Source of the DNA: Tribonema minus
Taxonomy: Eukaryota > Sar > Xanthophyceae > Tribonematales > Tribonemataceae
Assembly (NCBI GenBank): GCA_017506865.1
Contig: JAFCMP010000108.1
Coordinates: 124,001 to 188,000, forward strand
Direction: 5' to 3'
Length of the DNA: 64,000 bases
Below, in pieces: positions 1 to 64,000 of the stretch. A model generated the notes under the pieces. That model saw nothing but the letters and a program-made list of their open reading frames with translations, was not told the DNA's origin and made no database searches. Numbering within the stretch: position 1 is the first letter of the stretch; every line of letters begins with the position of its first letter. The position numbers and the translations under genes were made by a program.

Positions 1-896
1 CCAAATCTGGCAAGAATTCTCCGCGCACTTGCTCTTGTGGGACGCTTTCAAGCTCGCTGACAGCTCTCCATTTGGCAGCATGCTGACCCAGTGAAAATGA
101 CCAGAGCATTTGCATGATTTACACAACAGATGGACAGGGCTGCGTCTGCAAACCATTGAGGAGTGTGCATAGTGCATTGCGCTCAAGCGCGTGGCACACG
201 GTGCTGTTTCTTGATGGCAGAATGGATCACCGTGGTACTCAAATTACTGCTTCAGGGGCTGAGCTGGCAAGGTGGAGCACCAAACCAGCACTGTAGCAGA
301 GCAGCGGAAGCTCTGCAACCAAAGCTCTAGCAAGTGAAATGTGTAGGAACAGCGCTGACATAATCACGCAGCACATGCAGAACACCCTGATACCAGTCAA
401 TGCACAGCTCGCAGACATGCCAGAATAGGCTTCCACGGATCAGTACCAGTGAGACTGTGGATGACCGCAGCACAAGCTGTGCAGCAGGGCATCAACGTAG
501 GGCGCGTAGAAGTCTGAATCGTTCAAAAAATGTGTGGTGTGTATTAAAAGAATCAAAACCGTGTTGACTGCTGGCGACCAATGTATCTGCTGACAGTACT
601 TACATAGCGCAAGTGTTAGCGCCAGTCCCACCACGCTTTGCGCATTCGCGTTGCAGTGGCTGTTGCTGTCTGGTGACAGTGGTGATTGCAGTCCCTGCGG
701 TTCAACTGTGAGCCTCTTGTGCTCATTTGGCCAGGGCAAGTGGCCATGTCTAGATAAGCGGCCTGACAATGGTGCCCTTCAACCAGTTTGTGCCGACAGT
801 CATGCAACGGCCATCCATCAAGTTAAGAGAGCAAACTGGTGCAAGAGGCGCACTTATGGTAAAGGCGCGCTCGCACTCAGTGCGCGGCAGCAGCGC
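1..896. other. No gene seen (left edge)
   Basis: No frame in this stretch has recognisable similarity, composition bias or plausible splice structure. Short open frames on both strands look like chance. It is the 3' flank of the MTRFR-like gene, whose stop lies at 897-899. Confidence 0.5.
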
Positions 897-1520
897 TCAG
901 CCCGGCTTCCCCTCTGCAGGGTGTGCATGTGTCACCTCGTGTTCCTGCTCCTGCTCCTTCTCCTCCTCTTCCTCATCGTGTGACTCCTCCCCCACTCCAT
1001 CTCTCAGCTGCTGTGCCTTGCGCGAGCGGCTGCGGCTCTTGGCCTTCTGCTTCTGGACACGGGACACTCGCCGCCCGATCCTGCTGTCCTTGCCCCGCAG
1101 GTGGAACTCCACCTTTTCCGCGAGCATCTTGCGCGCAATGGCGCGGTTGCTGATGAGGTCTCGCGCATCCTGGCACTGCACCTGGATGCCCGTGGGCAAG
1201 TGGGTCAGCTGCACACAGCTCCTGACCTTGTTGATCTTCTGACCTCCAGGACCGCTGCCCTTGACGAAGGACTCCCTGATGTCTGCTTCATTGAGCTTGA
1301 GGCGAACGGTGGGCGCGCTCTTCCTTCCCTGCTGTTTCTGTCTGGCGTCTACTGCTATATCATCAGGATCTTCTGGTGGCTTGTTCCTGGGAGCGAAAGT
1401 GGCCCGCCACCGTGCCACCTGGGCCCAGTGGCTGCTAGCATTTGTTGTGTTTGAGTTTGCAAGCTGTCTGGCGAAGGCTCGCCTGGCGGGTGCTGCAGAT
1501 GCAGCTGCTATCGCGAGCAT
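897..1520 (-). CDS. MTRFR: MTRFR (C12orf65)-type mitochondrial peptide release factor homologue
   Basis: Single-exon 207-residue protein of the class-I release-factor GGQ family that lacks codon-recognition domains. Such proteins (human MTRFR/C12orf65, ICT1) release nascent chains from stalled mitochondrial ribosomes. The N-terminus (MLAIAAASAAPARRAFARQL) is Ala/Arg-rich with no acidic residue, as in a mitochondrial or plastid presequence. The catalytic loop KGSGPGGQKINKV puts GGQ at residues 92-94 and is followed by the family pattern of an RNR-type turn (LISNRAIARKMLAEKV). The C-terminus is a strongly basic helix (KQKAKSRSRSRKAQQ) such as inserts into the ribosomal mRNA channel in this family, then a Glu-rich tail. 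The similarity around GGQ is closer to MTRFR than to ICT1, but function in mitochondria versus plastid is inferred. It diverges from TTI1 across a gap of about 190 bp. Confidence 0.85.
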   Translation of the reverse strand: MLAIAAASAAPARRAFARQLANSNTTNASSHWAQVARWRATFAPRNKPPEDPDDIAVDARQKQQGRKSAPTVRLKLNEADIRESFVKGSGPGGQKINKVRSCVQLTHLPTGIQVQCQDARDLISNRAIARKMLAEKVEFHLRGKDSRIGRRVSRVQKQKAKSRSRSRKAQQLRDGVGEESHDEEEEEKEQEQEHEVTHAHPAEGKPG

Positions 1521-1709
1521 CTTATGGAAAAGACGAACACTTCAATCCAAAGAGTAACTTCAAGTGGGCTTCCTTGGGCCAAAAGCACGCTGCTGGCTGT
1601 ACAGCTGTGCAACGGTGATGTATCGCATTCTAATATCGAGTGGCGACGACAACACTACTTTTCCAAATCCATCAGATCCATAGGCGGTGCAGACGGCAGC
1701 ACTTTCATC
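1521..1709. promoter_or_regulatory. Probable bidirectional promoter between MTRFR and TTI1
   Basis: Only about 190 bp separate the two start codons (1520 on the minus strand, 1710 on the plus strand). The TTI1 frame stays open up to 1524, so a longer N-terminus is formally possible, but similarity begins just after 1710. No TATA box is evident. The promoter role is inferred from geometry alone. Confidence 0.4.
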
Positions 1710-4700
1710 ATGAACGCCCCTGGCAAGGATGTGCTGACCCTGCTGAGGGACCCATGCATGGCTCTGGTCGGCGCGGTGGAGGTGCATGCAACCGGACATT
1801 CTCCTGCGTCGCCCGCACTTGTGGAGAGATGTCTTGCAGACCTGCTGGGCACGCTGGAATCCATAGGTGCCACTCCAGAGCAGGCGCAGGCGCTGCCTCG
1901 TGCTCTGCATTTCGTCATGCTGCCACTCAACCTGCTGCTAGCACCACCCGGCAGCAAAGGTCAGCAGTTCCACGTGACAGATGGCATGCGAGAGAGGGCC
2001 ATCCTCTGCGTGGACGCGCTGGTGCATGCCTGCGGCGACGCCTTCGTAGAGGGCGCCAACGCCGCCAACCTGACGGCGCTCTTCACCACCCTCACAGTCC
2101 TCCTTACCAGCAGCTCTCCGGCCATGCGCGCGATGGGCACTGAGTCTGAAGCGCGGGTGCCAGTGCCATCTCTGACCGGCGCCGAAGAGGCCCTTCAGCT
2201 CGCCTGCATGAGGTGTCTAGCCACACTCTTCGAAGCCCCCTCTGCCCACCGCCCTACCAGCCAGAAGGCGCTGTGCCGCCAGCGGTGGGGCGCCATGTCT
2301 CAGTCCCTGAGCAGCGCTGCGGGCGGCGGACTGCTCGCGCAGCTGACGCAGCTGCTGCTGGAGCAGTGCCAGGAGGGCAGGAGCACGGACACGCGCCTCA
2401 CCGCGCTGCGCGCGTTAGGCGGCATGTTGAAGTTCGCTCCCGACCGTGCGCTGTGGCGCCGGTTCCTGCCCGGCGTGTTCAGCGGCCTGTACAAGACGAT
2501 ACGCGGCATCACTGCCGGCGGCCCCGGAGCGCTGACATCGACGCCATCAGCGCTGCCATCTGCTCTGCCGCAGGGGCATGGCGTAACTGTCAGGGGGCTG
2601 GAGGTGGTGGTGCTGTTGCTCATCACCACGTTCCGCAGGCCCGAGGACGCGCGGCGGCAGCGCCCAACGCACGAGCTGCAGCAGCAGGCGGTTGGCGCCG
2701 CGCTGCAGCAGCTGCAGTGCATGGCGCAGCGCGAAGCGGCAGCAGCGGGCGACCCGGCGCCTGATGATGCTCATCACCAGCAGCAGCAGCAGCAGCAGCA
2801 GCGCGACGCGACGCAGGAACACCCGTGGGAGCTGGAAGCGGCGCCCAAGCTGCAAGCGCTGCTGCTGCCGCTGCTGGAGTTCTGCCGACGGCACGGCTCG
2901 TGGCGCGTGCGCGCGGCGCTGGCGCAGCAGGCGTGCCAGCTGCTGTGTGAGTGGGTTGCGAGGGCCCCTGCGGAGCCTGTGTTGGGGCCGCTGGTGAAGG
3001 CGCCGCTGCAGGCCGTGCTGGGGTTGCTGTGGGATGAGATGCCGCAGGTGGGAGAGGCGGCGCAGGAGGGCATTGCGCGGTGAGTACAAGCTAACCTTGT
3101 ACTCAGACCAGGCTTGTGACTGAGTCTCTGCATGATGCAGTCTCTGCATGATGCCAAGGGCGTATGCTTGGTGTGGAGGCAGCAGCTAGGGGGCGCAATA
3201 CTAACATGTGGTCCTGTGGAGTCGCAGACCGACGCCAGGGGGGGCGCTCGCTTCATAGCTCTTGCATTGCAGCTGGCAACTTTTTGATTATGGATTCGTC
3301 AGTATGATCATGGCCAATTTGCAGGTGCTTTGCAGCATGTTTGAACTGTGGCGCATACATCTTCAACACTGGTAAAGGGTGGCAAGGGAGATTCATGTTG
3401 CTAGCGAATGTCACATACGGCAGCGCGTGTCATTGCGTTAGACACTTACTTGACATGAACAACGAGCGCGTTTGCCCCGTTTGATTACGGACCGCTGCCA
3501 CCGCTGCAGATGTGGCTAGAACCTTGCGCACAATGACACAGCAGCAGCAACAGATGCTTGCTCGTTTAACAGCATCATATGAACATCGAAGCATACATCA
3601 ATGGCTGTATTATGTGGGAGTTGCAACGTTCTGCAGCTTCCCATTGCATCTCTCCAGCGAAGGTTGCTTTAGACAGATAACTTCAGAAAGAGTGAAAATC
3701 TCGTCGGGTGGAAAGAGCAGCAGCGTAAGGCCAGGCTCATGTGTCTTGTGGCATATAAGTTGAGGTTGATGTGCCCTCTGTGCAAGTTGCAAATATCAGT
3801 TGTGACCGATGCATATCTGTGCATGCCGCCTGCCAGCACCACAACAAGGCCGCTTATGCATGATGTGTGTGCCATCCATCGCACCATGGCGCTTTCAAAT
3901 TTGCAGTTAAATTGACACAGAATTCATCTCCGTGCTGGCATGCTGCAGTTACCGGCAGTTACTGCCAACAGAGGCCTGGCTGGACGTGCGCGCATCCCTC
4001 CACGCCGAAGCTGCCGCAGTGGCGGATGCGCTGCCGAGCCTGGCGCGGAGTGCAGCGTCGGAGCGTCACCTCGCTGCGCAGTTGAACTTGCTCAGCGGCT
4101 ACTTGACGGTGCTGGGGGAGGAAGTAGGAGAGTCACACTGGCAGCACCTCTTGCGCCAGCTGTGCAGGGTGCTGGTGTTTGATGAGGGAAGTGCTGGCGT
4201 GCAGCTGTTAGTCGCGCGGCGCACTGCGTCTGTTGCGCAGGTGAGAAGCTGGCGAGTTCTCAGGCATCTACTCTCATGCATAGAAGTATACAACTGTCAA
4301 TTGGGTACGTGCTTGTGTCAGTGTGGTTCCAGTATCGCCTTGATGCGGCACATGGTATGTTGCTGTCGCAGATTGTAGCTGGTCGATCCGCAGGTCATGG
4401 ATGTGGCTGACTGCATTGTGCATCATGACGCATTGGTCCCAGAAAAAGAAAGGAAGCACCACTGCAGCTTGCAGCCCGGGCTCACAGATCTGGTGGCCCC
4501 GGTGCTTGGCGAATGTGCTTTTAGTATGGCAAATAAATGCAATCGCTCTTGCTGCAGATCTCAAAGTCGTGCCTGAAGGCAAAGCAACCTTTGTGCATAA
4601 TGGATTTATTGGGCTTGCAGCTTGCTTCTCGCTGCAAACCGCTGCGCCATTGCCGCTGCCCCCTGCGCTGGTGATCCAATTCTCCATTCAGTCACCGATT

Positions 4701-7700
4701 CCATCATTCCAGCTCTTCTGGCACGCAATGGCCCGTTGCATCGCTGGGCACTGCCACCCCCATCGCAGGACCCAACAGCGCTCGCCCCAACGCCGTACTT
4801 CCGCAAGACCCTGACCTACTGTCGCCAGGACGCCACCCTGGCAGCCGTGCAGCGCACGCTGCACTTGCTGGCGCAGTGCGGCGACCCATGGCTCCTGAGC
4901 GATGCCCTGACAGAGGGGCTGGAGGCGGCGCACCCAGGCGCGCACGCCGCGCGGCAGGAGCAGCAGCAGTGGTTGTCCTCGCTGCTGCCGCTGGCGTACG
5001 CGGTGAACGAGGGGTTAGCGGGGCTGGGTTGGAGTGTCAGTGCTCAAACAGCGGTCGGCGCAGCGGTGCGGTGCGAGGGCAGCGCTGGTGAAGGAGCCGG
5101 CGGCCGCGGCGCCAACGGTGAAAGGGAGCACGGCAGCAGCGCTGACAGAGCTGGCGATGGCGGCGCTAGCTTCAGAGCTCAAAACGGTGCCCAGTGCAAT
5201 AGTGATGGCAGCGCTCAGCACAAGGGCAGCAGCGCTCAACGGCAACTGCTGCCGGAGGGCATGGCCGAGGTTATGGTGCAGGCCGTGCTGCAGAGCGACG
5301 CATGGCGCGCGCGCACGGGCGCTGCCCCCGCCGCCGTTTCGCTCTCCGTAACCAACAATAACGCAGCGACAGCAGCAGCGGCGGCGGCAGCAGCGCAGCA
5401 GCACATGGCGTCCTCCGTGATGGACAGCGCAGCAGCGCTCATCAGTCTGCTCATGGAGGTCATCGGCAGCGTAGCGGAGGCGGCCGGCGTGGACGCGTTT
5501 GAACCGCTGCTGATAGACCTCCTGTACCCGCTGCTCGACAAGCTTGCGGACGCGCATGCCACGGTCCGACGCGGCGCGCTGTCGACGCTGTTGCGCATCG
5601 CGGCGGCGCTCGGCCACGCCTCGCTGCGCGACATGCTGTGCGCCAACATAGACTACATTGTGGACAGCGTCATCGCGCGCTTGCGAGAGACGCGCAGCGG
5701 CAGCAGCGGCAGCGGCAGCGCAGGAGAGGAGGCGGAGCGCGCGCACACGGTGGTGACGTGCCTACTGGAGCATCTCGGCGAGAGCACTGCCACGCCGCTA
5801 GTGCGCGATCTGGCGGCGGCGGTGCTGGCAAATGTGGACGCGCGGTGGTGGGACGAGGGCGCTGCGGAGTCCAGCCTCGCTGTGATGCGCGCCATCGCGA
5901 ACAGCATCGACACGTCGCGCGTGGCACAGGTGAGGAAGAGGCACGGCCGGAACTCGCGTTGTGCTGATACGTTGACTGTTGCGCGGTTGTAGTGAGCCTT
6001 CTGCCGTGGCAATGGTGCTGTCGTTTAGCACTGCGGTGGTGACCATCTCATGGTTTGCGGTGCTGATGCAATCCTGCATCTATCATCAGGAACTGTTGCA
6101 CACCTCTTGAAGTTGATGTCAATTGGCTCTCGCTTATGACCTCATTCCCAACTTTGCCGGTGCCGCTAGGGCCGTGACATTATCAGCTTTACGTTACCAT
6201 GCACACATCTGACCTTGTCGTGCACACCGTGTCCCGCCCTGCCTGATACATGGCCAATCTCAGATAGAAGCATAGTGTTTGCCTAACAAGTGCGGGATAG
6301 GGTCAGCTCAGGGTAACTGTAAGGCTGCCAAGTGGCAGCATGCGCTCAGTGCCGCTCGCCAAACCGTTGGCAATGACAGCATTTCACTTGATGGCCAGTC
6401 CCCAGCCATTCCACCTCATTCAGTGGCAATCTGCAACGCTACTCGCGCAGGATGCCGCTCAACATAGAAGGCAGCGCTCAACTGTACCCTCTGCATCACC
6501 AGCAGCCACAGCGCTCAAACGCTCACCCTGGTACCAGCAGCTCCTCATGGACCTCGGCGACGCCACCGACCTCCCAGAATCATATCCGCTGCCAGGCACC
6601 GGCGGCAGCGGCGGCGACGCGGGCTCATATGAGGCGTTGGTTGAGGAGGAGGAAGGCGAGGACGCTTTTGAGAGGGAGGAGCGCGCTAATAAGGCGGCGC
6701 AGGACAGCGCGGAGGTCGCCGTGCTGCGCGAAATTCTGGAGCGTGCGCAGTACTTTGCCGCGACGCCGCGCCTGCGCTGCCAGGCGCTCGCGGCCGCCGC
6801 CGTCGGCGACTGCCTCGCGAAGCTCGCCGCAACGCGCGTCGACACGGTGCTGCTGCCGGCCGTGCACAGGGCGTGGCCGAGCCTCATGGCGCGGTTCAGG
6901 GAGCAGGCAAGGGCTGCGGGGGCGGCGCTCGGCAGCGGCGGCAAGGGTGCCGTCGAGGCGGCGGAGATGGAGGGCGTGGCGCAGCGGCGCGCGGCGCTGC
7001 TGAGCGTTGCGCGCGCGGTGGCAGCGCTCACCGACCTGTGCGGCGACTTCTTGTCGCTCAAGGTGACGGAGGAGCTGTGGCCGGTGCTGCGAGCGCTGCT
7101 GGCGAGGCGGCTGCCGGTGCTGCTCAAGGCACCCGCCGCCGCTGCCTCCGCAACAGCCAAGACAGCAGGCAGCAGCGGCAGCAGTGGCCGTGATGCGTTC
7201 GGTCTGCTAGGCAGCCAGTACGGCGGCAGCGGCGTCCTGTCAGTGACGGACATTGCTGGGGCGGCACGGGCGCTGGAGCTGGGGGCGAGCGCTGGTACAG
7301 CTGCTCTCATTGCCAGTAACACCGATGCGCATGATCGTGAGCGGCGGGCGGCGGCGGACCAGTCCATGGACGTCAAAGTCGCGGTCGCGCTGCTGGAATG
7401 CTTGACAGCGCTAGCCAGGACTCGCGACTGCCGCCGCTACATGGCGCCGCTGGCGCAGGACGTGGCGGCGGTGACGCTACCGGGACTGTCGGCGCGCGCG
7501 CCGGTCACGTTACGCGCAGCCACGATCGAGCTGTTCCGCGCGCTGATGGCGCTGGACGGCGATGGCCTATGGGTTATCTTGCTGCAGCATTGTCGAGGCG
7601 AGGGGCCTGTGGAGAGTATGGCGCCGCCGCCGCCGCTAGATGGTCTGCCCAGGGCGCGGCCGGTAGGCGGCGCAAATAGCGGTAGGGCGGGCGATTTTGA

Positions 7701-7752
7701 GGCGAGCGCGGTGCAGCTGCTGCGTGAGCTGGAGTGTATGGAGGAAGAATAG
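1710..7752 (+). CDS. TTI1: TTI1 (TELO2-interacting protein 1), HEAT-repeat subunit of the TTT complex
   Basis: Four-exon model: 1710-3079, 3949-4240, 4769-5929, 6451-7752. Every junction keeps phase with GT-AG sites, giving 1374 residues (human TTI1 is about 1090). TTI1 with TELO2 and TTI2 loads HSP90 clients of the PI3K-like kinase family (mTOR, ATM, ATR, SMG1). Recognised matches in family order: an N-terminal segment resembling LQQYILFPLR; KFAPDRALWRRFLPGVFSGL; TPYFRKTLTYCRQDATLAAV; DYIVDSVIARLR, close to human DYLVNGISLNLR; LLPAVHRAWPSLMARF, close to LLPLAHQAWPSLVHRL; LCGDFLSLKV; and the C-terminal VQLLRELE. The extra length comes from Ala/Gly/Ser inserts (for example around 5075-5240 and 5360-5400) and a Gln run near 2780. 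The start at 1710 is chosen because it leaves room for a promoter. The first acceptor is ambiguous: in-phase AGs also lie at 3906, 3930 and 3957. Confidence 0.85.
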
Positions 7753-9133
7753 GGACCAAGTGTACAGGTAGGGTAGTAGCCACAGGCAGGCACCGATCAC
7801 ACATCACAGGGGGGCATCACAGCGCAGCAGTGTGCGGCATGCACTGAATGTACATACTCAACACATTTAAATCACGACAAGCGCCTGTTATTTGGTGCTT
7901 GTCATCGTGCTTATCATCATGCTATGATTTGCTCTTCCAGCATTGGCTGGCACTTGTAAGCGGCTGCAGAGCACTTTTACAGTCCGTTTCTACAAACATC
8001 ATGACCGATTTGCTCTTGCCGTTCCAGTACTTCAAATTTTTGGTGGAAACGGCGCAGCTGTGTGCCAACGAATGGCGTGCACACAGCACGTGCTCGCTGG
8101 ACTCTGTGTGTAGAAGCAGCCAGTGTGTTGAGGTAGGCCCGCACTCCAATGGCGGCAGCGCGTGAGCTCCGCCGTTGCCTGCTGTGCGCCGCCGCGGGGC
8201 AGCGACGCGTATGCGCGTCGCCACAGAATCGCGTCGTTGTATGCACAACAAGAGCTTGGTATCGGCACAAGGTGTGCCAGGATATACGTAACTCAAGTTC
8301 ATGCGTTTCCAATTGCGGGAGAGGACCCACTGCGAGTGGATCGAGTCCTGGGTACGTGAACGGTCGTGAACGTGCGAGAAGGAACAGTCTCAGATCTTCA
8401 CAGACCTCATGTGATTTACGCTTGAGTGTTGTACGAAGCAGCACCTTCATTCGTTCACGTAGTTGATTCACCGTTAACTCGTGACCTGCAGCGTCTGCAC
8501 CACTCATGCACCCCCCCCCCCCCCCCCCTCCGGGACGGGGGGGGGGGGGCGTTAACTTAGCTCGCATGCGCTTTACCTGAAACTAGAGATATGCTATCCA
8601 CCAATGAGCTGACAAGAATAAGGTTTGCCATGCTAGTCGGACCCTGCCTAGAATGCCCCCCCCCCCTTCCCCCCCGCCGTCTCGCTTCGCGCACAGCCAC
8701 GGCCTGCACAACTGCAGCGCTTATCCACAGACACAGATTTCAAATGAATGCGTGCTTGACCGCTCAAAAGGTTAGCCCCCCTGAAGTCAGATGTGCTGTG
8801 CGGGGGCCTAACTACTAGGTTTGCCCCCCCTTCCCCCCCCTCCGGGACGGGGCGGGGGGGGGGGGATCGCACGCAGACATGGTCTGACAGACTGCGCCTG
8901 ATGACCAGATCTGCACCTAGATGTCTCAGAGGGCACTCCTGACGGTCATGGTGCAGCAGGGAACTTGATTCGTCGACCTACGGTGAAATTACTTCGGAAT
9001 AAACCGGTTCACCGTTGTGTTAACAATTGTTTGCTAAATACTGTAAAACAGCCATTTCATTCGTCCATGAACATGCACATCAGAGAATGCGTGATGAACA
9101 GCACCTGCCGATTACATCCCCCCCCCCGCGCAC
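7753..9133. other. Gene-poor spacer with poly-C/poly-G tracts
   Basis: This holds the TTI1 3' flank and the approach to the transposon cluster. A minus-strand open frame reaches from about 8507 (ATG) to 7977. Its first 60 or so residues (ELTVNQLRERMKVLLRTTLK and onward) look mildly protein-like, but I recognise no family and it decays into low-quality sequence, so it is not called as a gene. The rest is homopolymer C and G runs and unremarkable AT-balanced DNA. Confidence 0.4.
8507..8868. repeat. Two copies of a C-run / TCCGGGAC / G-run inverted repeat
   Basis: Near 8507-8551 and again near 8823-8866 a long run of C is followed by CTCCGGGACGGGG and a long run of G. Each is an inverted repeat able to form a hairpin or G-quadruplex/i-motif structure. 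A further C-run lies near 8655-8680. The two copies share the same spacer, so they are duplicates and not independent homopolymers. Confidence 0.7.
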
Positions 9134-9332
9134 TGTACTTTTTATTAATTCTCGCTCAGGGCGCGAAAAAGCCCAGATGATTGGCATCTAGCTGTACGGA
9201 ACCTGTACTTTTTATTAATTCTCGCTCAGGGCGCGAAAAAGCCCAGATGATTGGCATCTAGCTGTAAGGAATCTACATGTCGTATGACAGTCTGAAAGTG
9301 TCGCAACGACAACCACTCAAACGCCGCCGCCG
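9134..9332 (-). mobile_element. Two successive 5'-truncated LINE 3' tails (family A)
   Basis: Read on the minus strand, 9332-9204 and 9196-9134 both end in GGGCTTTTTCGCGCCC, then ATTAATAAAAAGTACA, and match the 3' UTR of the adjacent LINE (9854-9966) almost base for base. They are separated from each other and from the next element by the same short string, CGGAACC, consistent with a target-site duplication or repeated insertion at one site. Both are extremely short, as expected from abortive target-primed reverse transcription. Confidence 0.8.
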
Positions 9333-9337
9333 GAACC

Positions 9338-9853
9338 TGTACTTTTATTAATTTCGCTTCGCAAGGGGCGCGAAAAGCCCTCTCTTTGGATGTGCACTCA
9401 ATGCAACATTCCTTCTCCGAAGAGAGACTCAAACGCAAACAGGCTTCCCCCTCTTCACACTACCACCAACACCCCACAACCAAACCCTACTTAGGGTTGC
9501 CCAGCCGTGAGGCACACTTGTCCCGTCTTGGAAAAGATTTATGCAGGCATGGGTCGCCTTTGACAGCGCCCAGAACTGATGACCATGCTGACACGTCTGA
9601 ATCACGCCTCTAGGCAAAATGATCACTGGGCACCAGGCACTGGTGCTAAGGGTAATCAATGCACAATGCTGTTGCTACGAAGAGTCCGACCTAACCCCAA
9701 CAAACCCCACCCAAACCCCGATCGGTCCCCACTATCATGCTGCACCAAAGTGCCTAAGCTACTGCCTCTACACGACCAGACCCACTTTGAGGCCTCCCGT
9801 GTCTCTGCCAAAATGGTCCTAACCGTGAACAGCTTTGTGCAGGCCTGGGCTAC
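9338..9853 (-). mobile_element. Family-B retroelement copy 1 (about 515 bp, no intact gene)
   Basis: Nearly identical to 15400-15915. Its minus-strand 3' end (GGGCTTTTCGCGCCCC, then ATTAATAAAAGTACA) resembles the LINE family-A tail, but the body is unrelated to A. It contains an internal duplication of about 230 bp, and no long open frame. It abuts the 3' end of the LINE at 9854. It could be a non-autonomous (SINE-like) element mobilised by the family-A enzyme, or the 3' part of another LINE. Confidence 0.7.
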
Positions 9854-12800
9854 TGTACTTTTTATTAATTCTCGCTCAGGGCGCGAAAAAGCCCAGATGA
9901 TTGGCATCTAGCTGTAAGGAATCTACATGTCGTATGACAGTCTGAAAGTGTCGCAACGACAACCACTCAAACGCCGCCGCCGCCAAATGGCATATCGGGG
10001 TCCTCCCCTACGTCCTCCTCCATGTGCCCCCCCCCCCTGGATTCTGCCATGTGTGTCATGACACGGCCAGAGTACGCCATGTGGAGCGCTGCCGACAGTG
10101 CCGAGCGTAAGCGCGCCAGGGCGATGCCCTTGAGAGCTTTAGGGCGCGCTCCTCCGGGCACTGACATCCTGCTGGCATACTCCGTCGCCACAGCCTCCAG
10201 CAGCTTCCGCCCCTGCTCCCCGATGCTGCCAAATGACCCTATTGCCAATGTGGCAAGTTTGTAGCAATTCTGATCATAATGACCAGAATAGTGGGTAGTC
10301 TTGGCGGCCTCTTGGTCGCGGCAGCATCGCTCGGGGTCTGCTGCAGTCTTCGCCGCCCGCGACGCCACCTGTGCCTCGAAGCAGGTAACGTCCACCATGA
10401 GCGGTAGGTGGCGTGTCGGGTCGTCGTAGCCGGTCACCGGGAAGGCGTCGGCAGGCAGCACGATGTCCATCCTGCGACTCCCCGGCGGCCCGGCGGACCC
10501 CAGAAACGGCGTGTAGTCCTCGTCCACCAGTCCCGTTTTGAGGTATTGCCGCAGGAGGCGCTGCGTGGCCCTCTTGACGCTATTGTGGACAATGGTGTCG
10601 TGCGCCTTGACGCGTGGCGCTTGACACAGCCGTGCATGCAGGGTGCCGCCCGGCGACTTCCCGCACAGCTTGCAGCCTGCCGTCTGCTCCTCTACTCCGA
10701 TGGCGCGTTTGACGGCCAGCTGCCAGGATAGGCCATCGAACGAAGCCGTTGTGGAGTACATGGGCTCGTTGAGGAATGCCATGCCGATCGAGTGCATGTG
10801 GCGCTGCGACCGGAATCGAGCAAGTGCTTGCGTGCGTTGCGTGCCCTGCGGCAGCTGTTGCAGGTCCGCCTCCACCTTATCTGCAAGCTCGGTAGCGACG
10901 GCATCTGCAAGCGCACTCTGATTGGGGCGCTTCAGGCTACACTGCAACTGCAGAGCACTGGCGTCAAGTACGCAAGCAGCATCCGCACCAGTGCCACCAC
11001 CTGCTGTCGGCCGCAGCGGCGGCTGCTGCGTAGGTGGTTGCTGCTGCAGTGGCGTTAGCGCTGGTGGCAGTATATGTTCCAGCTTGTCACCTGTTGCTGC
11101 ACGTAGAGATGTGGCAGCTGTGGCGATCGTCCGCATGAGGGGCAGGCGCGCCACCTCTGCTGCTGCTGCGCCTTGTAGCATTGCTGGTGTGGAACGCGCA
11201 GCGCCTGCATTGACGGCTGCCGCTGCTGCGTGCGCTGGTGCTGCAGCTGTGCCGCCTGCCGTTGCTGCTGCTGCCAGTGGTGTTGCTGCTGCCGCAGGTG
11301 TTGGTGCAGCACCTGCCGCATTGGCCGCTGCCACCGCCATTGCCGCTGTCGCAGCCGGCACGTTTGCGGCGCCGCCTGCCGACGCTGCTCCTGTTGCAGG
11401 TGCTGCAGCAGCGCTTAGGCTAGTAGGGCCTGTAGCAGCTGTATTGCCTATGCCCGCAGCCGCTGCTGTTGATGCTGCAGTTAGTGATGCCGCCGAGGCC
11501 ACTTGAGGTGCAACATGTGCTGCCGCTGCTGCAGCAGCCTCTGATGCTGGAGCAGCTGCTGCTGCCGCCGCTGCTGCTGCCGCCGGAGTAGTTGCGCCGT
11601 GCGCCGCCGCTGCTGCTGCTGCCGCTGGTGCCGCCTGTGCTGCCGCCGCGGCCCCTGATCCAGCGGCAGCTGCGTCGTGTGTTGCCGGAATGGCTGCGCC
11701 ATAAGCGCGGCCAGCCGCTGATGCAGTTGCCGCTGCCGGAGCGGTCGCGCCTCCACTGGCAACCGCCGCTGCCGCTGTAACAGTTGCCGCTGCTGATGCT
11801 GCTGGTGCTGGTGCTGCTGCCGCTGCTGCCGGTGTCGTTTGTGTTGCCGCATCCTCAGCAGCGTTGTCTGCAGCCGCTTGAGGAGCCGCCTGCTGCAGCA
11901 CCCCCGCCCATCCAGAGAGTGCTGGTTGCAGCGCTTGCAACGTGCCCGCCACATACGCAGCATCAGCGATGTCGCAGGCGCTGGTAATGCCAAGGCCGCC
12001 ATGCCGTGTTGGCAGTCGCGCTTGCTGTAAGGCTGGGCCGTGCGCTGCCAGATGGAAGTGGGCCCCACTTTGCTCAAACTGGCGCCAGGTCTGCCCTGGT
12101 GGCTGCAGGCCCATTGAGTGCTCAAGCACCCACTGCGTGACCCGATCCCACTCCTTGGCGGCTGGCGCTGTCTGCGTAGTGGGAATGGTGCGCAGGCAGT
12201 ACGTCATGCGAGGCACCACGCAGTAGCGCAGTAACCTGAACATAGCCCTCGGAGATGTCAGGCACGCGCATCGCTCTGCAAATCGAGCCCCTGCCCCGCC
12301 TGCACCCGCTTCCCTGCGCAGCCATGCGTCCACAAAGCTGCTGTGGCCCACCGGCACCCCCAGCAACACAGCTCCACGGTTCTGATTTTCATCCGTATCC
12401 CCCAGTAGCTGAACGCCCAGCTGCTGCAGCAGTTGCCGCTCGTGGTCTGTCACCACATGCCCCCTGCCAGGCAGCGCGCGTGACTTGGTGAGGTTTAGCT
12501 CCAGCCCCACCTCCGCAAAGTGTTGTTTGAGCTGCGCCACCGCCTGTATGTCATCCTGAGTCAGCGTGCAAGCGCCTGTTCGGACGTTGGCATCGTCCAT
12601 GTAGGCGCCCATCCGCCTCCGCGCGCGCTGCGCAGCCGCCGCCTCATTGAACCGTTTCAAGCACTGAGCAATGGCGCCGCAGAAGAGCATCGGTGCCGCG
12701 GGGTCCCCCTGCTTAAACCCGCGCTGAGACATGATGATGCGCGTGGAGCCGTCAACGTGCTGGAACAGCAGGCGTGGCCGAGTGCGAACGTATGTGCCGA

Positions 12801-15398
12801 TGAAGTAGTCGAGGAAGTCCGGCAGCTGTGCTGCTACCCATTCCGCTGCCGCCAGGACGAACACCATGTTGAAGGCATTCTTGAGGTCCAGCATGAACTG
12901 CCAGTGACCGAGCTCATACGCGAGTTTGCCGGCCATGGCCGCTTTCTCCGCTCCTGCTGAGACGGCTACCCCATACTGCCCGTCTGGCTCAAGGAGCTCC
13001 GCCAGGAAGTCTTTGCGGTCTGCCACGTACACCGAAGTGCATAGTCGCTGCAGCACCTCGCCGCAAACGATGGGCCGCTGCTTAGCTGTACCATCTTCCT
13101 GTTGTTCTGCAAGTGGCGTCAGGCGCCCCGCGCCATGCAACTGCCAGAAGGCATCCGGCAGCCGCGCAGCCTCCCGCATAACGGTCTGAAGCCACCGTGT
13201 GAGGACAGCAGCAAACTCATGCCGTCCACAGCTTGTGCGTAGCGCATCCTGCAGGTGGCTGTAGCGCAGCCCCGATGGGCCTGCTCCACTGTAAGGGCTT
13301 GCTCGCTGGATGAGCTTGGCAACCGACTCTGGCTCAATTCCCTCCCCCTGTAACAGGCTGAGTTCTGCTGGCATGTCGGCTGCTTTCGCCACAAGCTGAT
13401 CAACCATGCCGGATAGCTCATGGAGTTGTTCCCCTGGCGCAGCGGGGGGGTGTTTGGACTGCATGGCGGCAAAGCAGTCATCATCAGGTATCGCCACCGT
13501 TTTGGGCTGAAGGAAACGCGCTGCCTGCTGTAGCCCCCCCCGTGTGCCCATGCACTGTAGGACGTAGGCGTTGATCGCTGCCTCCGTTTGCTGGCGCGCG
13601 CGCCAGCGCCGGTGCGCACGCGCGTGTGCGAGGAGCGCTGGCACCAACCGGTCAAGCTCACCGCGTGCCAACATTCTGATTCTGTCGGAGCGAGTGATGC
13701 CAGGTGCGCCATCGGTGGAGGTGATGAGTGATGGCATGAGGTGGTGTAGAATCGTGGATCTTTGCAGTCGCTGCACCCGCCCTGCGGAATCTGGCTCCCG
13801 CGCCGCATTGACGAACATCGTCATTGTGTGTGCCAACAGATGTGTTGCTGCGTTCTCCAGTGCAGCTCCCACATAGCGACGATTGCGTGGTCTAGCAAGG
13901 CTTCTAGTTGTCGCGAACTGCAGCTTGCACAGCTCATCGAGGCTGATGCTGTCAAGCACTGCTGCGACTGCGGGGGTTGAGATGGTCCACGTGAAAAGCC
14001 CACCTGCCCCACCTGCTGCGCCTGCAGGGCCTGGCGCTGCCGCTGCTGTCGCCGCACCTGCCGCTCTGGGGCCCCCTCCGCCGCCGCCGCGGCCGCCACG
14101 ACCACAGCCTCGTCCGCCGCTGTCGCTGCTGCGACCGCTGCCACGGCCACCGCGGCCGTTTTGAGTTCGCGCGCCACTGCCGCTGTTGCTAGCACCGCCG
14201 CTGCGGCTGCTGGCATCACTGCTGCGGCCGTTGCCAGCGCCGCTGTCCTTAGTACCGGCTGCACTGCCGCCGCCGGCACCGCTGCTGCTGCCGCCTCCGG
14301 TTCTGCTGCCGCTAGTCGCTCTGCTACTGCTGACGTCTGCATCATTGCTGCCGCTGCGAACGCGTCCTCCATTGCCACGTCCGCGCCCTCCACTGCGACC
14401 CCGACCCCCTCGTGTAGCACTGCTGCCCCCGCGTTCCGGCCTCTTTGAGCTGCCGGAGGAGCTGCTGCCACCAGCCTGAGCAGCAGGTGCCTGCTGCGCG
14501 TGCGCTGGTCCCTTTGCGTAGGGGTTGCCGATGGGTGTGCACGCCGGTTGCTGCTGTGGCAGCGACGTGGTAGCTGTTGCCGTCGATGCATCAGGTGCTA
14601 GCGGTGCTGCTGATGCTGTTGTTGACAATGTTGCCGCCACTGCAGCGGGTGAAGTGATAGGCCTGCATTTGCGGCAGTGCTTGCCCGCGCTGGCATCGCT
14701 GCTGTCCACTCTGAATGTCTTGTTGGCATGAAACAGGTTTTTGCACAAGGCACACTCGGTGTAGATGGTTAGCAAGTGCGACGTGCTGAGGTCGGAGCGC
14801 TCCAGGAACGTTGTTGCTGTCCCACTGTGGTGTTTGCGCTGGTGCTTCGCCGCGATGTGGGCGTTTAACCTCTGCTGTAACGAGAGCAGCGACATGCCCT
14901 TCTTCACCACGAGGTCGCATAAGTTGCACTTGTACTCCGGGTCCGCACTGCCTCCACCTCCAGCTTCGTCGTCTAGCATCAGACGTTGCTGTTCCAGACT
15001 GTTATGACCTGTTCTAGAGCGCTTGACTGCACTTTGCCCGCCCGTGTGCTCCCCTTCGCCTGTTTGATCGGAAATTGACCAACCGTCATTCTGTACCCTC
15101 TTGCGTTTGTGCGCTGCGCGTCCGTCTCCAGTTGCTCTGCTGCTGCCACTCGTGCCATCGTCCTGTTGACAAGCGCCATTGCCATCTGCAGCACTGGTGC
15201 TAATATCCTGCGCTTGTGCGCACGCTAGATCGGATTCCTTGCATTTCTGCGCTGATTCAGAGTTGGCAATACGGGCCTCCCGCCGCCGCCATGATATTCT
15301 TTTCATGATCTCTGCTACGCCATGGTGCTACATGCTACAGCTACATACCTATCCGCATCTCGTGGAGGCCTACTAGATTCCTTGTAGTAGGTACTTGA
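9854..15398 (-). mobile_element. Complete-looking non-LTR retrotransposon (LINE family A)
   Basis: On the minus strand this comprises a short 5' region (about 15398-15307), one 1779-codon open frame (15306-9967), and a 3' UTR of about 110 bp. The 3' UTR carries a GGC-rich run, the hairpin-forming GGGCTTTTTCGCGCCC and the terminal ATTAATAAAAAGTACA, which includes an AATAAA signal. It has no long terminal repeats of its own; the flanking similar sequences are separate family-B copies. Single-ORF layout with an N-terminal zinc finger and a C-terminal nuclease is that of early-branching LINEs (R2-like, REL-endonuclease type). Confidence 0.8.
9967..15306 (-). CDS. LINE polyprotein: zinc finger, reverse transcriptase, restriction-like endonuclease
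   Basis: An uninterrupted protein of 1779 residues. A C2H2 finger lies at C127-C130-H150-H155, followed by a second Cys cluster (C185, C188, C211, C214), then an Arg/Gly/Ser-rich segment. The reverse transcriptase follows, at roughly residues 620-1010: SGAGPSGLRYSHL, motif A FMLDLKNAFN, motif B FKQGDPAAPMLF, motif C GAYMDDANV near residue 900, and GLELNLTKSRALPG. A 280-residue Ala/Pro-rich spacer (about 11050-11900) precedes a CCHC knuckle, CKLCGKSPGGTLHARLC (near residue 1543), and a PD-(D/E)XK-like nuclease region (RRMDIVLP, then LMVDVTCFEA, residues about 1600-1660). In R2-type elements these parts bind the target, nick it and prime reverse transcription from it. The YMDD active site differs from the FADD usual in LINEs. 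Family placement is by layout and is tentative. Confidence 0.8.
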   Translation of the reverse strand: MKRISWRRREARIANSESAQKCKESDLACAQAQDISTSAADGNGACQQDDGTSGSSRATGDGRAAHKRKRVQNDGWSISDQTGEGEHTGGQSAVKRSRTGHNSLEQQRLMLDDEAGGGGSADPEYKCNLCDLVVKKGMSLLSLQQRLNAHIAAKHQRKHHSGTATTFLERSDLSTSHLLTIYTECALCKNLFHANKTFRVDSSDASAGKHCRKCRPITSPAAVAATLSTTASAAPLAPDASTATATTSLPQQQPACTPIGNPYAKGPAHAQQAPAAQAGGSSSSGSSKRPERGGSSATRGGRGRSGGRGRGNGGRVRSGSNDADVSSSRATSGSRTGGGSSSGAGGGSAAGTKDSGAGNGRSSDASSRSGGASNSGSGARTQNGRGGRGSGRSSDSGGRGCGRGGRGGGGGGPRAAGAATAAAAPGPAGAAGGAGGLFTWTISTPAVAAVLDSISLDELCKLQFATTRSLARPRNRRYVGAALENAATHLLAHTMTMFVNAAREPDSAGRVQRLQRSTILHHLMPSLITSTDGAPGITRSDRIRMLARGELDRLVPALLAHARAHRRWRARQQTEAAINAYVLQCMGTRGGLQQAARFLQPKTVAIPDDDCFAAMQSKHPPAAPGEQLHELSGMVDQLVAKAADMPAELSLLQGEGIEPESVAKLIQRASPYSGAGPSGLRYSHLQDALRTSCGRHEFAAVLTRWLQTVMREAARLPDAFWQLHGAGRLTPLAEQQEDGTAKQRPIVCGEVLQRLCTSVYVADRKDFLAELLEPDGQYGVAVSAGAEKAAMAGKLAYELGHWQFMLDLKNAFNMVFVLAAAEWVAAQLPDFLDYFIGTYVRTRPRLLFQHVDGSTRIIMSQRGFKQGDPAAPMLFCGAIAQCLKRFNEAAAAQRARRRMGAYMDDANVRTGACTLTQDDIQAVAQLKQHFAEVGLELNLTKSRALPGRGHVVTDHERQLLQQLGVQLLGDTDENQNRGAVLLGVPVGHSSFVDAWLRREAGAGGAGARFAERCACLTSPRAMFRLLRYCVVPRMTYCLRTIPTTQTAPAAKEWDRVTQWVLEHSMGLQPPGQTWRQFEQSGAHFHLAAHGPALQQARLPTRHGGLGITSACDIADAAYVAGTLQALQPALSGWAGVLQQAAPQAAADNAAEDAATQTTPAAAAAAPAPAASAAATVTAAAAVASGGATAPAAATASAAGRAYGAAIPATHDAAAAGSGAAAAAQAAPAAAAAAAAHGATTPAAAAAAAAAAAPASEAAAAAAAHVAPQVASAASLTAASTAAAAGIGNTAATGPTSLSAAAAPATGAASAGGAANVPAATAAMAVAAANAAGAAPTPAAAATPLAAAATAGGTAAAPAHAAAAAVNAGAARSTPAMLQGAAAAEVARLPLMRTIATAATSLRAATGDKLEHILPPALTPLQQQPPTQQPPLRPTAGGGTGADAACVLDASALQLQCSLKRPNQSALADAVATELADKVEADLQQLPQGTQRTQALARFRSQRHMHSIGMAFLNEPMYSTTASFDGLSWQLAVKRAIGVEEQTAGCKLCGKSPGGTLHARLCQAPRVKAHDTIVHNSVKRATQRLLRQYLKTGLVDEDYTPFLGSAGPPGSRRMDIVLPADAFPVTGYDDPTRHLPLMVDVTCFEAQVASRAAKTAADPERCCRDQEAAKTTHYSGHYDQNCYKLATLAIGSFGSIGEQGRKLLEAVATEYASRMSVPGGARPKALKGIALARLRSALSAALHMAYSGRVMTHMAESRGGGHMEEDVGEDPDMPFGGGGV

Positions 15399-15399
15399 C

Positions 15400-15915
15400 T
15401 GTACTTTTATTAATTTCGCTTCGCAAGGGGCGCGAAAAGCCCTCTCTTTGGATGTGCACTCAATGCAACATTCCTTCTCCGAAGAGAGACTCAACCGCAA
15501 ACAGGCTTCCCCCTCTTCACACTACCACCAACACCCCACAACCAAACCCTACTTAGGGTTGCCCAGCCGTGAGGCACACTTGTCCCGTCTTGAAAAAGAT
15601 TTATGCAGGCCTGGGTCGCCTTTGACAGCGCCCAGAACTGAGGACCATGCTGACACGTCTGAATCACGCCTCTAGGCAAAATGATCACTGGGCACCAGGC
15701 ACTGGTGCTAAGGGTATCAATGCTGTTGCTACGAAGAGTCCAACCCAACCCCAATAAACCCCACCCAAACCCCGATCGGTCCCCACTATCATGCTGCACC
15801 AAAGTGCCTAAGCTACTGCCTCTACACGTCGTCGACCATACCCACTTTGAGGCCTCCCGTGTCTCTGCCAAAATGGTCCTAACTGTGAACAGCTTTGCGC
15901 AGGCCTGGGCTACTG
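15400..15915 (-). mobile_element. Family-B retroelement copy 2
   Basis: About 97 per cent identical by eye to 9338-9853 and in the same orientation. Beyond 15915 the similarity to B's internal repeat goes on (CAGCGCCCAGAACTGAGGAC near 15919, GTGCCAGGCACTGGTGCT near 15959). This copy is therefore longer than copy 1, and the apparent common end near 15915 is not a true element end. Confidence 0.7.
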
Positions 15916-18245
15916 GTAGCAGCGCCCAGAACTGAGGACAATGGTCATGGATCACTAAGTGCCAGGCACTGGTGCTGCAAAGGCTGATGCTGTCACTTCA
16001 GCGAGCATATCTACTAAAACCCGCCCTTATATTTGCTAGTGTTACCCCCCCCGGTGTCCCCGGCCGCACTGGAACCCCTGCTGCGAACTCCTTCCTCCTG
16101 CTGCTCCTGCTCCTGCTCCTCCGCGCCGCTCCCGCCAAGCAGCTGCCGCCGCCTGCCCCGTCGCCGCGCACAGGCGCCGCTCTCTAACCACATGCCTTGG
16201 ACAACACTCCGCAGAGTTGCATGACTAACAATCAGAGGTGCCGCGAGGCCCCAAGATAGTGTCCTTGTGTCGGTTGTGGGTTGAAGGCGTGCGCCATCGC
16301 CGGCGGCAGGGACGGCGGCGGATAGGCTCCGGTCTTCGACGGTGTGGTTGCAGGTGTTGGTGTTCGCGTTGATGATCTTGCCGCAGCAGGCAGCAGGCTT
16401 GACACTCGGTCGCTGCGTCGGCGTAGGCCACCAAGCAGGCGAAGCCGCCACCTGCCTGCGCCGTCGCCGCATCGCTGACCCTCCCCACGGACAAGACTCT
16501 GAAAGAGTGTGTGTAACAACAATCAAGGGTACTGCTAGGTCCCAAGATAGTGTCCAGATGTGAGGTGCTGGGGCAGCAAATGCGGTGTACGGCAGCAAGT
16601 GCTGGTGGAGGCAGCGCAGGTCCGATGTCCACAGTCGCCGATGCAGCAGTCGGGGGCAGAGGTGCCAGCAGAAGCTGCGGTTTGCCGCCACACGAACAAC
16701 ACTCCATAGGAGTAGGGTCAACAATCCAGGGTGCCGTGAAGCCCCGGGATAGTGTCCTTGGTGGCGAACTTCAAGCGCAGGTTGGTCGGCACATGGCGGA
16801 AAAGGCACGAGCCCTGGCGACGGCCGAGCAGGCGTAGTCTGCAGCAGCTGCGCACAGCTGCATGAGCCCCACTCCTTCTGCTTCAGCCACGGATCAGCTC
16901 GAAGAGCAATTGGTATGACAATCAACGGTGCCAAAAGGCCCGAAGATAGTATCCTTGGGTGGCGTGAGGGGAGGGAAGTAGCTGCTCGTGCTGCTTGAGA
17001 GGCGAACTGCAAAGCTTTCCATGTCCTTGCCGATGCCGCGAGCTCGAATGTAATGCTCCTCTGGCCTGCTGGTGCTGTGTGATAAGGGGCTCCAAATGTG
17101 CGGCTGAAATGTGGCAGGTGCTGCTGCGGCGCGCCAGATGCACCATGGCTGGTGAAACATGCTAGGCGCGCCAGACAAGCAGCCCCCACCCTCCACTTCA
17201 TGGCGCTGCCACACCTTTCGATGTTGGCGAGCTGGCCCGGGGGGGGCAAAACGTTGTGTACTTCAAAAATCTGACGGTCCAGCCATGTGTTGTCGCTAAA
17301 GTAACTTCAAGTTCTGGGGAATAATCCCCAAAGGCAAAATGCACAAAAACAAAACAAAAAGCAGCCCTGCTGTCGTCCACAAACATACACACAAAGTGCT
17401 GCGTGATTGCAGTGCAACGTTGGCCAACCAGCGTGATCCGCCCCCCGAAGTTGGCCAACATGCCCCCGATCCGGGGGGGCCCTTCGAATTCCTCAGTATC
17501 GCTAGCGCATACTCTCACACAGACTGCGCCTGGCACACACTGAGATGAGACGCGTGATGGTGCAGCAGGGAGCTTTACCACTTGCTGCATGGACTGCCAG
17601 ATGGATGCGGTCGCGCGTGCAGCAATACGACGCAATCCCCACTTCTTGCGAAAGAGGGCGTTTTTTTTCGGCAGTCACAATTTTTCTTGGAGACCTATGA
17701 GCAGCGCCATGGTCTCACCAAGATGGCGGCAGCGGCGCTGCATCAGCCAAGTGAATCAGTATCATAGCGCAAACTGACCATCAGCGCTGCTGCAGCTTGT
17801 AAGCTTCCCGACCGACAGCGTGATGAGGTTCGCGCTTCATTCTCACAGGCCATGCCATGCCATGTAGCGTTCTTGTGCACCTCCCTTGGACAGCGCCATG
17901 GCTACAGCACGGCGCTTGATGCCGGTCGCGTCATAAGGTTTCTACAGCAGACCGACCTGATAACAGCTGTCAGTTTGCTCGCACGTGCAGTAGGTAAAAG
18001 GTGAAAAGGTGAGCGTCCCGTCCGGTGATTTAGTCTCAGGGAGACCTGAGTACTAACGTACCCAGGAACTTGAACTTAGTTTCCCATCCCGTGCTTCAGA
18101 GAGTGCCCTCAAAGCGCGTTCTCAACTCGCGTTGCAGAGATCGTCCTGATAACGTGAGGGACGGAGCCAGCACTGCTTGCCTCTCTCTGGTGGACAGCCG
18201 CAGGTCTGCACGGCCGTCCAAAGGCAACAGGGAACACAAAACGCC
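15916..18245. other. Repeat-rich spacer, no gene called
   Basis: Contains the four-copy hairpin module described separately. A 411-codon minus-strand open frame (17249-16014) runs through it but shifts frame relative to the third repeat, so I regard it as chance or a relic. From 17250 to 18245 I see nothing beyond the likely promoter and 5' UTR of the PqqB-like gene. Confidence 0.45.
16196..16965. repeat. Four-copy degenerate module with a hairpin and conserved block
   Basis: Conserved blocks begin at about 16228, 16519, 16721 and 16918 (spacings 291, 202, 197). Each has an ACAATC-GGTGCC-GG-CCC-AGATAGT-TCCTTG-like core. About 10-20 bases upstream sits a short inverted repeat whose arms change together: ACTC/GAGT, ACTCT/AGAGT, ACTCC/GGAGT, GCTC/GAGC. 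Between cores the sequence diverges freely. Function unknown. Confidence 0.6.
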
Positions 18246-21200
18246 ATGGCGCAAACAGGCACGGGAGAAGTCGGCTTTAGGGCGATCGTGCTTGGATGCG
18301 CCCAAGACGCTGGGATACCCTCCATTGGCTGCAGCTGCTCCCGCTGCAGCCATGCTAGGGCCCTGGGCAGCGCCTACAAAGACGGCATGGTGGCTTGCCT
18401 GGGGCTCGTAGACGATGGCGATAGGAAAGCCTTCCTGGTGGATGCGACTCCGGATATAGGCTCCCAGCTGTGGGAGCTACAGCAAGCAATACCAGCCAAG
18501 TCTGATGCGTCTAGTGACGACAGGGATGGCGGCAGCAGCGATGGACCGGGCAACGTGCTTGGAGGGATATTGCTGACGCACGCTCATATGGGCCACTACT
18601 CGGGCCTGCTGCAACTGGGCAAGGAGGCGCTGGGCGCGGCTCAGGTGCCGGTGTTTTGCACTGCTTCCATGGCCGCGTTCTTACACGAAAACCTACCGTG
18701 GAGTCTGCTGGTGGAAGGCAACAGCATCGTCATCACGGAACTCACGCCGGGAAGCGCCTACAGGCTCTGCACAGGGCTGTGTGTTACGCCAATATCCGTG
18801 CCGCACCGGGACGAGATCAGCGATACTGTGGCGATGCTCTTCAGCTGCGGCGATCAGAGCAAGCTGCTGTACTGCCCTGATACAAACGGCTGGGGCGAGG
18901 GGTGGGGCAAGGGCATTCGCGCGTGGTGCGACGAGGTGGAGGTCGCTGTCGTCGACGGGACATTCTACAGGTAAGCTACAGTAGCAGGGACATCTGTGAC
19001 AGTCATAGTCACGCTGCATCCAGTCACCGCTCAATGTTAAGTTGTAGTTCTCATGCCACCTGCAAGCGTCATGCACTGACAAAACATGTCTGCACAAACT
19101 CCCTGTCTTCGAGCAGTATCTGAAGTGCTATCGATTACATTGTAGTTTATCAACACTCACGCCTGTCACAAACCGTGCCTGCAGGCTGTTGGTATTTTGT
19201 ACCACCGTCCGGTGATAATCAAATGCCGCCGCTACTACACAACAACAAGTGCAACTTCCGTCAATGTTGCCGCACCGCTACTATGTACACGTTAACAAAT
19301 GCAACTCTCCGTCATTGTTGGCTTGCATCACATGCTCCGCACAGCATGGCAATGGCAACATTCTATGTCTTGATAAGTCACGATAATATTTGCTCATGAC
19401 TACACATTGAGCTGATCTTGTGGGGCGCCTAGCGCTTGACAAGGCGGTGAATAAGTTCAACTGGTCTCACTGCTATGGTGTGTAAGCGTTCCCTGTGTTG
19501 CCACGACTCAAACGCGTTAAGCTGCGCAAAGCGCGCTTCGCTCTTCGACACGCTGCATAGTGGCCGTCCCAACTTCAACAGTCATCAATCAGCTCCACGC
19601 ATGGGGAGCTTGCAGCATCTGACACCACTTCGTGCTGCCCATTTCCCCGCGACAACTGCTGAACTTCAACAACGATAATCTGCTACGCACATGGGGATGG
19701 TCACAGCATCTGACAGCGCTTTCTACTGCCCCTTTGATTCCCGGTGACCATTTCTGAGCAGTGCGGACGAGCTCCCAGCAGGGCGCAGCATCGCCGACAT
19801 CCCCCACCCCCTCATCCCCGACACGGTGGCACGGCTCAGCGGCTGCAGCGCTCAGGTCGTCTTCACGCACCTCAACCACACCAACCCCGTCGCGACGGCC
19901 GCCTCCGAGCAACGACGCTCAGTAACAGACGCCGGCATGTCTGTAGCGGAGTTTGGCATGCAGTGGTGCTTCAGCGCCCCCGCGCAGTCGTCCATGACGG
20001 CGGCGGAAGTCACTGCGGCGGCGGCGGTGGATGCGGCGGCGGCGGCGCCTGCTGCGGCGGCGGCGGCCGTCGGTGGCGGCGAAACCATTGTCGATTGGGA
20101 GGTATGCTTGAGACGGAGTCACCGCATGTAGGGTTGCGTAGCTGCGAACTTTGGCATTTTGCGCGACGCCTCAACAAGTGAGTGTTAGTGCCTGCAGCCG
20201 GTCATGTTCATTTTGCGCGTTTATCCACAGTGCTCAATCGTGCTGCTGTGGCTGACTGCAGCTCACTGTACGCAATGCTGCATGGGTATTCTCTTTGCCT
20301 GAGCATCAATCACCAGATACTGCCACTGGGCTCATAGACACCTGGCGGCTGCTGCTGCTTGCTGCACCAACGCCCATAATCAGTGCAGCAGCCAGGCACT
20401 GTCACTGTCAAGCAAGTGCTGATGATAATTCACACAATGTGACTTGTATGTTTGCACGGCAGGCGGCTGTGGAGCAATGCGCTGGCGACGAGGAGTTTCT
20501 GCGAGAGCTGCTGCTGGACTTGTGGAATGAGCTGCAGGAACACTTGGAGGAGGTACGATAACTTCAAGTCTCAACGCTCAAGTCTTGAAGTTGTGTGCAC
20601 CCATGTTTGTAAACGACAACGAGCACAGCGACTTCCTCTGGTCCATGCTGATGTCAGGCAAAGGTAGGCTGTCACTGACTTTTGTGTAGAAGAGGCAATC
20701 TGCACCCGCAACGAAGGGGGTGTGTTGTCAGTGTTCCCGTATGCGATGCGTCGTCATATCATACCAGAGCATTCGTTTCTGAGGCAAGGATGGTGCCACT
20801 GTGTACTCTTCAGCTGTACATGACAGTACGTACATGTCTTGTTGTACTATATACCACGACATACATGCATTGACATGCATTACATACTACAGCCCTGCTG
20901 CCGCTAGTAGTACACATGTACTCTGAAGCTGTACACGACAGTACGTGCTAGCAGTACACAACAGTACACCCTGTACAAGCAGCTGCTGCGTGTGCTTCTC
21001 TTTAGAGTCGCGATGCCGATGTGTATTGCTGATTTACTGTGACGTGTCAACATCCACAAGCAACTTCATCTGTACAACACTTGTGCTTAGCATGGGGTGA
21101 ATTGCACCATCAAGGTTTGGTGGCACGTCTAACCCTAATCCTGACTCATATCAGCACAGCATAGTCGGCAGCAAGCATTAGGTGCTTGCAGCGGCGGTGA

Positions 21201-22118
21201 GAAACATGTGGCTGTGAGTCTCATGCCATCCATCTACTTCACACAAAACAGCGCAGTCAGCGCAGTCCATCCTTTGATGTCAGATGCTGTGGTAGTGCAG
21301 ACAGTGCTGCTGTGCCTGGTGGTATATCACCAGCTTAGGGTTAGGGCTAGGCTTAGACAGCAGAAGGTTTCACCATCACGTGTGGACACGAGTAGGTTGA
21401 GATGACGTAGTGGACAGTAGACGATGCCACAATATAGCAGGGTGGCATCGCAATGCAGGCTGGTGATGTCACGTTCCCAGCAAGTAGCTGCAAGCAAATG
21501 GCGGCAAAGACAACCATGTACACTTAATCAGGAAGGTCACAGCATTATGGTATGATGAGGTGACCGACACAGCCAGGTCAGCTCACCCTTTCTTCCAAGA
21601 ACCAGGATACAAATTGAGCAAACGATGTGTTGACAGTGCAGCATTGCTCACGATGTTGGCTCACGATGTTGGCGCAATCATCACGCTCGCAGCTTTAGTT
21701 GAGTCTGCATCTGACTGGTGTGCACTGTGTGCTACATAATCTTCACCATGACCGAGAGGGCACCACTTGTGTTTGTTTAAGTTGCGTCTGAACGCTGTGC
21801 ACTTGCTCTGCTGACCCCTGCCCCCCTTCCCCCCTACCCCTAACCCCCCTCTCGCCTCCGCAGCTCAGCACCACCATCCCGGAGGGCAACATTGAGCGCA
21901 GCGGCCGCATCGGACACTCCATCAAGGGCGCTGCCGCCAACCTCATGTGCTACCGGCTCAAAGACGCGGCACTGGCCATGGAGAGAGTAGGTCACGCTGC
22001 TGCCGCTAAGGCTAAACCCCCCGATCAGCTCCAGGCAGACCTGGAGGCAACGTACGAAGCGCTCAAGGGGGAGGCGGCTACCTACGAGGCGTATCTCAAG
22101 ACGCTCGAGCTGCTGTGA
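18246..22118 (+). CDS. PqqB-like metallo-beta-lactamase-fold hydrolase fused to an HPt domain
   Basis: Exons 18246-18970, 19762-20101, 20463-20552 and 21864-22118 join in phase with GT-AG introns to give 469 residues. Residues 1-360 match PqqB-like hydrolases: LGCAQDAGIPSIGC, metal-site ILLTHAHMGHYSGL (H112, H114, H117), VVDGTFYR followed by ADELPAGR, DIPHPLIPDT, VFTHLNHTNP and VAEFGM. After an Ala-rich linker the protein runs into VDWEAAVEQCAGDEEFLREL and, in the last exon, GRIGHSIKGAAANL, which is the phospho-acceptor helix of histidine phosphotransfer domains (predicted phospho-His 403). The junction between exons 2 and 3 falls inside the first HPt helix in phase 0, so the HPt cannot easily be a separate gene. 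The HxHxGH form and the PqqB-like C-terminus do not prove a role in PQQ synthesis; the substrate is unknown. Exon 4 lies 1.3 kb downstream of exon 3. Confidence 0.75.
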
Positions 22119-22822
22119 CGGCGGCGCGCCGCTGCGATGCGGCGAACGCGGGCAGAGAAGATGGCCCGGGGGGGAGGGGGGGGGAGGGGCTGCTGCTGCA
22201 GCACGGGCGCTGCCGCTGCTGCAGCACGGGTGCTGCCGCTGCTGCTGCTTCTGCACGACAAAGGCGCGCCAGCCTCTGCCGCCTCCACGCTTCCATGTTG
22301 GACAAATGCGCGCTCACAAGTGCGTCGCACGCGCGCGATGGCGCGCAGTCAGAGATACCACACGCGTACGCGTGATCGCGCATGCGCGCTGCATGCATGC
22401 GTGAGTCGGATCTGACCGGCCGTCACCTGCAACTGCTAAGCACGGGGCAGTAGGTGGCATGTAATGCCGACATCGGCTGGCAGCATGGGCATTGTTTCCA
22501 CTATCACCGTAGCTCCGGCGGCAGCCGCCGTTGTGTGTGTATGGGGGGGGGGGGGGGGGGGCTGCTGCCGCCTTTGGGCTGGCAGAGTCGCTGAATTTGG
22601 GCCATTGTTTCCACGAACACTGTAGCACTGGCGGCGGCCACCCCTATGGGGGGGGGGGGGGCTGCTGCCACCTTTGCTGCTGGCAGGAACAGCAGCGCTG
22701 CTGCCGGGCGGCGGCGGCGCCACCTGTGGCACCGCCAGCGCAACAGCGGCAGCAGCGCTCAAGCTGCGCGCACAACTCAACGTATGCATCCCCGCATATG
22801 CCGGACATGTGTCCTCCGTGCG
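22119..22822. other. Convergent intergenic spacer with a G-run tandem repeat
   Basis: Lies between the HPt stop (22118) and the LACTB2 stop (22823). A degenerate direct repeat of about 125 bp occurs twice, near 22487-22585 and 22600-22690. Each has GGGCATTGTTTCCAC or similar, a GGCGGC stretch, and TATGGGGGG extended into a long G-run ending in CTGCTGCC. CAG/CTG-rich flanks follow. No gene is seen. Confidence 0.5.
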
Positions 22823-25220
22823 TCACTGCCGCAGCAGCGCGTACGCGCGTGGCACGCCGCGTACGCCGCCGACGCGCCCCTCCGCGCGCAGCTTGCGCAG
22901 GTGCTGCTCCACGTTGTGGTGCGCGCTGACGAGCACCGCCAGCGGCAGCGCTCCGTAAATACGGCGCGTTATCTGCAGCGAAGACAGTGCGCTCGCTGCG
23001 CCGCCGCTGCTGCTGCCGCCGCTGCTGCTGCTGCCGCCGCTGCTGCTGCTGCCGCTGAGCGCGGCTACGATCTGCGACTCGCGCTCGTTGCGGTGGCGGA
23101 TGTATTGTTGGATTTTGCGTGCGGCGTCGGCGACGGCGGGGCCGTGGCCAGGGTAAATGACAGTGCACAGCTGCTTATCTTGCGACGCGTCGCTTGCTGC
23201 GCTGGTTGCGCTGCTGTCTTGCGTGTTGGTGTCTGGTGGAGATGCGCAGAGCCGTGCCACATTGTTGAGCGTTGCCATGTAGGAGGTGACGTCGTCGAAA
23301 ACCGCCGTCCCGCACCCTGCAGCGGCAGCCAGAGCTCATGCTGATGGGTTGATCGCTGCATCTTGTTGTGCAGAGTGCTTGCAGTTTGAAGCTGATGTGA
23401 GGGTTCACAACTTGAGGTACATGAATTGACCAGCTTCACAAGAAGAGTCTGGCGGGTGTTAGAGCTGCACACTGGGGATGTGAATCCACAGGCAAAGCGT
23501 ACGTGACAGAAGGCACCTGAGCTTCGGGCATGTTACAGAGGCCGCAAAGCAGGAAAGGGCATTGGGCATTTGGCAGTTGGCCCCGCTGTGCTCACAGCAA
23601 AGCGCAACACATCATTACTTTGCGCAAGCCCTTGTAGCTGTGCATGTTGATGATGTGCTATGCATCACTGCTCAGGCAAGGCTTGCTCAGGGCTCCCAAA
23701 AGCACAGTCCGAATGGCACAGCCCATGATGACGCATGAAAGCTCTTGCCAAAGCAGGCTCACCACATCATTTTGCACACCCATTCACATGTACCCAAGAG
23801 CTTGATGGTTGTAGAGGACTGTCACAGGTTGTGTACCCTCTCGTGTCTCAACCAGGTATGCATGCACCGACACACATGTTATGTATGCTCAGGTACGTAG
23901 CCACACGAGCCCATCAGTGCTCACCCAGAATCATGTCGCCAGCAAACAGCGCGCCCTCCTCCTGCAGCACAAACGACACGTGGTCGCTGGTGTGACCGGG
24001 CGTGCGCAGCGCGCGCAGCGTGGCGCCCTGCGTGGCAAACACCTGCCCATCCGCAATGTCGCTGTACTCGAAGGTGCAAGGGGCACGTTTGTCAGGGACA
24101 TCTTTCATCTTGTACACGGGGACAGGGCCCAGGGCCTGCAGAATGTCGGGCACGCCCAGGATGTGATCGGCGTGATGGTGCTGTATGTCGTGAACGGGAA
24201 AGGGGGGGGGGGGGGAAGAGGCGGGCGAAGGGGAGTGGGGGGGGCTTTAAGGATGCTGTGTGGCTGAGGTGTGACAGCTGCAAAGTCATTGTAAGAGAGA
24301 GCGGAGCGTCAGCTCGCCATCGCGACGGAGCAGTCAAGAAAGATGGAGGCGCGCGTAGCCAATTGACTCAAGCACACTCTCGCATTGAAATTTGAGGGGT
24401 TTTGAGCTCTGTATCATGATAGGGATGGCACATCTGCAGCAGCTTTGACTCGTTCAAAGGAGCTGCTCATAGCAACCTGATTAAACTGAAACAATCTCAT
24501 GCTTTGCCTCAGTGTTGATGAAATCAACAACTGATTTTCAATGGCTGGCGCACTCCATGACTGGTCTGCAAAATTGAGGGTCTATCCATCGTGCATTCTA
24601 GTGTACACTTTTGACCTTGTGCATTCAACAGCCCTGACACAAATTTACACCAGGCTCACCGTCAGAAGAATGCCTTCGAGCCCTGTGCAGCCCACCTCCT
24701 TCATGACACTTGTGAGCAGAGGTATGTAGCTCTTCTTCCCCTCTCCCGTGTCTATGAGCCACCTTCGCCCTCCGGTTCCGACCAGGTATGTGTTGGTGCC
24801 CTGTCAACGGCAGGAAAGTGCAGTCGTCTCAGGTTTACAGCCTGTATGAAATTTATTCATCAGCATGCAATTTTGTGTGAATTGTGGAAGCCATTGGTGA
24901 AGTGATCAATGCACTTTGAACTGATCACGTGTGCAGTGTTGATTTTGCTGATTAATGGACAGGCACTGTTGTTCGCGGATGCGAGTCATTGCTCAATTGC
25001 CGACATGTATGCACCGAACGTCCTACTTTAAATCTCGCATAAATTTGGCGCGCGTACGTGCCTGAAGTGTATGAGATCCAGGGTTGAGGCCGTTGATCAT
25101 CACGACTCCTGTGGATTCACGCTTCCATGTTGGCACGTAAGGAAGCCCGCGTGGAACCTTATTGCCACCCTTGTTCACCAACTCGAGGAGTTTGTGAAAG
25201 GCTGGACTGGTGCGTAGCAT
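22823..25220 (-). CDS. LACTB2: LACTB2-type metallo-beta-lactamase-fold endoribonuclease
   Basis: Minus-strand exons 25220-25062, 24800-24660, 24180-23925 and 23316-22823 join in phase to give 349 residues (human LACTB2 is 288). LACTB2 is a single-strand endoribonuclease of mitochondria. Family landmarks in order: INGLNPGSHTLQ joined to GTNTYLVGTGGRRWLIDTGE; the metal motif ILLT joined to HHHADHILGVPDIL; GATLRALRTPGHTSDHVSF; GALFAGDMILG; GTAVFDDVTSYMATL; VIYPGHGP; KIQQYIRHRNERESQI; HLRKLRAEGRV. Extra length is a Ser/Gly-rich insert near 23000-23060. The first intron appears to use a GC donor (CAG, then GCACGT at 25061), since the in-frame junction falls exactly there and no GT is available. 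The start at 25220 (MLRTSPAFHKLLEL) is the first in-frame Met; further upstream exons are possible. It converges on the PqqB-like/HPt gene, also of metallo-beta-lactamase fold. Confidence 0.85.
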
Positions 25221-28098
25221 GCTGTCGATGAAGCTGATGGCCCATGAAACGCAACCCGATAGCACCAGCTGCAAGAACATCAGCATGATATCTTTCCCTC
25301 TAACTCCCTTCACCTCTTTTTTTCAAGATGAAGTTGAAGTTTGCCGTCGCGAAACGGCGGATCGTGTTAGGGCCGTAGCCATCTGCAGAAATGTCAATCC
25401 AGGTCTGTAAACAGCAGTGGAGGCTGCACCTTTCTTCACGTGCTGAAATGGTCGCTTGCCCCGGCGCGGCAGGGTCCCTGAGCAGCGGCGTCGGTCCAAA
25501 GTCAAAGTCACTGAGAGCAGCTACTGGCGAGCAGTCCCACTTGACTCTCATGCAGGCGTACATGGATTGCCATGCGTCCAGGTGATCCACCAACTTGAGT
25601 TTACAGGGTTTGTGTGCCATACTCTGATGAGCTTTGGCCTCAATTTGAATGTGGGTTCGCTTCCAGAATCTGATAGCTGGACTGTTAGCTCTTGTATGAT
25701 TGCACCATGTGTTGTGATTTGCCACCTTGCTAGTGTACACGCGTCAGCATTTGCACCCGCGTGACGCTCGAGCAGCGGTCCATCTAGTGTTTGGCGCTGA
25801 GTCCGTCGGCCTGAGTGTTTTCGCCAACAAACTCCTGGAATCAACAAGAGAGTGTGCTACAGTATGTACTTCTCATCGAGGCCTGGTTGCTGCCGATAAA
25901 CATTTGGTGCCCTCATGAGCCGGCTTCAGTCGACACATATGTAGGATGGAGCCAGTGCCGCACACACAAATGGTGCTGCGCTGCTATCAAGCCCTCGGGT
26001 GTGCTCAGTGCACATGCAGCGCGGGTGTCGCTGAGCCTTAAAGGCCATGAGAGTAATGACAGAAGCATCTGCGCATCTCGTTAGGCTGCCATTTAGAGGG
26101 CTGCTGGACTTTTGCGACGATTACGCGCTCCAGCGCTGCATTATTCTCTTTTCTTAAGGAGGTCAGCGCATGCACAGCTCGGTTGCGCTCAACCCATGCT
26201 GCCTACCCTATTGCTGCTGACAAGGCATGGTATGCGTGGCGCTGTAAGTCCAAGGCATCATCCAGCACTCTCAGATGCTCTCACTTCAGCACCGACATGT
26301 TTGCCGCAGCGACCTTCACACGCGCGTGCACACCCCACTCGCGCACCGCGATGGCTGTTGCCAGGTCAGGCACGGGCTGCTCCACTGGCTAACCCTAACC
26401 CTAACCCTAAGTACGAGTGCATCAGCGCACTGCGAGGCAAGAGTGGGAATGGGCGCCTGCGCGGGGTGCAGCTTTGTACAGTCAACCGCGAATTTGCCTA
26501 CAATACTTAACGAGTGCTGTCACGTGGCCCCTACTGCGTGACAGTGAGGCGCATCTCTGCGCAGTGCCTGTCTTTGGTGCCAGCTTGACGTGCGCCGTCT
26601 CGCATTGGCCTCAACCTCATCCGTACTGGCAATCATTAAGAGACCCCCTCAGCCTCAGCAAAGAGAGCACTCTGCCATTGCCGCATGCTGCGCAGGCGCT
26701 GTCGGAGTGACATTCGTCATCTACGCATGCACTGGACTGCATCTGTAGCCATCGTGCATATGCTGAGTTGCACGTCTGAGGTGCCCGCGGCGGACAACGT
26801 GTGGCGGTACTGTCTGTGCGTGCGTGAGCACCTTGTCCACGAGACTGGCGCAATGTTCAAGGGCACATGATGCTCGCAATATCAACTTCAACGCCTGAGC
26901 GCATGTTCTTGCTGCCCACATCCAATGAGCAAGCACGGCACACCGAGGCTGCAAGTGAGTGCGAAAGCAACTGAACATCATCGCACCGCATGATTTCAAT
27001 TAGCAGCCACTGGCACAGGGCCTTTGGCGAGATGAAAATGTCAAGCCGGTGCACCTCTCGGTCTCCACGTGGCAGAAGTGTAATGCCATGGCTTTGTGCA
27101 AAGAATACAAGGAACACAACGCAGTCAACATGCTCAATAACAGATGAAGTTTCAGGCGCATCTGCCGGAAGTCAATCAGAAACAGAGCATCTCATCAACA
27201 ATAGCTGCAGCGCACACGTTTCCATTTTGCTCAAGCATTGCAATCCTGCTGACCATCGCAAGGGATGTTCCCCAATGACAAATTGCCTTAAGCTGCGTTG
27301 CAAACCTCAGTCGTGCATGTTCGAAGCCGTTTCCAACCCTTGCTCGCGTCACAAGTACACACGAACGCGATTTGGCGGAGCCAGTGCTAGGCCAACTGTG
27401 CCCTCCGCACCCCCCCCTCCCACTTTTAGTAACCACTCATTGAGACGCACAAATTCAAATGCTTCTCAGTCACGCACCCATGGCTTTCGCACTACTGCGC
27501 CACTGCAGCCCGAAATGGTGCAGCCACATATGCAGCTGCCCCATCTGGCATTAGTGTCAGCGCAACCTATACAGGCACGCTCCTGTTACATAGCCATCTC
27601 AACTTTCTGAAAGTGTGCGCCCGGCGCCTCCCCCTCCCCCCCCTAGCGCTGACACACAGCAACACATCCTCTCACACACGACGCACGCTTCGTTCGCAGA
27701 GCTGAATGAGACTCTAACTCTGACGCAAGCCAGCCGGCACTTGGCTCTACATCGGCAGCTCGCTGTAGCTTCTGTTGTCTGCTCCTCATGCCTGCCCCCA
27801 TCTCCCTTCGCGGTGCCCTCACCTCCCCTACCAGCCACATTCCCCAATCAAACTGTCTTCACCGCCTGGCACTCCAAAACCTAGCGGATAAAGCACCGGC
27901 ACTCGCGGTTAGCGAGCCCTTTCAGGACGCCACGCTGGCAGCAGCGCGGCGGCAGCGGCAGCTCAGACACAGAGCCGCGCCGCGCCGTTGCCCCTGCCGC
28001 CGCCGCCAGCAATGCCGCTGCGACGCAAGCCCGATGCTCAGTCACCGCAGACTGAAATGCGCGCCTGCCGGTGCTCAGCGCCGCTGGCCCCGACAAGT
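25221..28098. other. Intergenic stretch, no confident gene
   Basis: About 2.9 kb. Two minus-strand pieces look faintly coding: 25560-25330 (DFDFGPTPLLRDPAAPGQ; DGYGPNTIRRFATANFNF) and 27100-26950 (HGITLLPRGDREVHRLDIFI). I could not link them into a gene or family. A TTAGGG-type tract lies at 26389-26410. Plus-strand open frames that overlap the KH gene's last exon are antisense shadows of alanine codons. Confidence 0.4.
26389..26410. repeat. Interstitial telomere-like tract (TTAGGG type)
   Basis: Three and a half perfect CCCTAA units. Shorter or degenerate versions occur at about 21130, 21336, 40505, 41420, 44545, 45775, 55865, 60238-60264, 60385, 60520 and 60955, mostly in introns or spacers. 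Confidence 0.8.
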
Positions 28099-31000
28099 CT
28101 ACGCGATGCGCGCCCTGGCACTGTCTGGCTCCGCTACGCCCTCGTCGTTCACGGCGCTGCCGGCGGGGGCCTTGCGCTTCAGCGCTGCTGCCGCTGGTGC
28201 CTCCTCGGCGGCGCCCCCGCCCTCGTTGTCGCCGGTCTCGTCGCTGTCCGTGCGGCCTTCCAACGAGAGTGCAGGAGTGGCGCGCACGCTGCCACTGCCA
28301 CCGTCGCTGCTGCCGCCGCCGCCGCTGCAGCTGCCGCCGCCGCCGCCGTCAGAGGCGCCCCTCTGCGCGTTCTCGTCACTACCGCCTGCGCCGCATATCG
28401 CAGCGGCGGCGCCAGCGCAGCGCCGCTTTGCCTCAGTCTCTATGTCGGGCTCTGCACCGGCCTTGCGCTTACGCGTGTCTGTGCCCGCAGCAGCGGCGGC
28501 AGCGGCGACTACGGCGGCGCCCGCGGCAGCATTGGCGGCGCTGGCGGCGGCGGTGGCAGCGGCGCCTATGGCTTTGTTGACGGTGGCGGCGAAAATGGCG
28601 CGGCGGTGGTAGCAGTAGTTGCTGCCGCGAAAGGCCAGACGGTTTCTGAGCAGCGCCACTGCGGTGTTGACGCCCTGCTGCGTGCCGCTCACTGCCACCT
28701 ACACACGGCCACGGAGCGCAAGAGATGAATGTCAGAAACATGAGTATGCGCAGGCTGTGCGCCTTTGTTGCCTTGCCAGCTCGTGACTTCAGCGTCCGTG
28801 AGTGTACCTGTCGCCATTTGTGTGATGGCACTGGCCCTGAGTTGAGCATGGCCTGTTTTGATATTGCAGTGCTGGCCGTGCAGTGTCCCTGCGGCTAGGT
28901 TTAGCGTCAAGGCTGAGTTTCATAGCTGCAGTTTCATGTGCGGGTGTCCACATCAAAAAAAGCTGCGCCAACTGAGCTGATGAACTCTGTTGTCAGACAT
29001 TGAATTTGGTGTTCATTCTGGTAGAAGCAGCACATTGCAGTATTGCATATTGGCTGGCGTCAAGCAGCTATGACCCGTATACACATGCAGGTCATGACTG
29101 CGAGTAACACTGCAGCGTCCATAATCATGATTGCGGAAGGGCTCAGCTCACATTGCTGTTGAGAGCAGTGTTCATCCTGGTCTAAGCAGCTTGGTGGTAA
29201 CCGGCACCAAACAGCTTCATGCTACATACACATGCAGATTATGCATGCCAGCATCATGGCAGAGCTCATACGCATGAATTGCAGAAGCGCGCAGCTACTT
29301 GACTCCTACAACAATGAGTCATGCGTCCACAGCACCAAGACGATGCAACGCCGTCACTACCCGTCAGTCACCGCTCATGGCAACATCGCGAGCTCTGCAC
29401 TAAAGGTAGTGTGTCCCATGCCTCTGCGTTGAAGTTACAGTGCTTAGCCGCGCGTCCAAATACGCCGCGTGCAATCATCAGCAGCAAAGCGCCCCAAATT
29501 GCGACAACATCGCGCAAACATTGGCACTGAGGTAGTCTATGAGCCGACGTTTCAAGACGCGCAGAACCGCCTACCTAGTGCAGCAGCAGTTCGCTCACAA
29601 AACAAGGCGTTTGTGCATACCTTTGCGCTGATGTTATCTATGATGACATTGGCGCCCGACTGCGCCTGGATGCTCTGAACGGTGCGGCCCACTCGGCCAA
29701 TGAGGAGGCCCTTTTCGTGCGTCCCCACTTGAACTTCCTGGCGCGTGGACTCTGGCCCGACCGCGCTCTGTCAGTGTGCAAACAGGCGTTGCAAAAGTCA
29801 GTTGAAGTGCGTATGTGCCCAGATTGCCGCGCTTCTCAAGAGTCAATGCAGTATATACACATACTATCTGCGCGCGAATGTGTCTGACGTGTTTCGAAGT
29901 ATGCTCATATTGTCATACAAGTACATCACGAGTGCTACAAAATCGAAGTCATCAATTGTAACTTCATGAAGTTGAAAAGTGCGTCTACCTACTTAATGAA
30001 AGTACACCATTTTGTATGCGTACAGAATGATGACCTATGCTAGCATGTGCATGTTGTTTCATCTTGCTCGCACTATCATATGTTTAAGTGTGTCAACAAC
30101 GACTAAATTCAACATCAGCGTAGTTATCCTCAACTTGCACCTTTTTAAACTTTCTGGTGAGAAATGAGTGTACTGGCCCCTGCATGGTATGCATGTACAC
30201 ACAACAGCAAGTCATCATCAACTTGAACCTACTAAATTCCTTTTTAGTGACGTACACCGTGCTGCATGTCAGCAGAGTGAATAGCTGGTCAAGGCATCCA
30301 GATTCTCAATGAATACTCCAAAGTACACAACATCGTCTCGAGTTTCGTTGTGCGTGCATGTCAGCCTAGACGCAGGGCGAGTCTACACGCAGGGTGTACA
30401 GCCCGATGGAAAGCTACAGCCATCATTCAAGATTCTTGACTCCAACTACCTGACATTACCTACTAGGTGGCTCACTGTAGCGCCATTGGTGCATGCATGC
30501 CTACACCAGCAACACGTCGCTGATCTGTGCTGCGGGGCCTCCGGCTAGTACATATGCAATACATGTACTTTTATTAATTTCGCTTCGCAAGGGGCAATAC
30601 ATGTACTACATTGCCTACGCGCAGGCCAAAATCGATTTTACATACATGCCTACCTTTGCATTGAGGCCGACCACGAGCCGCGCCGCCATGTGCACTGTCA
30701 AGCCTGATGAAAACACAAATGTATGCACAACCATACTCTACATACAGTATATACATGGTCCAAAAGTGTCTGTGCTAACGTACCTTGCCAATGAGGTCAG
30801 CGACAAGTCGTGCCGCCATGTGCACGCGCCACAGCTGGTTGCTGCTGATGTAGACCTGGAAGTCGCGTACGCTGAGCGCACAGCCTGAGCGTTGCTGTAT
30901 GTTGTTGGACTGGTTGCCTGACACGCAGTCGACCGCCTGCGCACGGCAGCAGCACGTTCACAGCGCAGAGGGTTGGAGTACCATAAGATATGTTTAGACT

Positions 31001-33844
31001 GAGTGACTGCAGATGTGTGACAGGGCAATGGGCAGCAGTCCAAAGGCACATGAGTGGCATGGGCTGAATGACGTGAAGGGACACTGTCTTTTGGCGTAGT
31101 ACACAAACTGCTGAGTGTACTCCGCCGAATTGGTGGTTGACTCAAGCGCGTATGCACACAGACCAGTGTGATAATCTAAGCGTGTGCATTCTGCCACACG
31201 CGCGCGTCAGTCGTGAGCAATAGTAGATTCCTTACAGCTAGATGCCAATCATCTGGGCTTTTTCGCGCCCTGAGCGAGAATTAATAAAAAGTACAGACAA
31301 AGAGAGGGCTTTTCGCGCCCCTTGCGAAGCGAAATTAATAAACGTACACTGCTTTATTATAGCTACTCTTTTGCAAACAGAATTGAAGAAGGACCGCAAG
31401 TTGATGCTTTCTCACTGAGTTGACTGAGTTGACAGACCACAAGGGAGTTTCAAACCAGCGCTGCCCAGTGTTGTGTCATGCAACCGGTTTTTCCAAGTGC
31501 TCTCAAAGTTACTAGCAGCTCACACGTGTATAATATCGTGAATGATGACACAATTTAGGCGTACATACTACGTATGTATATACCTACTGCTGTAATCAAC
31601 TGGCATGATTGCCAACCCTAGCACTAGGGTTTCCCTCACCTCAGGGGCAATGTCCACAACGCCCACAATATGCCCAGGCAGGTACGTCACAATGGACATG
31701 AGCGGTGGCAGATGAGGCAGCCAAGATGCATACCCCGCCCAGGGTCCCGCAATCGCCCACGGGGGCCCAATAGGGGGCGCAAACGGGAAAGCAGGGCCAT
31801 TGGGGCCACCATCAGGGGGTCCGCCTCCGCCTCCAGGGGGTCCACCGGGGGGTCCGCCGGGGGGGCCGCCGGGGGGTCCGCCAGGGGGGCCAGGTGGGGG
31901 GGCGCCAGGGGGGCCAGGTGGGGGGCCGCCAGGGGGTCCGCCAGGGGGTCCACCAGGGGGGCCACCAGGAGGGCCGCCAGGGGGGCCACCAGGGGGGCCG
32001 CCAGGGGGGCCGCCAGGGGGGCCAGGTGGGGGCGCGCCTGAGGGCTGTGTTGCCAAATACAGGAACCAAACAAGAAAACGCAAATGAGCGAGGCAATTGA
32101 GTGATTGCAGCGCTGGCGACCTGTGCAGTGACGGTGTCGAAAGATACACAGAAAGCTGGGCTGCATGGTGAACGTGAGAGCGCGAGAACATACAGAGTAT
32201 TATGAGATGCGCTCACTCACTTCACCTTGCAGATTTCACATTCATGCTGAGCTCAATACTTAAAGTGTATTTCAAGCAGATGCAGTGTGCTCATCAGCAG
32301 ACCTTCTTGTGAGACGTCACAAGCAGCAGCGAAGCAGCGAGCAACTTGAGTTTGCTGCTGCAGCTTGGAGACACGTACCAGTGACTCTCATCAGAGTGAA
32401 CTACCAAGTGGTGACCTACAGTACTAATCTACTTAGTAGGGCTCACATTATTGCCACCGCCGCCTGCGCCGTTGCCGCCGCTGGCGCCGCCGCTGCTGCC
32501 ACCGCCACTGGCGCCGCCGCTGCTGCCGCCGCCACTGGCGCCGCCGCTGCTGCCGTCGCCACTGGCGCCGCTGCTGCTGCTGCCGCCGCCACTGGCGCCG
32601 CCGCTGCTGCCGCCAGCGCTAGCGTTGCAGCTGCCACCGCCGGCAGCGCTGGCGGCACTGCCAGAGACGCCCGCAGCATTGACGCTGCCGGTGCCGCCTG
32701 CTGCGCTAGCACCACCATTGGTGCCGCCGCCGGTGCCGCTGCCATCACTACAGTCCATACGGTCGCCGTTGCCGCCGACATTGCGCGCGGCCCCGCCAGC
32801 TGTTGAAGATGCAGTGTTGATAAACCTTGCCGTATCCGCACGCCCCGCGGCGTTCCACGCGCCGTTGGACGCAGTGCCGCCACGCCCGTTGTAGCCCCCG
32901 CTGTGCGCAGCATCCCAGGGAGCACACGCACCCCAGTGGCCGATGAAAGGAGGCCCGCACCAGTTGCCTATGGGAGGCTCGCCCCAGTGCTCAACAGGCC
33001 CGTGCCAGTTGCGGGGGGGTGGCCTGTCCCAGTGCTCTACTGGAGGCCAGCCTCACTGGCCAGGGGGGGGTGCGCCCCACTCGCGGTTGCCGGCGGGAGG
33101 CCTATCCCAGCTGCCTGCGGGATGCGCATCCCAATAATCGGCAGGAGGCGCACCCCACTTGTCTGTGGGGGGCCTGCCCCAGTGCTCAGCAACAGGCCCG
33201 CCCCACCAGTCGTCTCTGGGACGCCCGCCCCAGTGCTCAGCAAGAGGTGCGCCCCAGTTGTGACTACCCCCCTTGCACCAGCCATTGCCGAAGCCCCCGC
33301 GCCAGCCGTAGGTATCACCGCCGCAGTGGTTCAAAAAGGTGTTTGGAGGGCCGGCGGGCCCCGGTGACCAGTATCTCCCGTGTCCCTGTGCACGCCATAC
33401 CCCGCTGCTGTGGCAAGTCACTGCGACGGACGGGTAGTTGTTGTTGAAGTTGCGGTTGACGGACGCAGGCGCGCAAGCCGTGGCAGTGCTCCTCACGGTG
33501 TTGCTGGCGGGAGCTGCCGCGCTGCCGCCACCGCCGCCACCGCTGCTGCTGGCGCCGCTGTTGGCAGCGGCGGCTGGCATCTGCGCCTTGGCCTGGCCAT
33601 TGCCCTTCGAGGACGCTGCTGCGCTGGCGCCGTTCGCCGTGTTGCTGCTGGCGTTGAGCGCTGCAACGCGTTGAGCACTGCTGCCGCCCGCGCTACCAGC
33701 GCCGTTGGTGGCGGTCTTGCTGCTTGTTGTGCCGTTGTTGACTGGGGCGGCACTGCCGCCGCCGTTGCTAGCTGACTTGCTTGACGCAGTGGCTTTGCCC
33801 TTAGTGCTGGCGGCCTTGGCCTTGCCCTTGCCTTTGCCCGCCAT
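28099..33844 (-). CDS. KH-domain RNA-binding protein with Trp-rich and Gly/Pro-rich repeats
   Basis: Minus-strand exons 33844-33057, 32900-32447, 32044-31640, 30936-30784, 29767-29621 and 28698-28099 join in phase to give about 848 residues. Order of parts: a Lys/Ala start (MAGKGKGKAKAAS); an Asn/Ser/Gly-rich region; Trp-centred repeats such as GGPVAEHWGRPPTDKWGAPP; a Gly/Ser-rich stretch; a (GGPP)n run; a KH-like domain (TYLPGHIVGVVDIAPE joined to AVDCVSGNQSNNIQQRSGC, then LWRVHMAARLVADLIGK); a second, clearer KH domain (VGTHEKGLLIGRVGRTVQSI, QAQSGANVIIDN, then VAVSGTQQGVNTAVALLRN); and an Ala-rich C-terminus with basic nuclear-signal-like patches (TRKRKAG, LKRKAPAG). KH domains bind single-stranded RNA. 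Orthology is not assigned. The first intron (33056-32901) is unusual, see findings. The exon may start earlier, at an acceptor at 33914, and join upstream exons near 34.1-34.6 kb. Confidence 0.7.
30556..30607 (-). mobile_element. 24-bp family-B tail flanked by a 14-bp target-site duplication
   Basis: GCAATACATGTACT occurs at 30556-30569 and again at 30594-30607. Between them sit 24 bases identical to the extreme 3' end of family B (TTATTAATTTCGCTTCGCAA on the plus strand). This is a minimal insertion product lying in an intron of the KH gene. Confidence 0.85.
30653..30704 (-). pseudogene. Partial duplicate of a KH-gene exon end with its splice donor
   Basis: On the minus strand the 50 bp ending at AATGCAAAG, then GTAGGC, translate as LTVHMAARLVVGLNAK. 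The true exon just upstream (30936-30784) ends LWRVHMAARLVADLIGK, then GTACGT. About 75 per cent identity holds over 43 bp. Adding the duplicate after the true exon would break phase. It is either a decaying copy or an alternative end. Confidence 0.6.
31224..31347 (+). mobile_element. Tandem family-A and family-B LINE tails
   Basis: 31224-31295 matches the last 70 or so bases of LINE family A and 31298-31347 the last 50 or so of family B, both in the plus orientation and head to tail. They lie in an intron of the KH gene, opposite to its transcription. Both end in the ATTAATAAA-GTACA motif. Confidence 0.8.
31800..32044 (-). repeat. Coding minisatellite for (GGPP)n
   Basis: About 20 degenerate 12-bp units inside the third exon of the KH gene encode Gly-Gly-Pro-Pro tetrapeptides. 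The array keeps frame throughout and opens to an aromatic/Pro segment (PIGPPWAIAGPWAGYASWLP). Confidence 0.8.
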
Positions 33845-34145
33845 GCTGACTCTGACGTCCACGGCGGTGCTCAAGCGGATGAGGTGCAACTCCGTGCAGC
33901 GCGCTAATACAGCCTGAAAGGGGGGGGTGACATGGTGTATACAGAGAGAACGGCTTTGGGGTCAGCTGGGCGATGGGGTTACACAGAGACTGATTTTGCA
34001 CCCCACAGCTGATCTAAATTGCTGATTCATGCTTTGCTACATCAAAGAAGTCCGGGATATGCTGATCATCGATGAACAAGACGGAAGCCTAGGAAATGTG
34101 TTAAAATGACAGGTATCCACTTCGGTAACAAGCTCTCTCTCGGAC

Positions 34146-34576
34146 CTGAAAGCTAGTCGGCAAATGCAGAGGCACGGTGAGAATAGGCACCAAATGGAGT
34201 GTCAGCACGTAGTGCGTCACGGCAGGAAGAGTGCCATCCTGTGCACTCGTCATGCCATCATAAGAACCTAGCATCTCGGCGATGGCAAGCTGGCAAGCTG
34301 TCGAAAAAAGTGCAGATCCAACGGTCGGCTGGCTGGGGCAAGAAGAGGCCGACATTTGGTCCGCAGAGCGTGACGCAGCTGCCTGTACATGCGCCAGGCT
34401 AGCTGGGTACTGATATAGCATCGATGATGGCAGCGATGCGGTCTCAGGCGAGCCTCACATACCCCAAAGTCCATCACTCTCTTGTTCAACAAGAAGATAG
34501 ATATGGCGTCGACGAGGATGTTGCAGCTGAACCAGACCAGCGCCAGCGCTACAGCGCTTCTGCCCACACATAGCAT
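34146..34576 (-). CDS. Possible exons encoding membrane segments, perhaps 5' part of the KH gene
   Basis: Two minus-strand exons, 34576-34463 and 34409-34146, join in phase 0. They start at MLCVGRSAVALALVWF and include two hydrophobic stretches (SAVALALVWFSCNILVDAI; VTHYVLTLHLVPILTVPLHL). The last donor (CAG, then GTCCGA) would join in phase to an acceptor at 33914 that leads, in frame, into the KH gene's MAGKGKGKAK. Another possible upstream piece is 34790-34650 (minus), containing GRAWIQAAFGGFSQQ. I recognise no family. This could be a separate small membrane protein whose last exon I have mis-joined. Confidence 0.3.
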
Positions 34577-35270
34577 GGAACCGCTAGTTCACCCAAGATT
34601 TGGCATCGCTGGTCGTGTAGATCGATGTATCTCGCAGGAGTTTGCTTTTGCGCGTACCTGCTGGCTGAAGCCGCCAAACGCCGCCTGAATCCACGCCCGA
34701 CCGGTGTTGCTGCCACTTCTACTGCCAGCGAGAGCAGCCAGCAAGCACTGGCGCCTCTGTAGGACCGCTGGGAGCTGATCACCTCGATGAGTACGGGTGT
34801 GCTCTCTTGCCGGCGCTGGTCGGTTGAGCATCACCAAAGAAGAAGACTGTTCTCCACTGTTCCTGATACTTGCCGAACGAGGGCTGAGTTATGGCATGGC
34901 GCGCACGCGTCACTGGTGGGTGTGTCAGGGCAATATCGTCTCAGTCATTGTCTCAAACCTGTCATCTACGTCAATGAATCATTTGAGAGATGCCTAGCAT
35001 GGGGGAGCAGAGGCGGATGCGGTTGGACGGAGAGGCAACTGGATTTGGAAGCAGGGTGCTGGTGCTTGAAGCAGCCTGGCCTTTGCCTTGCAAGGGCTTC
35101 GTGCTCTCATAATCCAATGCTACTACACTCTCAAACTCAATCATTCAGCTTCGGCCTACAAACCATGCATACATGCATACCCAGATCTAAACTTGAAGTT
35201 GGCAGGTGCAGTGGAATGCCGGATCCGGAACTACAGGGCAGGGCAGGCTGTTGCAGCTGCTTTGTCCGCC
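34577..35270. other. Probable divergent promoter region of the KH and SWAP genes
   Basis: Apart from the tentative minus-strand exon piece near 34650-34790, I see no gene. The plus-strand frame of the SWAP gene stays open up to 35088, but similarity starts after 35271, and a Py-rich AG at 35254-35256 may be a 5' UTR acceptor. Confidence 0.3.
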
Positions 35271-38200
35271 ATGAGCCACTATGCGCCAACGGCCATCACG
35301 CTGAGCCGGCAGCACCAGCAGCAACAGCAACAGCACCAGCAGTATCAATACCAGCCAGAGTACAACCCACAACAGCAGCTTTTCGGGCAGCAGCAGTACC
35401 ACCAGCAGCAGTTGGCCAATCCTCAAAACGGCAGCGTTGACAATGGCGTCGACGCCGACGAACCAGACGCCTTCCAGGAGCGCATCTTCGTGCAGGGCTA
35501 CGCCTGCGAGGTGTACCGCAACGATGCTCTGGCGCAGCAGTTCGAGGACGGCACCCACCTCAGGCGCATGCTTACCCCCTTCGTCTCTGCGGAGCCGCTA
35601 CTGCTGGACCGCTATGACGGCCGCTGGAACCTGGACCCGACAGACCTGGCAACGCTGCCCGACGGCCGCGAAACCGAGTCCGACACGGAGTGGATCGCCG
35701 ATGACGAGGACGTTGACGCCGACACCCTCAATCAGCTGCGCTACGCCGATGCCGTGGAGGAGGATCACAGCATTGAGAGACTCTGGCTCGGCAAGTACGC
35801 CCCCTCTGGCAGCTACGTGCAGGGTCACGGCTGGCTCGTGGACAGCGAGGGCAACCCCCTAGACGGGGCGCGGAGCTCGGGCATCTACGGGCCCAACGCG
35901 CACCGCCCTGCTGTCGGCGCGGGCCACGCGATAGGCTACGACTATGGCGGCGGCGGCGGCGGCGGCGGCGAATATGACGAGGAGGAGGAGGAGGAGTATG
36001 ACGAGTTTGCGGAATTTGGCGTGGAGCCGGAGGATGCTTACGACGCGTTCGACGTGCAGTACACACTGCCCGAAGATGTAACTGCCACGCGCTCCCTCAA
36101 GCAGTACCTGATCCTGGTCGGCACGGCCAAGACCGCGCAGCGCTCGCCGCAGCTGGAGGTCCTGTTGAAGTTGAAGCAGGCGGACGCTCCGCACTTCCGC
36201 TTCCTGGTGTCGCACCATGCGCTGCACGCGCTGTACCGGCACCTCAAGGAGTGGCCTGCGGAGCGGCTCGCACAGGAGAGCGCCACGTGGCAGGCCGTGC
36301 AGGCGCGCCGCGCGCGCGACAGGGAGAGCGATCTGGTCGTTGCCGACGAGGGCGCAGGTAGAGCCCAAACCCTTATTTGACACGTGCGGGGGGGTTAAAA
36401 CACAGCGAGGCTTGCCTGTGTCTCTCATTTGTCGCAATCGCTGGTCTGGCACTTGGCAGCGTTGTCATTGATACTTGGGCAGATGAGCAACAGTCAGAAA
36501 ACGGGGTGGGCGTTTCTCTACTGTCCTGTGTCCATCTTCGAACTGCGCTTGTGCATTTCTGTCTGTCATGGAGCTTGGCAACTGCACATGGCCGTGGCTT
36601 CGCCTGTCGCAACACAAGATAACGACTGCAACTTGTGGCGGCAGTGCATGCTCTCCTGCGCGCTGGCAGTCCTGTGTTTGCATCATCTGTGCATTGTCTG
36701 CCATCGCAATGCTGCTTTACACTGACTGCCCATGCTGTACGACCAGCACACCACTGCCACGCGTGACATCAAGCGAGCTGCAGCCGGAGAAGCTGGGACG
36801 TCACCCAGGTGCAGTGCAAGTTGAAGAAGGCACGGCAACCATGCCGATCCGGTGTTTCTTGTGCCTTTGATTTGTAATGCCACGTGCTGCGCAATGGCCT
36901 GCTGTGTATTGATGCGCACACCTTCTTAAATCAGTTTTGACCTGCCTCTCTCTCACGCCTCCCTCTTCCTTTCCGCTCTCTCGTGTGAGCAGGATGCGGC
37001 GACACAGCCGTTACGCGGGGCGAAACTGTAGGCGTGCAGCACTGCTCAGCACGGTGGCGGCATCATCACGCCTGACACCTCGTGTCACCTTCATCGCTCC
37101 CTGCTATCGCTGTTTTTTTTTGGCATGTGCACACGTGAACTTGTGCTCATTGGCCTCTGCTTTGTCACTTCCTGTCTCCCCTCTCCCCCTCTCCGCATGC
37201 CCCAATCCGCAGCCTCAGAAATGGCGCGCGGTCTCCTCGGCGGCGACTACTTCAGCTCAGACGAGGATGACAAAGAGGAGGAGCAAGATGACGCGAAACC
37301 AGAGGGGGAGAAGGAGTCGGAAGCGGAAGAAGCAGGGGGCGCTGCTGATGCATCAGTGGCAGTTACAGATGAAACCGCCGCTGCCGCACCCGCCGCCGAA
37401 GCGGAAGCGGAGCAGGAGCCCGCTGCGGCGGCGGCGCTGGAGCGCTTGGTGATGGACGAGGCGACGCTACGCGTGCTGCAGCGCACGGCTCAGTTTGTCA
37501 TAAAAAACGGGCCCGCGTTCGAGGCCAAGGTTCTCGCCAAGGAGGCCGGCAACGCGCGCTTCGCATTCCTGCAACCCGGCTCTAGCCTCCACGCGCTGTA
37601 CCTGGCGGAAGTGCAGCGACTTCGGGATGCTGCTGCGGCGGCGGCAGGGGCGGCGGCGGCGGCGGAGGGCGGGGCAGGGGAAGGCGAGGACGCGAGAAAG
37701 TCGCCGCTGCCAGTGAAGTTCTCGCTGGTGCCGATGGACCCCAAGGCCAAGGCAAAGGCGGCGAAAGCGGCGGCGGCGGCGGCAGCAGCGAAGGAGGAGG
37801 CAGTTGTGACCGCCGCCATTGGCGAGATTACAGCCGAGCCGCCCGGTGCTGACGATGGCGGCCGCGGCGCGGAGGATGGTGACGGCGGCGGCGGCGGCGG
37901 CAGCAGCGATGGCGAAGGGGAGGGGGGCGGTGGCAGCAGTGGCGGCGCTGCTGCTGCTGATGGTGTTGGCGAAGAGCAGGCGGCAGAGCCTACTGCGGAG
38001 GCGGCGGAGGCGGCTGGCGATGTCACTGCGCACGCGGCAGAGAGTGACGGCGGCGCGCCAGCATCGGCGGCAGAAGGCGGCGAAGCAGAAACGCCTCTCG
38101 CGGAGGCGGAACCAAGGCGCGCAACGCCGCCGACGGAAGTCGAGCCCACTGAGGAGGAGCTGCTGCTGGAGGGCGGCGGTGAGCTGCACGGCTCAGCTGA

Positions 38201-39279
38201 TGGCGGCATCAGCGACGGCGGCGGCAGCGCTCCGGCTGCTGTGGCCAGCGACGAGGAGGACTTTGCGCCGCCGCTGCCGGGGACCCAAGAGGCCATCGCC
38301 GCCGCTGCTGCCGCCGCCGCCGCTTCCGCCGCCGCCAGTCCTGCAAGCTCGTTGGGAGGTGCCTCTGCTGCCGGCGCGTATGCCGCAATTGGCGCGGTGC
38401 CGTGGGCGCCGCCGCTGCCTGCAGAGCCAGCGGCGGCGGCAGCGCCGCCGCCGGAAGCAGGCGTCGACACGAAACGGGTCTCAAGGCTGGAGCGCGCTCG
38501 CATGCTGCGCGAGCACTACAAGGCGCACTTGGAGGCCACCGCTGCCGCGGAGGCTGCTGCCGCTGAGGCCGCTGCCGCCGAGGCCGCCGCTGCTGCTGCC
38601 GCCAGCGAAGCTGCTGCCGCCAGCGAAGCTGCTGCCGCTGCAGCTTCCGCTGCTGCTGCTGCTGCGGATGCCGCATTGGCGGACGTAGCATCAGCAGCTG
38701 GCGACAAGGGCCGCGCGAAGAGGAGCTCAGCGCGGCGCAGCCGCAGTCGCAGCGGCAGCGGCGGCGGCGGCGGCGGCAGTGGCGGTGGCCGCAAGAAACG
38801 ACCTCTCAGTCACAGCGCAAGTCGTGAGCGTGGGAGAGAGGGGAAGAAGGGGGACGGCGCGGCCAGGCGCAGCAGCCGCACCAGTCGCAGCGCGAGTCGC
38901 AGACGCAAGCGCAGCAGCAGCGGCGGCGGCAGCAGCGCTGGCGGCGCACGCCGCGATCGAACCAACAAGCACAGTCCCAGTCCCAGGGCTGGGCGCGCGC
39001 GCGGCACTGACAACAAGCATCTGCGGAGTCGTAGCAGGAGCCGCGGCGGTAAGGACAGCAAGACGCGGGAGCGCAAGCGCAGCAAGAGTCCAGAGCGCAA
39101 GCGCGGCAAGAGCCCAGAGCGCAAGCGGGGCAAAAGCGCGGAGCGGAAGCGCAGCACGACTCCGGACCGCAAGCGTGGCAAGAGTCCAGAGCGTAAGCGC
39201 AGCAAAAGCCGCGAACGCAAGCGCAGCAAGAGTCGTGAGCGCAAGCGCAGCCTCAGCGCCAGCCGGCGGCGCGGCAGCG

Positions 39280-39333
<54 letters not shown>

Positions 39334-39752
39334 GTGGCGGCAGAGGCGGCGGCGGCGGCAGCGGCGGCGGCGGCGGCGCGCGCAGGAAGAGCCGGTCGCG
39401 CTCGCCGTCCAAGCTGCAGAAGCGCGTTAGCAAGTCCAGCAGGGCGCCATCGCCAGCGCGCTCGCATAGCGCATCGCACAGCCGGCGGCATGGCGACAGG
39501 GGCAAGGGCGGCGACGCCAAACGGCGGCGCAGCGCCAGTCGCAGTAAGTCGCAGGGGGGGGATAGAGGCGGCAGTAAGCGGGGGTTGGACCCCCCAAAGG
39601 GGGCGTCTGCGAGTCGCAAGGGGGACAGAGGAGCGTCACCCAAGCGGTCGGGCGCGCGGAGAAGCAGAAGTAGGAGTAGGAGTGGGGATAAGGGGCGGGG
39701 GAAAAGGGCCCGCAGCCGGAGTCCTAGCACGCGGAAATCGCGGCGGAGATGA
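35271..39752 (+). CDS. SFSWAP: SWAP/SFSWAP-like splicing regulator (DRY_EERY, two SURP domains, RS domain)
   Basis: Two exons, 35271-36357 and 37213-39752, join in phase (GCAG, GTAGAG; CCGCAG) to give 1208 residues. Gln-rich N-terminus. The DRY_EERY (SWAP-N) domain carries GYACEVYRND (76-85) and LLLDRYDGRW (110-119). SURP1 is at about residues 276-325 (QYLILVGTAKTAQRSPQLEV, then DAPHFRFLVS). SURP2, in the second exon at about 441-500, reads LQRTAQFVIKNGPAFEAKVL and then ARFAFLQPGSSLHALY. Long Ala/Glu/Gly low complexity follows, then from about residue 868 an arginine-serine domain with octad repeats (SPERKRGK, SRERKRSK) and a run of about 30 Gly. In animals SWAP binds SF1 through SURP1 and represses splicing, including of its own pre-mRNA. 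Whether the single 855-bp intron here is a self-regulated one is untested. Confidence 0.9.
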
Positions 39753-40815
39753 CACGCTGAATGTTGCATTCATGAAGCCGGTAGCAAATATCTTGTCGTG
39801 TTCTGTCTGTCGTTGTTTGTCTACTAGCAAGCATCCTGCAGTTGCGTGCCTTGCAAGGACAGGCGCAATGAGGGTTACGTCAAACGCTAACCCTAGTTCA
39901 GACTCGTGGCGATGTGAGCAAGCTCCTTTCTCCAGTGCTTGTTGCGGAATGGGCAACCCTGTCGTAAAAGGCATTTGGCTGTTGGCCCCTGAAATATTGT
40001 CCTGGTGCTTGATAAAGCCCCAAGTGTCAGAAGTCAAGTTGTTTTGTTCATGCCTACTGTTCGTCGACCACTTCGTTGTCCACCTGCTGTGAAAGTGTTC
40101 GTGGACCTTCGTATGTGTGTGCTTGTAGCGTGACAGTTTGCGTTCCAGGCTGCGCCAACAAGCTGCAACACACTTCTTGTCTGCAACGCCAAGTCAACAT
40201 CGCCTTACACCATGGGTGGGGTGGCCTGTACAGGGGGATTAGAGCAGCTTCGCTGCTTGGCACGTGTCAAGTGCTTCTGCCGAGTCATGCCACACTGCGC
40301 ACCAATTTGCCTTTGAGTTGGTCAACTACAGCACATGATACATTGTTCGCTGTTCATTCGCATACAATCATGTGCATCAGGAGCCCGGGTCAGCAAGAGG
40401 CGCACGACTCACTGCATGCAGACGAAACTGGAGAGTGAACATGTTTGAAGAAGGAAGGAACTATGTTTTTGCTTACCTCCTTGAGACTGGCAAGCATGCG
40501 TTTTGTAACCCTAACCCTAGGGTGAGGCAGGCCGGACCCTTATCAGGGGAGCATCGATGCAACCTTGTAGGCATGCCATTGACGACCATGTATTGAATGG
40601 TATTGGTGCATGAGGCACTGCACCCATACTGCAACAAGGATGCAGTTCAGTTCGCACTTTCCGCAGCTCGCATGTCTGAAAGGACATGGGTGTCCCTCAG
40701 AAACGCACACATGTCACGAGGGCGCAACGCAACACAAACACTGCCGTGTGTGCCCTGGCAATTGATGTAGCGCAAAGTTGAGATGTAATAACTCATTAGG
40801 GCATTGCAGGCGCCG
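39753..40815. other. Convergent spacer between SWAP and BRWD genes
   Basis: About 1.06 kb between two stop codons facing each other. Short telomere-like strings occur near 39886 and 40505. No gene-like frame. Confidence 0.6.
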
Positions 40816-42939
40816 CTATCCGACCTCGCTGATGCTCAGCTCCCACAGGCCCGTCATGGCCTGCGCCATGTGCTGCGCGCGCTCAAAGTACGGCGTGTCG
40901 CTCTCATTGTACGTCATGCAGTTGGCAAAGACCAGCAGCAGCGCGTCTCGCACGCCCGCAGCGCTGTCGAAGCGCATCGCCGTCACTTGCGAGAATGACA
41001 TGGGGGTGGCGATTGCGCGGCTGTAGCCGGGGGCTACGTCGTCCGACACTGGCTCCTCGAAGAACTGCGATGTTGCATGGGAAGTGGAGAAGGCGGCATT
41101 ATGTCAGCTGCTGCTCAGCTGCGCACACCGTGAATTGTGTCTCAGCATGAAGGCATACGATGCATCATTTGCGGAATGCAAGCTACTGTAGTGCCGACTG
41201 CGCAGCCATCGTCAAGGCTCACTGCCCAATCAAGTCGTGCATACGAGCCTTGTCGCAGTTGCAAGCAGGTGTGTGCGAAGAAGAAATCAAGATCAAGAAC
41301 CCGATGGTTACATCCACCACTGCTGTGACCTCAATGACAGTGCGCTAGCATGTAGCAAGACTGTGACTTTGGATGAATATAGACCAGCCACATCGAATCG
41401 CTGACGCAGGCCCTGCGCAACCCTAAACCCAACCCTAAGGGAGGGCAGCCAAGCAAGCACAATATGGTGCGAAAGCACCAAACGACGAGTTGCCAGCAAG
41501 CACTTTGCTGCTGTTAGGGATGAGCCAACACCAACCAAGGGACTCTATCCAACTCACTGACTCATACTCACCACTTCAGCGTCCAAAGCCCGCAGCTCGC
41601 GCAGCACGTTCTTGACAGCTGCCTGCAGCTGCCGCTTATTAGGGGGCTCAATCCACTGCGCTTGAGCAACCTCCATCACCAGAGGCAGCACCCCATGGTC
41701 CTGTAATCGGCGCCGCTGCTTGGCCAGCATGCGCTCAATCAGCGGGCCCACTGTCCCCTCCGCAGCAGCGATGCCGCCGCCGCTGCCGCTGCTGCTGCCG
41801 TGTCCATTTGTCGCCGCCGCTTTTCGCGCGGCAGCGCCGTTGCTGCTGGCTCGGGATGACGTGCGTGTCCTGCGCGATGACTGAGACAAAGCCCAAAGCA
41901 TTCGTACATGTGTGAGGTGTGAGCAACAGTAGCGTTCGGCACATGTGCAGAGGACAATCACAAAGCACTTCACAGTGCCTCAAGGAGCGGCACAAACAGA
42001 TTGCTGTTGTATCACTAGAGCATACAGGCGGCTGCGCGGTAATGTCCAGAACAAAAGACACTCACAATGCGGCAGCGTCCTACTGTGCCTAGCCACTCTT
42101 GCTATACCAAACTCTCGCCCACACCACCATTCAATTGCATGAGTACCGCTATTGCAGCACCGAAGCTGCAACAACAAAGATAACATTGCGCACATGCTGG
42201 CTGCATACATACTTACCCGTTTGGCAGGCGCATGTGCCGCCTCGCTGTCGCTCCCATCGCTGGACGCGCCGCCACCGCCGCCGCCACCGCCGCCGCTGCT
42301 GCTGTCGCTCCCCTCCGCCCCCTGCTCCTCATCATCCTCCTCATACAATGTGGCAGCAGCACGCGGCCGCCGTTCCGCCACACGCGGCGACGCACGCGTG
42401 TTCATCCCGTGCCGCCCCTTGTTTCTAGGGGCAGGACTCGCAGCAGCGGTCGCACGCCGCTTGCCAGTGCCGCTGCTCTGGCGCGGGCGTTTAGCCGGCG
42501 GTGAGCGCGCTTCGGGCTCGCTGCTGCTGCTGCTGCCGCCGCCGCCGCTGCCGCCACCGCTGCTGCTGCTGTCACCGCCGCTCTCTGCGTGTCTATCTTG
42601 ATGGCCGTTTGCAGCGCTGCTGCGGCGTGTGGCGTACGCCAGAGGCATGCTGCCCTGCGACTGCGAGCGCAGCGCGCGCCTGGCAACCGCCGCCGCGCTT
42701 CCGTGCGGAGCTGCAGCAGTTGCGGCGGCGGCGACGCGCGGTGAGCGGCGCGTGGAGCGCTGCTGCGTGGCCGTGCGCGGTGTAGCCGCGGCACCGTGCC
42801 TGCTGCTGCTGCCGCCGCTGTCGCTGCCTCCGCTGGCGCTGCTGCTGGGGGTGCCCTCCCCTTGCTCGCCCTCATATGCGTCTTCGGATGCTGCCGCCAG
42901 CGAAAAGCGTCGCGCGGAGGAGCGGAGGCCAGCAATGAC

Positions 42940-42983
<44 letters not shown>

Positions 42984-45900
42984 TGCCGCCTCCACCCCGC
43001 CTGCCGCCCCGGTCGCCGCTGCCGCTGTTGGCTCGCGAGCTGCGCCGCTGCGCAGCGCCGCCGCCATTGGCTGCTGCCGCCGCCGCCTGAATGGCCGCAT
43101 GGGGCAGCCTCAGCTTGACGCCACCGCCGCCTCCATTGCCGTTGGCGGTGCTGCCACTGCGCCTTTGCTGACTCCGCTGCCTAAGCCACTGCTCAGAGGG
43201 GCCTGCCGCAGCATCGCTGTCGATACTCGCTGCGGTGCGCCTGCGCTTACTGCGCCGCCGCGTCGCGCCGTCCGAGCTGCCGCCGTCGCTGCTGCCGTCG
43301 CCACCATTCCGCTCATCCTCCTCCGATGCGCTGCTCTCACCGTACCTGTGCGTACGTGGCTTGCGCTCGCGCAGCGCACGCTGCGGGCCCTGCGCCGCTG
43401 CCGCCGCCACCGCTGCCGCCGTCGCCGGTGCGCTGTCCGCGCCGCCGCTGCTGCGCAGGCTCAGGACTCTGTCGCTGCTGCGCGTGTGCCGCGTGACAGG
43501 CAGCGCCGCTGTGGCCGCAGTTTCGCCGCGCAGCGTGATGCGCATCGTTGCGCGTGCGGCCGGCGGCGAGCGCGCAGCACCGGCGGCGCCGGCGGCACCA
43601 GCGGCAGCGGCGCGCGGGCGTCTCGCTTGCGCTGCTGCCGCCGCTGGCGCTGCCGCAGCGCTCCCCTCCGCTTCGCGCAGCCGGTCTCTGCCGCGGTGCA
43701 GCGCCTGCGTCGCGCGGATGCTGCGCCGCAGCGGCGTGCTGGCAGTTACAGCTGTGCCGCCGCCGCCGGCGGCAGCGGCGCTCGGGTCGGTGTCGCGCCA
43801 CAGCACGGCGCCGAAGACTTCGGCGAGCGCTGAAGCGAGGCGCTGGCTCTGCCGCGCGATGCCGCTATCTTCAAGGTTGAACTTGAGGCAGTTGACGATG
43901 ATGAGATGGCAGTCGTGCGCGAGCGCGCGCGCGCCGCGGTAGTAGTTCCCCTCCAAGCGGCGCAGGATGAGCGCGAGGTCCATGGGCAGCGCGACAGTTG
44001 CGCCGTAACCGTACACCGCGGCCAGATCCACGGGGGCCGCGAAGGACGCCGCGAAGCGCTCCTTGGAGAGTGCCTCCAGCGCCGCGCCTAAGCGGCGCCG
44101 ATCTTCAACTTGAAGTTCTGGCACTGCGGCGGCGACCTCCGCCGCCGTGTTGGTCGCTGCGTCGATGACGCGAACCTCCCATGGGCTGATGCGCTGCATG
44201 CTGGGCTCAAAGTCGGACTGGAGTTGCTCCTCCGGGGTGGGGTCCCACTCAACCTCGAGGCACTCCCAGGGGCTGTTGGACCAGCACGTGGGGTCGCTGA
44301 ATGGGGCGCAGAGCGAAACAGTAAAGGTGGAAAGGCGCGCAGAGAGACAGCATGTACGATCGTGAGTCGACTTAAACTTGATGCATGATTACTTTAAGAA
44401 TACTTCAAAGTACGCTGTCGCAGAGTGTGTGCAGCGTTTATGCAGAAAGGTTGTCTGTGCTGCTTTGGCAGCGAAGCGCACTTTTCAACTCCCCCTTATT
44501 GCAGATTGGGCATCATGTCGCACTGCGGCAAGTACAGTTTGTGTTATGGTTAGGGTTGGCGCTTGATCTCTGCGCTCATGGGGCAAATGGGGCAAGTTCA
44601 AGTTCAACTTCCGCGTACCTCAGCGACACCGAGCTGACGGTGCCGCGTGACACTGTCACTTGGCCGTCCGCGCTGTCCGCCTCTGGCGCAAACTCGGCCT
44701 CCAGTCGCACGCCCGCGTGCCACGGCACCGCCATCACCGCCTCATACACCTCGCGCAGCACCAGAAACTCGGGCAAGTTGCAGTTGCGGAGGTACACGCT
44801 GAAGGTCATGGGCGCGGGGGGCGCGACAAAGGCCGAGGGGGGTTGCAGCCCCCCGTTTAGGGGGTCGTTTGCGGGGGGTTTGGTGGGGTCCAGCAGGCCC
44901 ACCACTTCCAGCACCACGCAGACGAGGACGGACCTGCGGCAGCGGTGGCGGTGGCGCGTGGGAGAAGTTGAGGTTGGTGGCAGCAGTTGAGGTTTGTGTG
45001 TGGTGAGGGCTGTGCGTACTGAACGTTGCAAACATTAAGCAGAGGACGGACCTACCGCGCAGTGCGTCGGCAGCGGTGGAGGGTTGTGATGGGGCTGCGT
45101 GAGGGTATGGGGGTAGTACCTATGCACATGTGTTGGAGGCACCAATGGGTGTGAGACAACACGCATAAATACCAAACACAGACCTTAACCCCAGCCCAAT
45201 ATCAACTCTCAGCGGCGTGGAGTCCCCTGATGCATGCACGCGCATCCTCGAATGGCTTACCGGGTTCTGTCCGTGTGCTTTTCTGTATAAGTCGCCTACG
45301 TCTAATTCTGAAAATATCACCGTCCTCCATCATGTACATACATGGTCACCCATACATGCACACTTGAACATATACAATATACCACAAAGACATGAGCATT
45401 ACATACCTGCACTCCTGCCACTCCTCCCCGCTGGGGAACCCATACTCCAGGCGCCTCACCACGCACGCCGCCACCTGGCGCCCCAGCAGCGTCTGCCACG
45501 GCGGCGGCGTGTTTTGCGGGAACAGCTGCAGCTGATTGCTGTGCCCCTGGGGTATGTATACCAGCTGATCCCCGAGCTGGGGCGCATATACGCTGACGCC
45601 TATCAGGGGCCCCCTCGTTTCCCCCTGCAACCACCCCCTGTCCACAGGCAGGCCGTTGGGGATGCTGGGGTGCAGGGGAGAGTCACTGTGTGAAGTTGGC
45701 GCAGCTGCCGCCAGCTCCCCGGGGGTTCGCCGCTGTTAAGAAATGGCCGCACAAGAAAGGCGCAGAGTCAGGGTGAGGGTTAGGGTGCAACGCCTACTCG
45801 AGCATGAAGATCGTCTTGTCAGGGTATTCGATACACCTGACTTCGACCCTAATCTCTGTCTGCAGAGTGTACCTAAGTGTGTATCACGCGTCTTACTGAG

Positions 45901-46592
45901 CTCATGCACATCAGAGCCCTGTTTGACCGCGATTACGACTTCGGTGCGCAAGCTTCAAAAAGCATGTGACATCCAGCACATGATATCCAGCAGCGGCTTA
46001 AGCCGTCAGCACAACACAAAACATCCTCTTGCAAGTACGCGCACATATATGTACACATGCTGCGCACATCTGACACCAGCAGCAGCACTCCAAAAACACG
46101 CGCTCACCTGCTGCGCGCGTATCGCCGCAATGCTGCCGCCGCCGCCGCGGCGGTGCCTGGGGCAGTAGAAGGCACCCACGGCGGTATCATCACCATCCCA
46201 GCCCGTAGTCCGCGCGCACGGCAGGTGGAACGAGTGCCGGCAAACCTGCAGCTGGCACCCAATCGTCGCTCCCATCGTGCCGCACAGCGCGCAGCGCAGC
46301 TTGCGCCCCCGCCGCACCTCCACCGCCAGGTTCCACCACAGCTCACCGCTCTCTCCTGCCCCTAGCCCCAGTCCCGCTGCACCCGCCGGCGCCGCGCGGA
46401 ACGCCTGCGGCGACCAGATGGCGCAGTCGTCGTGCGCCCAGAGGCGCTCGCGACCGAACACAAAGGGGTGCACGCCGACGAGTGGCCCTGGCAGCGGCGT
46501 GTCCGGCGAGTGCCCCTCGTTGCACAGCGCGCAGCGCAGGTCGCTGCGCTCGATAAGGGTGACTGCTGCGGGCGCTGCTGCCGCGGCGGCGC

Positions 46593-46647
<55 letters not shown>

Positions 46648-49600
46648 TGCTTGTGGTGGTGGTGTCACTGCTGCTGCTGCTGATGGCGCTGCAGCTGCTG
46701 ACGCTGCATCTGCCATTGTGGCATCGTTTACTGCTATACTTTGCTCTGCCGCCGCTTCTTCCACCGCCCCCGCTGCCGTTACCGTTGCAGGTGCCGCCAC
46801 CACTGCTGCGGCAGCACCAGTGGCAGCCACTGCTGCGGCATGAGTGGCTTCTTCTTCTGCCGCGTCTACGTCCATGCCAACATGGCCACTATCGCCGGTT
46901 TGCATGGCGGAGCCCTCTTGAGTGCTACTACTGGCGGCGGGAGGCGCCGCACATGCAGCAGGTTCGGCAGCTACGGAAGCAGCGCTGGTACCAGCAAGTT
47001 CCCCAGCATCACCAGTGGCGTCTGTCACGCCGCCGCCGCCGCCATTGACTAATGTATTACCATCGGAAGCCTCAGCCTGCGCCGCTGGACCATCTAGGAT
47101 GTGCACACTGCCATCGCCAGCTTCGTCGCTCGCAACCTGAGCACTGCTGCCGCTGCCGCCGTCGCCGCCGTCGTGCGCAGCAAACTGCACGGGCACGCCG
47201 TTCTCTGCCGCCACAATCGTGCGGTCAAACGCGTCCAAACACTGGACTTTAGAGGGCGCATTTACAGCCTGCACCCTTGCCCTCCCCCTGCCGCCCACCG
47301 CCCCCGCCGGCGCGCCCCCCTCCCCCTCGCCCTCCTCCAACCCCTCTTCCGCATCGCTGCTGTCGGCGTCACCGAGGCTGTCGCTGCTGCCGCTGCCGCC
47401 GCTTGCGGACGCGTCTAGTGCGAAGCGCCGCCGCCGCCGCGACGCGCGCTCCCGGCGCTCACGCATGGAACTGGTGCGGTTGCTGGTGCCGCGCTGCGTT
47501 GTCCGCATGCTGCGTGTAGTGCGCGCGCCGCCCTCCGAGTACTCCTCGTCGTCGCTGGTTCGGCACGCCGCCGCTGAGACATCTGAGTCGTTTGGCTCCT
47601 CCTGCAGTTCAAGAACAGTTCATATGGAGTTCATGCGAGGTACATGGGGAGCGCGGGAATGCTTGCCGCTCGACGCGACACTGGGGATCTACAGAGCAGC
47701 AGTGGTGATGCGTGTTGTGGATGCATGTATTGATCACCAGGGAGGTTACTGCACTGGGAAATCATGTGCTGCAGTCCATGCACGTCAAGTAGAAGTATGT
47801 ACGATTCAGTATTCAATTCAACTATTGTACTTCGAAGTATCACATGCCACCTCCAGCTCCTGCAATGCTTTAAGAAGCACTCAATGCCGATTGAACGCTG
47901 AAAAGCGGTGGTGTCAGTGCTCGCGGTGGCAACATGTGAATCGCATGCGATCCTGAGACGTATGAGCTCAAACACGCGCTGAAGCCACGCAGAAACTTCC
48001 CTTGCCTCCACAGTACTCATCGAGGCGCCGCCGCCTGTACAAACCACTTGTTCTTGCTGCCGGCAACAGATGACTGGGTACACAACGTGACTCGACAACA
48101 ACATAGTCTGCGCCACTACCGCCAGCGCACCGCTTACCGCAAAGTCAACCATGCTCGCGTCGCTGTCGCCCGCGCGCACGCTGCGCCGCCGCTGCTGCCG
48201 CCCCCCGGCCCCTGCGCGCCCCCCGCCCCCCGGCGACCACGCCCTCGTCACCACGCGCGACGGCACCGCCTCCGCCGCCGCTGCTGCCGCTGCTGCCGGC
48301 ACGTGCCACGCCGCCGCCTTCTCTCGCGCGCGCTGCAGCAGCACGGCGTCCAGCGCCGCGCGCGCCGTCGACAGCTCGCGCTCCACAACAGCGAGCTCCG
48401 CGCGCGACAGCGGCGGCGGGCCGCGCAGCGCGCGCCGCGGCGGCTGCAGCTCCTGCGGGTACGGCGTGCCGGCGGCGTCGATGAGCGCGCCGCGCGGCGC
48501 CAGCGCGACCGGCAGCTGCGACGTGGTGTCGTACACGTTGAACGCGGCGTCCACGAACGTCGGGTCGTAGTCGCTCTTGAAGTACTGCTCGCGCGGCACG
48601 GGGATGCGCACGGGCTCGACAGCCCGCTGCCGTCGCCGCGCGCCGCCGCCGTCGCTGCCGCCGCCGCCGCTGCCAGTGTCATCGGCGCCTGCGTCACTGT
48701 CCACATCTACTACCTGCGCCGCCGCGGCCGCGTCGCTGACGTACGTGTCGAGGCTCACGAGCGGCAGCGGAGGCTGCGGCCCGTACAGCGTCCAGCGTCC
48801 GCACTTGTCAGACATGGCGAGCGTCAAGCCGTCTGGCGCGAAGGCCGCGTCCAGGCATGGGACCGCGTCGCCGCCAGCGAACGCCGCGCCCACGGGGCCC
48901 CACTCTATGATGTTGGTGAAGGTGCGGACGGCGGGGGTGCCTGCGAGGGGGTCCATGTCCCATAGGCGCAGCTCGCCATCCATGCCGATGCTCGCGACGA
49001 TGGCGGGGTCGGTGGGGTGCGGCAGTATGCTGGCAACGTTGCCGTGGCCCTTGCTCTCATACAGCATCTGTGCCACACGCACGCGCACGAGGATGCGGGG
49101 GACATGTGATGAACGGCGAGCGGGGGTATGCATGTATATAGTTGTACAGGTACGCAGGTACTTCAATTTACAGTTGAACTGCATGGTCACTGTTGCAGTA
49201 TGCTGGCTATTTTGTGGATGCATGGAAGCACGTAGTCTAGCGCATAGCCGCTTTACCTTGCAGACACAATGTGGGTCTGCAAGCCGGTCAGCACAGCACA
49301 GCACCGTCTGCTTTGCCAAATGCGTGGATTGTATCAGTCATGCAAGCAAGACAAATTGTATCGCGAGCTTCAGTGCAGAGCACGATGTACAACAAGCCAT
49401 ACCCCCATCCTCTACGCAACATCACATGACAGCCCGACAGCACAACAGCTGTGGCACCGCAGCTGCATGACTGAGCACTGCAGCTGCCGCCGCCGCACTC
49501 ACCGCGCCCGTGACGCTGTCAAACGCCTTGACCCACTGCTCCAGCACATTGCCCGGCAGCCGCGCCGTGTGCCCCGTCACCACCCTTGCATCATCACAAG

Positions 49601-52600
49601 ACCACACGGCAGAGTCCAGGGACACCTTGGGGGGCCCCCTTGGCCTGGCTTGCGGCCGTGCGCGCCCCGCCACTGCTGCCGGCGCGCCCCCAGCCCCCTG
49701 GCACACGCGCAGCACAATGTGCCGCTTGCCCGTCATGTTGGGGCCCCAGCGCCACACGCGCGCGGTGCCGTCCGTGGACGAGCCTGCGGATGGGGGGGAT
49801 GCGCATTGGCGCAAGTGGCTGGGTCACCTTCTGCTTTTGAAGTTGAATTTGTTGAAGTTAAGGGATTGCACAGTGTGACGTGCCTCCTCTTGAAGTTGAA
49901 GTTTTGAAGTTCAATCGGGGTTTCAAACAGTGTGCCTCCTCAGAAGGTTTGAGGTTCAAGTTGAGGGTTTGCAACAGTGTGACGTGCCTCCTCTGCTGGC
50001 AGCTGCTAGTATGCCCACTTATGGCGCAGCAGCTCCACGGCTTGGCAGGCCGAGACGTGTCATCCGCATGCCAACATGGGGCGCCGGAGAAATCAACCCT
50101 AAGACAAGGGTTTGCTGCACCAACAATTTCATCACCATTGGTGACGTCTGAGCGGCCGGGTTTGATGCCTGCTCTTGTACATATGAATCATCCTGGTGTG
50201 TGGCTCCTGCATCAACACTGTACCTGCGCTATTCCTTGCCAAAACCAGTGAGAAGACAGGCCTGACTGAACTGCATACAGATACACATGCGTATACTCAT
50301 ACACATAGGAAAGCTCTTGGCCCGATGCAGTCCCGCATACCTGTAAGCAGGCAGTCGCCGCGCGCGCTAGACTGTAAGACGACAGACCTGACTAAACGCG
50401 CATACACATATACATGCATATACCCATACACATACGGAAGCACTTTGCCCGATGCGTACCTGTAAGCAGGCGGTCGCCGCGCGCGCTGAAGCTCACGTCG
50501 CTCACCGCCGCCGTGTGTCCCAGCAGCGCCTCACGCAGCTCCGCCGCAAACACCGCCCCCCCCGCTACCTCAGTGCTCCCCCCCTCCCCCTCCGCAAAGC
50601 CGTACTCCCACACGTCCGTCACGCCGTCCACATTTCCCGCCGCAATCAGCCCGCCCACAATACTCAGCGATATGCACTTGACGCCGACGACGTCGCTGTT
50701 CGCGTCCGCCGCCGCTGCCGCCGCCGCCGCCGCAGCGCCGCCGCCGCCGCCGTCCCCCAGCAGCAGCGAGTGGTGGCGCAGCACGCGGAAAGGCGCGCCG
50801 CCCGGCGGCGGTTCTGGCAGCGGGGCTTCGCTGCGCGCTGCCGCGGCGACTGCCCTCAGGTCCCACAGCCTGAGGTCGCCATCGTCGCTGGCGCTGACCA
50901 GTACGGGGCTCAGCGCGTCGAACAGGATGCCCGTGATGATGCCGCGGTGGCCGGAGAGAACTGCAAGATCATCAAGTTGAAGTTGCAGCGGGGCGTCAAT
51001 GCGCTGTTGTCGAGTCGGGCAAGAGCGACTGCGGCGTAGTGTGACACGTGTGCACTGACCATGATTTGTGCATACACGAAGGGAAGGAGGCACATGAATG
51101 CGACTGCGGCGTAGTGTGGCATGTGTGCATTGACCATGAACTATACATAAATAAGCATGTTCTGTCCGCCAGTTGCGGCAGCGCTCACCGGTGAGCGGCG
51201 CCCCTGTCTCCAGAGAAAAGACGCGCACGAGGCAGTCTGCTGCGGCTGTCGCGACCATGGCGTTGTCATGAGAGAATGTGCAGTCCATGATGACGTGCGT
51301 GTGCCCGCGCAGTGTGTGCAGCAGCCGTGCAGTCGTCGCCGACCAGACCTGAGCAGTGCCACGCGGCACGCGTGCAGCAGTAGGTGAGCGATGATGCGGG
51401 GCGAGGTGCTGATGAGTATTGAACATACATTCATACCTGCATATGAATGCATGCATGTATGGGCAGGGCAGACCTGAGCAATCACATGCGGGTGATGGGA
51501 AATGACGCAGCAGAAGTCGTGACGTAGAAAGCCGGGTAGTAGTTGAGCAATTCTTCCTGTTTGACCAGAGAATGCCGAGGTCACTTGCAGGTGTCATGGC
51601 AAAAGCTGGCGACTCTGCGATTCAGTGGCCAAGCTATTGACTGTGCACCCCCAGTGTTGCCTTGGCAACTGTAATAGTAACTCGATGGGACTTGAATGAT
51701 GGTCCTGCCTTACTAGTTGCCTCATCTGCAGTGCATAAGTACAATGTTATCATGCCACTCGTTGTCAACAGGACAATTAGAGCACAAGCACCTCATCAAC
51801 AACGTATATACGTCGAGCTGGCGGTGGCCACTCTGCAAGTATATTTGGTGCCCATGTCAGCAGTTACTGCTGACAGCCAACGCCTGTATCAGCGAGCAAT
51901 GTGACGTACACGGCAGCACCCGTCTGCCAACAGTAGACGCGCCAATCACAGCCCGCTGCATACAGTACCAGCGACTCACAAACACTGCAACACAGCACCC
52001 AAAACGTGTCAACACCACACTACCTAACATTGCTCACCTTGACCAGATAGTCATCCGCGCCCGTAATGACGTACTGCCCAGTGCGGTCAAACTTCACAGT
52101 GTACACGGGCTCCGCCAGATGCCCATTCACCACCGCGCGCTCCCGCAGCCGCTCCCGCCACATGCGCCGCGCCGCCGCCGCCGGCACGCGCGCGCCGCCC
52201 CTGCCGCCGTCGGCGACGCCGCAGCGCCGCCGCGCCGCCAGCTGCGGCAGCGGCACCGCCACCGGCACCGCCAGGCACGGCGCTGGCGCCCACGTGGAGC
52301 CCCTGGGCGCAGCGCGCGCGCCCTTGCGCGCCTGGCTGAGCGCTGCTATCTGCTGCGCGATGTTTGCGAGCTGCGGCGGCGCCTCGCGCAGGCGGCGCGC
52401 GAGGTCCTCCAAGCGCTTCTGCAGGCCTATGTCGGAGAGTGCCACCTGCTGCTCCTGGCCCGCGGGCAGCAGCGCAAGCTGCTGCGGCGCTGCTGCCGCC
52501 GCCGCCGCCGCTGCTGCTGCCTGCAGCTTTGCCTGCTCGCCGCTCCACGCCCGCACGTCGTGCTTGAGCTGCACCTGGTTGAGGCATAGCTGCACCAGCT

Positions 52601-53155
52601 GCTGCTCCACGTCTGACAGCGCGTCTGCTTGCCAAGGCTGCGCCACCGGGTTGATCAGCGAGCTCGTGCCGCCGCCACCGCTGCTGGACTGGCGGTAGGC
52701 GGAGAGGATCCTGTGCAGCTGGTCCTTGGGGACGGATGAGAACCGCCGGCGCAGGTCGTCCAGGGAGGCATGTCGGTGCCTGCCTCGCCAGTCGCAAGCA
52801 TAGCCCAGCAGCTGCTTGGATTCCTGTGCATTGTGGTATCATCAGTGAAGGTGACACAGAGTCAAAAACTGGCGTCAGGTAAGAAGGCTTTGTGTGGCAA
52901 TTCAGGAACTTCACCTTGTGGACTATCGTGTTAATTTATTATCACCATCTACGTAGGCATTGATCAGACATTGCCAGGCACCACTAGGTTGCTGCGCACA
53001 ACACTCACCAGTTCCTGCTGCAGAACCTCTGCAGCACGATGGCAACCAGAGGACCTTGCCAGAAAGTCTGCGATGAGGAACAGGACGATCGTGTCATCAT
53101 TGGTGGCCTGCACATGGATGTTGTCATCGACCGGGGCCTGCATGTCTCTCCCCAC
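40816..53155 (-). CDS. BRWD: BRWD/PHIP-like chromatin protein: LisH, WD40, extended PHD, two bromodomains
   Basis: Twelve minus-strand exons, all in phase: 53155-53009, 52823-52038, 51348-51189, 50960-50460, 49783-49503, 49067-48138, 47601-46108, 45732-45407, 44933-44619, 44296-42217, 41880-41572, 41064-40816; 2525 residues. N-terminal LisH-like segment (LFLIADFLARSSGCHRAAEV). WD40 propeller from about residue 285 to 780 (VYTVKFDRTGQYVITGADDY, ATLRGH-type blades, HGNVASILPHPTDPAIVASI). Extended PHD at about 1290-1418 (LRCALCNEGHSPD, then LRCALCGTMGATIGC and HSFHLPCARTTG). BRWD middle region (YAPQLGDQLVYIPQGH; FSVYLRNCNLPEFLVLREVY; NSPWECLEVEWDP). Bromodomain 1 at about 1719-1806 (acetyl-lysine Asn in NCLKFNLEDS), a basic Gly/Ser linker, and bromodomain 2 over the last two exons (Asn in CMTYNESDTP). 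BRWD/PHIP proteins read acetylated and methylated histones and can act as CUL4 substrate receptors. The PHD insertion is not in the animal proteins I know. Confidence 0.9.
49840..49995. repeat. Short tandem repeat in a BRWD intron
   Basis: Three degenerate units of about 60 bp around CAGTGTGACGTGCCTCCTC, each followed by GAAGTTGAAG- or AGGTTCAAGT-like sequence, within the intron between exons 4 and 5. Confidence 0.65.
50296..50490 (-). repeat. Duplicated BRWD exon-4 donor junction
   Basis: The true donor region (about 50440-50490; GCCTGCTTACAG, then GTACGC on the minus strand) recurs about 120 bp further into the intron (about 50300-50369; GCCTGCTTACAG, then GTATGC). The match includes flanking CCCGATGC and the GCGCGCGGCGAC exon sequence. 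The copy therefore has a plausible second donor. Confidence 0.7.
51026..51135. repeat. Two-copy tandem repeat in a BRWD intron
   Basis: GCGACTGCGGCGTAGTGTG occurs at about 51027 and 51098. It is followed in both by a (A/G)CA(C/T)GTGTGCA-TGACCATGA stretch, giving a period of about 71 bp. Confidence 0.7.
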
Positions 53156-53856
53156 TCCTGCCGCAGGGACAGTGTGGCATCAGCACAAGCTTTGATCGCC
53201 GGCAACTACCATCGCACGAGGCACGATCTTCAACTTCTTGGTTTGAATTTTTGGATCTCGCGCCTTCACCGATCTTGAAGTTGCCTCTAAAGAGCTGATC
53301 GCAAGGTTGCCTTCGACATATTTTCAGTAAACTGCTCGTGGCTACATACTGTGTGAGCGTGATCGCGCGTACTTGCCAAGCAGGTGCATACATACTGCCG
53401 ATGCCAGTCAATCATGCATTGTGACCGGCACATAGCACTCACATGCAGGCGGGTATGTATGACCAGTGCAAAGCTGTGCAGGCAGACAGCAGCATAACAT
53501 CATGTCACCACGGCCTCCTGAGCTGTATATTGCATTCAATGCATGTGTCACCATTTTGAGTGCGCACACACCAGCACTGCGCAAAACCACACACATATTG
53601 CCGCTGAAAGCTGGTGTGCTGGCAGGTCACCCCTTGACCATGCGCTGCAAGCCACCACCCCATACCCCCCCTCATCTAGGCACAGCTCGCTAGAATTCTG
53701 TCATAGTGCGCAGACTTCACTGTGGCACCAGCACTACCATCACCAGCAGTACCAGCAGCGGCAGCGACCCAGAAAAGAGCGACACACCGGTGCAGAGCTC
53801 CATCACTCGTCTTGAACAACAAACACACAAACCCCCCTCAGTCCCCCCCCACCCAC
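53156..53856. other. BRWD promoter region / UEV1 3' flank
   Basis: About 700 bp between the BRWD start and the UEV1 stop, both genes on the minus strand. No gene or repeat of note is seen. The upstream BRWD promoter must lie here. Confidence 0.5.
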
Positions 53857-55631
53857 TCAGAAACGCGCGCCCTCTGGCGGCTGCGGCAGGCGCCTGTTTG
53901 CACTGCTGGCCATCTCGTGCCTGAGCCCCATGAGCACCTGCTCTATCCCGTAGTTCCTGTTCCACGAGGACAGTACTGGCAGGCGCGCCTTGATGACCTC
54001 CCCTGTCCGCTGCAGCCACCATGTAAGAACACCAAAGGGATGATATGGACATTAGGTTACAATACGGGGCGTGCGGTACGCGTTGTAAGTGTGGTGATGA
54101 TCAACTGTGCGGCAGACTGTGGCGGTGGCACCTGACCTCACTCACATCCTGCAGCTGCAGTCCGGGCTGTAAGAACTGACCTTGGCAACAGGCAACAGCC
54201 TTATCGTTTCAAACATCAGCGGCACGAGTGTGCCGCATGAGTAGCTGGCCAAGAGTCTCACAGGTGCATGCTTTGATGCAAAATGTTCACGATGACCGAC
54301 ATACACGAATTTGCATGTGCTCTGCGCACAAACCACCAAACTCAAAGTGCCATCCGTATCAGGTGGCGTCTGCTGCAATTGGACTCCCGTTGACCACTGA
54401 CGCGCAAGCGAACAGCTTGACATTGCTAGAGCGCTGCTGGTATGTCAGTCTTGGAGCACCCCTTGAGGCAAAACGGACCACAAAGTCTCTGGCATGTGCA
54501 CTCAAGCCTTGTTTGCACAGCTGCCATCCACCTCGAGGCTTTGATCTGCACGACTTTTTCATTTTGCAGCAGCAGCACAAGGCACTGTCACTGAGAGCTC
54601 AAGAAGTGACGGAATTGAATGAACAACAAATGCGCTGCTGCGGTGCTTACATCTGTGACTGCCTTCTTGCAGTTTTACTTGAGAGGTGCAGAGGGGGGTG
54701 CCTTGGGACCCAACACACCCCATAATACTTATGTACCTCCAGAAACATAACACATGATGAATTCAATCATGAATGCACTCATGATCACCCTGGAGGGCCT
54801 CACCTGGTCAACGCAGCTCAGGTTGATGCGATGTAAGAAGCGGACCTCCGGCGCAACATCCGGGTAGCTTTCCCCGCAGTGCAGCCGCACCTCATACAGG
54901 CGTGTTTCGTGTATTGTCTGCAGTGCGCACGGCAAGCACCATCAGAATCCATTTGGTCAGATGCGTGGTATGGCCAAGGGGCATCCCGCCTTGTGATACA
55001 CTTTGCTGCTACCAGGACAAGCAGACAAGGCAAACTGGTAGGCAGGTTATGTGTTTTGGTGCCAATGACAAAATCAAGCAAACCGTGCACAAGTAGCGGC
55101 AATGGGAGACTCACGGCTGCAGTCTACCCGCGTGGCACTACTGCAAGGAAACTTGAAGCTCAAAACAAACAACAGAAGATGCCAGTGGCGACCATAGTGG
55201 TCAAGGACTGCTGCCTCTAGCGCTGTCAATGCACTGATATTTTCAGAGGGCTGCAGCCTGCGTTGCAGATGACCAAAGTTTGAAGCATATGCTAGGAGCA
55301 AGTGAGCATGCATGTGAGCAACTTCAAGCATGAAGATTGCCTGACCAGGTGATTGATGTGACCAGCTAGTAATTGATGCGAAGGCACAGTTGCCAGTATC
55401 CAGCAACATTAAAGCAATCCGAATGTGTCCTTGCAAGAAAGGTGTAATGCGTCTCACCCCCGGTGGGCCCAGGATGGAGCCGTTCCAGTCTGTCATGAAA
55501 ATGTCATCTTGGTTCACCAGGCCGAAGGAGGTGTTCATGTCCCCATGGCCCTTCTCGCTCTTCTCCAGCTCCTCCAGCAGCTTAAAATTTCTCGGTATGA
55601 GAATTTGCTCTCCTGACGGTGTCATGATCAT
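53857..55631 (-). CDS. UBE2V: UEV1/MMS2 ubiquitin-conjugating enzyme variant
   Basis: Minus-strand exons 55631-55458, 54917-54804 and 54009-53857 join in phase to give 146 residues, the normal family length (145-147). UEV proteins pair with UBC13 to build K63-linked ubiquitin chains used in post-replication repair and signalling. They have the E2 fold without the catalytic cysteine. Visible landmarks: IPRNFKLLEELEKSEKGHGD, DWNGSILGPPG joined to TIHETRLYEVRL, CGESYPDVAPEVRFLHRINL, VDQ joined to RTGEVIKARLPVLSSWNRNY, GIEQVLMGLRHEM, and the terminal RRLPQPPEGARF. No Cys is found at the E2 active-site position, as expected. A second Met two codons in (55625) is an alternative start, and an upstream 5' UTR exon is possible because an AG sits just before the start. 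Confidence 0.92.
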
Positions 55632-57187
55632 GGTTGCGAGCCTCCTGGTGTAAATCCAAGTCAAGGTCTTTCGCCGCACCTGCTATGTATCACCGGGCAG
55701 CAGCAGCAGACCTGTGTGCTGCTCAAGTATTGGAGCAAACTGCCTGCGGTACCTGTGCCGATCTAAACGGTGCTGTCCTGGTGGTCTCTGCTGCAGGGAA
55801 AGCTGCAAAACACACACTTTCAAACACCTCGACTTGAAGTTAGAACTAGGTCCGAAGAAGGGTTTAGGTAGGGTTAGTAACTCTGGGCTAATTTTAAGTC
55901 AGTTGGTGCTCTCCAGAGTTCTGACAACGACCGATGTCAAAGTTGACATCATATGTCATTCACAATGGGCATCGTCAGCTTGCTGCTAATACTTTGATAT
56001 ATTGAGGTGTGTGCCCACATGAGACTATTTATGGCACTTGAACTCCTGTAGTGTACATATGCAGTACGGACCTCATGCTTATTGGGCTGCCACCCAAGGG
56101 GGAGGCATGCAGACATGTCACTAGCAAAGTCGCGCCAGTGGCAGCTGCAGCTGTACGCGCTGTGCGCAGCGCCTGTTACCAGCATGCTGTCCAATGCGCA
56201 CTTGGGGAGGTCACTGCTTGATGAAGTGGTATGCTGACAAGGGCTGCATCTGTTTTACACGTACATGCACACTTACCAAAGCCTGCAGGTGTGCACGCTG
56301 CTGGTCTGCATGCCTGCAAAGCTCAAGCACGTTGCATTTTTACGATGTGCGGCAAGGTCATTCCGAATGATTCACGTCAAATGAAGGCACTCGTGAAAGC
56401 ACATATGGTCAATCTAAGTCACAGGGTCGGAGCATGGGGTTGTGATATTCACCGCGGTGCCATTCGGTTTGGAGTCGCACGTGACAAACCTGACATTGAC
56501 CAAAGCATCGGCGACAGCACGGGTCGAAGACCCCCGCAAAGGCTGCGTGTGACGGTACCACTAGCACTGACATACAGGCACCACATCTAAATGAGAAACG
56601 CGATACTACCGCTCCGAGAGTCTGAGCGCTGCTCACACACAGGAGTTGAAGTTCCCAGCTGTCCGTCCGCCACTACGTTGACATGTACTCACTTGCGGAA
56701 CATCTGTGCAGCTTCCCTTTTCCCCTTTGTGGCTTGTGCGGAATGTTGTGTGTTGCTACCTCTTTACCCCCCCCCCCCTCCCCAGCCCCCATGACTCAGC
56801 AACCGGATATTGCGTTACTTTGCTCAGAGCCCGCTGGGGAGCAGCGGCTCTGAGCCACCATGGCCATATGGCGCCAGCTTGAATCCATTTGTACATGCTG
56901 ACTCAGCAGCGGCGGCTGCAGTTTGCCATCACTCAGCCACATTTCAGCGTCTGTCGTGCGGTCCTTGCAGGAATGACCCTCAGAGCCGCCGCCGCCATCG
57001 GCAGCGGTGCGGCAGCGGTGCACCTCGCCTCAGTGCCGTTTTTTCACTGGCAAACACGGCCCGCCAATGCAACGGCTGCGCGCAAAGGCGTCCGCCGCCA
57101 CTACAACCCCAACTCGTGCTGCTGCGGACTGAGCGCTGACCTGCCTGCAGCAGTGCTCAGCACATATGTCGCCATTCCCATACGATA
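55632..57187. other. Intergenic spacer, no gene seen
   Basis: About 1.55 kb between UEV1 and the lectin gene, both on the minus strand. It includes a telomere-like string near 55865 and a C-run near 56768-56785. Open frames on the plus strand at 56231-56590 and 56889-57197 show no recognisable features. Confidence 0.45.
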
Positions 57188-60100
57188 TCACATGTAGTTG
57201 CTGTTCCACTTGTTCATGGCGACAAACTCGCGGTGCGTGTACCACGCAAAGAGCGCAAGCAGCGCTAGGATGACGGCAAAGGGGCGCACCCATCCACGCC
57301 CAGTCGCTGCCGTTTCCTTGGTAAACGCGCCCAGGCGGTACTTGGCGCGCGCTTCAACCTGCACCCAACAGCGACACGAGCAATGTTTGAGCGCTGTGAT
57401 ATATCATATATCGCTTGAAGTGCGTTGACGTGCTTCATGTACATGTTCAAAGAGAGAACGCTGATGTAGAAACACTACATAGAAATGGGTACTTAATTCG
57501 CGCCTCCACCTGCACCAACAGTGGCACGAGCAATGTGCAAACATTGAGATACTTCTATATGGTTTGGGGAGTGTTGAAGTGCAGCGACACGAGCAATGTT
57601 TGAGCGCTGTGATATATCATATATCGCTTGAAGTGCGTTGACGTGCTTCATGTACATGTTCAAAGAGAGAACGCTGATGTAGAAACACTACATAGAAATG
57701 GGTACTTAATTCGCGCCTCCACCTGCACCAACAGTGGCACGAGCAATGTGCAAACATTGAGATACTTCTATATGGTTTGGGGAGTGTTGAAGTGCGTCAG
57801 GATAGTTCATGTTCATGGTCAAAGAGAGAACGCTGATGTAGAAGTACTACATAGACTATACTAGCAGTGTGTACTTGATTCGCGCCCCAACCTGCACCGA
57901 CAGCGGCACGAGCAACGCGCAAACATTTGAGATACTTCTATATAGTTTGGAGAGCGTTGAAGTGCGCCAGGATAGTTCATGTACATGTTCAGAGCTGTGT
58001 GGCTCCACCTGTACCAACAGCGGCACAAGCAACACGCGAACATTGATATGTGTAGTCCATGTGCATGTTCGATGACTGTGTAGCTGAGCTGCATTGCGCA
58101 TGCATCAGCCAGCGGCTGCGTGGCCTTGGCGAGTGTCCTTCAGGCTATAGTATTACTTCTGAGGGTATATCTGCAAACGCCCGAAATCTCAATGGTAAAC
58201 CACAAACGCTCACAACAGTAATGCATGTACAACTGACCTGCATCACACGTGCAGCCACGAGTGGCTGTGAGACCTTGATCAGGCACTCCTCAATCTCATC
58301 CACCTTATGATATTTCTCCTCGGTACTGACGCAATGCGGCAAAGGGAAATTGAACTACTTCAATTCTTGAAGTAGCAAAAGTGCAGCTCACCTGCATCAC
58401 ACGCGCGTTGACCAGCGGTCGCGAGACCTTTGTAAGTCGCTCCTCAATCTCATCCAAATTATGATCTCTGCTCAAAGTACTTGCTTCAATTTTGCAAAGG
58501 GCTCACATTGAAGTACCAACAAAAGTGAGGCTGACTGCACGCGCGTCCACCAGCGAGACCTTGGCAAGTCTCGACCTGGGTAAGTCTCTCCTCAATCTTG
58601 TCCAAACTATGATATTTCCATCTCAAGTACTAACTTCAACAAATGCTCATTTGAAGTCGATAAAAAGTGCGCTTCATCTGCATCACACGCGCGTCCACCA
58701 GCGGCTGCAACACCTTGGTCAAGCGCTCCTCAATCTCATTGCGGCTATAGAACACTACCTTCAAGGTACAACTGCACACTTCCCATTGCTAATTGCAAAC
58801 AACAAGCGCTCACAGCAATAGTAACAATTGAACAACTGACCTGCATCACACGCGCATCCACCAGCGGCTGTGACACCTTGTAAGACGCTCTTCAATCTCG
58901 TCCAAACTATGATTTTTGCTCGAAGTACTTGCTTCAATTTGTCAAAGGGATCACATTTCTTGAAGTAACAACAAAAGTTCAACTGACCTGCATCACACGC
59001 GCGTCAACCAGCGGCTGCGAGACCTTGGTCAAGCGCTCTTCAATCTCATCCAGGCGGCCCTCCACAAGGCCCAGCGCCGCATCAGACAGGCGCGCTTCCA
59101 GTTCAACTATGCGCCACTGGTCGTCGGCAGCGCGCTTCTCAACCCGCCCCAGCATTGCCTCAATGGCCTGCAAATGCAATCATGACATGCATAAATAGAG
59201 TGGTCGATATGAATGTACCACCAAAGTACTTAGAAGTATATGCATCTTTTTCATGTACAAATTTGTGTACACAATCTATTATCACTAGGTGAGTCAGCTC
59301 AGCATCAGCTCCCCATGCCCCAGTATCGCCTCACTGGCCTGTGATCGCAGTCATGACATGCACGGACAGAGTGCTTGATATGCATGCCTATGTATGTATG
59401 TACTATGCTGTTAGGTATGCCGAGCGTCCTCGGCACCCAGTCTGGTCATTCGCCGCAAGCTCTGCATGTATGTGCGCCAGCATTGCGCCGATGGCCTACG
59501 GCATTCGTCGTACGGTGCATACATAGTGGTCACATGTATGACTTCAGTATATATATGTATACTGCCACCAATAGTGTGTACTTCAGTATGTATATACTGC
59601 TACTTGGTGAATGTGCTCAGCATCAGCTTCATGCGCGCCAGCATTGCCTCATGGCCTGCAGATGCAGTTATGATATGCGGCCACAGATAGGCTGAGAAGT
59701 ATTGCATGTGCAGAGATGTCGTTGTCTCATTGCACTGCATTGTTTCGTTGCATTGCAATGAGTGAGGCAGCCCTGATGTACAGCAGTACATGCACAGCTG
59801 TCTGCACCAGAGCGCAGCTGGCTGCTGTGTATCCAACAAAACTACTTCGGCGTATCGAGTGTCAAACTTCAACTTCAATTGTGCAAGTTCACCTCAGCAC
59901 AAAGCACTTCACCTCTCTCTCACCTGCTTCACCTCAAACAGCGAGTGCTCGAGCTGGTGCGCTATCATGAGAGCGCGATCAGGGGGACCCTCCCAGTCAG
60001 GTGAGGTCGCTTCAGCCGCCTCCAGAGCCTCTGTATAGAGGTTAAACGCCATTACCTCAAATCGCGACTGTTTGGCGCCGGTGCGCGCGACGATGCCCGC

Positions 60101-62147
60101 TGCCGCGTGCCGCCGCCACGCGTCCGCCTTCTGTTGCAGCAGCGGCGCGGACATAACATATGGAGCCCTTAGTGACACGCTATATGTGTGCAGTGGAGGT
60201 CGTTCGTTTTAGAGGCACGATGGGCGGACATGACAAAACCCTAATTCTAACCCTAACCCTAATCTCAGGTCATGTAGTCAATACTGCAGCAGCGTGCCGC
60301 CGCAACATGTCCACCGTCCGTTGAACTTATAGCAGCGATGCACGCACAACACAGAAGGCCGAGTTGTAAGTACCTGACCCTGACCCTAACCCTAAGGGAA
60401 CGCTCAATCACACTCCACATGCAATCCAAATGTCGTTTAGGTCAGAGGCGTCAGCAGATGGTCAAGTGAGGTTGAATGCCGTGCCCTCAGACTGATGTGC
60501 ATGTGCTAAGAATTAGGGTAAGGTTTAGGGTTTGTTTTATGTGCATATGCTTGTTAGGGCTAGGATGTGCTGGTTAGCGTCGCTGAGCGGCCGTGCCTAC
60601 ACGCCGAGGCAATGTGGCAAAGCATGAGCCCCCACGCCTGTCATTGAAACACCCTCCCCTAACTCTTCTTCAACTTCTTTCCTGCGCACAATTTAATAAC
60701 TGAAAGACTGTTCCTCACCGGAGGAATGATGCTGGGAAGTCTCCCCGAGGACACGCACGTGCTCCAGTTTTGCGTGTTGCGCGGGTCGACTTGAAGTATC
60801 ACGCGGCCCTTGTCGTAGGAGAGTCGCAGCGTGCTGTAGAGCGATGGCTGAAAATCGTCGCGGGCCTCGTCGTAGTACAGCGGTTTCAAGCAGGACCCCA
60901 GCTCCTCAGGTTCAAGGCCTCCGTTATTGGCGTACAGTGCCTGGGCAGAGTTAGCGTTAGGGTTAGGATTAGAACTAGGGTTAGGCCTGACCTTAACCTG
61001 CAGTTGATGGCAATAGTGAGTAAGGCCATGCAAGGCAGGCGTTACCTGCCATGCAGATGATTAGTAAAAGGTACCGATGTCAGCCAGGTCAAGGCAGGCA
61101 TGGCACACGAGGGTATGCATGGTACCGAATCTCATCAGCGCTGTGGGGCTACACAGAACAAGCTCGAAGGTGTGCAGGTGGATTCAAGTTAAGGTCCACC
61201 ACACGTGCATCTCACCAACATCTGTTGCAATTCCAAGTCATGCATGCACTGCAGCTACAATCCTGTGTACTCGCGCAGGGGCATACAGACGCAACACTAC
61301 GCGTCATTGCGCATCACACCGTACACTTTTAGTTGAACTTAAAGTACTCAACAGACGCTCCACACACGCTCACTCACGATATTCTGCGCACCCTTGAGCG
61401 CGTCCCCGCATCACACACTTACACTTTCAGTTAAACTTCAACTACTTCAACAGGCGCTCCACATGAATTTGCACACTCTTCTGCACGTCCTTGAGCGCGT
61501 CCCCCGCATCACACTTCGCAGATCCAGTTAAAGTTCAAGTGCTTCAACTGACGCTCCACATGAGTCTGCTTGCTCACGATTTTCTGCGAGTGCTTGAGCG
61601 CGTCCCCCGCATCACACTTCACGCTTTTAGTTTAACTTTGCATACTTCAACAGACGCTCCACACGTGCTTACTCACGATTTTCTGCGCGTCCTTGAGCGC
61701 GTCCCCCGCCGCGTCCGCATGCTCCGCCGTCAGCACCACCGCCAGCCCCTGAAACCGTGCGGTAACCCCAAAAAAGTCGGCCGCAGCCGCCGCCGCGTCA
61801 CCATCGCTCAGCACCGTCGGCGTGGCATCGTTCACCACCAGCCACGCCAGCGACTCCCCCGCCTCCCGGTGGTTCAGTCCGCTCATGCGGAAGCGCGTGT
61901 CGAAGCTGAACGCATCATTGCCACCATTGCCCCCCAGATCTGCAGGCAACTTGGTCCACGCCGCCCCCGTGTCCCCTGGCTGTGGCTCTGTGAGGCGCAC
62001 GCTGCCCATGAAGACGCGCGCGCGGCCTGCAGTGCGCCAGCCGTCCATGCGCCGCATGCCCGTCTTGGGGTCGAAGGATGCGAACGGCGCGGCGAAGGTG
62101 GCGTGGGGGACGGGGTCTGCGGCGGCGCTGCGGAGGAGCAGCGCCAT
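57188..62147 (-). CDS. ERGIC-53-like L-type lectin cargo receptor
   Basis: Minus-strand exons 62147-61677, 60940-60719, 60130-59924, 59167-58988 and 57358-57188 join in phase 0 at every junction; 416 residues without optional repeat exons (human ERGIC-53 is 510). L-type lectin domain in exons 1-3: ATFAAPFASFDPKTGMRRMD, FSFDTRFRMSG, FQGLAVVLTAEHADAAG, ALYANNGGLEPEELGSC, LYSTLRLSYDKGRVILQVD, NWSTCVSSGRLP and FEVMAFNLY. A coiled-coil stalk follows (VEKRAADDQWRIVELEARL; RLDEIEERLTKVSQPLV), then one C-terminal membrane segment (PFAVILALLALFAWY) and a short tail ending KWNSNYM. Such receptors carry glycoproteins from ER to Golgi. The tail lacks the dilysine signal of animal ERGIC-53, and no signal peptide is visible at the chosen Met, so a further 5' exon probably exists upstream. 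Introns carry several arrays of splice-junction copies, listed separately. Confidence 0.75.
57358..58045 (-). repeat. Array of copies of the lectin last-exon acceptor, including an exact 213-bp duplication
   Basis: 57371-57583 and 57584-57795 are identical at every base I compared. Copies of the acceptor plus exon start (minus strand TGCAG, then GTTGAAGCGCGC at 57358) recur near 57510, 57723, 57890 and 58005. Examples are GTGGAGGCGCGAATTAAG (VEARIK) and GTTGGGGCGCGAATCAAG (VGARIK), each with an upstream CAG. Confidence 0.8.
58235..59060 (-). repeat. Six-copy, about 150-bp tandem array covering the lectin coiled-coil exon end and donor
   Basis: Copies of the exon end encoding DEIEERLTKVSQPLVDARVMQ-like sequence start near 58241, 58393, 58537, 58681, 58843 and 58991. 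The last is the true exon. Several keep the frame: NEIEERLTKVLQPLVDARVMQ-like at 58740, LDEIEERLTKVSRPLVNARV at 58455, and VDEIEECLIKVSQPLVAARV at 58300. Three also keep a CAG, GTCAGT or CAG, GTGAGC donor. Two copies have lost frame. Confidence 0.8.
59145..59675 (-). repeat. Four-copy array covering the acceptor of the lectin coiled-coil exon
   Basis: The exon start (59167, GCCATTGAGGCAATGCTGGG on the minus strand) and its upstream acceptor recur near 59335, 59490 and 59655, with CCAGCATTGC, GGCCTGC and ATGATATGC-like strings in common. The period is about 155-165 bp. Confidence 0.7.
60238..60264. repeat. Telomere-like tract in a lectin intron
   Basis: Degenerate CCCTAA units. More lie at 60383-60397, 60515-60535 and 60953-60990, all in the same intron region. 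Confidence 0.7.
61300..61705 (-). repeat. Four-copy, about 100-bp array covering the lectin first-exon donor
   Basis: TTGAGCGCGTCCCC recurs at about 61394, 61491, 61595 and 61693 (the last is the true exon). Two of the copies also retain the exon end and donor (minus strand CAGAAAATC, then GTGAGT, or close variants). A weaker fifth copy may start near 61303. Confidence 0.8.
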
Positions 62148-62345
62148 TGCTGCTGCTGCTGCTGCTGCCAGCGGTCCCAGTCTGCAGGCGTGGCAGCGGC
62201 AGGGGTCACGCGTGTGTCATATGCAATGGGGGACCGGGTCTGTGACGGCACTGCTCAGGAGCAGCGTTGTTGCTAATGCTGCTGCTGCTGCTGCCAGCGG
62301 TCCGTGTCTGCGGCAGTGGCAGCGGCAGGGGTCGCGCATTTGTGT
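62104..62345 (-). repeat. Two-copy duplication of the lectin first-exon start
   Basis: A segment of about 120 bp (62104-62222) covering the ATG and its CAG-repeat-rich upstream flank is repeated at about 62225-62345 with moderate divergence: GACCGGGTCTGTGACGGCAC against GACGGGGTCTGCGGCGGCGC. Confidence 0.7.
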
Positions 62346-63493
62346 GTGTTCTGTACACACGTACTGGTGTACGTGAGGTGCGCATCAACTCTACGCTCGG
62401 ATGCTCTTCACGTACAAACTTCAAAACATGCATATATGCATTTGGGGCTGGTGTCGAAGGCGGTGCACAGGCGCGGTGTGGGGCCACGGCGATGCCAGTA
62501 ACTGCCAGCAACTGGTGCCGTTTGTCTGCATATGACGAGCAGCTCTGGTGCGCAGGTTGGTCTATATTCAACATGAGCCTAACAGGTGGAAGCTACCGCT
62601 GGAGCATAGAAAGCGTACAACTTGTTCTGCTCCATGACCACAGTAACTGCATGCTGATGATTGTCACACCATGCTTGCTGTGCTGTCGCAAGGGAGGTGC
62701 TGTGGCCTGTGAGTTGCAGGCGTCACGCACAACACCAGTCGAATTGGCTTGGAAATGTTCAAACAAGCATCAAGCTGAAGTCAACTTCATGTGGCTAAAG
62801 TAGCTCATCTTTTGCATTGAGTGTGAGTCATTTGCTCTCTACTACAGTATCATCATTCAATGCACATGGGCCCTAGTGCGAGGAATTGGTTCAGGTGCCA
62901 GGAAGTACATTGAAGTCGACAGCACTTCAAACCGGCTGTCAGAGCACCTCAAGCGCATCCAACACCATACATATTACAGTGTATGCAAATTCATCAGCGA
63001 GAGAGCAGCTTCGCCAGCCTGCAGAGCAACCTCACCCGTCGGCATTTGTATATAATTGCTCGCCTTGAGCGACATCTGATTGACGGCATAAATGCACGCT
63101 GCTGCCGCAGCAGCACCACTGGGGCAGCTCTGCAGCGCTCACGTATGTTATCATTAGCCTTAACACATCTGCGCATGCCAGGCATACTGCGGTATCCTTA
63201 CTCGGCAATAGGGACTGGTTTGAACAACAACATACCGGTAATTCTTCATGGGCCAAGGTGGCGAGCGAGCCAAGAGATGCTGCTGTGTCGATGTGTGTCG
63301 ATGTTGTCAAAACGCCCAATGCTGCAGCTCAGCGCTTCCCACCTTCTTGTGCAGACCGCGTGCGAAGATCCTCAGTTTGGCTTTGAGATCAAGGTCATTT
63401 TTTCTCCGAAGTGTAACCGTCGTGAGCAGTTGCACTTGATGAAAGCAAAGAAGAGTGGGTGGGACAACACTTTAGGATGCCTGCCAGGGGCAG
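62346..63493. other. Spacer, no gene called
   Basis: The missing 5' exon and signal peptide of the lectin gene may lie here on the minus strand, but I could not identify it. Plus-strand open frames show no recognisable protein features. Confidence 0.35.
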
Positions 63494-63680
63494 GCAACTC
63501 GGAGAGCTCGGTCCTGGCGACAGAGCTCTGCATCATCACAAGAGGAAGCAGAAGGCGGCATTGCTTCCACCCATTGTAGAGGCACTTGATGTTGCAGACA
63601 GGAGGAAGCAGCAGTACGCTGCAGAGAGAAGGAGACAGCTGGAGCTGGAGGTTGATGAGGAGGCTCGAAGGTTAAGAAAG
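63494..63680 (+). CDS. Exon of an unidentified basic coiled-coil protein (gene runs off the right edge)
   Basis: An open stretch flanked by an acceptor (GGGGCAG) and a good donor (AGAAAG, GTCAGT). It encodes HHHKRKQKAALLPPIVEAL, then DVADRRKQQYAAERRRQLEL and EVDEEARRLRK: a basic, heptad-like helix without other landmarks. Frame phase at the donor is 0. The family is not recognised. Composition (charged helix, no low complexity) and splice sites support real coding sequence. Confidence 0.45.
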
Positions 63681-64000
63681 GTCAGTCTTGTTGGCGCATG
63701 CATCAGCTGTGTTGGTGATGTGACTTGTGAGATGCAAATGTCTTGGTGTGTAGTTCATTCCGCCTGTGGTAGTATGACGTTATTGCTCAACAATGCTTGG
63801 CAATGACGATGAGGCGTCAAGACGCTCGAATTGCTCATTGGACAACCCTCGCACAAGGAGCCTTACATAGGAACATAACATTGGCGCCTGCAACACTTTC
63901 TTGGCAATACATGTTGCGCTGCAGTCCTGCCGTGATGGAGAGAACTGCCAGTCTTGTCAGGCAATCACCCGTGTATGCAACAGCGCTGAGTAAAGCATGT
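63681..64000. other. Intron of the right-edge gene (presumed)
   Basis: No further exon is recognisable before the window ends. Confidence 0.3.

Follow-up and report, generated by a model that had tools for sequence, protein, structure and literature searches.

Histidine phosphotransfer (HPt) domains normally relay phosphate between receiver domains, accepting it on the histidine of an HxxKG motif, and are usually intermediates of a relay and not its outputs. To our knowledge, the enzymes that act as outputs of phosphorelays all hang on receiver domains; the RegA phosphodiesterase, for one, is a receiver-enzyme fusion. In algae, 2c-Cyclop is reported to unite an opsin, a kinase, a receiver and a guanylyl cyclase in one protein (PMC6284317).

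Among metallo-beta-lactamase (MBL) fold proteins, PqqB structures (4z5y, 4z7r) are the best solved-structure matches by sequence to the MBL half of the protein described here (4z7r, E 9.5e-10), and the PhnP family, which carries the canonical metal motif, is a weaker relation. The histidines H93 and H269 are reported to line the cavity of PqqB (PMC2294125), and neither PqqB nor PhnP is mentioned in the searched text of a review of MBL-fold enzymes (PMC10340364). Here we describe a locus in the alga Tribonema minus, within a 64,000-nucleotide stretch of contig JAFCMP010000108.1 (C108; hereafter the window), at which an MBL-fold domain of this kind and an HPt domain are predicted to share one polypeptide.

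Gene model and the exon 2/3 junction

The fused gene lies on the forward strand and consists of four exons and three GT-AG introns; the exons total 1410 nt and close in frame to give 469 residues, ordered from the N-terminus as MBL-fold domain, Ala-rich linker and HPt domain with His403. Exon 1 (18246–18970) supplies the start codon and the greater share of the MBL-fold domain, up to residue 241 and part of 242, including the CSCSRC cysteines and the motif THAHMGH; after intron 1 (18971–19761, 791 nt), exon 2 (19762–20101) encodes the end of that domain (FTHLNHTNP), the linker and the first HPt residues (IVDWE). Intron 2 (20102–20462, 361 nt) leads to exon 3 (20463–20552), which encodes the first part of the HPt (AAVEQCAGDEEFLRELLLDLWNELQEHLEE), and intron 3 (20553–21863, 1311 nt) to exon 4 (21864–22118), which encodes the remainder with the phospho-acceptor motif GHSIKGAAANL (His403) and the stop codon. 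Rebuilding the model reproduced the coordinates, phase and splice borders (18970/19762, 20101/20463, 20552/21864) of a preliminary description of this DNA, and its proposed acceptor, the histidine of GHSIKGAAANL, is indeed residue 403 of the 469.

The linker (about residues 313–350, roughly 40 in all) is Ala-rich and of low complexity. Codons of the MBL part have a third-position GC of 0.747 and those of the HPt part 0.769, and total GC is 0.499, 0.526 and 0.503 in introns 1, 2 and 3, respectively. The pentamer TGTAA is a polyadenylation motif of chlorophytes; a candidate signal of this form lies at 22460–22464 (forward strand), 342 nt past the stop codon, and is statistically unremarkable at the window's density of 0.64 per kb. 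The gene was located only on C108, in one genome (assembly size 158 Mb), and a genome-wide protein search likewise placed MBL exons on C108 only.

Because the Pfam Hpt match begins at residue 370, downstream of the exon 2/3 junction, Pfam is blind to that junction, which is the weak point of the model. A second HPt gene of the same genome, on contig C146, has its intron five codons further on: it reads VVVDWTMALEQ unbroken where the fused gene needs the exon 2/3 splice (TIVDWE/AAVEQ), and the fused gene reads EQCAGDEEF within one exon where the C146 gene needs a splice of its own (EQ/CGGDEEF). In the C146 gene, whose exon model was drawn by eye, a low-complexity exon ending in VVVDWTMALEQ is spliced to CGGDEEFLKELL; in the fused gene, TIVDWE is followed by the splice and then by AAVEQCAGDEEFLREL. 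Across the junction the two genes are identical at 25 of 37 residues, without a gap. A scan of the window, both strands included, gave 6088 GT positions with six open phase-0 codons before them; among these the donor at 20101 alone reaches a BLOSUM62 score of 23 against VVVDWT, the runner-up scoring 15. The tail of exon 2 aligns in register with the N-terminal part of the HPt on C146, so that HPt coding is already under way in exon 2, and the splice to exon 3 is the reading that accounts for it. The comparison with C146 thus bears out the earlier proposal that the two domains share a frame and that the HPt crosses this junction.

We conclude that this is very probably one algal nuclear gene encoding one protein, with the architecture MBL, linker and HPt. 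The locus could instead hold two genes with two transcripts, an MBL gene ending in intron 2 and an HPt transcribed on its own from the in-frame ATG at 20448–20450 (forward strand), 15 nt upstream of exon 3 (MFARQAAVEQ...). The product of that ATG (MFARQAAVEQCAGDEEF...) scores 42.1 bits on Pfam Hpt, over the cut-off, as compared to 38.8 bits in the fusion. This arrangement is nonetheless improbable: it is opposed by the in-register match of the exon 2 tail, at the best of the 6088 donors, by the stop codon that exon 2 meets nine codons into intron 2 when read unspliced (VCLRRSHRM, then stop), and by the lack of the chlorophyte motif TGTAA on the forward strand of intron 2 (introns 1 and 3 hold one each). 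We regard an assembly chimera or bacterial contamination as extremely unlikely. The relatives of the enzyme half found here are prokaryotic and the assembly seems to contain near-duplicate contigs, yet the fused gene requires introns and is flanked by eukaryotic open reading frames (ORFs), and because homology spans the exon 2/3 junction, a chimera would have to break within an intron and still keep both phase and homology. The ORFs scanned in the window were 18 of the 40 that reach 220 residues and two shorter ones, and those flanking the fused gene gave the eukaryotic matches TTI1, Surp, DRY_EERY, PHD, WD40 and bromodomain; these, with a reverse transcriptase, mark the window as nuclear DNA rather than contaminating bacterial sequence. 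The chlorophyll a/b-binding family has 92 matches in the assembly, which points to a photosynthetic eukaryote.

The window and the assembly hold several other features. A convergent neighbour outside the fusion (22826–24246, reverse strand) contains MBL and BLACT_WH pieces (Lactamase_B, 2.2e-10; BLACT_WH, 1.8e-10), and from this domain pair we take it to be LACTB2-like; two MBL-superfamily genes thus stand tail to tail. An 802-aa ORF at 41983–44388 (reverse strand) shows an unusual-looking pair, in which a bromodomain (1.9e-13) is accompanied by ARF_AD, the ancillary domain of auxin response factors (1.1e-6, barely over the cut-off). A 1786-aa open frame at 9970–15327 (reverse strand) includes an RVT_1 reverse transcriptase (1.7e-10) and is perhaps a LINE-like element. 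Elsewhere, the contig pairs C90/C179, C1/C79 and C70/C489 give parallel matches at similar spacing, which suggests retained haplotypes.

The metallo-beta-lactamase half and its prokaryotic family

The MBL half matches Lactamase_B_2 (PF12706) over residues 104–277 with 65.8 bits, as compared to a Pfam cut-off of 27 (E 5.2e-18, hmmscan). A scan of prokaryote genomes found at least 541 confirmed relatives, and the 80 kept for comparison are 36–47% identical to the algal MBL over nearly the whole domain; they come from Chloroflexota, Planctomycetota, Bacteroidota, Acidobacteriota, Bacillota and others, and one is encoded on a Halostella plasmid. Across these 80, 29 columns are invariant, and the alga retains every one of them. 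The metal motif singled out in the preliminary description, THAHMGH, is present, but it departs from the canonical HxHxDH in having Gly in place of Asp. This Gly is the rule in its own family and not damage: the HAHxGH Gly occurs in 80/80 kept relatives, and, as 74 of these carry the search pattern that covers HAHxGH, the fair test is the other six, all of which have it as well. We infer that one metal site is intact, and the enzyme is predicted to be active.

The label PqqB-like, given to the protein at the outset, fits, but the protein is not PqqB. It scores 109.4 bits on TIGR02108, under the equivalog cut-off of 245 that a Leisingera PqqB control passes with 385.6, and its THAHMGH differs from the TNGDIDH of that control. 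TIGR02108 scores for three relatives, two of them bacterial and one archaeal, are 114.5, 131 and 127.3 bits, and the relatives L014, L043 and L012 pass no NCBIfam cut-off. A PqqE-model search gave no match in the alga and below-cut-off matches in 14/14 control genomes; such a search is insensitive to intron-split genes, and introns probably hide them here, because the alga must have radical-SAM genes and yet showed no match. A PqqC search matched neither the alga nor any control genome. With the PqqE search weak and the PqqC search uninformative, it is the score and the motif that make the case against the PQQ pathway.

PqqB and the algal protein have in common the N-terminal cysteines and the HLNxTNP motif, and none of the PqqB sequences compared has a C-terminal HPt. 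By reading of motifs, PqqB H93 and H269 correspond to algal H117 and H278, and the alga additionally has H112, H114 and H187. The algal protein matches the PhnP family (TIGR03307; 3g1p, 6b9v) weakly, with 26.5 bits against a cut-off of 272. A structural model of L014, an Anaerolineales relative (mean pLDDT 95.2), lies nearest to PqqB structures (TM 0.79–0.84 by query length), with PhnP-family structures as the second-nearest fold (TM 0.68–0.70). Taken on sequence and fold, the algal MBL half is best placed in a sister family of PqqB that is related also to PhnP (AQDxGxP...HAHxGH).

The alga has 157 residues beyond residue 312, made up of the linker and the HPt, whereas the kept members of this AQDxGxP/HAHxGH family end with the single domain: the C-terminus is closed in 79 of them, and not one of these 79 extends beyond the MBL domain by over 20 residues; as far as the data reach, the HPt would thus have been added in the algal lineage. 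A Pfam scan of ten of the 11 longest kept relatives (L023 being left out) found MBL domains and one NESP55 match below cut-off, and no second domain over cut-off. Rarer prokaryotic MBL-HPt fusions may exist beyond the 80 relatives kept of at least 541. The viral contigs scanned held neither relatives nor an MBL-HPt combination. In a tree the alga groups with 16 rows (13 Chloroflexota and 3 Pseudomonadota) at weak support (84/31), only a hint that the MBL half may have been transferred from this Chloroflexota-rich group.

Genomic neighbours of the prokaryotic genes were judged uninformative as to substrate. We scanned 79 of 92 same-strand adjacent ORFs (44 upstream and 35 downstream, 13 being left out), and among the neighbour families listed (the best 25 of 84 and the best 25 of 83) the commonest were a Na+/H+ antiporter upstream (4/44) and a phage integrase downstream (4/35), no family exceeding these counts on either side. 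In three gammaproteobacterial loci (L030, L039 and L045) the PqqB-like gene lies directly 3' of a same-strand 375-aa ORF that is 93% alike among the three; that of L030 belongs to the type II/IV secretion ATPases, which 3 of the 44 upstream genes match.

The HPt half and its possible partners

The HPt half matches Hpt (PF01627) over residues 370–453 with 38.8 bits, over the Pfam cut-off of 24.6 (E 1.1e-9, hmmscan), and exon 4 alone reaches 28.9 bits, also over the cut-off, in a six-frame genome search. The match contains HxxKG as GHSIKGAA, with H403 as the acceptor, so that the phospho-acceptor motif named in the preliminary description now stands within a domain scoring over its curated cut-off. 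From these features we predict, with fair assurance, a working phosphorelay HPt.

Family and protein searches detected two HPt loci in the genome, the fused gene and the gene on C146 (L011), which agrees with published counts that give most algae one or two HPts and Chlamydomonas one (PMC10338860). The two HPts are 52% identical and have in common a VDW...EQC.GDEEF start and an H..KGAA.NLMC phospho-acceptor; upstream, the C146 HPt has a low-complexity exon with no MBL match, whereas the fused HPt has the MBL domain. At the C146 locus (L011, 7390–7900) the 3' half of the HPt exon recurs downstream of that exon in several tandem copies, about 111 bp apart.

Possible His-Asp partners for the HPt are present in the genome: 49 of 51 scored receiver matches, among 87 candidates, and 21 of 22 HisKA matches are over cut-off, in counts that are affected by genes split by introns and inflated by near-duplicate contigs. 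A profile of DUF3707 (pherophorin) matched neither the alga nor any control.

A candidate link between phosphorelay and enzyme

We favour a reading in which an HPt related to that on C146 became joined to a bacterial-type MBL enzyme and exchanges phosphate with receiver domains, so that receiver docking or phosphorylation of His403 would set the location or activity of the enzyme. An enzyme that retains the invariant residues of its family would then be joined, through some 40 Ala-rich linker residues, to one of the two visible hubs of the relay. A protein in which a competent MBL enzyme has a phosphorylatable HPt on a tether, with the phosphorelay controlling the enzyme's place or activity, is the best explanation that we can offer and, in our estimate, has slightly the better of an even chance. 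Phosphorelay control of activity or location is plausible; that the enzyme is a regulated output of the relay we put forward tentatively, at somewhat below even chances.

Several other relations between the two domains can be envisaged. Tight allostery is argued against by the low complexity of the linker, and it is quite unlikely that the HPt is a terminal output whose phosphorylation at His403, or docking to a receiver, directly switches the metal enzyme; in its boldest form the MBL would be a built-in phosphohistidine phosphatase draining its own relay, conceivable because PhnP-type phosphodiesterases are near in fold space. The direction might also be reversed, the MBL binding or turning over a metabolite and thereby gating the competition of the tethered HPt with the other HPt for receivers, which would make the enzyme a metabolite sensor that serves the relay. 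HPts are generally relay intermediates, the flexible-looking linker suits a tethered partner, and with two HPts detected in all, the relay as a whole could be tuned by tethering one of them; retention of 29/29 family-invariant residues is nevertheless expected of an enzyme and unnecessary for a mere sensor, and we consider this reading unlikely, if less so than the direct switch. Between these two in likelihood is a fusion without regulation, in which the domains share a polypeptide for co-expression or stability and work separately. It would account for the low-complexity linker and for relatives that lack a C-terminal domain (79/79 with a closed C-terminus, from the 80 kept of at least 541); the conserved motifs of both domains are equally expected under it, and nothing that we saw strongly opposes it.

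If the favoured reading, control of a tethered enzyme by the relay, is true, the joining of an MBL enzyme to one of two detected HPts would couple two-component signalling to an enzyme in an unusually direct way, and the partners of the relay would offer a way into a large MBL family whose function our searches did not find assigned. Each part of the protein is known, and the combination appears new as far as the kept prokaryotic relatives, the scanned viral contigs and the literature show: a literature search that covered few subscription journals found no report of an HPt-MBL or PqqB-HPt fusion, including in algae, Chlamydomonas and Volvox. Other algae may carry the fusion, and databases may already list it. 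In 2c-Cyclop, in RegA and in the fused protein alike, an enzyme is covalently linked to a two-component module; in 2c-Cyclop and RegA, however, the enzyme sits on a receiver (Asp) domain, whereas in the fused protein predicted here the MBL enzyme sits on an HPt (His) domain.
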